A stretch of 41,515 bases of DNA from Lachnoclostridium sp. An118. GTDB lineage: Bacteria; Bacillota; Clostridia; Lachnospirales; Lachnospiraceae. Under the pieces are notes generated by a model. That model worked only from the letters and a program-made list of their open reading frames with translations. It was not told the origin of the DNA and did no database searches. A program made the position numbers and the translations under genes. Shown piece after piece: positions 1 to 41,515 of this stretch (its first letter is position 1; each line of letters starts with the position of its first letter). The stretch is from contig NZ_NFLQ01000024.1 of NCBI RefSeq assembly GCF_002160985.1, positions 1-41,515 on the forward strand, given 5' to 3'.

Positions 1-89
1 GCGATAGACATTATACCAGAAAAGGGAGGTCAATGCTCTTTTTATTGAAGATTTCCCTAAAAATCAAGGTTTCTATAGAATTTAGATAC

Positions 90-119
90 AAAAAAACAGG
101 TAGTATTTGACACTACCTG
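90..119 (-). terminator. Rho-independent terminator read on the minus strand
   Basis: An 8-bp perfect stem (CAGGTAGT at 97-104 pairing with ACTACCTG at 112-119, loop of 7) is followed on the minus strand by seven T (A run at 90-96). It points leftward, although the next gene (141) runs rightward. It may stop antisense transcription or serve a leftward transcript not visible here. No T tract follows it on the plus strand. Confidence 0.55.
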
Positions 120-140
120 AAGCAGCAAGGGGGTATAGGA

Positions 141-665
141 ATGAAAGGTACCGGACTGATACACATTTATTACGGAGACGGAAAAGGGAAGACGACAGCG
201 GCCATGGGCCAGGCGATCCGGGCGGCGGGCAGCGGGCTGAAGGTCCTTGTCTTCCAGTTTATGAAAAATAATACTTCAAACGAGAGAAAGATCCTGGAGC
301 AGATCCCCAATGTGACCTGTCTGCCGGGAAAACGCCACGTGAAGTTCTACAACCAGATGAACAGGGAAGAGAAGGCAGAATACAGACATTACAACACAAA
401 GGCACTGGATGAGATCGCTAAATTCTGCATCAATTTTGACGTGCTGATCCTGGACGAGGCAGTCTGCGCGGCGGACCTGGGGCTCCTGAGCGAGGAGAAG
501 CTGATCCACTTCCTGCAGCACAAGCCCAGGGGGCTGGAGGTTGTCATGACAGGACATCACGTGTCGGACGAGCTGATGCAGATGGCCAATTACGCCACAG
601 AGATGCGGAAGGTGAAGCACCCCTACGATGAGGGGAGGAGCGCCAGGGAGGGGATAGAATTTTAA
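141..665 (+). CDS. cobO: ATP:corrinoid adenosyltransferase (CobO/BtuR family)
   Basis: This 174-residue protein is the usual length for the CobO/BtuR/CobA family, which transfers the adenosyl group of ATP to cob(I)alamin or cobinamide precursors to make coenzyme B12 forms in the cytosol. It starts with a P-loop near residues 12-20 (GDGKGKTTA), the glycine-rich ATP loop typical of the family. It also carries a Walker B-like segment (VLILDEAV, about residue 101) and the closing TGHH and EMRKVKHPYDEG segments. The start is supported by AAGGGGG at 128-133. No other cobalamin biosynthesis gene sits beside it. The island at 24-29 kb uses corrinoid, but a methyl-carrying corrinoid need not be adenosylated, so any functional link is inference. 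Confidence 0.93.
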   Translation: MKGTGLIHIYYGDGKGKTTAAMGQAIRAAGSGLKVLVFQFMKNNTSNERKILEQIPNVTCLPGKRHVKFYNQMNREEKAEYRHYNTKALDEIAKFCINFDVLILDEAVCAADLGLLSEEKLIHFLQHKPRGLEVVMTGHHVSDELMQMANYATEMRKVKHPYDEGRSAREGIEF

Positions 666-720
666 GCCGTCTCCCTGTATGGAGCGAATATAACTACTTT
701 CTTAAATAAGTGTGAAGTCT

Positions 721-749
721 ATGACATTGTTTCCGGAGTGTGATATACT
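721..749 (+). promoter_or_regulatory. Sigma-A-type promoter of the alarmone synthetase gene
   Basis: The -35 ATGACA (721-726) and -10 TATACT (744-749) are separated by 17 bp. A TG one base before the -10 gives an extended -10. The 5' leader to the ATG at 830 would be about 75 nt. Confidence 0.65.
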
Positions 750-829
750 ATTATGTAAGCAGTCTGCTGCAGGAGATAAAAAGGATATACATACAGCCTG
801 CGGCATAGTAAGGAGTACAGATAGCAGCT

Positions 830-1480
830 ATGGAAACACCACTTAAGATTTATGAGGATGTAGACAGCTGGAAGACGATCATGTTCCTCTATTCTTCAGC
901 GCTGAAGGAGGTAGGGACAAAGCTGGAGATCCTCAATGATGAATTCCAGCATGTCCATCAATACAATCCCATCGAACATATCAAGACCAGGATCAAGACA
1001 GCGGAGAGCATTGTCAAGAAGCTGAAAAGGTACGGATACGAGACATCCATTGAGAATATGGTAAAGTATGTCAATGACATCGCGGGGGTCCGCCTGATCT
1101 GCTCATTTACGTCAGACATCTACAAGCTGGCTGAGATGATCGGCAATCAGAGCGACCTGAAGGTGCTCTCCATCAAGGACTACATCAAAAATCCAAAGCC
1201 CAGCGGGTACAAGAGCTACCACATGCTGGTGTCCGTCCCCATCTTCCTCTCGGACAGCGTGGTGGACACGAAGGTGGAGATCCAGATCCGGACCATCGCG
1301 ATGGATTTCTGGGCCAGTCTTGAGCACAAGATTTATTATAAATTCGAGGGAAACGCGCCGGAATATATCAGCCGCGATCTCCGGGAATGTGCGGAGATGG
1401 TCTCCACACTGGACGAGAAGATGCTGTCGCTGAACGAGGCGATACAGGCGTGTCTGGAAGAACAGCAGTCAGGGACTTAA
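830..1480 (+). CDS. relQ: Small alarmone synthetase, RelQ/YjbM-like GTP pyrophosphokinase
   Basis: This 216-residue protein has a RelA/SpoT synthetase domain without the hydrolase, TGS or ACT domains of long RSH proteins. It should transfer pyrophosphate from ATP to GTP or GDP, making (p)ppGpp in the cytosol. Visible family segments are NPIEHIKTRIK near residue 46, DIAGVRLIC near residue 84, the GYKSYH substrate-binding segment near residue 125, and EIQIRT with DFWASLEHKIYYK near residues 150-170. Length and architecture match RelQ (B. subtilis YjbM). AGGAG at 811-815 is about 14 nt from the ATG, longer than usual, so translation initiation may be weak. The gene has its own promoter at 721-749. 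Confidence 0.92.
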   Translation: METPLKIYEDVDSWKTIMFLYSSALKEVGTKLEILNDEFQHVHQYNPIEHIKTRIKTAESIVKKLKRYGYETSIENMVKYVNDIAGVRLICSFTSDIYKLAEMIGNQSDLKVLSIKDYIKNPKPSGYKSYHMLVSVPIFLSDSVVDTKVEIQIRTIAMDFWASLEHKIYYKFEGNAPEYISRDLRECAEMVSTLDEKMLSLNEAIQACLEEQQSGT

Positions 1481-1575
1481 GCAGAAGCTTAGGTCCTTTT
1501 TCTAAAGCGGGAGGAAGCGTGCGGGGGGATGACCGCACGGCGGACGAGTATGAAGATACAGGAGGAAAAAAGGGA

Positions 1576-2466
1576 ATGAGAGAGAAAATGACAGACGCAA
1601 AAAAAAGAGAGGCCGTGATCCAGGTGGTGTATGCGGTGGGAGGCAGTTTTCTGTTCGCCTTCGGCGTCAACGTGCTGATCACGCCCCTGGGACTCTACAA
1701 CGGGGGCTTCATGGGTATCGCCCAGTTGATCCGGACCTTCATTGTCCAGGTGATACACGTACCGGTGCCGGCGGGGGTGGACCTGTCTGGTATCATCTAC
1801 TTTATCATGAACATCCCCCTCTTTTACATGGGCTACCGGGTCCTGGGGAAGGGCTTTGCGGTGAAGACGCTGGTGACCGTAGGCATCCAGAGTGTGTTCC
1901 TGACCATCGTGCCCATTCCGGCAGCCCCCCTGGTAGACGATTACCTCACCTCCTGCATCATCGGCGGCATCGTGGCGGGTACCGGTACCGGCCTGATCCT
2001 CAGGGGGCGCAGCTCCGGCGGCGGACAGGACATCATCGGCCTGTGCTGCACAAAGAAATACCCCGGCTTTAGTGTGGGCAGGGTCAATATCATGATGAAC
2101 GTGCTCGTCTACGCAATCTGTCTGTTCATGTTCAACATAGAGATCGTCATCTACTCGCTCATCTACACGACCATCCTGTCTATTGCCATTGACCGTGTCC
2201 ATGTGCAGAATATCAATATGAGCGTTATGATCTTTACAAAAAAGACGGGCATTTCCCGGGCCATCATGGAACAGCTCGGCCGGGGCGTCACCAACTGGGA
2301 CGGGGAGGGTGCCTACACAAACAAGACCTCCTACATCCTGTTTGTCATGATATCCAAATATGAGATGGGGCAGATCAAGCAGATCGTGCACAGTATCGAC
2401 CCCCATGCCTTCATGATATTTACAGAGGGATGCGCGGTGGATGGAAACTTTGAGAAGAGACTCTGA
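1576..2466 (+). CDS. YitT family membrane protein (DUF161 plus DUF2179)
   Basis: From the ATG at 1576 (GGAGG at 1561-1565, 10 nt upstream) the product has 296 residues. The open frame continues upstream to 1387, but that part overlaps the alarmone synthetase gene and has no family likeness, so I reject the longer start. About five or six hydrophobic helices fill the first two thirds, with the glycine-rich loop RGRSSGGGQDII typical of YitT proteins. The end (about 80 residues) is the soluble DUF2179 domain, including ISKYEMGQIKQIVHSIDPHAF. YitT-like proteins are widespread in Firmicutes and their transported substrate is unsettled. A strong terminator follows. Confidence 0.88.
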   Translation: MREKMTDAKKREAVIQVVYAVGGSFLFAFGVNVLITPLGLYNGGFMGIAQLIRTFIVQVIHVPVPAGVDLSGIIYFIMNIPLFYMGYRVLGKGFAVKTLVTVGIQSVFLTIVPIPAAPLVDDYLTSCIIGGIVAGTGTGLILRGRSSGGGQDIIGLCCTKKYPGFSVGRVNIMMNVLVYAICLFMFNIEIVIYSLIYTTILSIAIDRVHVQNINMSVMIFTKKTGISRAIMEQLGRGVTNWDGEGAYTNKTSYILFVMISKYEMGQIKQIVHSIDPHAFMIFTEGCAVDGNFEKRL

Positions 2467-2525
2467 CCTGCCGGGGATGCCGGGCATCTAAAACAGATGA
2501 AAATGTGTAATTTGCAGAAAAATGG

Positions 2526-2581
2526 ATATCCTTTCCATATGGGGACACCAGGTGTGCCCTGTGTGGGAAGGGTATTTTTTT
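2526..2581 (+). terminator. Rho-independent terminator after the YitT gene
   Basis: A long imperfect hairpin of about 22 paired positions (arms about 2526-2548 and 2552-2575, several G-U pairs and one bulge) ends in seven T (2575-2581). It insulates the phosphate operon from upstream transcription. Confidence 0.8.
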
Positions 2582-2611
2582 GGCAGTAAGATTTCTACAA
2601 GTCTTCAGGAT

Positions 2612-2664
2612 TTTACGTAGATTTAACATTCGGGTGATTTCAGATTTAACATTGCTCTTATAAG
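2612..2664 (+). promoter_or_regulatory. Pho-box-like repeats and -10 region before pstS
   Basis: TTTACG (2612), TTAACA (2623) and TTAACA (2646) lie at 11- and 23-bp steps, matching the 11-bp period of Gram-positive Pho boxes (consensus TTAACA-like hexamers, from B. subtilis PhoP). A weaker GTGATT lies at the expected position 2634. TATAAG at 2659-2664 can serve as the -10. The response regulator encoded at 6867 is the likely binder. The repeats are seen; binding is inferred. Confidence 0.6.
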
Positions 2665-2726
2665 ATAGCTACTGTCAAGAAAATACATAACAAAATTTCG
2701 CAGGAAAACAAAAGGAGATCAAAACC

Positions 2727-3641
2727 ATGAAAATGAAAAAGTTTATGGCAGTATTGGCAGTAGCAGGAATGATGACAGGCATGCTCGCAGGATGCGGCAG
2801 CTCATCTGATGACACATCCTCAGACAGCGGCAGCACAGACACAGCAAGTGAGTGGGATGCCTCCAACGATATCACCATCGTATCCCGTGAGGACGGGTCC
2901 GGTACAAGAGGCGCCTTCACAGAGCTGTTCGGCGTTGTTGAGGAGGTAGATGGCGAGGATGTTGACATGACAACAGCAGACGCTCAGATCACAAACAACA
3001 CCTCCGTTATGATGACAACAGTTGCTGAGAACGAGTACGCGATCGGATACATCTCTCTTGGCTCTCTGGATGACAGCGTAAAGGCTCTCTCCATTGACGG
3101 AGCAGAGGCCACAGCAGAGAACATCGAGAACGGATCCTACAAGGTATCCAGACCTTTCAATGTAGCAGTAAAGCCTGACAGCACAAACGAGGTTGCCGCA
3201 GACTTCATGAGCTTCATCATGAGCACAGAGGGACAGCAGGTTGTATCTGACGAGGGTTACATCCCGGTGGCAGACGTTGAGGCATATGCAGGAACAGCGC
3301 CGGCAGGCGACTGTGTAGTAGGTGGTTCCTCTTCTGTATCTCCTCTGATGGAGAAGCTGGTAGAGGCTTACAAAGAAGTGAACCCCAACGCTAACATCGA
3401 GCTCCAGACATCTGACTCCACAACAGGTATGACATCCACTATCGAGGGAAGCTACGACATCGGTATGGCATCCAGAGAGCTGAAGGAGGATGAGGCTGCT
3501 GAGCTTACACCGACCGTGATCGCTACAGACGGTATTGCAGTCATCGTAAACAACAACAACCCGACAGACGAGATGACATCTGACCAGGTAAAACAGATCT
3601 ACACAGGCGAAGTATTCTCCTGGGATGAGATTGCTGAGTAA
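2727..3641 (+). CDS. pstS: PstS-type phosphate-binding lipoprotein, circularly permuted
   Basis: This 304-residue lipoprotein has a signal peptide ending in the lipobox LAGC (lipidated Cys23) and a Ser/Asp-rich linker. It should capture phosphate outside the membrane for PstCAB. The two halves of the fold are in reversed order. The segment normally in the second half comes first (SREDGSGTRGAF at 53-64, then the GYISLGSLDDSVKAL region and EGQQVVSDEGYIPV). The segment normally at the N-terminus comes last (GGSSSVSPLMEKL at about 199-211, then the IGMASREL and TDGIAVIVN segments). The protein ends at the YTGEVFSWDEI motif, which in ordinary PstS leads straight into the SREDGSGT motif. It is the first gene of pstSCAB-phoU-phoBR, with AAGGAG before the ATG. 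Confidence 0.93.
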   Translation: MKMKKFMAVLAVAGMMTGMLAGCGSSSDDTSSDSGSTDTASEWDASNDITIVSREDGSGTRGAFTELFGVVEEVDGEDVDMTTADAQITNNTSVMMTTVAENEYAIGYISLGSLDDSVKALSIDGAEATAENIENGSYKVSRPFNVAVKPDSTNEVAADFMSFIMSTEGQQVVSDEGYIPVADVEAYAGTAPAGDCVVGGSSSVSPLMEKLVEAYKEVNPNANIELQTSDSTTGMTSTIEGSYDIGMASRELKEDEAAELTPTVIATDGIAVIVNNNNPTDEMTSDQVKQIYTGEVFSWDEIAE

Positions 3642-3673
3642 TCCTACTATAAGATAAGAGGAAAAAGTAAAAA

Positions 3674-4567
3674 ATGAAATCTAAAGCATGGACTGAAAAA
3701 TTCATGCAGGGAGTGTTCTTAGTTGCCGCCTGCGCTTCGGTGCTGGCGGTAGCACTCATTTGTATCTTTCTTTTTGCAAATGGTATCCCTGCAATTGGTG
3801 AAATCGGATTTGTAAAGTTTATTACGGGTGATATCTGGCGCCCGAACAATGAGCTGTTCGGCATCTTCCCGATGATCATCGGAAGTCTCTATGTGACAGC
3901 GGGGGCCATCATCTTCGGTGTGCCCATCGGTATACTCACCTCTGTCTTCATGGCTATGTACTGTCCGAAGCAGATCTATAAACCGCTGAAGGCTGCCACG
4001 GAGCTGCTGGCAGGCATCCCGTCCGTTGTGTACGGCTTTTTCGGCCTGGTGGTCGTTGTGCCGCTCATCCGCGAGTTCGGACGGACATTAAAGAGCCTGG
4101 GACTGGTGGACCGTGCGGGAGACGGAAACAGCATCCTGACTACCTCCCTTATCCTCGGCATGATGATCCTCCCGACCATCATCGGCACAACAGAGAGCGC
4201 CATGAGAGCGGTGCCCGCCCACTACTATGAGGGCTCTCTCGCTCTGGGAGCGACAAAGGAGAGAAGTATCTTCCGGGTCATCATCCCGGCGGCAAAATCA
4301 GGTGTGATCGCAGGCATTGTCCTGGGCATCGGCCGGGCTATCGGCGAGACCATGGCAGTCATCATGATCGTGGGCAACCAGCCCCGTCTGACAGCCAGCA
4401 TCCTCCAGGGTATCCGTACCCTGACAGGAAACATCGTCCTGGAGATGGGCTATGCTACAGGGCTGCACAGAGAAGCGCTGATCGCTACAGGCGTTGTGCT
4501 CTTTGTGTTCATCCTGATCATCAACTTCAGCGTGGCATTACTTAAGAGGGGGGCGGACCATGAGTAA
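3674..4567 (+). CDS. pstC: Phosphate ABC transporter permease PstC
   Basis: This 297-residue inner membrane permease has about six hydrophobic helices. It shows the binding-protein-dependent transport signature around 170-230 (TTESAMRAVPAHYYEGSLALGA and the IGRAIGETMAV loop that contacts PstB). It pairs with PstA to form the phosphate channel. The gene lies 32 nt after pstS, and its end overlaps pstA by 8 nt, so the two are translationally coupled. The order, the EGSLALGATK segment and the unpaired N-terminal helix separate it from PstA. Confidence 0.95.
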   Translation: MKSKAWTEKFMQGVFLVAACASVLAVALICIFLFANGIPAIGEIGFVKFITGDIWRPNNELFGIFPMIIGSLYVTAGAIIFGVPIGILTSVFMAMYCPKQIYKPLKAATELLAGIPSVVYGFFGLVVVVPLIREFGRTLKSLGLVDRAGDGNSILTTSLILGMMILPTIIGTTESAMRAVPAHYYEGSLALGATKERSIFRVIIPAAKSGVIAGIVLGIGRAIGETMAVIMIVGNQPRLTASILQGIRTLTGNIVLEMGYATGLHREALIATGVVLFVFILIINFSVALLKRGADHE

Positions 4568-5420
4568 CAAAATGACAATAAAAGATAAGTTCAATACCTA
4601 TCTGAAGCATCCGGGCTCCTTCGTGGTATTCCTTCTTGTTATGCTCGCGGCGGTCATTACCTTTGCGGTGCTGATCTTCCTGATCGTATACATCCTTGTA
4701 AACGGGCTGCCCCACATCACCCCGTCCCTGTTCTCGCTGGAATATTCCTCTGAGAACGCGTCGGTAGTGCCGGCCCTCATCAACACAGTGATCATGACGC
4801 TGCTCTCCCTGATCATTGCCATCCCCTTTGGTATCTTTTCCGCTATCTTCCTTGTGGAATATGCCGGCAAGGGCAACAAGTTCGTGGAGGTCATACGTCT
4901 TACAACAGAAACACTTTCCGGTATTCCCTCCATCGTGTACGGCCTGTTTGGTATGCTCTTCTTCGTAAACACGCTGGGGTGGGGCTTCTCACTCCTGGCC
5001 GGTGCGTTTACCCTGTCCATCATGATCCTTCCGCTTATCATGAGGACCACGGAGGAGGCGTTAAAGGCAGTTCCGGACTCCTACCGTGAGGGAAGCTTCG
5101 GGCTGGGGGCAGGTAAGCTGCGGACCGTGTTCCGCATCGTGCTTCCGTCTGCTATCCCCGGTATCCTGGCAGGTATCATCCTGGCCATCGGACGTATCGT
5201 AGGCGAGACAGCCGCTCTGATCTACACTGCCGGTACAGTGGCACAGGTGCCCACCAGCGTGTTCGGTTCCGGACGTACACTGGCTGTGCACATGTACAAT
5301 CTGTCCAGTGAAGGTCTCTACATGGACCAGGCGTACGCGACGGCAGTCATCCTGCTCGTCCTCGTTGTAGGCATCAACGCGCTGTCAAGCGTGATCGCAA
5401 GAAAACTGACTAAAGCATAG
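4560..5420 (+). CDS. pstA: Phosphate ABC transporter permease PstA
   Basis: This 286-residue membrane protein has the PstA pattern: an N-terminal helix, the [15 protein letters not shown] segment near residue 120, the [21 protein letters not shown] coupling-loop region and [17 protein letters not shown] near residue 220. It forms the heterodimeric channel with PstC. The start codon lies inside the last codons of pstC (8-nt overlap), and pstB begins 14 nt after its stop. Confidence 0.95.
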
Positions 5421-5434
5421 GAAAGGTAAAGGAA

Positions 5435-6184
5435 ATGTCGAAGATAAGTATTAAGAACCTTGACTTGTACTACAGTGACTTCAAGGCTCTGAAAAATGTA
5501 AATCTTGAAATAGAAGCCAATAAGATTACCGCTTTTATCGGACCTTCCGGATGCGGGAAATCTACCCTGTTAAAATCTATCAACCGCATGAACGACCTGG
5601 TGGAGGGCTGCCGGATCGAAGGGAGCATCGAGCTGGACGGACAGAACATCTTCAAAGGGATGGATGTCAATCTGCTGAGAAAGCGTGTGGGAATGGTGTT
5701 CCAGAAGCCCAATCCCTTCCCCATGAGCATTTACGACAACATCGCCTACGGTCCCAGGACCCACGGCGTGCACTCCAAGTCAAAGCTGGATGACATCGTG
5801 GAGAAATCCCTGCGGAATGCAGCAATCTGGGATGAGTGCAAGGACCGTCTCAAGACCAGTGCCCTTGGCATGTCCGGCGGACAGCAGCAGAGGCTGTGTA
5901 TCGCCAGAGCCCTGGCTGTGGAGCCTGAGGTGCTCCTCATGGATGAGCCCACATCCGCCCTGGACCCCATCTCCACCTCCAAGATCGAAGACCTTGCGAT
6001 GGAGCTGAAAAAGGACTATACTATTGTCATGGTCACACACAACATGCAGCAGGCCGTGCGTGTGTCTGACAATACAGCATTTTTCCTGCTGGGTGAGGTC
6101 ATTGAGTACAATGATACAGAGAAACTGTTCTCCATCCCCTCAGACAAGAGAACAGAAGATTATATCACAGGGAGGTTTGGTTAG
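5435..6184 (+). CDS. pstB: Phosphate ABC transporter ATP-binding protein PstB
   Basis: This 249-residue cytosolic ATPase powers phosphate import through PstCA. Walker A is GPSGCGKST near residues 36-44. The family segment INRMNDL follows, then [24 protein letters not shown] at the Q-loop. The ABC signature reads MSGGQQQR, Met in place of the usual Leu. Walker B is [12 protein letters not shown] and the switch His is in MVTHNMQQA. Length and the [10 protein letters not shown] motif are typical of PstB. PhoU begins 3 nt after its stop. Confidence 0.97.
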
Positions 6185-6187
6185 GAT

Positions 6188-6844
6188 ATGCGTAATAAAT
6201 TTGATATGCAGCTTGAGCTGCTCAACGAACAACTGACACGTATGGGAGAGCTCTGCGAACTGGCCATCAACCGGGTGACAAAGGCCCTTGTGGAGGGAAA
6301 CCTGGAACAGGCAAAGAAGGTCATGGCCGCAGATGAGGAGATCGATCAGATGGAGAAGGATATTGAGCGTCTCTGCCTGAAGCTTCTTCTTCAGCAGCAG
6401 CCGGTGGCAAAGGACCTGCGCCAGATTTCCGCAGCTCTTAAGATGATCACGGATATGGAGCGTATCGGCGACCAGACAGCCGACATTGCCGAGATCATCA
6501 TCTCCGCAGGCATGTCCGAGGCGGGAGATGTCAAGAAGATCGAGGAGATGTCCGCAGGTGTGGCAAGGATGGTAAATGACAGCGTGACTGCCTACGTGGA
6601 GCGCGACCTTGAGCTGGCCAGAAAGGTCATGGAGGCAGACGACAATATCGACAGGCTCTTTGACGACATCCGCGGCAGCATCATCAATCTGATCGCGGAG
6701 GGCAACAGAGGAGAGCAGGGCGTCGACCTGATCATGATCGCCAAGTATCTGGAGCGTATCGGCGATCATGCCACCAACATCGCCGAGTGGGTGGAGTTCT
6801 CCATCACAGGTGTCCATAAAGGAGCGCAGGCGGTCGAGGCATAA
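6188..6844 (+). CDS. phoU: Phosphate signalling protein PhoU
   Basis: This 218-residue all-helical protein contains two PhoU repeats, each with the acidic metal-binding signature: MERIGDQTADIAE near residue 95 and LERIGDHATNIAEW near residue 190. PhoU is a peripheral protein that links PstB activity to the sensor kinase and damps the Pho response when phosphate is plentiful. The gene sits between pstB and the two-component pair, which supports that role. Confidence 0.96.
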   Translation: MRNKFDMQLELLNEQLTRMGELCELAINRVTKALVEGNLEQAKKVMAADEEIDQMEKDIERLCLKLLLQQQPVAKDLRQISAALKMITDMERIGDQTADIAEIIISAGMSEAGDVKKIEEMSAGVARMVNDSVTAYVERDLELARKVMEADDNIDRLFDDIRGSIINLIAEGNRGEQGVDLIMIAKYLERIGDHATNIAEWVEFSITGVHKGAQAVEA

Positions 6845-6866
6845 AGGATAACGAGGGAGAAAACTG

Positions 6867-7541
6867 ATGATTTTTTGTGTGGAGGATGACAGCAACATCC
6901 GAGAACTGGTTGTATATACATTGGAGACAACAGGATTCAAAGCCCGCGGATTTGAGGACGGGAGCAGTTTTCTTGAGGCTCTGGCGCTGGAAACGCCAGA
7001 GCTTATTCTTCTTGATATCATGCTCCCGGGAGAGGACGGCATCTCCCTGCTCAAGCAGCTGAAGGCGTCGGTGAAGACCCAGGACATCCCTGTGATCATG
7101 ATGACCGCAAAGGGGACAGAGTACGACAAGGTGATGGGACTGGACCTGGGGGCTGACGACTACGTGACAAAGCCCTTTGGCATGATGGAGCTGATCTCCC
7201 GGATCAAGGCGGTGCTGCGCAGGAGTAAAAAGAATTCTGTGAAGATTGAAGACAAGATTGCCCTGGGCCACATTGTCATGGATGTGAAAAAGCATGAGGT
7301 CCAGGCGGACGGACAAGTAGTCACACTGACCCTGAAGGAGTTTGAGCTCCTGAAGCGGATGATGAAAAACCCGGATATCGTGCTGACAAGGGATCAGCTG
7401 CTGGAGGATATCTGGGGGTATGATTTTGACGGGGAGACAAGGACGGTGGATGTCCACGTCCGGACTCTCAGGCAGAAGCTTGGAAGTGCGGGAGAACAGA
7501 TACAGACTGTCCGCGGTGTGGGCTACCGCATGAGCGAATAG
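6867..7541 (+). CDS. phoB: PhoB/PhoP-like response regulator
   Basis: This 224-residue OmpR-family regulator begins with a receiver domain: acidic pair EDD near residue 6, phospho-acceptor Asp50 in LLDIML, conserved Thr in MMTAKG and Lys in VTKPFG. A winged-helix DNA-binding domain follows (TLKEFELLKRMM, then TRTVDVHVRTLRQKLG and the final VRGVGYRM). Position directly after phoU identifies it as the phosphate regulator. It lies 9 nt before its cognate kinase gene. It probably binds the repeats upstream of pstS, giving autoregulation of the whole operon. Confidence 0.93.
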   Translation: MIFCVEDDSNIRELVVYTLETTGFKARGFEDGSSFLEALALETPELILLDIMLPGEDGISLLKQLKASVKTQDIPVIMMTAKGTEYDKVMGLDLGADDYVTKPFGMMELISRIKAVLRRSKKNSVKIEDKIALGHIVMDVKKHEVQADGQVVTLTLKEFELLKRMMKNPDIVLTRDQLLEDIWGYDFDGETRTVDVHVRTLRQKLGSAGEQIQTVRGVGYRMSE

Positions 7542-7549
7542 GAGATTTT

Positions 7550-8860
7550 ATGAGACGAAAAATACAGCGGAGCATGATCCTTGTTATTGCGGCCACGCTC
7601 CTGGTCTCCATGGCCCTCCTGACGTTTGTCGTGTACAGGCAGAACGTGGGGCTGATGGAGGAGGAAGCAAGGCAGGAGGCAGGGTATATCTGTGCGGCGA
7701 TAGAGGCGTCCGGGTCCGCATATCTGGAGGAGATGGATGCCCAGCAGGAGGAGACCAGGGTCACCTGGATCGGCAGTGACGGAGATGTCCTGTATGATTC
7801 CTCGGAGGGACAGGAGGATATGGAGAACCACGCGGACCGGCCGGAGGTGCGGGAGGCGTTCCAAAGCGGAGCGGGACAGGATATACGTGAGTCCGATACA
7901 CTGGGCAGACAGATGTTTTACTATGCGCAGCGTCTCTCGGACGGCTCGGTCCTCCGGGTCTCAAAAACAATCTCCAGCGCTCTTGGCTCGGCGCTGCAGA
8001 TCCTGCCGGGAATGGCAGTGATAGCAGTGCTGATGGTAGGCCTGGCCTGGATGCTGTCAAAATGGCAGGTGTCAAAGCTGATAGAACCTATCAATAAACT
8101 GAATCTGGAACATCCCCTGGAAAATGATGTTTATGAGGAATTGACTCCATTGTTAGAAAGTATGGACAAGCAAAATAAGGAAAAAGAAGCAATTGCAAAT
8201 ATGAGAAAGGAGTTTTCGGCAAATGTTTCTCATGAGCTGAAAACGCCGCTCACGTCCATTTCCGGATATGCGGAGATCATGATGAACGGGCTTGTCAGGC
8301 CCGAGGATGTGCGCGGATTTTCCGAGAGGATCTACAATGAGGCCAGCCGCCTTATCGTGCTCATTGAGGATATCATCCGGCTCTCCAAGCTGGATGAAGG
8401 CGGCGGTGAGGTCGAGAAGGAAGAGGTTGATCTCTATGCCCTCACAAGAGAGGTGTGCTCGCGTCTGGCCCACAAGGCGGAGAAGCACAGTGTACATGTG
8501 GAGGTGTCCGGGGAGCCGGTCAGCATCCTGGGCATCCGTCAGGTTCTCAACGAGATGATCTACAATATCTGTGAGAACGCGATCAAGTACAATAAACCCG
8601 GCGGAAAGGTGGACGTCTGGGTGGGGAGCACTCTGAAGGGAGTGAAGGTGATCGTCACTGACACTGGTATAGGCATACCGGAGGACCAGCAGGAACGGAT
8701 ATTCGAGCGCTTCTACAGGGTGGACAAGAGCCACTCCAAGGAGACCGGAGGCACGGGACTGGGGCTTTCCATTGTTAAGCACGGAGCTATTCTCCACAAT
8801 GCCTCCATCCATGTGGACAGCAGCCTGGGAAAGGGTACCAGGATGGAGCTTACATTCTGA
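7550..8860 (+). CDS. phoR: PhoR-like sensor histidine kinase
   Basis: This 436-residue membrane kinase has a first transmembrane helix at about 9-30, an extracytoplasmic region of about 115 residues, a second helix at about 148-170 (GMAVIAVLMVGLAWML), then a DHp domain with phospho-acceptor His228 in SANVSHELKTPLTS. The HATPase domain shows the N box (NICENAIKYN), G1 (DTGIGIP), F box (FERFYRVDK) and G2 (GTGLGLSI). AGGAG precedes the ATG. No PAS domain stands out between the second helix and the DHp. A terminator follows, closing the seven-gene operon. Confidence 0.93.
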   Translation: MRRKIQRSMILVIAATLLVSMALLTFVVYRQNVGLMEEEARQEAGYICAAIEASGSAYLEEMDAQQEETRVTWIGSDGDVLYDSSEGQEDMENHADRPEVREAFQSGAGQDIRESDTLGRQMFYYAQRLSDGSVLRVSKTISSALGSALQILPGMAVIAVLMVGLAWMLSKWQVSKLIEPINKLNLEHPLENDVYEELTPLLESMDKQNKEKEAIANMRKEFSANVSHELKTPLTSISGYAEIMMNGLVRPEDVRGFSERIYNEASRLIVLIEDIIRLSKLDEGGGEVEKEEVDLYALTREVCSRLAHKAEKHSVHVEVSGEPVSILGIRQVLNEMIYNICENAIKYNKPGGKVDVWVGSTLKGVKVIVTDTGIGIPEDQQERIFERFYRVDKSHSKETGGTGLGLSIVKHGAILHNASIHVDSSLGKGTRMELTF

Positions 8861-8877
8861 ACAGCCGGAAAAGTACG

Positions 8878-8906
8878 AGGGACAGGGAAAGGCCTGTCCC
8901 TTTTTG
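8878..8906 (+). terminator. Rho-independent terminator of the pst-pho operon
   Basis: A perfect 9-bp stem (AGGGACAGG at 8878-8886 with CCTGTCCCT at 8893-8901, loop GAAAGG) runs into a T tract to 8905, 17 nt after the phoR stop. Confidence 0.85.
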
Positions 8907-8968
8907 TGTAAATTGCCGCTATGCTGCGAAAAATACGTCAAAAATTCAGCATACACAGAAGGATAAGT

Positions 8969-9089
8969 ATGGTATAATAACCACAGCGTGGTTATTATAC
9001 CTGCGCATAGAGCGGTTTCTGCGGAACCGCAGAAATCCGCCGCGCATCTGCCGGAGGCCCATGGCCGCCGTGCGGCCATGGTATAATAA
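8969..9089. repeat. Three-hairpin palindromic element bounded by 12-bp direct repeats
   Basis: The 12-mer ATGGTATAATAA occurs at 8969-8980 and 9078-9089. Between and overlapping them are three consecutive hairpins. The first (8971-9001) has a perfect 14-bp stem with loop AGC. The second (9002-9046) has a GC-rich stem with an internal loop. The third (9059-9081) has a perfect 10-bp stem with loop CGT. Each 12-mer also contains TGGTATAAT, an extended -10 box. The layout resembles a REP/MITE-like insertion with duplicated target. The second copy is about 41 nt before the flavodiiron start and may be its promoter. Confidence 0.6.
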
Positions 9090-9129
9090 GGTGGCAAAAA
9101 AACGGATAGATAAACAGGAGGTTTAGTAT

Positions 9130-10350
9130 ATGCAGATCACAAGAAAGGTAACAGACGACATTACATGGGTTGGCTGCAATGACAGAAGACTGGCTCTCTT
9201 TGAGAACCTGTTTCCCATTCCACGCGGAGTCTCCTACAATTCTTATCTCATCCAGGATGAGAAGACTGTCCTGTTGGATACAGTTGACAGCAGCGCATCC
9301 CAGCAGTTCCTTGAGAATGTGGCCTATGCCCTGAAGGGGCGAGACCTCGATTACCTTATCGTGCAGCACATGGAGCCGGACCACTGCGGGACGATCGTGG
9401 AGGTCATGAGGACTTATCCCCAGGCAAAGGTGGTGGGCAGTGTCAAGGCACTCCAGATGATCGGCCAGTTTTACGATGTCAGCGGTTTCGACGCTGAAGA
9501 GCGGATGATGGCTGTAAAGGAGGGCGATACATTGGCCACAGGGGCGCACACCCTCCATTTTCTCATGGCGCCCATGGTACACTGGCCGGAGGTCATGGTC
9601 ACCTATGACGAGAAGGACAAGGCCCTCTTTTCGGCGGATGCCTTTGGCACCTTCGGTGCGCTGAACGGAAAGCTTTTCAGCGATGAGGTGGACTTTGAGG
9701 GGGAGTGGCTGCCGGATGCCAGGAGATATTACGCAAATATCGTGGGCAAATATGGTGTCCAGGTGCAGGCTCTCCTGAAGAAGGCGGCAGCTGTGGATAT
9801 CCAGATGATCTGCCCCCTTCACGGACCGGTGTGGAGGAGCGGTCTGTCCTGGTTCATGGACAAGTATGACAAGTGGAGCCGGTATGAGCCCGAGGATAAG
9901 GCTGTGGCCATCATCTACGGCTCCATCTACGGAAATACGGAGAATGCGGCGGACGCACTTGCCTCCCGACTGACGGACAAGGGCGTGAAGGATGTGAAGA
10001 TGTACGATGTGTCCCGGACTCATGTGTCAGAGCTCATTGCGGAGATATTCCGGTGCAGCCATGTGGTGCTGGCGTGCTCCACATACAACGGGGGCATCTA
10101 CCCGCCCATGGCCGACCTGCTTGAGGATATGAAGGCACTCTCCGCGCAGAACAGGACTGTGGCTCTCATGGAAAACGGCACCTGGGCGGCCGCATCCGGC
10201 CGGCTTATCACGGCAAAGCTGGAAGAGATGAAGAATATCACTCTCCTGGACACAAAGATTTCCATCAGGTCTGCACTCCAGAACGGAAGAGAGACTGAGC
10301 TGGACGCATTTGCGCAGCAGATCGTGGAGGAGATGCAGGATGGAGAGTAA
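9130..10350 (+). CDS. fprA: Flavodiiron protein (FprA, A-type flavoprotein)
   Basis: This 406-residue cytosolic protein has a metallo-beta-lactamase-like diiron domain (about 1-250) and a flavodoxin domain (from about 255, with the FMN loop YGSIYGNTE). Diiron ligands are visible as H80-x-E82-x-D84-H85 (QHMEPDHCG), with further ligand candidates in MVHWPEV, FSADAFG and CPLHGPVW. Family members reduce O2 to water and/or NO to N2O, protecting anaerobes. No rubredoxin or flavin-reductase domain is fused, so a separate electron donor is needed. AGGAGG lies 8 nt before the ATG. The 3' end overlaps the next gene by 11 nt. Confidence 0.95.
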   Translation: MQITRKVTDDITWVGCNDRRLALFENLFPIPRGVSYNSYLIQDEKTVLLDTVDSSASQQFLENVAYALKGRDLDYLIVQHMEPDHCGTIVEVMRTYPQAKVVGSVKALQMIGQFYDVSGFDAEERMMAVKEGDTLATGAHTLHFLMAPMVHWPEVMVTYDEKDKALFSADAFGTFGALNGKLFSDEVDFEGEWLPDARRYYANIVGKYGVQVQALLKKAAAVDIQMICPLHGPVWRSGLSWFMDKYDKWSRYEPEDKAVAIIYGSIYGNTENAADALASRLTDKGVKDVKMYDVSRTHVSELIAEIFRCSHVVLACSTYNGGIYPPMADLLEDMKALSAQNRTVALMENGTWAAASGRLITAKLEEMKNITLLDTKISIRSALQNGRETELDAFAQQIVEEMQDGE

Positions 10351-10585
10351 AGTAGTGGTGGTCAGCATCATTGTCAGGGACGAGGAGGCCGCTGCGGCGG
10401 TGAATGATCTGCTCCACGAGTACAGACAGTACATCGTGGGCAGGATGGGCATTCCCTACCGACAGAGAAATGTGTCTATCATCAGTGTGGTGATGGACGC
10501 GCCGGGAGAGGTGGCCAGCGCGCTCTCCGGCAAGCTTGGCATGCAGCCCGGTGTGACGGCAAAGACGCTGACGGCAAAGGTATAA
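10340..10585 (+). CDS. TM1266-like iron-only hydrogenase system putative regulator
   Basis: This 81-residue protein resembles the TM1266 family, small ferredoxin-like (ACT-type) proteins annotated as putative regulators of the [FeFe]-hydrogenase system. Recognisable parts are VVVVSIIVRD, VNDLLHEYRQYIVGRMGIPY, NVSIISVVMDAP and the ending KTLTAKV. I chose the ATG at 10340, which overlaps the end of the flavodiiron gene by 11 nt and implies translational coupling; a start at 10310 would only add flavodiiron-overlapping codons. The usual neighbours are hydrogenase maturation genes, which are absent here. Confidence 0.8.
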   Translation: MESKVVVVSIIVRDEEAAAAVNDLLHEYRQYIVGRMGIPYRQRNVSIISVVMDAPGEVASALSGKLGMQPGVTAKTLTAKV

Positions 10586-10640
10586 ATACTGGCGCGAGGA
10601 TATGGCTGGTTCCCAATGACGGGAGCTCTCCAGGCTGTCT

Positions 10641-10685
10641 CCGGGATGATTTCCCGGGACGGCCCGGCGGGCTTCCGTTTTTTTT
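10641..10685 (+). terminator. Probable terminator after the TM1266-like gene
   Basis: A hairpin CCGGGA/TCCCGG (10641-10657) is followed by a second GC-rich hairpin (ACGG at 10659 pairing with CCGT ending at 10678, with CCC/GGG inside) and eight T (10678-10685). The best fold is ambiguous, but the T tract supports termination between the two operons. Confidence 0.6.
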
Positions 10686-10770
10686 CGTGGAAGGCGCACT
10701 TCTAAAACAGGTGGCTGCGGCCGTATATATGAAACAAGAAGGACTACAGGCCAGGAGGCAGAGGCGTGCT

Positions 10771-11613
10771 ATGAGGTTTGCGAAAATGCAGGGCACGGGG
10801 AATGACTATATCTATGTGAACTGTCTGGAGGAGGTGGTCAACGAGCCGGATATCCTTGCCAGGCGCCTGAGCGACCGGCATTTCGGCGTGGGTGCGGACG
10901 GCCTCGTCTTGATCCGCCCTTCCGGAAGAGCGGATTTTGCTATGGAGATGTACAATGCGGACGGTTCCCGGGGAGAGATGTGCGGGAACGGCATCCGCTG
11001 TCTCGGAAAATATGTGTACGACAGGGGACTCACAGATAAGAGAGAGCTGGATATACAGACCGGGTCCGGCACCCGGCATCTTCGGCTTTTCCCGGGGGAG
11101 GGGGACGGGGCAGGCGGCGAGATCCGCATGGTGGAGGTGAATATGGGGAAGCCTGTCCTGGAGGCGGACCAGGTGCCCGCCATCTCGGAGCACACCTGCA
11201 TGGTACATGAGCCCGTGCGGGTTGGCGGTGTGGAGTACCCGATGACGGCAGTCTCCATGGGAAATCCTCATGCGGTCATTTTCACGGGCCATGTGAGGGG
11301 GATCGACCTGCAGCGGCTGGGGCCGTCTATAGAGTACCACGGCCGCTTTCCCAGGCGGGTGAATGTGGAGTTCGCCCAGGTGGAGGACCGGCGGACTGCC
11401 AGGGTGCGGGTGTGGGAGAGGGGGAGCGGGGAGACCCTTTCCTGCGGCACCGGGGCCTGCGCGGTTCTTGTGGCTGGTGTATTAAATGACTTGACAGACC
11501 GCCAGGTTACGGTAAAATTAATAGGAGGAGACCTGCTGGCGGAGTGGAGGGAGGAAACCGGTGAGATTCTGCTGACAGGGCCCGCTGTCCATGTGTTTGA
11601 CGGTGAGGTATAA
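10771..11613 (+). CDS. dapF: Diaminopimelate epimerase
   Basis: With the ATG at 10771 (AGGAGG at 10752-10757) the product has 280 residues, the family length, and begins MRFAKMQGTGNDY, the conserved N-terminal signature. A frame extension to 10687 lacks likeness and is rejected. DapF interconverts LL- and meso-diaminopimelate with two catalytic Cys acting as acid and base: Cys71 in EMCGNGIRC and Cys225 in LSCGTGACA. The Asn and Glu ligands in GNPHAV and VWERGSGET are also present. It is paired with dapL 31 nt downstream. The two genes catalyse the adjacent last steps to meso-DAP for peptidoglycan and lysine. Confidence 0.96.
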   Translation: MRFAKMQGTGNDYIYVNCLEEVVNEPDILARRLSDRHFGVGADGLVLIRPSGRADFAMEMYNADGSRGEMCGNGIRCLGKYVYDRGLTDKRELDIQTGSGTRHLRLFPGEGDGAGGEIRMVEVNMGKPVLEADQVPAISEHTCMVHEPVRVGGVEYPMTAVSMGNPHAVIFTGHVRGIDLQRLGPSIEYHGRFPRRVNVEFAQVEDRRTARVRVWERGSGETLSCGTGACAVLVAGVLNDLTDRQVTVKLIGGDLLAEWREETGEILLTGPAVHVFDGEV

Positions 11614-11644
11614 AAGATAGTAAAAGATAAGGAGAATACAAGAG

Positions 11645-12859
11645 ATGTTCAAAGTAAATGAAGATTATCTGAAACTGCCCGGCAGTTACCTTTTTTCAAC
11701 CATCGGAAAGAAGGTGTCAGCTTACCAGGAGGCGAATCCGGAGAAATCCATCATCCGCCTGGGTATAGGCGATGTGACCCAGCCGCTGGCTCCGGCCATC
11801 ATCGACGCGCTCCACGGCGCGGTTGACGAGATGGCTCACGCGGAGACCTTTCACGGCTATGCGCCGGACCTTGGCTACGAGTTCCTGCGCAGTGCCATGG
11901 CGAAAAATGACTACCAGGACAGGGGCTGCGACATTAAGGCGGACGAGATATTTATCTCCGACGGCGCAAAGTGTGACTCCGGAAATATCCAGGAGATTTT
12001 TGCAAAGGACAATAGGATCGCTGTGTGTGACCCTGTGTACCCGGTGTACGTGGACACAAATGTCATGGCGGGCCGCACAGGCACCTATGACCCGAAGACA
12101 GAGACATGGAGCGATGTGATCTACATGCCCTGCACAAAGGAGACAAATTTTGCTCCGGAGCTTCCGAAGGAGACACCGGACATCATTTATCTGTGCTTCC
12201 CCAACAACCCCACAGGCTCCACCATCACAAAGGCACAGCTCCAGGAGTGGGTGGACTACGCCAACAGGGTGGGCGCTGTCATCATCTACGATGCGGCCTA
12301 TGAGGCATATATTTCCGAGGAGGGTGTTCCACACACTATCTACGAGTGTGAGGGGGCAAGGACCTGTGCCATCGAGCTGCGCAGCTTCTCCAAGAACGCA
12401 GGATTTACAGGCGTGCGCCTGGGAGCCACCATTGTCCCGAAAGACATTAAGTCCGGCGATGTGATGCTCCACTCTCTGTGGGCAAGACGCCATGGCACAA
12501 AGTACAACGGCGCGCCCTACATCGTGCAGAAGGCCGGTGAGGCTGTCTACTCTGAGGCAGGAAAAGCACAGCTGAAAGAGCAGGTGGCTTACTATATGAA
12601 CAATGCAAAAGTCATCTATCAGGGACTGAAGGATGCGGGCTACAACGTATCCGGCGGCGTCAACGCCCCGTACATCTGGCTGGAGACACCGGCCGGCATG
12701 ACATCCTGGCAGTTTTTCGACCACCTGCTGGAGAACGCCGGTGTTGTGGGTACGCCGGGCTCAGGCTTTGGCCCCAGCGGAGAAGGCTACTTCCGGCTGA
12801 CCGCTTTCGGCTCCTATGAGAACACAGTGGCGGCCATTGATAGGATAAAGAAAATGTAA
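11645..12859 (+). CDS. dapL: LL-diaminopimelate aminotransferase
   Basis: This 404-residue class I/II PLP aminotransferase converts tetrahydrodipicolinate directly to LL-diaminopimelate, bypassing the succinylase or acetylase branch. It begins with the DapL-type segment KVNEDYLKLPGSYLF and shows RLGIGDVTQPL, FHGYAPDLGYEFLR, ISDGAKCDSGNIQ, PNNPTGSTI and the Schiff-base Lys250 in SFSKNAGFTGVRLG. These are characteristic of DapL rather than generic aspartate aminotransferases. AAGGAG lies upstream. Linkage to dapF makes a compact DAP-aminotransferase pathway pair. Confidence 0.96.
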   Translation: MFKVNEDYLKLPGSYLFSTIGKKVSAYQEANPEKSIIRLGIGDVTQPLAPAIIDALHGAVDEMAHAETFHGYAPDLGYEFLRSAMAKNDYQDRGCDIKADEIFISDGAKCDSGNIQEIFAKDNRIAVCDPVYPVYVDTNVMAGRTGTYDPKTETWSDVIYMPCTKETNFAPELPKETPDIIYLCFPNNPTGSTITKAQLQEWVDYANRVGAVIIYDAAYEAYISEEGVPHTIYECEGARTCAIELRSFSKNAGFTGVRLGATIVPKDIKSGDVMLHSLWARRHGTKYNGAPYIVQKAGEAVYSEAGKAQLKEQVAYYMNNAKVIYQGLKDAGYNVSGGVNAPYIWLETPAGMTSWQFFDHLLENAGVVGTPGSGFGPSGEGYFRLTAFGSYENTVAAIDRIKKM

Positions 12860-12862
12860 TCG

Positions 12863-12907
12863 TAATCGGGGACGTGATCCTTTTAAAAAGGATCACGTCC
12901 CCGATTA
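12863..12907. repeat. Perfect 22-bp inverted repeat after dapL
   Basis: Arms 12863-12884 and 12886-12907 are exact reverse complements around a single central base. Each arm contains GGGGACGTGATCC and ends in an AT-rich loop edge. It begins 4 nt after the dapL stop and can act as a terminator, though only four T follow (12911-12914). GGGGAC...GTCCCC palindromes recur as dispersed repeats in several bacterial genomes, so this may be a REP-like mobile palindrome. Confidence 0.75.
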
Positions 12908-13040
12908 TCTTTTGTGGTGGGGAATTGTGTGAATTGTGACCGGGAGGGACACACTTTCGCATTGGTTTTGCTGGAATATAGAGGAGTGGTCAGCCAATAC
13001 GGGGAGACACAGCTTTGACAATTGAGAAAAAAGTGGACAC

Positions 13041-13476
13041 TCAAAATAGAGGCTGCCTGTAATAGTCCCTGACGCCGATGCCGATAGTGGCCCAATAGTT
13101 TGCTTTTTTCATCTCGTCTTCGATTTCGGCTTCATCCATCGGCTTTCCGTCCGCAGTGGCTTCCGCTATCATATCCTCCACATCTTCGGGGACAGAGGGG
13201 CGATATATTCCAACGCTGATATTTAGAAACCCATAAGAATATCCGTCCTCGCTATCGTCAATCTCCCCCTGATTTTCTTCGCTGAGTACATTGTACAAAG
13301 TATCTGCCGTGCATTTCCTCCGTCTGAATGTTCAAATGTTTTCGATCATTTATCTTTTGCTCAGTAACTGCTGTCCACAGTATGATTCTGTCTTCTTGAT
13401 CGTACAATAAAAAGATATGCAGATTTCCTGTCACTGCATACCTTTGAAAACGGATGTACGGCGGTTGTATCCACAA
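13041..13476 (-). pseudogene. Decayed or frameshifted unknown ORF downstream of tRNA-Pro
   Basis: Two overlapping minus-strand frames look protein-like. The leftmost, 13041-13298, ends in an acidic segment (YRPSVPEDVEDMIAEA, DEAEIEDEMKKANYW, GIGVRDYYRQ) with coding-like composition but no convincing ATG; only TTG is available. The second, 13258-13476, contains HIFLLYDQEDRIILW. A single frameshift near 13260-13300 could join them. I do not recognise the family. It may be the remnant of a gene truncated at the tRNA end. No ribosome-binding site is evident. Confidence 0.35.
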
Positions 13477-13510
13477 AACTGAAAATGAAAAAGCAACCGG
13501 CTTTCTGATT

Positions 13511-13545
13511 TTAGAAAAAGAAAATCCCCCGTGAAAACGAGGGAT
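13511..13545 (-). terminator. Terminator of the tRNA transcript
   Basis: On the minus strand an 8-bp stem (plus-strand 13524-13531 with 13538-13545, one G-U pair) is followed by TTTTCTTTTT, directly downstream of tRNA-Pro. Confidence 0.75.
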
Positions 13546-13548
13546 AAG

Positions 13549-13622
<74 letters not shown>

Positions 13623-13676
13623 TTGATATTGACCGAAACTTCCTTTTACAGAAGTTCCGGTGCCCCTGCCAAGGAA

Positions 13677-13747
13677 CTACGGATAGAGGACTCGAACCTC
13701 TACTAACAGAGTCAGAGTCTGCTGTGCTGCCATTACACCAATCCGCA
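13677..13747 (-). tRNA. tRNA-Gln(CTG)
   Basis: The minus strand gives a 71-nt cloverleaf. The acceptor stem is TGCGGAT/ATCCGTA (one G-U) with discriminator G, and the D arm contains TGGTGTAATGGCAGCA. The anticodon stem is GCAGA/TCTGT with loop CTCTGAC (anticodon CTG, reading CAG), and the T arm contains GGTTCGAGTCC. CCA is not encoded. Confidence 0.93.
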
Positions 13748-13789
13748 TTACTAAGCTTCTGTGTTCGTTTTGTTCAGCGAACAAATATT

Positions 13790-13817
13790 ATTATAGCAGG
13801 CTTTTCCAAAAATGCAA
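13790..13817 (-). promoter_or_regulatory. Promoter of the tRNA-Gln/tRNA-Pro transcript
   Basis: On the minus strand -35 TTGCAT (13817-13812) and -10 TATAAT (13795-13790) are 16 bp apart, about 42 nt before the mature tRNA-Gln 5' end. Confidence 0.7.
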
Positions 13818-13891
13818 GCACTTTTTTGAATTTTTTTCTTTTTCTCTTTTGGGGAATGCCAATCTGTTATACCGTGAGTAAAAATGAGAGA

Positions 13892-13920
13892 GGAGAGACC
13901 AATTCCGGCCTCTCCCTTTT
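13892..13920. terminator. Terminator-like hairpin between tRNAs and the aldo/keto reductase gene
   Basis: GGAGAGACC (13892-13900) pairs with GGCCTCTCC (13907-13915) with one mismatch. Four T follow on the plus strand; on the minus strand a T run follows only after six bases. It probably ends the leftward reductase transcript, whose stop is at 14026. Confidence 0.45.
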
Positions 13921-14025
13921 CGGATGCTGCTTATGATATATCACTCCGGCGCACTCGGGTGTTCTGTTCTGCGATGACAACGTGCTGCGGAAAACAGAGT
14001 AAAAAGACCGGTCAAATTCCGCAGA

Positions 14026-15129
14026 TCAGCGAAGCTCTGCATATTTTTTCATGACAGCAGGAATGTTGATCCTCTGGGGGCACCTCCTCACACAAGCTCC
14101 GCACTGGAGACAGGCCTCCGGGCCCTTTATCTGAGTCAGCTGGAACAGCTTCCACGGCTCCCCGCCGACAGTAAGTTCATTGTAGCCCTGGATCAGAGCC
14201 GGGATATCCAGATCCGCCGGGCAGACGGGACAGCAGTAGCGGCAGGAGGAACAGGGGACGCCAAAGGAATCCCGGAAAGCATTTACTGCCCTTTCCAGCG
14301 CTGTACGTTCTGCTGCGGAGAGTGCGTTGGACTCCCTGAATACCTCTGCATTCGCACGGACCTCCTGGGGAGAGGACATGCCGCTGAGGACGCACTGCAC
14401 ATTGTCCAGCCCCATCAGATAGCGGAAGGACCAGGAGGGGATTGACTGTCCCGGTGCGGCGGCATGCAGGATGTCCTCCGCCTCCTGGCTTAAGTGTACG
14501 AGGCGGCCGCCCTTCAGAGGCTCCATGACCCAGACCGGGATATTGTGTTCAGCCAGGATCTCGTACTGACGTCTGCCGTCCAGCATTGTCCAGTCCAGGT
14601 AATTGAGCTGGATCAAAGCCATGTCAAAGCCGGGGTGCCACTGAAGGAATTTTTCCAGCCCATCCGGCGCCGCATGGGAAGAAAAGCCGAGATAGCGGAT
14701 CCGGCCGGCCTCCTTCTGTTTGAGCAGGTAGCCTATATAATCCCGCTCCGGATCCATATAGTCGTCGAAAAACTGTTCCTGCACGCTGTGCAGCATGTAA
14801 AAGTCAAAATACTCTGTCCGGCAGCGCGCAAGCTGCTCCTCAAAGACATGGTCCAGATCAGTCCGGGCTCCCACATAAAACTTGGAGGACAGATAGTAGC
14901 TGTCGCGGGGATGGCGGGACAGCGCTTCGCCGAGAAATCTCTCGGAGTCAGTATTGTGGTAGGTGAAGGCAGTATCGAAAAAGTTGATCCCTTCGATGAA
15001 GGCCTGGTCGATCACTTCCATTGCCCCTGTGCGGTCAATGGAGGCTGCGTTTCCGGGCACGGTGGGGAGCCGCAGGCTTCCCAGACCCAGTGCGGAGATC
15101 TTGTTTCCTCTAAACTCTTTATAATACAT
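14026..15129 (-). CDS. Aldo/keto reductase with C-terminal 4Fe-4S ferredoxin domain
   Basis: With the ATG at 15129 (AAAGGAG 10 nt upstream on the minus strand) the product has 367 residues; a frame extension to 15165 is rejected. The first 270 residues or so form an aldo/keto reductase TIM barrel (ISALGLGSLRLP, GINFFDTAFTYHN, the SSKF segment, YLGFSSHA). The end carries cysteine clusters: CSSCRYCCPVC and CLQCGACVRRCPQRINIP, the latter typical of a 4Fe-4S ferredoxin fold. Such fusions are common in anaerobes and are thought to couple NAD(P)H or ferredoxin to an unknown carbonyl substrate. It lies 92 nt downstream of the TetR gene on the same strand and is probably co-transcribed. Confidence 0.88.
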   Translation of the reverse strand: MYYKEFRGNKISALGLGSLRLPTVPGNAASIDRTGAMEVIDQAFIEGINFFDTAFTYHNTDSERFLGEALSRHPRDSYYLSSKFYVGARTDLDHVFEEQLARCRTEYFDFYMLHSVQEQFFDDYMDPERDYIGYLLKQKEAGRIRYLGFSSHAAPDGLEKFLQWHPGFDMALIQLNYLDWTMLDGRRQYEILAEHNIPVWVMEPLKGGRLVHLSQEAEDILHAAAPGQSIPSWSFRYLMGLDNVQCVLSGMSSPQEVRANAEVFRESNALSAAERTALERAVNAFRDSFGVPCSSCRYCCPVCPADLDIPALIQGYNELTVGGEPWKLFQLTQIKGPEACLQCGACVRRCPQRINIPAVMKKYAELR

Positions 15130-15221
15130 GGCAGGACAGCTCCTTTCTGAAAATTGACACATCATGGAAAATATGGAGGCTTCTTTCCTGTGACAGCAGT
15201 CTCTTTAAACCGGGGAAACTT

Positions 15222-15839
15222 TCATGACAGAGGGCTCCTCAAAAAGTTCAACGAGCCCGCCGGATTTTCCGTCCCCTTCTCCAGCAGCAGGATGAGGGCG
15301 TTGATGGTCCGCTCGATGTCCTCCTTTGAGGAGGGGACAAGGGAGTTGTCGAACTTGACTGCCAGGACGATCAGCACGATCTCGGCCAGGCCATCGGGAT
15401 CGCTGAAGTGGATATCTCCTGTCTCCACACCCTGCCGGATGATCTCCGCCAGGACGGGCTTTAGCTCTGTGATGATGTGATTGACGTACTTCTGGCGGAG
15501 GAAGACCTTCTCCTGGGTGTCGGAGCCAGCCCGCTCCTCAGACTTGAGGAACTCGGAGGAGGAGCTGCGGCAGGCCTGGAAGATCATAGCCATCCTGGTG
15601 AAGGGCGAGATTTCCGTCTGGTCTGCCAGGTCCTTCGCGGTCCGGAGAGGCTTCTCGTAATTCCGCTCCACAAGGGCGTCCAGGATAGCGTCCTTGGAGG
15701 GGAAATAGTAGTAGATGCTCCCCTTGCCGATGCCTGCGGTCTGGGCGATGTCGCTGACAGAGATGGTCTGCATTTTCTGATTTTTCAAAAGCTCCTGGAG
15801 AGCGTCCAGGATCCTGTTATATTTCAGTTGATTTGGCAT
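15222..15839 (-). CDS. TetR family transcriptional regulator
   Basis: From the ATG at 15839 (AAAGG about 8 nt upstream) it has 205 residues; a GTG at 15848 is a less likely start. The N-terminal helix-turn-helix is typical (RILDALQELL, then ISVSDIAQTAGIGKGSIYYYFPSKDAILDAL). The C-terminal ligand and dimer domain is divergent and does not reveal the ligand. It is divergent from the SCP2-to-ligase operon and upstream of the aldo/keto reductase gene. The two palindromes at 15989 and 16033 are likely operators, so the ligand could be a fatty acid or acyl compound, an inference from the operon content only. Confidence 0.93.
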   Translation of the reverse strand: MPNQLKYNRILDALQELLKNQKMQTISVSDIAQTAGIGKGSIYYYFPSKDAILDALVERNYEKPLRTAKDLADQTEISPFTRMAMIFQACRSSSSEFLKSEERAGSDTQEKVFLRQKYVNHIITELKPVLAEIIRQGVETGDIHFSDPDGLAEIVLIVLAVKFDNSLVPSSKEDIERTINALILLLEKGTENPAGSLNFLRSPLS

Positions 15840-15899
15840 GTGTGTCACCTTTCCTTCCGGTCCTTCCCGCTGGTATCCGCCTGCATGAATTCAACATAC

Positions 15900-15929
15900 A
15901 ATATACCACAGAACGGGGGTGCGGGCCAA
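15900..15929 (-). promoter_or_regulatory. Candidate promoter of the TetR gene
   Basis: On the minus strand -35 TTGGCC (15929-15924) and -10 TATATT (15905-15900) are 18 bp apart, with a TG one base before the -10. Confidence 0.5.
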
Positions 15930-15986
15930 CTGTAAAAACGCACAAAAAACAGAAAAAACATGGCTGTATTTTGAGGGTAACGATAG

Positions 15987-16043
15987 TTGACCACTGGCCG
16001 AAAAGATGTTACTCTAACAGGGAAAAGGATATGACCGTTGGTC
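15987..16043 (+). promoter_or_regulatory. Promoter and paired TetR-type operators before the SCP2 operon
   Basis: Two related palindromes, GACCACTGGCC (15989-15999) and GACCGTTGGTC (16033-16043), are 44 bp apart, about four helical turns, and both continue with GAAAA. The first overlaps a -35 TTGACC (15987-15992), which has a weak -10 TACTCT at 16010-16015, 17 bp away. A repressor bound here would block transcription of the rightward operon. The divergent TetR is the obvious candidate. Confidence 0.6.
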
Positions 16044-16078
16044 GAAAAAGAGAGAAAACGGTCGAGAAGGAGGATGCT

Positions 16079-16417
16079 ATGACCTACGCAGATATGTTTT
16101 CAAAGGTAAAGGGCATGCTGATGGATGCGGATGTCAGCGATATCCACGAGCATCTGGCATACCAGTTCAACATCACCGGTGAGGCGGAAGGGATCTTTTA
16201 CGCGGAGGTGAAGGACGGGCAGCTCTATGTGGAGCCCTACGAGTATTTTGACAGGGACGCCATGTTTACCTGCTCCGCGGAGACACTGTTCAAGATCGCG
16301 GACAGAAAGACGGACCCCATCCTTGCGGTGACGCTTGGAAAACTGAAGGTGGAAGGCAATATCGATAAAGCTATAAAACTGAAGGATCTGATCAACAGCA
16401 AGAAGAAAAGCAGGTGA
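16079..16417 (+). CDS. SCP2 sterol-binding domain protein
   Basis: This 112-residue protein starts at the ATG at 16079 with GAAGGAGG directly upstream. Open frame before it to 15833 includes the operator region and is not coding. The sequence resembles a minimal SCP2/sterol carrier domain: AYQFNITGEAEGIFYAEVKDGQ, then DAMFTCSAETLFKIADRKTDP, and AVTLGKLKVEGNIDKAIKL. SCP2 domains hold fatty acyl or other lipids in a hydrophobic tunnel. As first gene of the ligase/carrier/condensation operon, it may present or shuttle the fatty acyl substrate or product; that role is inference. Confidence 0.85.
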   Translation: MTYADMFSKVKGMLMDADVSDIHEHLAYQFNITGEAEGIFYAEVKDGQLYVEPYEYFDRDAMFTCSAETLFKIADRKTDPILAVTLGKLKVEGNIDKAIKLKDLINSKKKSR

Positions 16418-16422
16418 GAAGA

Positions 16423-17367
16423 ATGGGCAGATTACTGAAAGGGGCGGCCCTGCTCCTGGGGGCCGCGGCCGCGGCGGAAGCCGGCGGGACAGCTTACTTC
16501 TACAGAAGGACCATGAAGAGATACAACGCAAAGGTGGAGCGCACCATAAAGATGTCCGGCGTGGACTGGGAGAGCCATTTTCCCTTCATGCATGAGCGCA
16601 GCGACTGGATGATGGCGCAGCCCCACGAGGACGTGTGGATCCGGTCCAAGGACGGGCTGAAGCTGCACGGTACATATTTTCCGGGGAACGGGGGGACAAA
16701 GGCTGTCATCTGTTTCCACGGGTACACCAGCAAGGGGCTGAACGACTATGGAAGTCTTTCTTATTACTATCTGGATCACGGCTTCCGGATGCTCCTCATC
16801 GATGAGAGAGCCCACGGCGACAGCGAAGGCACCTACATCGGATTTGGCACCATGGACCGGCTGGACGGACTGGAATGGGTCAGATGGATGATCGAAAAGA
16901 CCGGCGATGACGCCCAGATCCTGCTCCACGGAAACTCCATGGGAGGCGCCACCGTCTGCATGATGGGCGGCATGGACCTTCCGCGGCAGGTGAAGGGTAT
17001 CGTGTCCGACTGCGCCTTCACATCCGCCAGGGACGTGTTTACTCATGTGCTCCACAGCATGTACCACCTGCCGGCGTTTCCCATGATTCAGATCGCGGAC
17101 AGGGTAAACCGGAAAAAGGCGGGCTACGGCCTGGACGACTGCAATGCGGCCAGGGAAGTGAGAAAGGCAAAGGTGCCCTTCCTCTTCATCCACGGGGATG
17201 AGGATATCTTCGTACCCTGCTGGATGTGCGAGGAAATCTATAAGAACTGCGCGTCGCCCAAGACAAAGCTGATCGTCAAGGGTGCGGGCCACGGAGAGAG
17301 CTACTATAAAGATACCAAGGCGTACGAGGAGGCCCTGGATGTATTTATCGGAGGAATAATGAAATGA
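16423..17367 (+). CDS. Membrane-anchored alpha/beta hydrolase
   Basis: This 314-residue protein has an N-terminal hydrophobic segment (about 7-28) that looks like a signal anchor, then an alpha/beta hydrolase fold. The oxyanion region is CFHGYTSKG, the nucleophile elbow is GNSMGG with Ser172, the acid is probably in FIHGDEDIFVP, and the catalytic His lies in GAGHGESYY. Related proteins are often labelled BAAT- or acetylxylan-esterase-like hydrolases. It starts 5 nt after the SCP2 stop and overlaps the next gene by 4 nt (ATGA). In this operon it could cleave an acyl carrier thioester, a lipid or the amide product. Confidence 0.86.
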   Translation: MGRLLKGAALLLGAAAAAEAGGTAYFYRRTMKRYNAKVERTIKMSGVDWESHFPFMHERSDWMMAQPHEDVWIRSKDGLKLHGTYFPGNGGTKAVICFHGYTSKGLNDYGSLSYYYLDHGFRMLLIDERAHGDSEGTYIGFGTMDRLDGLEWVRWMIEKTGDDAQILLHGNSMGGATVCMMGGMDLPRQVKGIVSDCAFTSARDVFTHVLHSMYHLPAFPMIQIADRVNRKKAGYGLDDCNAAREVRKAKVPFLFIHGDEDIFVPCWMCEEIYKNCASPKTKLIVKGAGHGESYYKDTKAYEEALDVFIGGIMK

Positions 17368-18770
17368 TGAGAACAAGAAAAGGTCACAAAGTGTATCCGC
17401 TGACTGTAGCCCAGAAATTCCACATGTACTATGCGCCCCACTGCCCCAGCATGGCGGTGCTGAATATCGGGACAAGCCTGACCATCGAGGTGGAGCTTGA
17501 CTGGGAACAGCTGAAGAAGTCCATCAACGAGGCCTACGCAAGGAGCGAGGCCATGCGCGTCCGCTTTGCCAGGGATAAAGAGGGGACCTGGTATCAGTAT
17601 GTGACGGACCCGGAGGAGATGGATATCGAGTTCGCGGATTTCTCCGGCGGGACTGTGGAGGAGGCGGAGGCCCAGATGCAGCAGTGGACCACCGTGCCCT
17701 TCAAGATGTTTGACTCTCCCCTGACAAGGATCGTCATGATCAGGATGCCGGACGGATTTAACGGCGTGTACTTCCTTGGTAACCACATGATCGTGGACGC
17801 CCAGTCCCTCATCTGCTTCCTGAAGGATATCATCGAGCTGTACTGCAGCGCCAAGTACGAGGGCGTTCCCTACCCTAAGGATATGGCCTCCTACATTGAG
17901 CAGATCGAGAGGGATTTCGCCTACGAGGCGGGCAGCAGGGCGCAGCAAAGAGACAGCGAGTATTTCCAGAAGGAGATCGAGAAGTCCGAGCCCATCTACA
18001 ATGACCTCCACGGCACGGCCAAGCTGGAGTCCATGAGGGAGAGGTTTAAAAATCCAGAGCTTCGGTCCGCCTTCTGCGTCACCGACGACACAACCTCCGC
18101 CCTGGATATCTTCCACCTGGAGGCAGAGCCCACAAAGAGGCTGATGGATTTCTGCGAGAAATACCACGTGTCCCTGGCATGCCTGCTCCTCATGGGACTT
18201 CGCACCTACTACCAGAAAATGAACGGATCTGAGGATGTGTCCCTGACCACCACTATCGCAAGGAGGGCCACCCTGAAGGAGAAGAAGTCCGGCGGCACCA
18301 GGATCCACTCCTTCCCCTTCCGGACCATTTTCCCGGAGGACATGAAATTTATCGACGGCGTATACGCCATCCGGGACAAACAGAACGAGTACTTCCGCCA
18401 CGCGAATTACGACCCCACAGCCTACTTTGCCTACCGGGCCAAGACCTATCCCCAGCCCCAGGCGGGACTGGGCTACGAGCCCATCTCCCTGACCTACCAG
18501 CCGCTGACCCTGAAGGAGAAGGGACTGGACCAGCTGGGAGACATCCGGTACAAGACGAAATGGTACCCCAACGGCATCTGTCCCCAGGGCATGTACCTGA
18601 CTGTCATGCACCGTCCGGAGGACAACGGGCTGGACTTCAACTTTGAACACCAGATCAAGGCAGTGTCAAAGGAGGAGCTGGAGTACCTGTACTACTATCT
18701 GTGCCGTATCATGTTCAAGGGAGCGGAGAACCCGGACCTGACCATCGGCGAGATCATCAAATTAGTTTAG
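17364..18770 (+). CDS. Free-standing NRPS-type condensation domain protein
   Basis: This 468-residue protein matches the chloramphenicol-acetyltransferase-like condensation fold in its parts: an N-terminal YPLTVAQKFHMYY segment, a core motif at 140-146 reading NHMIVDA where canonical domains have HHxxxDG, and a later DFNFEHQIKAVSKEELE segment. The second, catalytic His (His141) and the Asp (Asp145) are kept; the first His is Asn140 and the Gly is Ala146. It has no adenylation or carrier domain, so it must work in trans with the carrier at 18792 and ligase at 19055. The likely reaction is amide formation between a carrier-bound acyl group and a free amine. ATGA overlap couples it to the hydrolase gene. 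Confidence 0.85.
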   Translation: MMRTRKGHKVYPLTVAQKFHMYYAPHCPSMAVLNIGTSLTIEVELDWEQLKKSINEAYARSEAMRVRFARDKEGTWYQYVTDPEEMDIEFADFSGGTVEEAEAQMQQWTTVPFKMFDSPLTRIVMIRMPDGFNGVYFLGNHMIVDAQSLICFLKDIIELYCSAKYEGVPYPKDMASYIEQIERDFAYEAGSRAQQRDSEYFQKEIEKSEPIYNDLHGTAKLESMRERFKNPELRSAFCVTDDTTSALDIFHLEAEPTKRLMDFCEKYHVSLACLLLMGLRTYYQKMNGSEDVSLTTTIARRATLKEKKSGGTRIHSFPFRTIFPEDMKFIDGVYAIRDKQNEYFRHANYDPTAYFAYRAKTYPQPQAGLGYEPISLTYQPLTLKEKGLDQLGDIRYKTKWYPNGICPQGMYLTVMHRPEDNGLDFNFEHQIKAVSKEELEYLYYYLCRIMFKGAENPDLTIGEIIKLV

Positions 18771-18791
18771 TGTAGAAAAAGGAGAAGGACC

Positions 18792-19025
18792 ATGTTTGAG
18801 AAATTAGTTGATATCATCTGTAACTATGTGGAGGTGGAGCCAAAGGACATCCATCCGGGATCACGCTTTATGGAGGACCTTGGCTTTACGTCCTTTGACT
18901 TCATGAGCATGCTGGGCGAGATAGAGGACGAGTTCGACGTGGAAGTGGAGCAGACAGAGGCCGCAAACATCCGCACCGTGCAGGAGGCTGTGGACTATCT
19001 GGAAAAGCTGACCGCTGAAAATTGA
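18792..19025 (+). CDS. Acyl or peptidyl carrier protein
   Basis: This 77-residue acidic helical protein is the size of a stand-alone ACP. Ser34 in DLGFTSFDFMSML is the expected 4'-phosphopantetheine attachment site. The usual Asp before the Ser is Thr33, so it differs from the housekeeping DSL-type carrier. AAGGAGAAGG precedes the ATG. It lies between the condensation and ligase genes, which fits a dedicated thiolation protein that receives the acyl group from the ligase. Confidence 0.9.
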   Translation: MFEKLVDIICNYVEVEPKDIHPGSRFMEDLGFTSFDFMSMLGEIEDEFDVEVEQTEAANIRTVQEAVDYLEKLTAEN

Positions 19026-19054
19026 TCTGAAAGCAGAAGAAAGGGTGGGAAGAT

Positions 19055-20563
19055 ATGCTTTGCAGTACTGTCCGTGAGATACTGGCAGGTACGGAAGAAA
19101 AGTACGGGCCAAAGGACGCGATACGCTATAAAGTGAGTAAAAATGAAATTGTATCGAAAACCTACACACAGCTAAAGGAGGACAGCGAGAGCTTCTCCTG
19201 CGCCCTCAGAGACCTGGGAGAGCAGGGAAGCCACATCGCGGTCATCGGCATGACCTCCTACGAGTGGCTGGTGGCCTACTTTGGCACTGTGGACAGCGGC
19301 AGCGTGGTGGTGCCCCTGGACGTGAACCTGCCGGCGGAGGACGTGTGCGACCTGATCAGCCGGTCGGACTCCACGGTGCTCGTCTGCGATGAGGTGAGAA
19401 AAGACGTGGCCGCCATGGCGAAGGAGAAATGCCCTCAGCTTCGCAGCATTATCTCCATGCAGAAGGAGGATCACGACGAGCAGGCCTCCGCCTTCTGGAA
19501 GCTGCTTGAGGAGCACAGGGGGAGCTTTGACTATGAGCCCCGGCCGGACCAGCTCTGCACCATCATGTTCACCTCAGGCACCACGGGAAAGAGCAAGGGT
19601 GTCATGCTGACCCACAGGAATGTGGCGGAGAACGCCACCTGCCTGGACATGAAGATCCCGGAGCGGATCGTCATCATGACCGTGCTCCCCATCCACCACG
19701 CCTACTGTCTCAGCATGGATATCCTGAAGGGCGTGTCCCTGGCGGCGGTGATCTGCATCAATGACTCCCTCATGCGGGTGGCCAAGAACATCAAGCTCTT
19801 TAAGCCGGAGATGATCCTGATGGTCCCCCTGATGATCGAGACCATGGCAAAGAAGCTGGAGGAGGCCTCCCTACTGCCGGCGAAGATCGTGAAGAACCAG
19901 GTGTTCGGAAAGCAGTTCCACACCATCTGCAGCGGCGGCGCCTACCTGGACCCCAAATACATCGACATGTTCAAGAAGTATGACATTGTCATCCAGCAGG
20001 GCTACGGTATGACCGAGTGCTCCCCTGTCATCAGCATCTCCCAGAGGTGGAACATCCGCAGCGACTCCGTGGGACAGCTTGTGCCCAACTGCCAGGCGAA
20101 GACAGTGGACGGAGAGCTCTGGGTGAAGGGCAGCAGCGTCATGCAGGGCTACTACAAGATGCCCCAGGAGACGGCGGAGACCCTGGAGGACGGCTGGCTG
20201 AAGACCGGCGATCTGGGCTATGTGGACGAGGAGGGCTTTGTCTACCTGACAGGCCGCAAGAAAAACCTCATCATCACAAAGAACGGGGAGAACGTGTCCC
20301 CGGAGGAACTGGAAAATGCCCTCAGCGGGAACCGCCTTGTGGGTGAGGTGCTCGTCCGTGAGAAGGGCGGCGTCATCGAGGCAGAGATCTATCCGGACCA
20401 GGACTACGTGAAAAAGAAGAGGGTGAAGGACGTGAGGGCGGCCCTCCAGGAGGTCATCGATGAGTACAACAGGACGGCGGCTTCCCAGAAGAAGATCTAC
20501 AGCCTCGTCGTCCGGGACAAGGAATTTGAGAAGACCACGACGAGAAAGATAAAGAGATTTTAA
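19055..20563 (+). CDS. AMP-dependent acyl ligase (fatty acyl-AMP/CoA ligase family)
   Basis: This 502-residue ANL-superfamily enzyme shows the phosphate loop TSGTTGKSKG (173-182), the GYGMTE motif (316-321), the TGDLGYVDEEGF and GRKKNLIITKNGENVSPEELE hinge region, and a C-terminal Lys in TTRKIKRF. It should adenylate a carboxylic acid, probably a fatty acid, and load it on the carrier encoded just upstream. Likeness is to long-chain acyl-CoA synthetases more than to amino-acid adenylation domains, but chain-length preference cannot be read from sequence. It is the last gene of the operon. The next promoter begins 4 nt after its stop. Confidence 0.92.
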   Translation: MLCSTVREILAGTEEKYGPKDAIRYKVSKNEIVSKTYTQLKEDSESFSCALRDLGEQGSHIAVIGMTSYEWLVAYFGTVDSGSVVVPLDVNLPAEDVCDLISRSDSTVLVCDEVRKDVAAMAKEKCPQLRSIISMQKEDHDEQASAFWKLLEEHRGSFDYEPRPDQLCTIMFTSGTTGKSKGVMLTHRNVAENATCLDMKIPERIVIMTVLPIHHAYCLSMDILKGVSLAAVICINDSLMRVAKNIKLFKPEMILMVPLMIETMAKKLEEASLLPAKIVKNQVFGKQFHTICSGGAYLDPKYIDMFKKYDIVIQQGYGMTECSPVISISQRWNIRSDSVGQLVPNCQAKTVDGELWVKGSSVMQGYYKMPQETAETLEDGWLKTGDLGYVDEEGFVYLTGRKKNLIITKNGENVSPEELENALSGNRLVGEVLVREKGGVIEAEIYPDQDYVKKKRVKDVRAALQEVIDEYNRTAASQKKIYSLVVRDKEFEKTTTRKIKRF

Positions 20564-20566
20564 TGG

Positions 20567-20595
20567 TTGACAGATTTTTTGAAACATGTTATTTT
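20567..20595 (+). promoter_or_regulatory. Promoter of the M-box transcript
   Basis: -35 TTGACA (20567-20572) and -10 TATTTT (20590-20595) are 17 bp apart, with TG at 20587-20588 (extended -10). The -35 lies immediately after the ligase stop codon. Confidence 0.7.
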
Positions 20596-20599
20596 TTAG

Positions 20600-20747
20600 C
20601 TGTTCGGTAGGTAAGGCTACTGCAAGGGATATGGACTGTTGCCGCGAAATAGTGGAGACACTATGAGAGGGTTTGAACAGGGTGCATCGACAGCAAGGTG
20701 TACCATAATACAGTTTCACCGCCCTGCAGAGTTAAAGCTCATACGAA
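20600..20747 (+). promoter_or_regulatory. M-box (ykoK leader) magnesium riboswitch
   Basis: Conserved M-box segments occur in order: GGTAGGTAAGGCTACT (from 20606), ATATGGACTGTTGCCGC, GGTGCATCGAC with AAGGTG, CACCGCCCTGC and the closing AGTTAAAGCTCATACGA. They match the ykoK/mgtE leader consensus as I remember it. The element senses Mg2+ and represses Mg2+ transporter expression through the terminator just downstream. Here the downstream gene is only an MgtA fragment. Confidence 0.88.
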
Positions 20748-20766
20748 TATGCGAAAGGTATGCTTT

Positions 20767-20799
20767 CCCTGTATGTTCACCGGACATACAGGGTTTTTT
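20767..20799 (+). terminator. Riboswitch expression-platform terminator
   Basis: A perfect 10-bp stem, CCCTGTATGT (20767-20776) with ACATACAGGG (20784-20793), is followed by six T. It lies directly after the M-box core, where the regulatory terminator is expected. Confidence 0.88.
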
Positions 20800-20996
20800 A
20801 TTCTGCCGGAGGCTTTTGGAGGAGCCGGGCGGGAGAAAAGGTGCATGAAAGAAAATGCGGAGGACGAAAGGAAGGTGGGCACACTTATGTATCACAGTAG
20901 CAGCAGCGGAAGTGCAAAGCGGTGTCGGGCAGAGCGTGGATCTCTGCTGCGGAGGCATGGGTGTGCCGGTCCGTAGCTTTATTTCTGCATGCTTTT

Positions 20997-21037
20997 CCAC
21001 CGTTTTGTGAGAAAATCTTACAGGCGGTGGTTTTTTT
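20997..21037 (+). terminator. Second terminator between the M-box and the MgtA remnant
   Basis: CCACCG (20997-21002) pairs with CGGTGG (21025-21030), with an inner GTGAGA/TCTTAC stem, followed by seven T (21031-21037). The stretch from 20800 to 21145 otherwise holds only short unconvincing frames, for example one of 43 codons from 20845. Confidence 0.65.
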
Positions 21038-21145
21038 ATTTTCCGGAGATGACAGGCTCCTGGCATATAAAAGTCCCCCGGCAGATGACCGCTGTACTCT
21101 TACCAGCGCACTGAACAAAAATAAAACGTCGGGAGGTACAGAAGC

Positions 21146-21604
21146 ATGAAAAAAATGACCAGAAGCATGACAGCGACATACGATATTTCCTGCACGGCCA
21201 TGTCCTGGGACAATGTAGATGAGGACTGGCTGCGGGTGCCGAGAAAATGGGACGCCTCCGGGATAAGCAGATTTATGCTCTGGAACGGTCCGGTGAGCTC
21301 AGTGTTCGACATTGTCACCTTCGGGGTGCTGTATTTTGTGATCTGCCCCGCGTGTACAGGCGGCCAGCTGTTTTCCCGGATTTCCGGACAGGAGGGCCGG
21401 GCTTCCGCCCCGGTCACCCTCCTGTCTCTGGCGGGCATTGCGGCCGCCACCTGTCTCCCTTTCACACCTCTGGGAGGCGCTCTGGGCCTTGCGCCGCTGC
21501 CGGCTGCGTACTTTGCCTGGCTCGCCGCCATCGTGGCCGGGTACATGGCGCTGGCCACCGCTGTGAAGAAGCTCTATATGCGCAGGTACGGGGAGTGGCT
21601 GTGA
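21146..21604 (+). pseudogene. C-terminal remnant of an MgtA-type Mg2+ P-type ATPase
   Basis: This 152-residue frame matches only the last membrane part of MgtA/MgtB-type P-type ATPases. YDISCTAMSWDNVDEDWL and PRKWDASGISRFMLW correspond to the region after the M6 helix. LPFTPLGGALGL, LPAAYFAWLAAIVAGYM and YMRRYGEWL correspond to the C-terminus. Nearly 750 N-terminal residues, with the phosphorylation Asp, nucleotide domain and ion-binding helices, are missing. About 30 residues also appear deleted inside the fragment, where CPACTGGQLF runs into GRASAPVTLL. It nevertheless has an ATG with GGGAGG 9 nt upstream, so a small membrane protein could be made. Confidence 0.85.
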
Positions 21605-21639
21605 GATAAGGAGCCCCGGATAACTGCAGCCGGCGTCTA

Positions 21640-21668
21640 TTGACGAAAACGGGAGAAAGCAGTAAGAT
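21640..21668 (+). promoter_or_regulatory. Candidate promoter of the MATE gene
   Basis: -35 TTGACG (21640-21645) and -10 TAAGAT (21663-21668) are 17 bp apart, 36 nt before the start codon. Confidence 0.5.
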
Positions 21669-21703
21669 AGCCATGGCAGAAAGTAAAATGGAGGGACCGG
21701 ACC

Positions 21704-23077
21704 TTGAAAAGGAATAAATATGAAATAGATATGTGCAACGGAACCATTATGGATAAGCTGATCTCATTTTCGCTTCCCCTGATGCTGACCAGTATCCTTC
21801 AGCTCATGTTCAACGCGGTGGATATCATCGTGGTGGGGCGCTTCAGCGGGAGCGACGCGCTTGCTGCCGTAGGCTCCACCACGGCTCTGATCAACATTTT
21901 CACCAATCTCTTTATTGGGATATCCCTTGGGGCGAACGTGCTGGCGGCAAGGTACTATGCGGCCGGGCGGGATCAGGAGATGTCAGAGTCGGTACATACA
22001 GCCATCGCCCTGGCTCTGGTCAGCGGCGTCATCATGGCCTTTGTGGGCTTTGCCATGTCCCGCTTTGCCCTGGAGCTGATGGACACGCCCGGGGATGTGA
22101 TCGGTCAGTCCACCACGTACATGCGCATCTACTTCCTGGGCATGCCCTTCTTTATGCTCTACAACTACGGGGCAGCCATCCTGCGGGCAGTGGGTGACAC
22201 GAAGCGGCCCCTGATGTTCCTCTGTGCGGCAGGCCTGGCAAATGTGGCGCTGGACCTCCTGCTAGTCATCGTCATCCCCCTGGACGTGGCCGGCGTGGCC
22301 ATTGGTACGGTGGCCTCCCAGATGGTCTCCTGCATCCTGGTGCTCCGGTGCCTCCACAGGACGGAGGGGAGCTATCAGCTCCGCTTTTCAAAGCTTAGGA
22401 TCAGAGCTGTCTACCTGAAACGGATCTTCCAGGTGGGCATACCGGCGGGCATCCAGAGCACGGTCATCAATTTTTCCAACGCCATGCTCCAGTCCTCGGT
22501 CAACTCTTTCGGCTCCATCGCCATGGCAGGCTACACGGCCGCCAACAATATCCTGGGCTTCCTCTATGTGTCTGTGAACGCAGTGACCCAGGCCTGCATG
22601 AGCTTTACCAGCCAGAACTACAGTGTGGGCAAGCAGAAGCGGATGGACCGGGTCCTGACAGACTGCATGATCCTGTCGGCAGGTGCGGCCCTGGTGCTGG
22701 GCGTGGGCGCCTATGTGTTCGGTTCCCGCCTCCTTGGGATATACACCTCGGACGCGGAGGTGGTGCAGTGCGGTCTGGAAATCCTGTCCATCACAACAGT
22801 CCCCTATTTCCTCTGCGGCATCATGGACCTTTTCCCGGGGGCTCTGCGCGGCATGGGGCGCTCCGCTGTCCCCATGATCCTGTCCGTGATCGGGACAGTG
22901 GGGACCAGGATCGTGTGGATATACGGGTTCTTCCCCCATAACAGGACACTGCGCTTCCTGTTCATCTCCTACCCGGGGTCCTGGATATTTACCATCGCCA
23001 TGCAGGCAGTGTGCTTCTGGATCGTGCGGAAGCAGTGCATACGTCAGTTGAAGCGGGAGGGTATCTACACGGTCTAG
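21704..23077 (+). CDS. MATE family efflux transporter
   Basis: This 457-residue protein has about twelve hydrophobic helices in two related halves and the NorM/DinF-type N-terminus (GTIMDKLISFSLPLMLTSILQLMFNAVDIIVVGRFSG). MATE proteins export cationic drugs or metabolites using Na+ or H+ gradients. The start is a TTG with GGAGGG 8 nt upstream; the next in-frame ATG would remove nine residues. It could export the product of the upstream A-T-C cluster, but it has its own promoter and lies beyond the MgtA remnant, so that link is speculative. The 3' end overlaps the convergent AraC gene by 4 nt. Confidence 0.92.
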   Translation: MKRNKYEIDMCNGTIMDKLISFSLPLMLTSILQLMFNAVDIIVVGRFSGSDALAAVGSTTALINIFTNLFIGISLGANVLAARYYAAGRDQEMSESVHTAIALALVSGVIMAFVGFAMSRFALELMDTPGDVIGQSTTYMRIYFLGMPFFMLYNYGAAILRAVGDTKRPLMFLCAAGLANVALDLLLVIVIPLDVAGVAIGTVASQMVSCILVLRCLHRTEGSYQLRFSKLRIRAVYLKRIFQVGIPAGIQSTVINFSNAMLQSSVNSFGSIAMAGYTAANNILGFLYVSVNAVTQACMSFTSQNYSVGKQKRMDRVLTDCMILSAGAALVLGVGAYVFGSRLLGIYTSDAEVVQCGLEILSITTVPYFLCGIMDLFPGALRGMGRSAVPMILSVIGTVGTRIVWIYGFFPHNRTLRFLFISYPGSWIFTIAMQAVCFWIVRKQCIRQLKREGIYTV

Positions 23078-23946
23078 CTGCTCCCTTTGCCAGTTCCGGG
23101 CACCTGGTGCAGGGCCCGGAACTGGCGGGGCGTCAGGGTGGTATACTTTTTGAACTGCTTGGAGAAGGAGAAGCTGTCCGGATACCCTGTCCGTGCGGCG
23201 ATCTCCTGCACGGACAGATCGTCCTGCAGGAGAAACTCCTTGGCGTTGTTCAGACGCTTCTGTATGAGGTAGGTGTGAGGAGGGATCTGGAATTCCTGGC
23301 GGAACAGCTTCCGGAAATTCTCATATCCAAGCCCCAGATACTCTGCCGTGCCCCGGCAGCTGTCATCCGGGATCTGTCCGCTTCCAAGGAGGTCTCTTGC
23401 CTGGTACAGGAGACTGCGCACAGAGGGGTGGAGACTCTGCTTCCTGTGCATGTCATAGATGCCGAAGACGAGCTGCTGAGCCTCCAGGAGCAGATAGGGG
23501 AGCTGCTCCGGGGAGGAGTGCTCCAGGTGGTCGTAGAACAAAAGGCACCGGTCCAGAAGGGACTGGTTAAGACCCGGGCAGAGGACCGGCTGGTCCTGGA
23601 GGAGCCCCATGTGGGTGAGGGCCCGGTAGGTCTCATACCCAAAACAGACAAAAAACTCCAGCCATTTCCCGTCCTCCTTTGTGATGGTGGAATGGCGGAC
23701 ATAGGGAATACGCTGTATAAAGCATCCGGGATAGATCCGGGTGCTTTTTCCGTCCCTGTCCATGTAGGTGCCCTCCCCGCTCAGGAGAAGAAGGGCGCCA
23801 TAGTACTTAAAAACCAGATTTTCGTTCTGGGGGAGATGGCGGGTGTGGTGGATAAATCCACAGCTTAGGATGGAGTTGTTGGGGTCCAGTCCCAGCGTTC
23901 TGTGGACGGACCTGGTGACGAAAAGTTCCTTTGGGATGTGGAGCAA
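23074..23946 (-). CDS. AraC family regulator, divergent from the methyltransferase genes
   Basis: This 290-residue protein has an N-terminal cupin-like sensing domain (about 1-160, with GALLLLSGEGTYMDRDG) and a C-terminal AraC double helix-turn-helix (about 185-280: GTAEYLGLGYENFRKLFRQEF, then LSVQEIAARTGYPDSFSFSKQFKKYTTLTPRQFR). It is divergent from the UroD gene at 24069 with a 122-bp shared upstream region, so it probably controls the corrinoid methyl-transfer operon in response to its substrate. Confidence 0.92.
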   Translation of the reverse strand: MLHIPKELFVTRSVHRTLGLDPNNSILSCGFIHHTRHLPQNENLVFKYYGALLLLSGEGTYMDRDGKSTRIYPGCFIQRIPYVRHSTITKEDGKWLEFFVCFGYETYRALTHMGLLQDQPVLCPGLNQSLLDRCLLFYDHLEHSSPEQLPYLLLEAQQLVFGIYDMHRKQSLHPSVRSLLYQARDLLGSGQIPDDSCRGTAEYLGLGYENFRKLFRQEFQIPPHTYLIQKRLNNAKEFLLQDDLSVQEIAARTGYPDSFSFSKQFKKYTTLTPRQFRALHQVPGTGKGSS

Positions 23947-24068
23947 TGAAAATCCTCCCTTCTTTTACCAGATATGACATTTTTTCTACCATAACAGACA
24001 TGTAGATCATAGCATCCGGCGGATAAAATGTAAATAGTGATAAAAAAGAAAAGGAGCGGGAAACAAAG

Positions 24069-25079
24069 ATGGATCTTGACAGGACAAGATGGGTGCAGGA
24101 TATGATCTGCCAGGGCAGGAAAAGGCCTCTTCCGGTGCTTTCCTTTCCGGGCATCCAGATTACGGGACACACGGTGGAGGAGACAGTAAGGAGCGGAAAT
24201 CTGCAGGCGGAGTGCATGAAGGCGGTTGCGGACAGATTTGACATGGCAGCCGTGCTGGGGCTGATGGACCTGTCCGTGGAGGCGGAGGCTTTCGGAAGTC
24301 CGGTGCGCTACAGCAGCCAGGAGGTACCTACTGTGACGGCAGCCATCATCCAGGAGGAAGAAGAGGCGGAGGCACTGCAGGTGCCGGAAGTGGGGGCAGG
24401 CAGGACCGGGGAGTGCCTGGAAGGCATCCGGAAGATTGCAGAAGTGACAGAGGACAGGCCTGTATTTGCAGGCATGATCGGCCCCTACTCCCTGGCCGGA
24501 CGGCTTCTGGACATGACAGAGATCATGATCCTCTGCTACGAGGAGCCGGAGATGGTGGAGACGGTGCTGGAGAAGGTGACAGGATTTCTCTGCGATTACG
24601 CCAGAGCTTTTAAGGAGGCAGGAGCCCACGGCATTGTCATGGCAGAACCGGCAGCCGGACTTCTCTCCCCGGGGCTTTTCAGAGAGTTCTCTGTGCCGTA
24701 TGTGAAAAGGATCTGCCAGGCGGCAGAGGAGGCAGGGCTTGTGATGATCTATCACAACTGCGGCATGGTGGAACCCCTTCTTGGGGACATCGCAGATATC
24801 CCGGCACACGGATACAGTTTCGGGAACGCGGTGAATATGGAGACGGTGCTGAAGCAGATGCCGGCAGACAGGCTGGTGCTTGGAAACATCGATCCGGTGG
24901 GGATCCTGCGCAGCGGCACACCGGAGGCAGTAAAACATGCCGTGACAGAGCTTCTGGAAACCTGTGGGAAATATGACAACTTCCTGCTCTCCAGCGGATG
25001 TGATATCCCGCCGGTGACACCCCTTGAGAACCTGCAGGCATTTTTTGATGCGGCAGAAACATTTTATGGGAAAGCGTAA
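24069..25079 (+). CDS. UroD-family methyltransferase, MtaA-like
   Basis: This 336-residue protein has the uroporphyrinogen decarboxylase fold used by methylcobamide methyltransferases such as MtaA/MtbA. The Zn triad expected for a thiol-methylating enzyme is present: His229 and Cys231 in YHNCG and Cys311 in SSGCDIPP. Real haem-pathway UroD lacks this pattern. Neighbouring corrinoid protein and activator genes agree. In methanogens this class passes methyl from the corrinoid to coenzyme M. In acetogenic Clostridia the final acceptor is usually tetrahydrofolate through another protein family, so the acceptor here is open. AAAGGAG lies upstream. Confidence 0.86.
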   Translation: MDLDRTRWVQDMICQGRKRPLPVLSFPGIQITGHTVEETVRSGNLQAECMKAVADRFDMAAVLGLMDLSVEAEAFGSPVRYSSQEVPTVTAAIIQEEEEAEALQVPEVGAGRTGECLEGIRKIAEVTEDRPVFAGMIGPYSLAGRLLDMTEIMILCYEEPEMVETVLEKVTGFLCDYARAFKEAGAHGIVMAEPAAGLLSPGLFREFSVPYVKRICQAAEEAGLVMIYHNCGMVEPLLGDIADIPAHGYSFGNAVNMETVLKQMPADRLVLGNIDPVGILRSGTPEAVKHAVTELLETCGKYDNFLLSSGCDIPPVTPLENLQAFFDAAETFYGKA

Positions 25080-25110
25080 GAGGGTATAGAACAGAGAGGA
25101 GAATAAAGAG

Positions 25111-25758
25111 ATGGAACTTTTACAGGAAATGTCGGAACTTCTGCAGAAAGGAAAGGCCAAGAAAGTGAAGGCGCTGGTGCAGCAGGCACTGGACGAGGGA
25201 GTGGACCCGAAAGAGATCTTAAACGAGGGACTGCTCTCGGGCATGATGATCATTGGGGGAAAATTTAAGAACAACGAGGTGTTCGTGCCGGAGGTGCTGG
25301 TGGCTGCCCGTGCCATGAACGCCGGGCTCTCCATCCTGGAGCCAAAGCTGGTGGAGGTCGGAAATGAACCGGTAGGCCGGGCTGTCATTGGAACTGTCCA
25401 GGGAGATCTGCACGATATCGGCAAAAATCTGGTCTGCATGATGTTCAAGGGGGCCGGATTTGAAGTCTGTGATCTGGGCGTGGACGTCAGCTCAGACGCC
25501 TTTATTGACAAGGCGGAGGAGATGTACGCGGACGTCATCGGTATGTCAGCCCTTTTAAGTACCACCATGTGTCAGATGCAGGCCTGCATTGACCGTCTGA
25601 AAGAGCGGGGACTTCGGGAAAAGTATATTGTCATGATCGGCGGCGCCCCTGTCACAGATGACTTTGCCCGGCAGATCGGGGCGGACTACTACACGCCGGA
25701 TGCGGCTTCTGCGGCAGAGACAGCCAGAAGCGTGGTCCTGGAAAAGAAGAGTGCGTAA
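25111..25758 (+). CDS. Corrinoid protein (MtaC/MtbC-like B12-binding)
   Basis: This 215-residue protein has an N-terminal helical cap (about 1-88, with GKAKKVKALVQQALDEGVDPKEILNEGL) and a Rossmann B12-binding domain. The cobalt lower-ligand motif DLHDIGKN is at 99-106, with His101 as ligand, followed by GFEVCDLGVDV and the GGAPV loop. It carries the methyl group between the two methyltransferases of the operon. Length is typical of MtaC/MtbC/MttC. Its stop overlaps the next start (TAATG). Confidence 0.95.
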   Translation: MELLQEMSELLQKGKAKKVKALVQQALDEGVDPKEILNEGLLSGMMIIGGKFKNNEVFVPEVLVAARAMNAGLSILEPKLVEVGNEPVGRAVIGTVQGDLHDIGKNLVCMMFKGAGFEVCDLGVDVSSDAFIDKAEEMYADVIGMSALLSTTMCQMQACIDRLKERGLREKYIVMIGGAPVTDDFARQIGADYYTPDAASAAETARSVVLEKKSA

Positions 25759-27956
25759 TGCGGTACACGGATTTTCACATCAGTATTTCAGCTGAGGAGG
25801 TCTGCCGTCTGCTGGACGGGCACAAAAGCACTCTTGGCGGGGAACTGGCAGAAGAGCTGGAAGAGATGCTCCCGGAAGCCTTTGAGCGGTTGGAGCCGCA
25901 GGCGTTTCTGGGGGTGGGGGACACGGAAGGCGTCCTTTATGAGGAAGAGGCAGAAGAAGGCCAGGAGGCCCTGTACGTCATCACCACAGTGGGGGAAGCG
26001 CTCAGCGGCTGGTCCGGGGAGCTTTTCAGAGAGGGCGACTGTGTGAAGGCCATGCTGGCAGATGCCATTGCGGATCACTGTCTCTTTCAGATGGACCGGC
26101 AGCTTCGGGAGCCTATCCTGGGGCTGTGCAGGCAGCAGGGCCTGGGGATCAGACGGCGGCTGGAGGCGCCCCAGGACGCTCCCATGGTGATCCAGAGGAA
26201 AGCTCTCCAGGTCTCCGGCGCCGGAGAGGGGGGCATGGAGATCACGGAAGGTCTTATGTACCGGCCGGTAAAAAGCGCCTGCCAGGTCTTTCTCCTTACA
26301 AGAGACAGGGATCAGTTTTTCTGGGAACATGACTGCAGCGGATGTCCCGACACTTCCTGTCGGATGCGAAAGGGCCGTCCCCCTGTTCTTGAGGTGGAGA
26401 CAGTGGACAGGGACGGACAAAAGAGAAGACGGATCAGAGGCCATGTGCAGGCAGGACAGAGTATTCTGGAGACGCTGCGGGCGTGGGGGATTTATCTGGA
26501 TGTCCCCTGCGGCGGGAGAGGCACCTGCGGGAAGTGCCGGATCCGCCTTGTAAAGGGTGAGCTGGCCGTGACAGAGGCGGACCGGAGCCATTTCTCTGAA
26601 GAAGAGCTGAAAAATGGTATGCGCCTGGCCTGCAGGGCCCACCCTGCGGGAGATTGCGTGATCCGGCTTAAGGAAGCCCGGGAGGATGCCTTCTATATTC
26701 CCGGCAGCCGGGAAAAAGCCGGGGAGGAAAGTCTGGAACTTAAGAGCGCAGGAAAGGCCGGCAGGAAAGGCGTGACTGTCGATATCGGAACCACCACTGT
26801 GGCCATGGAGCTGGCGGACCTGGAGACGGGGGAGAGGCCCCGGATCTACACGTCTCTTAACACCCAGCGGCAGTACGGGGCGGACGTTATCAGCCGGATC
26901 CAGGCGGCGGACGAGGGAAAGGCAAAGGAGATACAGACCTGTATCCGGGATGTCCTGCGGGAAGGACTGGCCCGTCTCACGGATGGCGGGAAGGAACATA
27001 TAGACCGGATGGTCATCGGAGCCAACACCACCATGGTCCATCTGCTGATGGGATACCCCTGTCATTCCCTGGGAGTCTATCCCTTTACGCCCTGCTCCAC
27101 AGAGCGGATAGACACAGACGGGCAGGCGCTGCTGGGGGAGGCGGCGGAGGACTTTGACGTGTCCGTTTTCCCGGGGGTGTCGGCCTACATCGGAGGGGAC
27201 ATCACTGCCGGCCTCTATGCCCTGGATTTCCACAGAAAAGAGGAAGTCAGCGTTCTTGTGGACCTGGGGACCAACGGGGAGATGGCGGTTGGAAATAAGG
27301 ACCGGATCCTGGCAGCCTCCGCAGCCGCGGGCCCAGCCTTTGAGGGAGGCAATATCATCTGCGGCACCGGAAGCATACCGGGGGCCATCTGCGGCGCCCG
27401 GTGGAACGGACAGCAGATGGAGCTTCAGACCATCGGCGGCGGAGCACCTGTGGGGATCTGCGGCACCGGGATCATCGAGGCTGTGTACGAGATGATGGAA
27501 GCCGGGATCTTGGATGAGACCGGGCGGCTGGAAGAGCCCTGGGATGAGGAGGGATTTCCCCTGGATGGGGAGGGAAAGATACGGATCTTCCAGAAAGATA
27601 TCCGGGAGATCCAGCTTGCCAAGGCGGCGGTGCGGGCCGGACTTGAGACTCTCCTTGCCGCATACGGCGTGGAGGCCCGGGATGTGGATACGTTCTACAT
27701 TGCCGGGGGATTTGGCTGCCAGCTTGATATAGAGAAGGCAGCAGGCATCGGACTTCTGCCCCAGGACTGTGTGGGAAAAGCCCGCCCTGCGGGAAATACG
27801 TCCCTTGAAGGGGCGCTGCGGTATCTGAGAGAGGCGGACGGAGGGGCCGCTGTGGATGAGATTGCCGGCAAGGTCCGGGAGATCGCGCTGTCCACAGACC
27901 GGAACTTCCAGCAGCTTTATATGGAATATATGTACTTCGGGGAAGACGAAGAATAA
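25758..27956 (+). CDS. Corrinoid reductive activator: MetH-activation-like, 2Fe-2S and RACo ASKHA domains
   Basis: This 732-residue protein combines three parts. Residues 1 to about 210 resemble the free-standing MetH-activation-like fold (ITTVGEALSGW, the RPVKSACQVFLL segment) and end in a cysteine cluster C193-x2-C196-x4-C201. Residues about 215-310 are a ferredoxin with plant-type 2Fe-2S ligands C251, C257, C260 and C292. From about 337 comes the RACo-type ATPase (DUF4445) with VDIGTTTVA, VDLGTNGEMAVG, the AAGPAFEGGNI segment and IAGGFGCQL. RACo proteins use ATP to re-reduce Co(II) to Co(I) in corrinoid proteins. The coupled start with the corrinoid gene supports this target. Ordinary RACo lacks the first part. 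Confidence 0.88.
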   Translation: MRYTDFHISISAEEVCRLLDGHKSTLGGELAEELEEMLPEAFERLEPQAFLGVGDTEGVLYEEEAEEGQEALYVITTVGEALSGWSGELFREGDCVKAMLADAIADHCLFQMDRQLREPILGLCRQQGLGIRRRLEAPQDAPMVIQRKALQVSGAGEGGMEITEGLMYRPVKSACQVFLLTRDRDQFFWEHDCSGCPDTSCRMRKGRPPVLEVETVDRDGQKRRRIRGHVQAGQSILETLRAWGIYLDVPCGGRGTCGKCRIRLVKGELAVTEADRSHFSEEELKNGMRLACRAHPAGDCVIRLKEAREDAFYIPGSREKAGEESLELKSAGKAGRKGVTVDIGTTTVAMELADLETGERPRIYTSLNTQRQYGADVISRIQAADEGKAKEIQTCIRDVLREGLARLTDGGKEHIDRMVIGANTTMVHLLMGYPCHSLGVYPFTPCSTERIDTDGQALLGEAAEDFDVSVFPGVSAYIGGDITAGLYALDFHRKEEVSVLVDLGTNGEMAVGNKDRILAASAAAGPAFEGGNIICGTGSIPGAICGARWNGQQMELQTIGGGAPVGICGTGIIEAVYEMMEAGILDETGRLEEPWDEEGFPLDGEGKIRIFQKDIREIQLAKAAVRAGLETLLAAYGVEARDVDTFYIAGGFGCQLDIEKAAGIGLLPQDCVGKARPAGNTSLEGALRYLREADGGAAVDEIAGKVREIALSTDRNFQQLYMEYMYFGEDEE

Positions 27957-27978
27957 AAAAGAAGGAAAGGTGAAAAGA

Positions 27979-29046
27979 ATGACGCCAAGAGAAAATCTGC
28001 TTCATTTGCTGAGAAGGGAAGGCTACGAGACCGTGCCTGTGGAGTTCATGCTCTGCCCCAGCCTGGAAAAGAGTTTCCAGGAGGAGATCGGAGGGCCGGG
28101 CGCCGACTATATGGAGTATTTCGGGATGCCCTGGCGCCGGGTAGGTGAGCTGATCCCGGAGGACACGGATATCACCAGGTTTTACCCCTACTATGATGAG
28201 ATCAAGGACAATATGGAGATCGACGAGTGGGGAGTGGGCCACGAGTCCAGTCCCACCTCCATGCATATGACAAAGATGCTCCACCCGCTGGAGGACGCAG
28301 AAGAGGTGGAGGAGATAGAAAGCTACCCCATCCCGGTCTACACGGAGGAGAAAAATGCATGGGTGAAGGACAGAGTGAAGGAGCTCCATGAAAAGGGGCT
28401 GGCCTCTGTGGGAAACATGCAGTGCACCATCTGGGAGACCGCCTGGTATATCCGGGGCATGGAAAATCTCATGATGGACATGTTAAGCGACGAGGAGCTG
28501 GCGGAGGCAGTCTTTGACATGGTGGAGAAGATGTCCACAGACCGGGCGCTGATCTACGCAAAGGCGGGGGTGGATATCCTCTATCTGGGAGACGATATCG
28601 GCATGCAGCACAGCATCATGATGAGCGAGGAGATGTACAGCCAGTGGCTCTATCCCAGGCTGAAGCGGCTTATCGCAAAAGTGAAGGAGGTGCGGCCGGA
28701 CATCATCGTCATTTACCACTCCTGCGGCTACATTGAGCCCTTTATCAATTACCTTATTGACGCAGGCATTGACGTGCTCAATCCTATCCAGGCGGAGTGC
28801 ATGGAGTTTAAAGAGATCTATGAAAAATACGGGGACAGGATCTCCTTCCACGGCACCATCGGCACACAGACAGTCATGCCTTTCGGGACGCCGGAAGAAG
28901 TGAAGGAAAACGTGTGGGGAAACCTGGACATTGCCGGAGAGAAGGGAGGCCTTATGGTGGCCCCCACCCACCTGTTGGAGCCGGAAGTGCCCTGGGCCAA
29001 CATCCTGGCCTACGTGGAGGCATGCAGGGAGTATAAGAAAAAGTAA
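27979..29046 (+). CDS. Second UroD-family protein, probably the substrate-side methyltransferase
   Basis: With the ATG at 27979 (AAAGG upstream) the product has 355 residues; an in-frame extension to 27856 overlaps the activator and is rejected. The fold is uroporphyrinogen-decarboxylase-like (MTPRENLLHLLRREGYETVPVEF, IYHSCGYIEPFI, and the end GLMVAPTHLLEPEVPWANILAYVEA). His247 and Cys249 are kept, but the third Zn-site Cys seen in the first UroD protein is replaced in the APTHLLEP segment. That difference suggests it takes methyl from a distinct donor, such as a methoxy or methylamine-type compound. The donor cannot be named from sequence. A terminator lies 22 nt after its stop. Confidence 0.82.
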   Translation: MTPRENLLHLLRREGYETVPVEFMLCPSLEKSFQEEIGGPGADYMEYFGMPWRRVGELIPEDTDITRFYPYYDEIKDNMEIDEWGVGHESSPTSMHMTKMLHPLEDAEEVEEIESYPIPVYTEEKNAWVKDRVKELHEKGLASVGNMQCTIWETAWYIRGMENLMMDMLSDEELAEAVFDMVEKMSTDRALIYAKAGVDILYLGDDIGMQHSIMMSEEMYSQWLYPRLKRLIAKVKEVRPDIIVIYHSCGYIEPFINYLIDAGIDVLNPIQAECMEFKEIYEKYGDRISFHGTIGTQTVMPFGTPEEVKENVWGNLDIAGEKGGLMVAPTHLLEPEVPWANILAYVEACREYKKK

Positions 29047-29067
29047 AGAAGGCGGAGCGCACAAAGG

Positions 29068-29132
29068 CTCCCGGACAGACCTAGGGCTGCCTCGAAAGAA
29101 TGGAGGAGCGGTACTGTCCGGGAGTCATTTTT
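29068..29132 (+). terminator. Terminator of the methyl-transfer operon, inside the convergent AraC gene
   Basis: CTCCCGGACAG (29068-29078) and CTGTCCGGGAG (29114-29124) form a perfect 11-bp stem with a 35-nt loop, followed by TCATTTTTT. Most of it lies within the 3' end of the AraC coding region that begins at 29932 on the minus strand. Confidence 0.6.
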
Positions 29133-29932
29133 TCCGCTTTCTTAAAGCAGGTGCAGAAGCTGCTCTCGCTGTGGAACCCGGTGCGCAGGGAAATGTCCTT
29201 GATGCAGATATCCGGGGATCGCAGAAGGAACCTGGCGGCTGAGAGGCGGGTGTTCATCAGATACTGGTAAGGCGTAAAGCCGGTTTCCCGGGAGAAGAGG
29301 CGGATAAAGTAGTAGGGGCTTAAGCTGACCCGCTCCGCCAGGAAGGGAAGGCTGATATCCTCGGAAAAATGATAGCTGATGTAGGAGATGGTCTCCGTCA
29401 CAGCGGGGCTGTAGGAGCTGCCGGCAGCGGGAGCCTCCCCGGCGGCCAGAAAAAGATCCAGAAGCTCTGTGATCTGCCGCGACAAGGCAGCCTCCCGGAT
29501 GGGCAGGGCATTGTGAAAGGTCTGGAAAAGCTGTTCCAGCGTCAGCACTGCCTGGGGATCGGCGGGAAAGATGGAGCCGCTCCTGCGGGTGATCTCCTCA
29601 AAATAGGCGGCTGCAAGGGGGCCGTCAAAGTGCATCCACAGTGCCTCGAAACCGGAGCTGTCCCCGTAGCTGTGAGGCTGGTAGCAGTCCAGAAGGAGGA
29701 ACTGCCCCTCCCGGACTTCCCCGGAGAAATCCCCGGAGGATACCTGGCATGTGCCGCGGGCAACGTACAGGACAAGGTAACTGTCAAAGTGGCTGCGCTG
29801 TATGAAGTACCCCGGCTCATAATAAAAATGGCCGATGGACAGCGGGTACAGGTACAGTTTCCTGGCCGGAAGGCCGGGGCTGTAGATATAGTAGGAAGAG
29901 CGGGGAGAGATCTTTGCTTCCTGGGTCTGCAT
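29081..29932 (-). CDS. AraC family regulator, convergent with the methyltransferase genes
   Basis: From the ATG at 29932 (AAAGGAG upstream) the product has 283 residues; the longer open frame to 30526 is antisense to the DUF5107 remnant and is rejected. An AraC-type N-terminal cupin (LVLYVARGTCQVSSG, GQFLLLDCYQPHSYG) precedes two helix-turn-helix units (ISLPFLAERVSLSPYYFIRLFSRETG and ICIKDISLRTGFHSESSFCTCFKKAEKMTPGQYR). It is divergent from the DUF5107 remnant at 30158, whose intact form it may once have regulated, and convergent with the methyl-transfer operon. Confidence 0.92.
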   Translation of the reverse strand: MQTQEAKISPRSSYYIYSPGLPARKLYLYPLSIGHFYYEPGYFIQRSHFDSYLVLYVARGTCQVSSGDFSGEVREGQFLLLDCYQPHSYGDSSGFEALWMHFDGPLAAAYFEEITRRSGSIFPADPQAVLTLEQLFQTFHNALPIREAALSRQITELLDLFLAAGEAPAAGSSYSPAVTETISYISYHFSEDISLPFLAERVSLSPYYFIRLFSRETGFTPYQYLMNTRLSAARFLLRSPDICIKDISLRTGFHSESSFCTCFKKAEKMTPGQYRSSILSRQP

Positions 29933-30157
29933 GGGGGACTCCTTTCCGGCGCCCTGGCGCCTGCTTTCTTTGTCTTTGTCTGTATTGTGATCATTTTTCC
30001 GGGAAGGCACAACCATGAAAGCAATTTTTTTAAATATAGTGGCAAGATAAAATAATGAAATGCGTGGACTTCCGGCGGTAAAATGAAAGACAGAAGAGAA
30101 ATATTTAAAAATAAACGGGCAGCCGGGACCAGTCCGGGCTGCGGAAAGGACAAGAAG

Positions 30158-31184
30158 ATGGAAGAAGTAAAAGTCTGGCAGGAGGACATGCACATCCCCA
30201 CCTATGAGCCGGGAGAGCCACAGAGAAATCCCATGTTCCTGGAGGGGAGGGTGTACCAGGGAAGCAGTGGAAAAGTCTATCCCTACCCGGTGACAGAAAA
30301 GATCAGCTACGAGAAGACGGACCACGTGTACCGGGCGGTCTTTCTGGAAAACCAGTATCTGAAAGTCATGGTGCTGCCGGAGCTGGGAGGACGCATCCAG
30401 CGGGCTTACGACAAGACAAACGGCTATGATTTCGTCTATTACAATCATGTCATCAAACCGGCCCTTGTGGGGCTTACCGGACCCTGGATCTCCGGAGGCA
30501 TTGAATTTAACTGGCCCCAGCACCACAGGCCCACCACCTATCTTCCGGTGGACTGGAAGATGGAGAAGCAGGCGGACGGCAGCGCTTCCGTCCTGGTCAG
30601 CGACGTGGACCAGATGTACGGCACAAAAGGCATGGCCAGATTTACCCTGTATCCGCCAGGCGCTGACCTATCCGGAGAATTTAGGAGAGGGGCGCCTGGA
30701 AGGAACCAGGGACAATCACCTCTGGTATCACCTGGGCCTGGCAGAAAAGGAACAGGGGCATGAGGAGGAAGCCCGCCGCTGCTTTGAGAAGGCCACAGAG
30801 GGCAGCCGGGAGATCGGAAGCGCCATGTTCTACTACGACCAGCCGGCGGACATGGTCCTCTACCAGGGGCTGGCCCTGCGGGAACTGGGAGATGAGAGGG
30901 GAGCCTGCGCCTGCTTCAACAGCCTTCTGGACTACGGGGAGCGGCATCTGGAAGACCGGCCCCAGGTGGACTACTTTGCTGTGTCCCTGCCGGACTTCCT
31001 TGTCTTTGAAGAGGACCGGACCTTAGCTGATCGGGTTCACTGCCACTATCTGATGGGGCTGTTCCATCTGGGCTACGGAAGAGGGGAGGAGGCCTGCGGG
31101 GCCTTTGAGAAAGCCCTTGGGCTGGATCACAGTCACCAGAACTGCCGCATCTATCTGGAGATGGCAGAGGAAACAGCCGGGTAA
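30158..31184 (+). pseudogene. DUF5107/TPR protein with large internal deletion and frameshift
   Basis: The N-terminal part from the ATG at 30158 (AAAGGA upstream) matches the start of DUF5107 proteins: YRAVFLENQYLKVMVLPELGG, the YDFVYYNHVIKPALVGLTGPW region and GGIEFNWPQHHRPTTY. It runs to about 30655, then the frame changes. From about 30657 the frame matches the family's C-terminal TPR region (ALTYPENLGEG, HLWYHLGLAEKEQGHEEEARRCFEKA, LGYGRGEEACGAFEKALGLD). Intact relatives are around 1000 residues, so roughly 2 kb is missing. The N frame ends at 30763 and the C frame at 31184. Family function is uncertain but often linked to carbohydrate use. Confidence 0.83.
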
Positions 31185-31253
31185 ATAAAATGGATAAATG
31201 AGACAGATAAATAAGGCAGCCGCTTGTCCCGCACCCGGAAATGTGTTATGGTA

Positions 31254-31286
31254 TTATAAATAGAAATTATAGTTTTGAATTTATAA
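31254..31286 (+). promoter_or_regulatory. AT-rich inverted repeat before the HTH-ATPase gene
   Basis: TTATAAAT (31254-31261) and ATTTATAA (31279-31286) are exact inverted repeats 17 bp apart, just upstream of the start at 31302. They contain -10-like TATAAA and could be an operator, perhaps for the HTH domain of the downstream protein. Confidence 0.4.
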
Positions 31287-31301
31287 AATAAGGTTGAAGA
31301 C

Positions 31302-32348
31302 ATGTCGTTTACAGAAGCAAAAAGAGACGCTATAAGAAGGTATATGATGGACAAGATCCGGGACGGCTGCAGTGATTTCCTCAAGAGGACGGCGGAGAAT
31401 TTTGGTATTTCCGAGACATCGGTGCGCCGGTACGTCAAGGAGTGCGCAAAGCAGGGCATTCTGGAGGAAGATGAGAGCTTGCCTGCAGGCTGGAAGCTGC
31501 GCACGGTCTCGGAGAACTGGGAACTGAAAAATGACGGAGAGCTTGAAGAGGACAGCATTTTCTGGGAGTACATCCACCCGCACCTGGACGGGCTGTCTGA
31601 CAACGCAAAGGATATCTGGTACTATGCGTTTACAGAGATCATGAATAACGCCATTGAACATTCCGGGGGCAGCAGGATCCTTTTCGCCCTGCGGCAGGAC
31701 CCTCTGTATACAGAGATTTCTATTACAGATAACGGGACAGGGATCTTCCGGAACATACAAAGGTACATGCGGGAGAGGGAAGGCATCACTCTGGACAGCG
31801 CCCAGGCGGCTCTGGAGCTGTACAAGGGAAAGCTGACAACGAACCCGGAAGGGCACTCCGGGGAGGGCATCTTTTTTGTGTCAAAAATGCTGGCGCAGTT
31901 CGCTATATGGTCAGAAAATACGGTCTATGCCTACCGGTGCGGCGACAGACACAGATTTGTGCAGTCCCATCTGATTTCCTATTATACAAGACTGGAGGGG
32001 ATAGGAACTATGGCAGTGATGAAACTGGACAATGATACAAAGCGCACATCCAGGGAAGTATTTGACACATATGCGCCTCTGGAGGAGGGGTTCGTGAAGA
32101 CGGAGATCCTTCTGCGGGAGATGTGCCCGCTGGGAGATCCGGTGGCCAGATCCCAGGCCAGGCGTATCCTGCGCAGGCTGGATGAATTCAAGGAGGTTGT
32201 CTTTGACTTCAGAGGGATAGACTTTATGGGGCAGGGCTTTGCGGACGAGGTGTTCCGCGTGTTTCAGAACCGTCACCCGGATATTACGCTGACCGTGGTC
32301 AATGCGAATGCTTCTGTGCAGGGGATGATCCGGCATGTGAGGCGCTAG
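31302..32348 (+). CDS. HTH, GHKL ATPase and DUF4325 (STAS-like) fusion protein
   Basis: This 348-residue cytosolic protein has three parts. An N-terminal winged or simple helix-turn-helix lies at about 20-55 (FLKRTAENFGISETSVRRYVKECAKQGIL). A GHKL ATPase covers about 85-190, with N box EIMNNAIEHSGG, G1 box ITDNGTGI and a glycine loop EGHSGEGIFFVSKML. The STAS-like DUF4325 domain covers about 265-340 (VVFDFRGIDFMGQGFADEVFRVF). No transmembrane or dimerisation His box is present, so it is not a conventional sensor kinase. An anti-sigma or partner-switch-like regulator is a reasonable guess. The nearest downstream gene is the dehydratase activase, which has its own promoter. Confidence 0.85.
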   Translation: MSFTEAKRDAIRRYMMDKIRDGCSDFLKRTAENFGISETSVRRYVKECAKQGILEEDESLPAGWKLRTVSENWELKNDGELEEDSIFWEYIHPHLDGLSDNAKDIWYYAFTEIMNNAIEHSGGSRILFALRQDPLYTEISITDNGTGIFRNIQRYMREREGITLDSAQAALELYKGKLTTNPEGHSGEGIFFVSKMLAQFAIWSENTVYAYRCGDRHRFVQSHLISYYTRLEGIGTMAVMKLDNDTKRTSREVFDTYAPLEEGFVKTEILLREMCPLGDPVARSQARRILRRLDEFKEVVFDFRGIDFMGQGFADEVFRVFQNRHPDITLTVVNANASVQGMIRHVRR

Positions 32349-32371
32349 CCGGCGGCTGTGCTGCAAAATTA

Positions 32372-32400
32372 TTGACATCTGTCCTGGTTTGTGATATAAA
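32372..32400 (+). promoter_or_regulatory. Near-consensus promoter of the dehydratase activase gene
   Basis: -35 TTGACA (32372-32377) and -10 TATAAA (32395-32400) are 17 bp apart, with TG one base before the -10. A small hairpin CTCTTT/AAAGAG follows at 32401-32415. Confidence 0.85.
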
Positions 32401-32434
32401 CTCTTTCATAAAGAGTTAGTCATGACATATACCC

Positions 32435-32472
32435 GGCGGCTGCGCAGCGTGAATCTTTACGCGGCAGCCGCC
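32435..32472 (+). promoter_or_regulatory. Stable 5'-leader hairpin of the activase mRNA
   Basis: GGCGGCTGC (32435-32443) pairs with GCAGCCGCC (32464-32472), with an inner GCGT/ACGC stem. No T tract follows, so it is not a terminator; it may stabilise the leader or bind a regulator. A related GGCGGCTGTGCTGC lies at 32351, upstream of the promoter. Confidence 0.5.
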
Positions 32473-32545
32473 CTAAAATTGCAAAAAACTGAAAATAGAG
32501 AAGCCATGACATCACTAAGAACTAAAGAGAAGGCAGGGAAGATGG

Positions 32546-35500
32546 ATGGATCAGGAACTTGTGGAGATCCAACCCGGCAAGGTGTTTCTTGCCGGGATTG
32601 ATGTTGGATCAACGACGACTAAGATTGCGGCCGTGGACCCGGAAAACGGGGAAGTGGTCTACTCGGATTACAGAAGACATCATGCCAACCAGGTGCAGAG
32701 CATCATTCGTGTGCTGGAGGGCTTCCAGGAGAAATTCCCGGGGGTGAAGATCGAGCCTGCGCTGACAGGATCGGGTGCAAAGCCCATTGCGGAGAAGCTG
32801 AAAATCCCTTTTATACAGGAGGTGGCGGCCAATGCGTTGGCGCTGAGAAAGAAGTACCCTTCTGTGCGGACAGCCATTGAGCTGGGAGGCCAGGACGCCA
32901 AGATCATCTTCTTTAGAAAAGACGAGAAGACAGGCGATCTGAATGTGGCGGACATGCGGATGAACGGAAGCTGCGCGGGAGGCACCGGAGCTTTCATTGA
33001 TGAAGTTGCTTCTATATTAAAGGTGCCGGTGGAGGAACTGAACGCCCTTGCGGAAAAGGGAGGATTTACATACGATATCTCCGGCCGGTGCGGCGTCTAC
33101 GCAAAGACAGACATCCAGCCTCTTCTGAACCAGGGCGTGGCCAGGGCGGATCTGGCCCTGTCTTCTTTTCACGCCATTGCCAAGCAGACCATAGGCGGGC
33201 TGGCCCAGGGACTGGAGATCAGAAAGCCGGTGGCTTTTGAGGGAGGCCCCCTCACCTTCAATCCCACCCTTATACAGGTGTTTGCAAAGAGACTGAAGCT
33301 GTCCGGAGAGGATGTGATCATTCCGGAGAGGCCCGAGCTGATGGTGGCTTACGGGGCGGCTATCTCCCTGGAGACCATGTTTGAAAACAGGAAGCGGATC
33401 CTGGATACCGGGGAGCTTCTGGAAACACTGCGCAGCCCTTCCTTTCAAGCAAAGAGCGGCCAGGGGGAGGAGGCCCGTCCCTTCTTCGCCTCGGAGGAGG
33501 AGAAGGCTGCCTTTGAGAAACGGCATGAGAAGGCCTCCAGACAGTGGAAGAAGCCCCGGCCGGGAGAGAAGGTCAACGTGTACCTTGGCATTGACTCCGG
33601 CAGCACCACCACCAAGTTTGTGCTGATGGATGAAAAAGAGGAGATCCTGGACTCCTTCTACGCTCCCAACGAGGGAGAGCCCCTTCTTGTGGCCAAGAAA
33701 GCCATGATCCAGATGCGGGACCGCTATAAAAAGGAAAACATTGATCTGAATATACTGGCAGTGGGCACCACCGGCTACGGGGAGCAGCTCTTTGCCAAAG
33801 CCTTCCAGGCGGAGTACCACACCGTGGAGACGGTGGCCCACGCCCGGGCGGCAGAAAAGTACGTAAAAGACGCCACCTTCATTCTGGATATCGGCGGACA
33901 GGACATGAAAGCCATCTGGCTGGACAACGGCATCATCACCAATATCCTGGTCAATGAGGCCTGCTCCTCGGGCTGCGGTTCCTTCCTTGAGAACTTTGCC
34001 GCCTCCCTGCATATCCCGGCCAGAAAGATCGCGGAGGCAGCCTTTGCCTCAAAGCACCCGGCAAAGCTGGGAAGCCGCTGTACGGTCTTTATGAACAGCA
34101 GCATCATCACCGAGCAGAGAAACGGCCGCCTGCCGGAGGACATCATGGCGGGACTTTGCCGCTCCATCATAGAGAATGTATTTACAAAGGTGGTCCGTAT
34201 CTCCAACCTGGACTCTCTGGGAGAGCGCATTGTGGTCCAGGGAGGTACCTTTGAAAATGACGCCGTTGTGCGGGCCATGGAAGAGTACACAGGCCGCCAG
34301 GTTGTCCGAGCCCCCTATCCAGGTCTTATGGGTGCAGTGGGCGTGGCCCTCATCGCCAAAGAGCGGCATGCAGGAGAGCCCGAAAAACGCACCTTCATCG
34401 ACCTGGACAGCCTGGACGACTTCTCCTACACACAGGAGTCCAACGCCCCCTGTCCCTTCTGCACCAACCACTGCCGCAGGACCATTGTCACTTTCTCAAA
34501 CGGCAATTCCTGGGTGACAAACAATCGCTGCGAGAGGGGAGAGGTGCTGGGCAGACCGGAGGACGCCCAGGCAAGAAAACAGCTCAGGGAGAAGACCCAG
34601 AAAGTCAACAGAGTGCCCAATATGTACAGAAGAAGGGAAGAACTTCTCTTCAAAGACTATCCCTGTCCGGAACCGGCTGTAAAGAGGGATCTCACCATCG
34701 GCCTTCCCAGAGTCCTCTCCAATTGGGAGTTCATGCCTTTTTGGAGCACCTTTTGGAAAGCCCTTGGGTACAAGGTACAGCTCTCGGACATGAGCACGAG
34801 AAAAATGTACGAGTCGGGACTTTCCGCTGTCACCTCGGACACCGTCTGCTTCCCGGCCAAGCTGGTACACGGACATCTCCGGAACCTGGCGGCGAAGAAG
34901 GTGGACCGCATCTTCATGCCCGCTGTGACCACTATTCCCACAGAGAACAGGGAGAAGACAAGCGAGTCCATGTGCGCTGTGGTGAAGGGCTATCCCATTG
35001 TGGTGAAAAACTCGGACAACCCCAAGAGACAGTTCGGCATCCCCTTTGACGAACCGCTGTTCCACTGGCCCTCAAAAGAGGACCGGGACCGGCAGCTTAC
35101 CATCTATATGAAAGAGCATTTCCAGATACCGGAGGCGGAGACAAAGAAAGCTATTGCAGCGGGAGAGCAGGCCCAGAAGAGCTTCCGGGCAGAGCTGAAA
35201 AGGCAGGGAGCCGCCATCATTGAGAGAGTGAAAGAGAAAGGGAAGTTTGCTGTTGTCCTGGCGTCCAGGCCTTATCAGAACGACGCCCTTGTTAATCACG
35301 ACCTGCCGGAGATGTTTGTCACCATGGGAATTCCCGTGCTGACAGCGGACTCGGTTCCGGGTATCGAGGATGTGGATCTCAGTAAAAGCAGGATCGACAT
35401 TGTCAACAACTTCCACGCAAGGATGCTCTCCTCCGCCATCCTGACGGCTCAGAGCGATTGCCTGGAGTACGTGCAGGTGGTGAGCTTTGGCTGCGGCCAT

Positions 35501-36940
35501 GACGCCTACCTGTCGGATGAGATCATCCGGCTGATGCACGAGATATCCGGGAAAATCCCTCTTGTCCTGAAGCTGGACGAGAGCGACATCCAGGGCCCCT
35601 TGCGTATCCGCGTCCGGTCCTTCCTGGAGACAGTGGCCATGGGAAGAGAGAAAAAGAAAAGATTGAAGACGAGGGAGCTTAAGGACCCCTATCCAGTGAA
35701 ATTTGAAAAGAAGGACAGGGCGGACAAAGTGGTGCTGGTGCCCAACACGTCCCACGCCTTCAGCCGGATCATGGCCGCCTCTTTTGCGGGGCAGGGCGTG
35801 AAGACCGTGCCCCTGGAGATTGGAAGAGGGGAGGCCATCCGGCTTGGAAAGCAGTATGTCCACAACGACATCTGTTTCCCGGCCCAGATCGTTATCGGTG
35901 AGGCCCTGGAGGCCCTCCGCAGCGGAAAGTACGACCCGGACCACACGGCGATCGCCATGGGCAAATACGTGGGAGACTGCCGTCTGACCCACTACAGCGC
36001 CCTTCTTCGGAAAGCGCTGGATGACGCGGGATTTTCCCAGGTGCCCATCCTTACCAATGATGATGCGGACTCCCACAACCTGCATCCTGGATTTAAGATG
36101 AATCTTTTCACCTCCCTGAAGATCGCCTTCTCTCTGCCCATGATCGATGTGCTGGAGGAGCTCCTGCGGAAGATACGGCCCTACGAGAAGGTAAAAGGAA
36201 GCGCGGATAAGGCCTTTGAGAAAGCCATGGACGCGGTGGTGGAAGGGCTGGAGACAAAGGGCATCCCGGGCGCCAGGAGGGGCTTTAAGAAGGCCGTGGA
36301 TATTATGAACCAGATAGAGTACGACCGAACCAGCCCCAGGCCGGGCGTGCTGATCGTTGGAGAGTACCTGCTGAACTTCCATCCCGGCGCCAACCACGAC
36401 ATCGAGGCCTATCTGGAAAAGAACGGGTTTGAGATCATTGAGGCCCGCATGACGGACGTCATCCGAAAGACCTATTTTTACCACGACAGCCAGAACAGGG
36501 AGTACCACCTGAAGCGTCCTCTCATCCAGAAGATCTGGTATCATGTGGCAAACAAAGCCTTTGACATTGCCCACGACATGACAGACCGGATCGCGAAGAG
36601 GCATCCTCTCTACGAGCCGGCCCTGCGGATGGAGGATATGGTGAAGGACAGCGATGCAGTTATCCATCACACCTTTGACGCGGGGGAGGGCGTGCTGATA
36701 TCAGGGGAAATCCTGCACCACGCCAAAAAGGGCTGCCGGGCCTTTGTCATCCTGCAGCCCTTCGGCTGCCTGCCCAACCACGTGGTGGGAAGGGGCATTG
36801 CCAAGAAGCTGAAGGAAATGTACCCGGATGTGCAGATCCTGCCTCTGGACTATGACCCGGATGTCAGCTTCGCTAACATTGAGAACCGCCTCCAGATGCT
36901 TGTCATGAATGTGAACCAGCAGAAGGAAGAGGCATCCTAA
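32546..36940 (+). CDS. 2-Hydroxyacyl-CoA dehydratase activase-related protein (double activase plus dehydratase-like region)
   Basis: This 1464-residue protein has two tandem BcrAD/BadFG/HgdC-type ASKHA ATPase modules, then a long region related to DUF2229 and dehydratase subunits. Module one starts at GIDVGSTTTK (about 18-27) with [4Fe-4S] Cys143 (GSCAGGTGAF) and Cys182 (GRCGVY). Module two starts at GIDSGSTTTK (about 348) with Cys473/Cys477 and Cys512. A CPFCTNHC cluster follows near 630, then GLPRVLSNWEFMPFW and later cysteine-bearing segments such as VCFPAKLVHGHL and DICFPAQIVIGEAL. Family activators couple ATP hydrolysis to very low-potential electron transfer. No dehydratase or CoA-transferase gene is adjacent, so its partner is unknown. 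Confidence 0.9.
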   Translation: MDQELVEIQPGKVFLAGIDVGSTTTKIAAVDPENGEVVYSDYRRHHANQVQSIIRVLEGFQEKFPGVKIEPALTGSGAKPIAEKLKIPFIQEVAANALALRKKYPSVRTAIELGGQDAKIIFFRKDEKTGDLNVADMRMNGSCAGGTGAFIDEVASILKVPVEELNALAEKGGFTYDISGRCGVYAKTDIQPLLNQGVARADLALSSFHAIAKQTIGGLAQGLEIRKPVAFEGGPLTFNPTLIQVFAKRLKLSGEDVIIPERPELMVAYGAAISLETMFENRKRILDTGELLETLRSPSFQAKSGQGEEARPFFASEEEKAAFEKRHEKASRQWKKPRPGEKVNVYLGIDSGSTTTKFVLMDEKEEILDSFYAPNEGEPLLVAKKAMIQMRDRYKKENIDLNILAVGTTGYGEQLFAKAFQAEYHTVETVAHARAAEKYVKDATFILDIGGQDMKAIWLDNGIITNILVNEACSSGCGSFLENFAASLHIPARKIAEAAFASKHPAKLGSRCTVFMNSSIITEQRNGRLPEDIMAGLCRSIIENVFTKVVRISNLDSLGERIVVQGGTFENDAVVRAMEEYTGRQVVRAPYPGLMGAVGVALIAKERHAGEPEKRTFIDLDSLDDFSYTQESNAPCPFCTNHCRRTIVTFSNGNSWVTNNRCERGEVLGRPEDAQARKQLREKTQKVNRVPNMYRRREELLFKDYPCPEPAVKRDLTIGLPRVLSNWEFMPFWSTFWKALGYKVQLSDMSTRKMYESGLSAVTSDTVCFPAKLVHGHLRNLAAKKVDRIFMPAVTTIPTENREKTSESMCAVVKGYPIVVKNSDNPKRQFGIPFDEPLFHWPSKEDRDRQLTIYMKEHFQIPEAETKKAIAAGEQAQKSFRAELKRQGAAIIERVKEKGKFAVVLASRPYQNDALVNHDLPEMFVTMGIPVLTADSVPGIEDVDLSKSRIDIVNNFHARMLSSAILTAQSDCLEYVQVVSFGCGHDAYLSDEIIRLMHEISGKIPLVLKLDESDIQGPLRIRVRSFLETVAMGREKKKRLKTRELKDPYPVKFEKKDRADKVVLVPNTSHAFSRIMAASFAGQGVKTVPLEIGRGEAIRLGKQYVHNDICFPAQIVIGEALEALRSGKYDPDHTAIAMGKYVGDCRLTHYSALLRKALDDAGFSQVPILTNDDADSHNLHPGFKMNLFTSLKIAFSLPMIDVLEELLRKIRPYEKVKGSADKAFEKAMDAVVEGLETKGIPGARRGFKKAVDIMNQIEYDRTSPRPGVLIVGEYLLNFHPGANHDIEAYLEKNGFEIIEARMTDVIRKTYFYHDSQNREYHLKRPLIQKIWYHVANKAFDIAHDMTDRIAKRHPLYEPALRMEDMVKDSDAVIHHTFDAGEGVLISGEILHHAKKGCRAFVILQPFGCLPNHVVGRGIAKKLKEMYPDVQILPLDYDPDVSFANIENRLQMLVMNVNQQKEEAS

Positions 36941-36990
36941 AAAACACAAAAACATAAAAAGTTCTTCACAATTCCATCACAGAACCAGCC

Positions 36991-36996
36991 TATAAT
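36991..36996 (+). promoter_or_regulatory. -10 box of the HtrA-like gene
   Basis: TATAAT lies 52 nt upstream of the start at 37049. The best -35 candidate (TTCACA at 36965) is 20 bp away, so a regulated or non-canonical promoter is possible. Confidence 0.45.
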
Positions 36997-37048
36997 CGGT
37001 CTTGTAAAAAGAAAAAGACTATTCGCAGAAGAAGAGAGGCAGGAGCAT

Positions 37049-38536
37049 ATGATGGATGAAAGATATACAGAAGGATATACAGGAGAAAACAGGGAGACGC
37101 GGGAGACCGGCGGACAGACGGAGCAGCAGCACGAACTGCTGGAGAGCGCTGGTCAGGAGGCGAACCAGGAGGCAGGCCAGCAGTCTGGTCAGGAGAACGG
37201 TTGGCAGACAGATGCTGCCGGGTATATGGAATACGCAGAGGCCGGGGGAGCTGCTCCGGAAAAGAAGATGAAAAAAGCTAAAAAAGCAAGGAAAGCATCC
37301 GGGGGTCCCATGAGCATGAAGAAGAGATGGGCTGTTCTGGTCTCCATGGCCCTGGTCTTCGGCGCTGTGGCCGGGGGAACGGCCTTTGGAGTCAATGTGG
37401 CGGCCAGCAGCATCTACGACAGGCAAAATGCGGAGAATAACCTGTCAAACACGGAGACCGTGTCCAGCTCGGAAAGTACTGAGGACAAGGGTACAGTGGC
37501 CCAGGTGGCCCAGAACGCCATGCCCTCCCTTGTGACCATCTCCACCATGTCCGTCGAGGAGATGCAGAGCTTCTTTGGCGGCACCCAGGAGTATGAGGTG
37601 GAGGGAGCCGGGACCGGTGTCATCGTGGGAAAGAACGACACAGAGCTCCTCATCGCCACGAACAACCATGTGATAGAAGGGGCGGACAGCCTGTCCGTGG
37701 GATTTGTAGACGAGTCGGCAGTGGAAGGACAGATCAAGGGTACAGATGCAGACAATGACCTGGCGGTCGTGGCCGTGAAGCTGTCCGATATCTCCAGCGA
37801 TACCATGAGCCAGATCAAGATAGCCACCATCGGCAACTCAGATGACCTCGTCCTGGGCGAGCAGGTCGTGGCCATCGGAAATGCCCTTGGCTACGGCCAG
37901 TCCGTGACAAGCGGCTACGTGAGCGCGCTGGACCGTGATCTCCAGCTCACAGACAACAGCGGCAATACCATCAACTCCACAGGACTGATCCAGACAGACG
38001 CTCCCATCAACTCCGGCAACAGCGGAGGCGCTCTGCTGAACATGAGCGGTGAGCTCATCGGCATCAACGAGGCCAAGAGCTCCACGACCCAGTCCGGAAC
38101 CACCGTGGACGGCATCGGATTTGCCATCCCCATCAACAAGGCAGAGGAGAGCCTGCAGAATCTGATGAACCAGACGACCCGTGAGAAGGTGGACGAGAGC
38201 CAGGCATCCTATCTCGGCATCCAGGGAGCAGATGTCTCCGAGGAGGCCGCCCAGATGTACGGCATGCCCACTGGTGTGGCTGTCTCCGCAGTTGTGGAAA
38301 ACGGTCCTGCGGACCAGGCGGGTATCCTTGCCGGCGATGTCATCACAGGATTTGACGGGCGCTCTATCAGCAGCATGTCACAGCTCCAGGATACACTCCA
38401 GTACTATGCTTCAGGCGAGACTGTGGACATAACGGTCCAGAGATCTGACCAGGGACAGTACCAGGAGCAGACTGTGAGCGTCACCCTTGGCTCCGCCAGC
38501 GAGGCGCAGCAGAACCAGCAGAGTCAGCAGAACTAA
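37049..38536 (+). CDS. HtrA/DegP-like serine protease with PDZ domain
   Basis: This 495-residue S1C-family protease has a hydrophilic Glu/Gln-rich cytoplasmic N-terminus (about 1-90), a membrane anchor (about 92-112: WAVLVSMALVFGAVAGGTAFG), a trypsin-like domain with His207 (NNHVIEG), Asp237 (DNDLAVVAV) and Ser325 (NSGNSGGALLN), and one PDZ domain (about 385-475). The protease would act outside the cell membrane on misfolded surface or secreted proteins. The Gln-rich tail ends at the stop. GGAG is very close to the first ATG (3 nt), so the second ATG at 37052 may be used. Confidence 0.94.
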   Translation: MMDERYTEGYTGENRETRETGGQTEQQHELLESAGQEANQEAGQQSGQENGWQTDAAGYMEYAEAGGAAPEKKMKKAKKARKASGGPMSMKKRWAVLVSMALVFGAVAGGTAFGVNVAASSIYDRQNAENNLSNTETVSSSESTEDKGTVAQVAQNAMPSLVTISTMSVEEMQSFFGGTQEYEVEGAGTGVIVGKNDTELLIATNNHVIEGADSLSVGFVDESAVEGQIKGTDADNDLAVVAVKLSDISSDTMSQIKIATIGNSDDLVLGEQVVAIGNALGYGQSVTSGYVSALDRDLQLTDNSGNTINSTGLIQTDAPINSGNSGGALLNMSGELIGINEAKSSTTQSGTTVDGIGFAIPINKAEESLQNLMNQTTREKVDESQASYLGIQGADVSEEAAQMYGMPTGVAVSAVVENGPADQAGILAGDVITGFDGRSISSMSQLQDTLQYYASGETVDITVQRSDQGQYQEQTVSVTLGSASEAQQNQQSQQN

Positions 38537-38641
38537 GGTATAAGGCATTTATCGGCGGAGAATTGGGCTTGAACCCGGCTGTCAGATATGCTATGTTGAT
38601 AATAGAAAAGGAAAAACCACAGAAGCAGTCTACCCTTGACA

Positions 38642-38703
38642 ATGAACGAACTTAATGCTTTACAGCACCAGCCGTCACTATTGCAGTAGTGGCGGCTGTT
38701 TTT
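38642..38703 (+). promoter_or_regulatory. Leader-peptide-like ORF overlapping a terminator hairpin
   Basis: A 15-codon ORF (ATG 38642, TAG 38687-38689) ends inside a hairpin: 11 bp with one G-U pair, 38670-38680 with 38687-38697, then five T (38699-38703). TTGACA lies at 38636-38641 directly upstream. The arrangement looks like an attenuator, but no large gene follows, so it may simply terminate the HtrA transcript. Confidence 0.5.
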
Positions 38704-38775
38704 GTCTCTTGAAGATGCCTGCTATAGTAATAAATATGATGCAGCACATACTTATTCATTAAAATAAAAGGTAAT

Positions 38776-38803
38776 TACAAGGTGCTACAAGGTTCTTACA
38801 AGG
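38776..38803 (+). repeat. Three helically phased TACAAGG repeats
   Basis: TACAAGG occurs at 38776-38782, 38786-38792 and 38797-38803, spaced 10 and 11 bp apart, just upstream of the 30-codon ORF at 38812. Spacing by one helical turn suggests a binding site for an oligomeric regulator. Confidence 0.55.
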
Positions 38804-38811
38804 CGTATAGC

Positions 38812-38904
38812 ATGCAGAAAGAAAAGTATTCCAACAATATGGTGACAAAAGAATACAGAAATTATCGTACATTAAAAAGATGTTTTGGAAAATCAGATAA
38901 TTGA
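38812..38904 (+). CDS. Possible 30-residue basic peptide
   Basis: ATG at 38812 to TGA at 38902-38904 encodes 30 residues rich in Lys, Arg, Tyr and Asn (for example KEYRNYRTLKRCFGK). AAGG of the third upstream repeat is 8 nt before the ATG. I do not recognise it and it could be chance. The rest of the 38.5-39.16 kb gap holds no larger frame with coding character. Confidence 0.3.
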   Translation: MQKEKYSNNMVTKEYRNYRTLKRCFGKSDN

Positions 38905-39016
38905 ATGTAAAGGTCAACAGGATTGAGGCGATAGCATTTTCCGGACCGTACTCTGCCTTTCGGGTATACAGGCATATGCCGAACAGGTATTTGCCATTGC
39001 GCCCGTCCGGCGGTAA

Positions 39017-39048
39017 ACTGTAATAGAAACAGACTGTAATGGAAACAG
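39017..39048 (+). repeat. Tandem 16-bp repeat before the DUF3842 promoter
   Basis: ACTGTAATAGAAACAG (39017-39032) is followed immediately by ACTGTAATGGAAACAG (39033-39048), one difference. It lies 12 bp upstream of the -35 box and could be an activator site. Confidence 0.65.
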
Positions 39049-39060
39049 ATGTTTTGTTGC

Positions 39061-39089
39061 TTGACAGCTAAAATACTTTTCTGTAAACT
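39061..39089 (+). promoter_or_regulatory. Promoter of the DUF3842-lar region
   Basis: -35 TTGACA (39061-39066) and -10 TAAACT (39084-39089) are 17 bp apart, 75 nt before the start at 39164. Confidence 0.7.
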
Positions 39090-39163
39090 ATAGAAAGACT
39101 GTTTTACTGCATAAATATGCCTGTACAGGGAAATCCTGGAGGAAGAGCAGCGGAGGTGGATGT

Positions 39164-39571
39164 ATGAAGGTTCTCGTTATAGACGGCCAGGGCGGCGGGC
39201 TGGGACGTCAGCTCGTGACGGCTGTGAAAGCCCGGTATCCCGAGGCGGAGGTCCTGGCGGTGGGGACCAACAGCGCTGCCACAAACGCCATGCTGAAGGC
39301 AGGGGCGGACCAGGCGGCCACAGGGGAGAACTCCGTGGCCGTGGCATGCAGGAAGGCGGACGCGATCATGGGACCTGTAGGGATTGTGATCGCTGACTCC
39401 ATGCTCGGCGAGATCACCCCCCGGATGGCGGTGTCCATCGGGCAGAGCCCGGCAAAAAGGATACTGATACCGGTCAATCTGTGCGACAACATCGTAGTGG
39501 GCGTGGCAGATCTGACCATGGCAAAAAGAGTGGAGAGCGCAGTGGATGCGTTGGCTGATCTGATGGACTAG
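39164..39571 (+). CDS. DUF3842 family protein
   Basis: This 135-residue protein has a Rossmann-like beginning (VLVIDGQGGGLGRQLV, residues 3-18) followed by AVGTNSAATNAMLKAGADQAATGENS, the GPVGIVIADSMLGEITP segment and IPVNLCDNIVVGV. The pattern matches DUF3842, a small Clostridia family without known function. The glycine-rich start suggests nucleotide binding. It has its own promoter and lies upstream of larE, separated by a possible attenuator; a link with nickel-pincer cofactor synthesis is only positional. Confidence 0.8.
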   Translation: MKVLVIDGQGGGLGRQLVTAVKARYPEAEVLAVGTNSAATNAMLKAGADQAATGENSVAVACRKADAIMGPVGIVIADSMLGEITPRMAVSIGQSPAKRILIPVNLCDNIVVGVADLTMAKRVESAVDALADLMD

Positions 39572-39707
39572 ACAGATGACATCCGGCAGGAAGCCGGGAT
39601 GCGGCGGCAGAAGCCCCGGAGGTATCAGAGGCACAGCGCACAGGAAAGCGCCTGCCTGCAGCCAGTGTGAAATAAATCCAGCGTAAGATGAGACAGATTT
39701 GAAATGG

Positions 39708-39753
39708 ATACCAGGAAGGTATCTGCACTCAGAAGAGAGGCAGGTGCCTTTTT
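39708..39753 (+). promoter_or_regulatory. Candidate transcription attenuator before larE
   Basis: A 9-bp terminator stem with two G-U pairs (39718-39726 with 39740-39748) is followed by five T (39749-39753). Its 5' arm can instead pair with GATACC (39708-39713) as GATACC/GGTATC, excluding the terminator. A GC-rich hairpin lies at about 39580-39601. The pair of exclusive folds suggests regulated readthrough from DUF3842 into larE. It could also be a simple terminator. Confidence 0.5.
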
Positions 39754-39788
39754 ATTTTGCTATTTTTCAAAAAGACAGGAGAGATGAT

Positions 39789-40553
39789 ATGACTTTGGAA
39801 ACATTTTTCAGGGAAGTGCCCCGGGCGGCCGTGGCCTTCTCGGGGGGAACGGACTCAGCCTTCCTCCTGTGGGCGGCAAAAAAATACGGCTGCCAGATAC
39901 AGGCCTACTATATACATACTGCCTTCCAGCCCGAGTTTGAGCTGGAGGATGCCAGGAGGCTGGCAGGAGAGCTGGATATCCCCATGCAGGTGATAGACAT
40001 GGATATCCTGGGCGTGCAGCAGGCGGCAGAAAACGGCCCCAGGCGGTGCTACTACTGTAAAAGGGCTCTTTTTACGAGGCTGAAGGAGCAGGCGGCAGAG
40101 GACGGGTATACGGTCCTGCTGGACGGCACCAACGCCTCCGACGACGCCGGGGACCGGCCGGGCATGCGGGCCCTGCGGGAGCTGCAGGTGCGCTCCCCCC
40201 TGCGGGAGTGCGGCATCACAAAGGATAGGGTGCGCAGCCTTTCCAGGGAGGCAGGACTTTTCACCTGGGAGAAGCCGGCCTACGCCTGTCTGGCTACCAG
40301 GATCCCGACAGGGACAAAGATCACCCGGGGGGACCTCCAGAGGGCAGAGCAGGCGGAGATGGCTCTCATGGCGCTGGGATTTCAAGACTTCCGGGTGAGA
40401 CTCTCCCGCGAGGGGGCCCGGCTTCAGATGACCGGGGATCAGATGTCCCTGGCCGTGGAGAGAAGAAATGACATCATGCAGGCGCTGAAGCCCCTTTTCC
40501 CGGCTGTGTTCCTTGACCTGGAAGAGCGGAGTCCGTCTGTGCAGAGGAGGTAG
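39789..40553 (+). CDS. larE: Nickel-pincer cofactor sulfur transferase LarE
   Basis: From the ATG at 39789 (AGGAGAG upstream) it has 254 residues; the frame extension to 39699 crosses the terminator hairpin and is rejected. It has the PP-loop ATPase motif SGGTDSAFLL near residue 19, DGTNASDD near residue 114, and the LarE segments SPLRECGITKDRVR and RIPTGTKIT. LarE adenylates the nicotinate-derived P2CMN made by LarB and inserts sulfur. Three cysteines, Cys87 and Cys90 (RRCYYCK) and Cys167 (YACLATR), fit the cluster-binding LarE type rather than the single-Cys sacrificial type. larB follows after 6 nt. Confidence 0.92.
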   Translation: MTLETFFREVPRAAVAFSGGTDSAFLLWAAKKYGCQIQAYYIHTAFQPEFELEDARRLAGELDIPMQVIDMDILGVQQAAENGPRRCYYCKRALFTRLKEQAAEDGYTVLLDGTNASDDAGDRPGMRALRELQVRSPLRECGITKDRVRSLSREAGLFTWEKPAYACLATRIPTGTKITRGDLQRAEQAEMALMALGFQDFRVRLSREGARLQMTGDQMSLAVERRNDIMQALKPLFPAVFLDLEERSPSVQRR

Positions 40554-40559
40554 ACAAAA

Positions 40560-41324
40560 ATGGATAATAAACAGGATATACTTGCGCTGCTCCGGAGCGT
40601 GGCCCAGGGGGAGACTTCCCCGGAGGACGCCCTTCTGTCTCTGAAGGAGGAGCCCTTTGAGGATTTGGACTACGCCAAGATTGATTTCCACCGCAGCGTC
40701 CGGCAGGGGGCGGCGGAGGTCATCTACGGTGCCGGGAAGACGCCGGAGCAGATCATCGGCATTGTGAAGACCATGGGAGAGAGAGGATGCCGCAACATCC
40801 TCGTCACAAGGGTCGGACAGGAGGCGGCAGACGAGCTGGCGGCAGTGGTCCCGGTGGACTATCACCCCATTCCCGGACTGGCCATCGCCTTTCCGGAAGA
40901 GCGGCCCGGGAGAGGCAATATCGTAGTGGCCACAGGGGGGACCAGCGACATGGCTGTGGCTGAGGAGGCGGCCCTCACGGCGGAGGCCATGGGAAATCAG
41001 GTGACCCGGCTCTATGACGTGGGCGTGGCAGGCCTTCACCGGCTCCTCTCCAACCTGGATGTGCTCATGAGCGCCCGCTGCGTGGTGGCGGTGGCCGGTA
41101 TGGAGGGGGCCCTGGCCTCGGTGGTGGGCGGCCTGGTGGACTGCCCCGTGATCGCCGTGCCCACCAGTGTGGGGTACGGAGCCAGCTTTGGAGGACTGTC
41201 AGCCCTTCTGTCCATGCTGAACTCCTGCGCGTCCGGGTGCAGCGTGGTGAATATTGACAATGGATTTGGAGCCGGCTATCTGGCCAGCAGGATCAACCAG
41301 ATGGAAGGCATAAAGTCCAGCTAA
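40560..41324 (+). CDS. larB: Nickel-pincer cofactor synthase LarB (NaAD carboxylase/hydrolase)
   Basis: This 254-residue protein has a helical N-terminus followed by a PurE-like domain. Recognisable segments are VIYGAGKTPEQIIGI, VATGGTSDMAVAEEAALTAEAMG, VTRLYDVGVAGLHRLL, and VAVAGMEGALASVVGGLVDCPVIAVPTSVGYGASFGGLSALLSMLNSCA, where I identify it confidently by order and spacing. LarB carboxylates nicotinic acid adenine dinucleotide and cleaves its phosphoanhydride, the first step to the nickel-pincer nucleotide. larE precedes it by 6 nt. larC, the nickel insertase, is not visible in the 190 nt that remain. Confidence 0.95.
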   Translation: MDNKQDILALLRSVAQGETSPEDALLSLKEEPFEDLDYAKIDFHRSVRQGAAEVIYGAGKTPEQIIGIVKTMGERGCRNILVTRVGQEAADELAAVVPVDYHPIPGLAIAFPEERPGRGNIVVATGGTSDMAVAEEAALTAEAMGNQVTRLYDVGVAGLHRLLSNLDVLMSARCVVAVAGMEGALASVVGGLVDCPVIAVPTSVGYGASFGGLSALLSMLNSCASGCSVVNIDNGFGAGYLASRINQMEGIKSS

Positions 41325-41446
41325 GAAATGTCAAGAGGTGATATAAAAAAGTTAAATTTGTTACAACAGAGCAAAAAAGGCAACCTTAACAGACCATCCC
41401 CGATATAGGAGTGGTCAGGAACTAAATATCCAGAGTACCGTGTTAC

Positions 41447-41515
41447 TTATGCAGCCTTTCTTCCCTTGTCAGGATACTCTTCGGCAAAACGCCTGCAGTG
41501 CTCCTCTGGCGTGAT
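41447..41515 (-). CDS. 3' end of an unidentified minus-strand gene (partial)
   Basis: Reading leftward from the window edge, 22 sense codons (including EEHCRRF and YPDKGRKAA) end at a TAA at 41449-41447. The 5' part lies outside the window. I do not recognise the family. It converges on larB, with 122 nt between the two stops that hold no clear terminator. Confidence 0.45.
   Translation of the reverse strand: MTPEEHCRRFAEEYPDKGRKAA

Follow-up and report, generated by a model that had tools for sequence, protein, structure and literature searches.

In a window of 41,515 nucleotides (the whole stretch of DNA that was analysed) from Lachnoclostridium sp. An118, we found an operon that most probably encodes a fatty-acid-amide synthase of the C-T-A kind, belonging to a distinct subclade that carries three accessory genes, coding for an SCP2-domain lipid carrier, an anchored hydrolase and a TetR-family regulator (Table 1). 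The condensation protein (C), acyl carrier protein (T) and acyl-AMP ligase (A) are separate single-domain genes lying in the order C-T-A within one operon, and no domain fusion of the kind seen in canonical multidomain NRPS was found at the locus. The Pfam matches of all six proteins exceed the curated cut-offs, and purifying selection on the six genes is strong (dN/dS 0.02-0.09, measured against two relatives). The five genes that a first-pass annotation had named, SCP2, hydrolase, C, T and A, were all found where it had placed them. It had also claimed two overlaps between genes; that of hydrolase and C is clear (ATGA at 17364-17367), but an overlap of SCP2 and hydrolase exists only if the latter starts at GTG 16414, as a start at ATG 16423 leaves a gap of 5 bases. 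Relatives (e.g., L043, L054, L058 and L068) have an ATG at the same place as ATG 16423, in a comparison that considered ATG starts only and is thus not a full test of GTG 16414. Downstream of A the terminator at 20767-20793 is notable because of the length of its 12-bp stem and not because of the number of sites, as the scan gave 5 terminator-like sites where shuffled sequence had 4.9 on average.

Table 1. Features of the operon and its flanks, in window positions
Feature	Position	Strand	Basis
TetR-family regulator, divergent	15222..15848	-	PF00440 (TetR_N) 47.2 bits
Predicted TetR operator 1, TGACCACTGGCCGAAAA	15988..16004	.	Palindrome, genome-wide pattern scan
Predicted TetR operator 2, TGACCGTTGGTCGAAAA	16032..16048	.	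Palindrome, genome-wide pattern scan
SCP2-domain lipid carrier, 112 aa	16079..16417	+	PF02036 47.3 bits (cut-off 21.3); AlphaFold model
Alpha/beta serine hydrolase, N-terminally anchored	16423..17367 (or GTG start 16414)	+	Abhydrolase_1 53.9 bits
Free-standing condensation (C) protein, 468 aa	17364..18770	+	Condensation PF00668 123.2 bits; 12KH/OaaC match
Acyl carrier protein (T), 77 aa, contains GFTSFD	18792..19025	+	PP-binding PF00550 47.6 bits
Acyl-AMP ligase (A), 502 aa	19055..20563	+	AMP-binding PF00501 213.9 bits
Intrinsic terminator, 12-bp stem then T6	20767..20793	+	Terminator scan

The first-pass annotation had likened the locus to fatty-acid-amide clusters and proposed a comparison with characterised clusters and a condensation-domain tree. 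When the comparison was run against OaaC of Coprococcus eutactus, OaaC (12KH) proved to be the best solved relative of C, with an E-value of 5e-108 over residues 8-467 of 468 and 38.8% identity from end to end, and the second-best PDB match was a multidomain NRPS with an E-value of 4.5e-10. In the tree, OaaC, the window protein and the C proteins of C-T-A loci formed one group (66 of 74 rows, support 100/99) apart from the C domains of multidomain NRPS, the outgroup being 8 C domains from 5 multidomain NRPS loci, for which the program gave long-branch warnings. Within this group OaaC and the window C fall into separate, well-supported subclades. Judged from its sequence, C is thus a member of the C-T-A amide-synthase kind, and not a copy of OaaC but of a sister subclade. 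Because OaaC is its best relative and because the C-T-A clade stands apart from NRPS, the sequence supports the fatty-acid-amide reading. Kinship to polyketide, teichoic-acid or multidomain NRPS systems, the first two of which had been named as grounds for abandoning that reading, was rejected on the Pfam, NCBIfam and PDB matches and the C tree.

The active-site His and Asp are common to OaaC and the window C, in which the motif reads NHMIVDA (residues 140-146). The published C motif is (D/H)HxxxD followed by S (42%), A (36%) or G (17%) (PMC13142362), and the window N at the first position falls outside the published D/H. Across 108 subclade rows this position was D in 43, H in 29, N in 22, Q in 13 and S in 1, whereas the second His, the Asp and the final A of xHxxxDA were invariant (108/108). 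The second His and Asp were retained in 15/15 OaaC-type rows as well, where the motif is mostly DHRxxDS in place of the xHxxxDA of the window subclade. The nearest models of T were acyl carrier proteins, with scores slightly under their cut-offs, and the top NCBIfam match of A was a long-chain-fatty-acid-CoA ligase subfamily, at 255 bits and below its cut-off of 476. A grouped with other C-T-A ligases, on a separating branch that is weak (74/96).

OaaC, OaaACP and OaaA, which are likewise free-standing C, T and A proteins and are known for oleoyl aminovaleric acid, accept several acyl chains when forming amides in vitro (PMC13142362); OaaC forms a homodimer that is occluded until holo-T opens it. 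In the scheme we propose, A would convert a free fatty acid to acyl-AMP and then transfer the acyl group to the phosphopantetheine arm of T, and C would couple the T-borne acyl group to a freely diffusing small amine, so that an N-acyl amide is released; each of these steps, the amine and the acyl chain are inferred. We found no assays of any subclade enzyme in the open-licence literature.

Eighty named loci were kept, 66 of them with flanks sufficient for counts of gene order, and since 63 of these 66 show the exact order TetR (reversed)-SCP2-hydrolase-C-T-A, the arrangement is not due to chance. The subclade is spread across many Lachnospiraceae genera. In the genus reached by way of the 3N04 alpha-glucosidase, a PDB entry which we take to be from Blautia obeum, 3 of 8 genomes had any match and 1 of 8 held a subclade member (72%). 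The C. eutactus OaaC locus itself was not found among the sampled genomes, none of 397 family genomes exceeding 57% identity to OaaC, and its neighbours were out of view; SCP2, hydrolase and TetR adjoin C-T-A in the window. The C-T-A order is that of published acyl-amine operons, and a CTA operon of Blautia wexlerae, from the same family and likewise with T between C and A, was reported across 36 Lachnospiraceae species; in the available part of that report no SCP2, hydrolase or regulator is named (PMC13060934).

The SCP2 protein, whose AlphaFold model (pLDDT 88) resembled SCP2 structures in a fold search, follows the subclade closely. An SCP2 relative was present in 25/25 subclade genomes against 34/225 others of the same family sample, adjoined C in 23 of the 25, and lay upstream in 65 of the 66 named operons; in one Blautia genus the identical 12 of 20 genomes carried both SCP2 and C. 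Next to 14 OaaC-type loci, of which two have a short upstream flank, no SCP2 was observed. SCP2 also exists apart from the synthase, as solo genes and in a decayed operon. In 20 stretches in which SCP2 is sited away from C (L186-L205) no C gene was found near it; since SCP2 occurs there without C, it therefore has some use of its own. Six copies had none of the listed partners (L186, L187, L188, L190, L192 and L193), three had a TetR but no C-T-A (L189, L191 and L195), and L194 had a TetR and ligase fragments, also without C-T-A; partners may lie beyond the contig in L187, which is within 250 bases of the upstream contig end, and in L195, which stops 551 bases past SCP2. Conversely, L108 has the TetR and operator-like sites beside the operon but is missing SCP2, and in L133, L144 and L206 hydrolase-C-T-A stands without an adjoining SCP2. 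An obligate part for SCP2 in synthesis was rejected on these two sets of loci (L186-L195; L108, L133, L144 and L206). In the SCP2 tree, with good support for only 10 of its 53 inner branches, solo copies were interspersed among operon copies, e.g., L194 next to L135 (97/87). Most likely SCP2 would carry the fatty acid or the amide, both hydrophobic, to and fro between cytosol and membrane, and mammalian SCP-2 is cited, in the part of the source available, as a potential anandamide carrier (PMC5447297).

The first-pass annotation had assumed that the operon is under TetR control, and the promoter supports this. Two operator-like palindromes precede SCP2, and at up to one mismatch their pattern occurs just twice in the genome of 3.47 Mb, both times in the SCP2 promoter; the reversed pattern, used as a control, had 11 matches genome-wide. 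A large TetR regulon was rejected as far as such close matches go, there being no third genome site at that threshold. A looser pattern was found upstream of SCP2 in 72 of the 78 operon loci examined, the window included, and among the 66 named loci with flank the regulator was divergent in 64, on the same strand in 1 and absent in 1. By binding the two palindromes, TetR may keep the operon and its own gene repressed until it is released by a lipid ligand.

The hydrolase model (pLDDT 90, with a less confident N-terminal helix 2-31) was obtained for a protein whose putative catalytic Ser172, Asp261 and His290 (counted from ATG 16423) are invariant in 38/38 aligned hydrolases. The gene precedes C in 66/66 named and 24/24 re-fetched operons; among class-search loci it does so in 6 of 13, and among OaaC-type loci in 4 of 14. 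The anchored enzyme most likely frees fatty acids by cleaving lipid esters of the membrane or the diet, trimming of the product being a less likely role; no substrate was assigned by fold, which gave too many general matches. It might also be proposed that the hydrolase acts as an amidase or esterase on the amide that the operon itself makes and degrades it, so that its level is tuned and does not build up. The intact triad and the constant place upstream of C would fit such recycling, which we regard as rather unlikely, since its closest solved relatives, in sequence as in fold, count esterases, a thioesterase and monoglyceride lipases among them and point equally to fatty-acid supply.

Another explanation starts from Blautia hominis, in which an SCP2-like protein, RS03310, was reported to be cholesterol-induced and cholesterol-binding, was described as cholesterol-oxidising and NAD-dependent, and has a condensation-domain protein, RS03300, as its predicted partner; fatty-acid amides are unmentioned in the available part of that description (PMC13029680). 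The SCP2 of L178 has 11/11 of the pocket residues named there for RS03310 and ranks first among 178 pattern matches (duplicates included), ahead of the next at 9/11, and in the same genome C is flanked by SCP2, hydrolase, T and A (L164). By these residues and its place near a condensation protein, the window SCP2 is very probably an orthologue of RS03310. The operon could then be a lipid or sterol response system, in which TetR would cease to repress when cholesterol or a lipid delivered along with it arrives, SCP2 would bind the sterol, and C-T-A would attach an acyl group, as ester or amide, to an acceptor that is sterol-derived or another lipid, a step that the hydrolase would reverse. We consider it improbable, as the characterised relative OaaC takes fatty acids and small amines, fatty acids are also bound by SCP2 folds (PDB 1pz4), and the cholesterol study, in the part available, worked with refolded protein, had RS03310 as one among 29 upregulated genes and says nothing of a rise in the other operon genes (PMC13029680). 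Far less credible still is a dispersed NRPS yielding an acyl-peptide or siderophore-like product: C does belong to the Condensation family PF00668, but the tree sets it apart from the NRPS C domains, T is akin to acyl carrier proteins, and the operon has neither a second carrier nor an amino-acid adenylation domain.

The fatty-acid-amide synthase thus remains the reading we prefer, and the cholesterol response may be joined to it. Tentatively, and with less than even confidence, we suggest that TetR and SCP2 form a sterol- or lipid-sensing switch of many gut Lachnospiraceae that is coupled to a fatty-acid-amide synthase, such that host cholesterol or bile-delivered lipid would induce receptor-active N-acyl amides and RS03310 would head an amide operon and not be a cholesterol enzyme. 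A second subclade of gut amide-synthase operons is defined here; it is common and comes with a carrier, a hydrolase and a local regulator of its own. The analysis also brings together the fatty-acid amides of Lachnospiraceae and the cholesterol response of Blautia, which are unlinked in the available portions of the respective texts. The trigger of host-active lipid production thereby becomes testable from existing public data, and the predicted products would be lipids of a kind able to activate human receptors.

In the window a divergently transcribed TetR gene is followed by a rightward operon of five genes, coding for an SCP2 protein, an alpha/beta hydrolase, a free-standing condensation protein (C), an acyl carrier (T) and an acyl-AMP ligase (A). 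The first-pass annotation had described these five as one compact operon with short gaps and two overlaps. All five genes were found, with 21 bases between C and T and 29 between T and A. The hydrolase and C genes do overlap by the 4 bases ATGA; the SCP2-hydrolase junction is a 4-base overlap only if the hydrolase starts at GTG 16414, and a 5-base gap with ATG 16423. The DNA from 14001 to 20811 has a 95.5% identity to Claveliimonas monacensis (locus L036), and dN/dS was 0.02-0.09 for all six genes when compared with the related loci L037 and L068. One match to C was found within its own genome.

Features of the operon region and of the remainder of the window
Feature	Coordinates	Strand	Remark
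TetR regulator	15222-15848	-	divergent
SCP2 protein	16079-16417	+	
Alpha/beta hydrolase	16423 (or 16414)-17367	+	
Condensation protein (C)	17364-18770	+	
Acyl carrier (T)	18792-19025	+	
Acyl-AMP ligase (A)	19055-20563	+	
Terminator	20767-20793		12-bp stem, after the operon
152-aa frame	21146-21604		matches a cation-transporting ATPase in its C-terminal part alone; may be a remnant or short paralogue
Corrinoid methyltransferase set	24069-27956		consecutive URO-D-type methyltransferase, B12-binding corrinoid protein and RACo-type reductive activator
Two frames resembling LarE and LarB	39699-41324		presumably nickel-pincer cofactor pathway

The best solved relative of C was 12KH (E 5e-108, full length), which is OaaC of Coprococcus eutactus (PMC13142362); the second best was a multidomain NRPS (E 4.5e-10). 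The proposed likeness to gut-Clostridia fatty-acid-amide (C-T-A) operons was supported by a C tree of 74 rows, where the window C, OaaC and the other proteins of C-T-A loci form one group of 66 (100/99), apart from 8 NRPS C domains taken from 5 loci. Within this group lie an OaaC clade of 17 rows (100/100) and a window clade of 39 rows (98/92). Long-branch warnings were given for L124, L214 and the NRPS rows, and the tree is rooted at its midpoint, so no claim is made on the precise order of branching. The published C motif is (D/H)HxxxDS, its last place being S in 42%, A in 36% and G in 17% (PMC13142362). In the window subclade the last place is alanine in 108 of 108 rows, and the first is D in 43, H in 29, N in 22, Q in 13 and S in 1, these rows still holding some duplicates (L056 and L152 are alike, as are L063 and L064); serine stands last in 14 of 15 OaaC-type rows. 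The published 36% alanine suggests that the sequence set of that study already includes members of the window subclade, as unassayed sequences.

With a threshold of E 1e-3, C had matches in 6/11 genomes of the genus and 60/250 of the family, own genome included in both. Among these 60, a subclade member was present in 25 (identity 51-100%) and an OaaC-type protein in 14 (33-38%), one genome (G159) having both, while the remaining 22 match weakly, mostly within long NRPS frames. In a class sample, C was matched at E 1e-40 in 20/391 genomes. A contig scan gave 147 relatives, many of them from chicken-gut Mediterraneibacter and Blautia, and the best 80 of the 147 were used as named loci. After 14 with too little flank were set aside, 66 were scored: hydrolase, T and A were present in all, SCP2 in 65 and TetR in 65 (divergent in 64, co-directional in 1), and the exact window gene order was kept in 63. 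The 24 loci re-fetched from genus and family, two of which (L152, L153) apparently duplicate the named loci L056 and L078, had SCP2 in 22, hydrolase in 24, T in 23, A in 24 and TetR in 19. One locus (L149:6203-9426) holds SCP2, hydrolase, a shortened C and a ligase, with no carrier gene found, and is apparently an operon losing parts. In L087 two more ligase-like frames, placed together in the ligase tree, lie behind the operon on the other strand.

Neither SCP2 nor TetR was found beside the 14 OaaC-type loci (L116-L129; the flank ahead of C is only 398 bases in L121 and 1721 in L129), of which L124 falls outside the OaaC clade; T and A were found in 12/14, and a hydrolase in four on the same strand and in one reversed. 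In two of these loci, L122 and L123 (genomes G056 and G159), neither T nor A was found near the OaaC-type C; the two C proteins are paired with each other in the C tree. The 13 class-search loci (L206-L218; 660 bases upstream in L212, and L215 ending at C) likewise gave no SCP2 or TetR, with a hydrolase in 6/13 and T and A in 12/13. The hydrolase is therefore wider than SCP2 among these operons.

SCP2 is preceded in the window by two palindromes that share the pattern YGACCNNYGGYCGAAAA, predicted to be operators. With one mismatch allowed, these two sites were the only ones in the whole 3.47 Mb genome, and the pattern read backwards, used as a control, gave 11 matches. Within 450 bases before SCP2, a slightly looser pattern was present in 72/78 named operon loci counting the window (81 less one too short and two without SCP2), in 17/22 re-fetched operons and in 3/20 solo SCP2 loci (L189, L191 and L194, three of the four with TetR; not L195). 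Twelve loci that lack SCP2 had no such pattern ahead of the hydrolase, nor did 18 OaaC-type or class loci have one ahead of C; by eye, two operator-like sites precede the hydrolase in L108, which is without SCP2. As the pattern was derived from the same loci, the locus counts are descriptive, and genome-wide uniqueness is a more independent test. TetR appears to be a local repressor that also controls its own gene; its score against a fatty-acid regulator model (40.6 bits) is far under the cut-off of 200 and no guide to its ligand.

An SCP2 relative occurs in 59/250 family genomes, in 25/25 with a subclade C versus 34/225 without, and adjoins C in 23 of those 25 (exceptions G032 and G039). In the Blautia genus of G038 the same 12/20 genomes have C and SCP2, two of the 12 also having weak NRPS matches to C. 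Twenty SCP2-bearing stretches taken from places other than the C loci (L186-L205) contained no C gene. Gene-by-gene inspection of ten of these (L186-L195; L187 and L195 close to contig ends) showed six with none of the listed partners, and TetR beside SCP2 in L189, L191 and L195. L194:6613-8525 is a decayed operon with TetR, an operator-like site, SCP2 and ligase fragments, where hydrolase, C and T were not found. Solo and operon copies are intermixed in the SCP2 tree (10/53 inner branches well supported). Thus SCP2 and its regulator have a life of their own, and the synthase is either lost more readily than SCP2 or else was added to it.

The SCP2 model (pLDDT 88) matches SCP2 structures, including 1pz4 with a bound C16 fatty acid, and also SCP2-like domains of alkylsulfatases. 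The hydrolase model (pLDDT 90, N-terminal helix 2-31 at lower confidence) matches, among many, esterase Pf2001, thioesterase DcsB and monoglyceride lipases, and its Ser172, Asp261 and His290 are invariant in 38/38 sequences.

In the available portion of PMC13029680, RS03310, which codes for an SCP2-like protein of Blautia hominis HA2291, is one of 29 genes induced by cholesterol. Once refolded, the protein bound cholesterol, which it is claimed to oxidise by means of NAD. Its predicted partner is the condensation-domain protein RS03300; fatty-acid amides are not mentioned in that portion. The eleven pocket residues listed there by number were all present in locus L178, the next best having 9 and 8 among 178 pattern matches (duplicates included) and the window SCP2 4. 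The L178 genome (5.1 Mb) belongs to the same Blautia genus as G038, and in its C locus (L164) C is flanked by SCP2, hydrolase, T and A, at an SCP2-C distance of about 1.3 kb, which agrees with a single gene lying between those tagged RS03310 and RS03300. Because of these residues and this spacing in one genome, RS03310 is very probably an orthologue of the window SCP2. The same portion gives RS03310 a 63% identity to rabbit SCP2 (1C44); the window SCP2, not RS03310 itself, scored only 22.5 bits by sequence and 27% in structural alignment.

The C-T-A operon kind is already known. Its extension by SCP2, hydrolase and TetR, the xHxxxDA subclade, the tie to the cholesterol paper and an enzyme assay of any subclade member were not found as such in the open-licence literature searched; the cluster maps of Chang et al. 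2021 may show the genes already. By kinship with OaaC, A would load a fatty acid onto T and C would transfer the acyl group to a free amine. Fatty-acid amide synthesis by A, T and C is the likeliest function of the window operon, given the in vitro work on OaaC (PMC13142362) and, in the available part of PMC13060934, the finding that Blautia and Coprococcus isolates positive for CTA have higher amide levels. Mammalian SCP-2 is cited, in the parts available of PMC5447297 and PMC6527687, as a potential anandamide carrier, which suggests that SCP2 acts as a carrier here.
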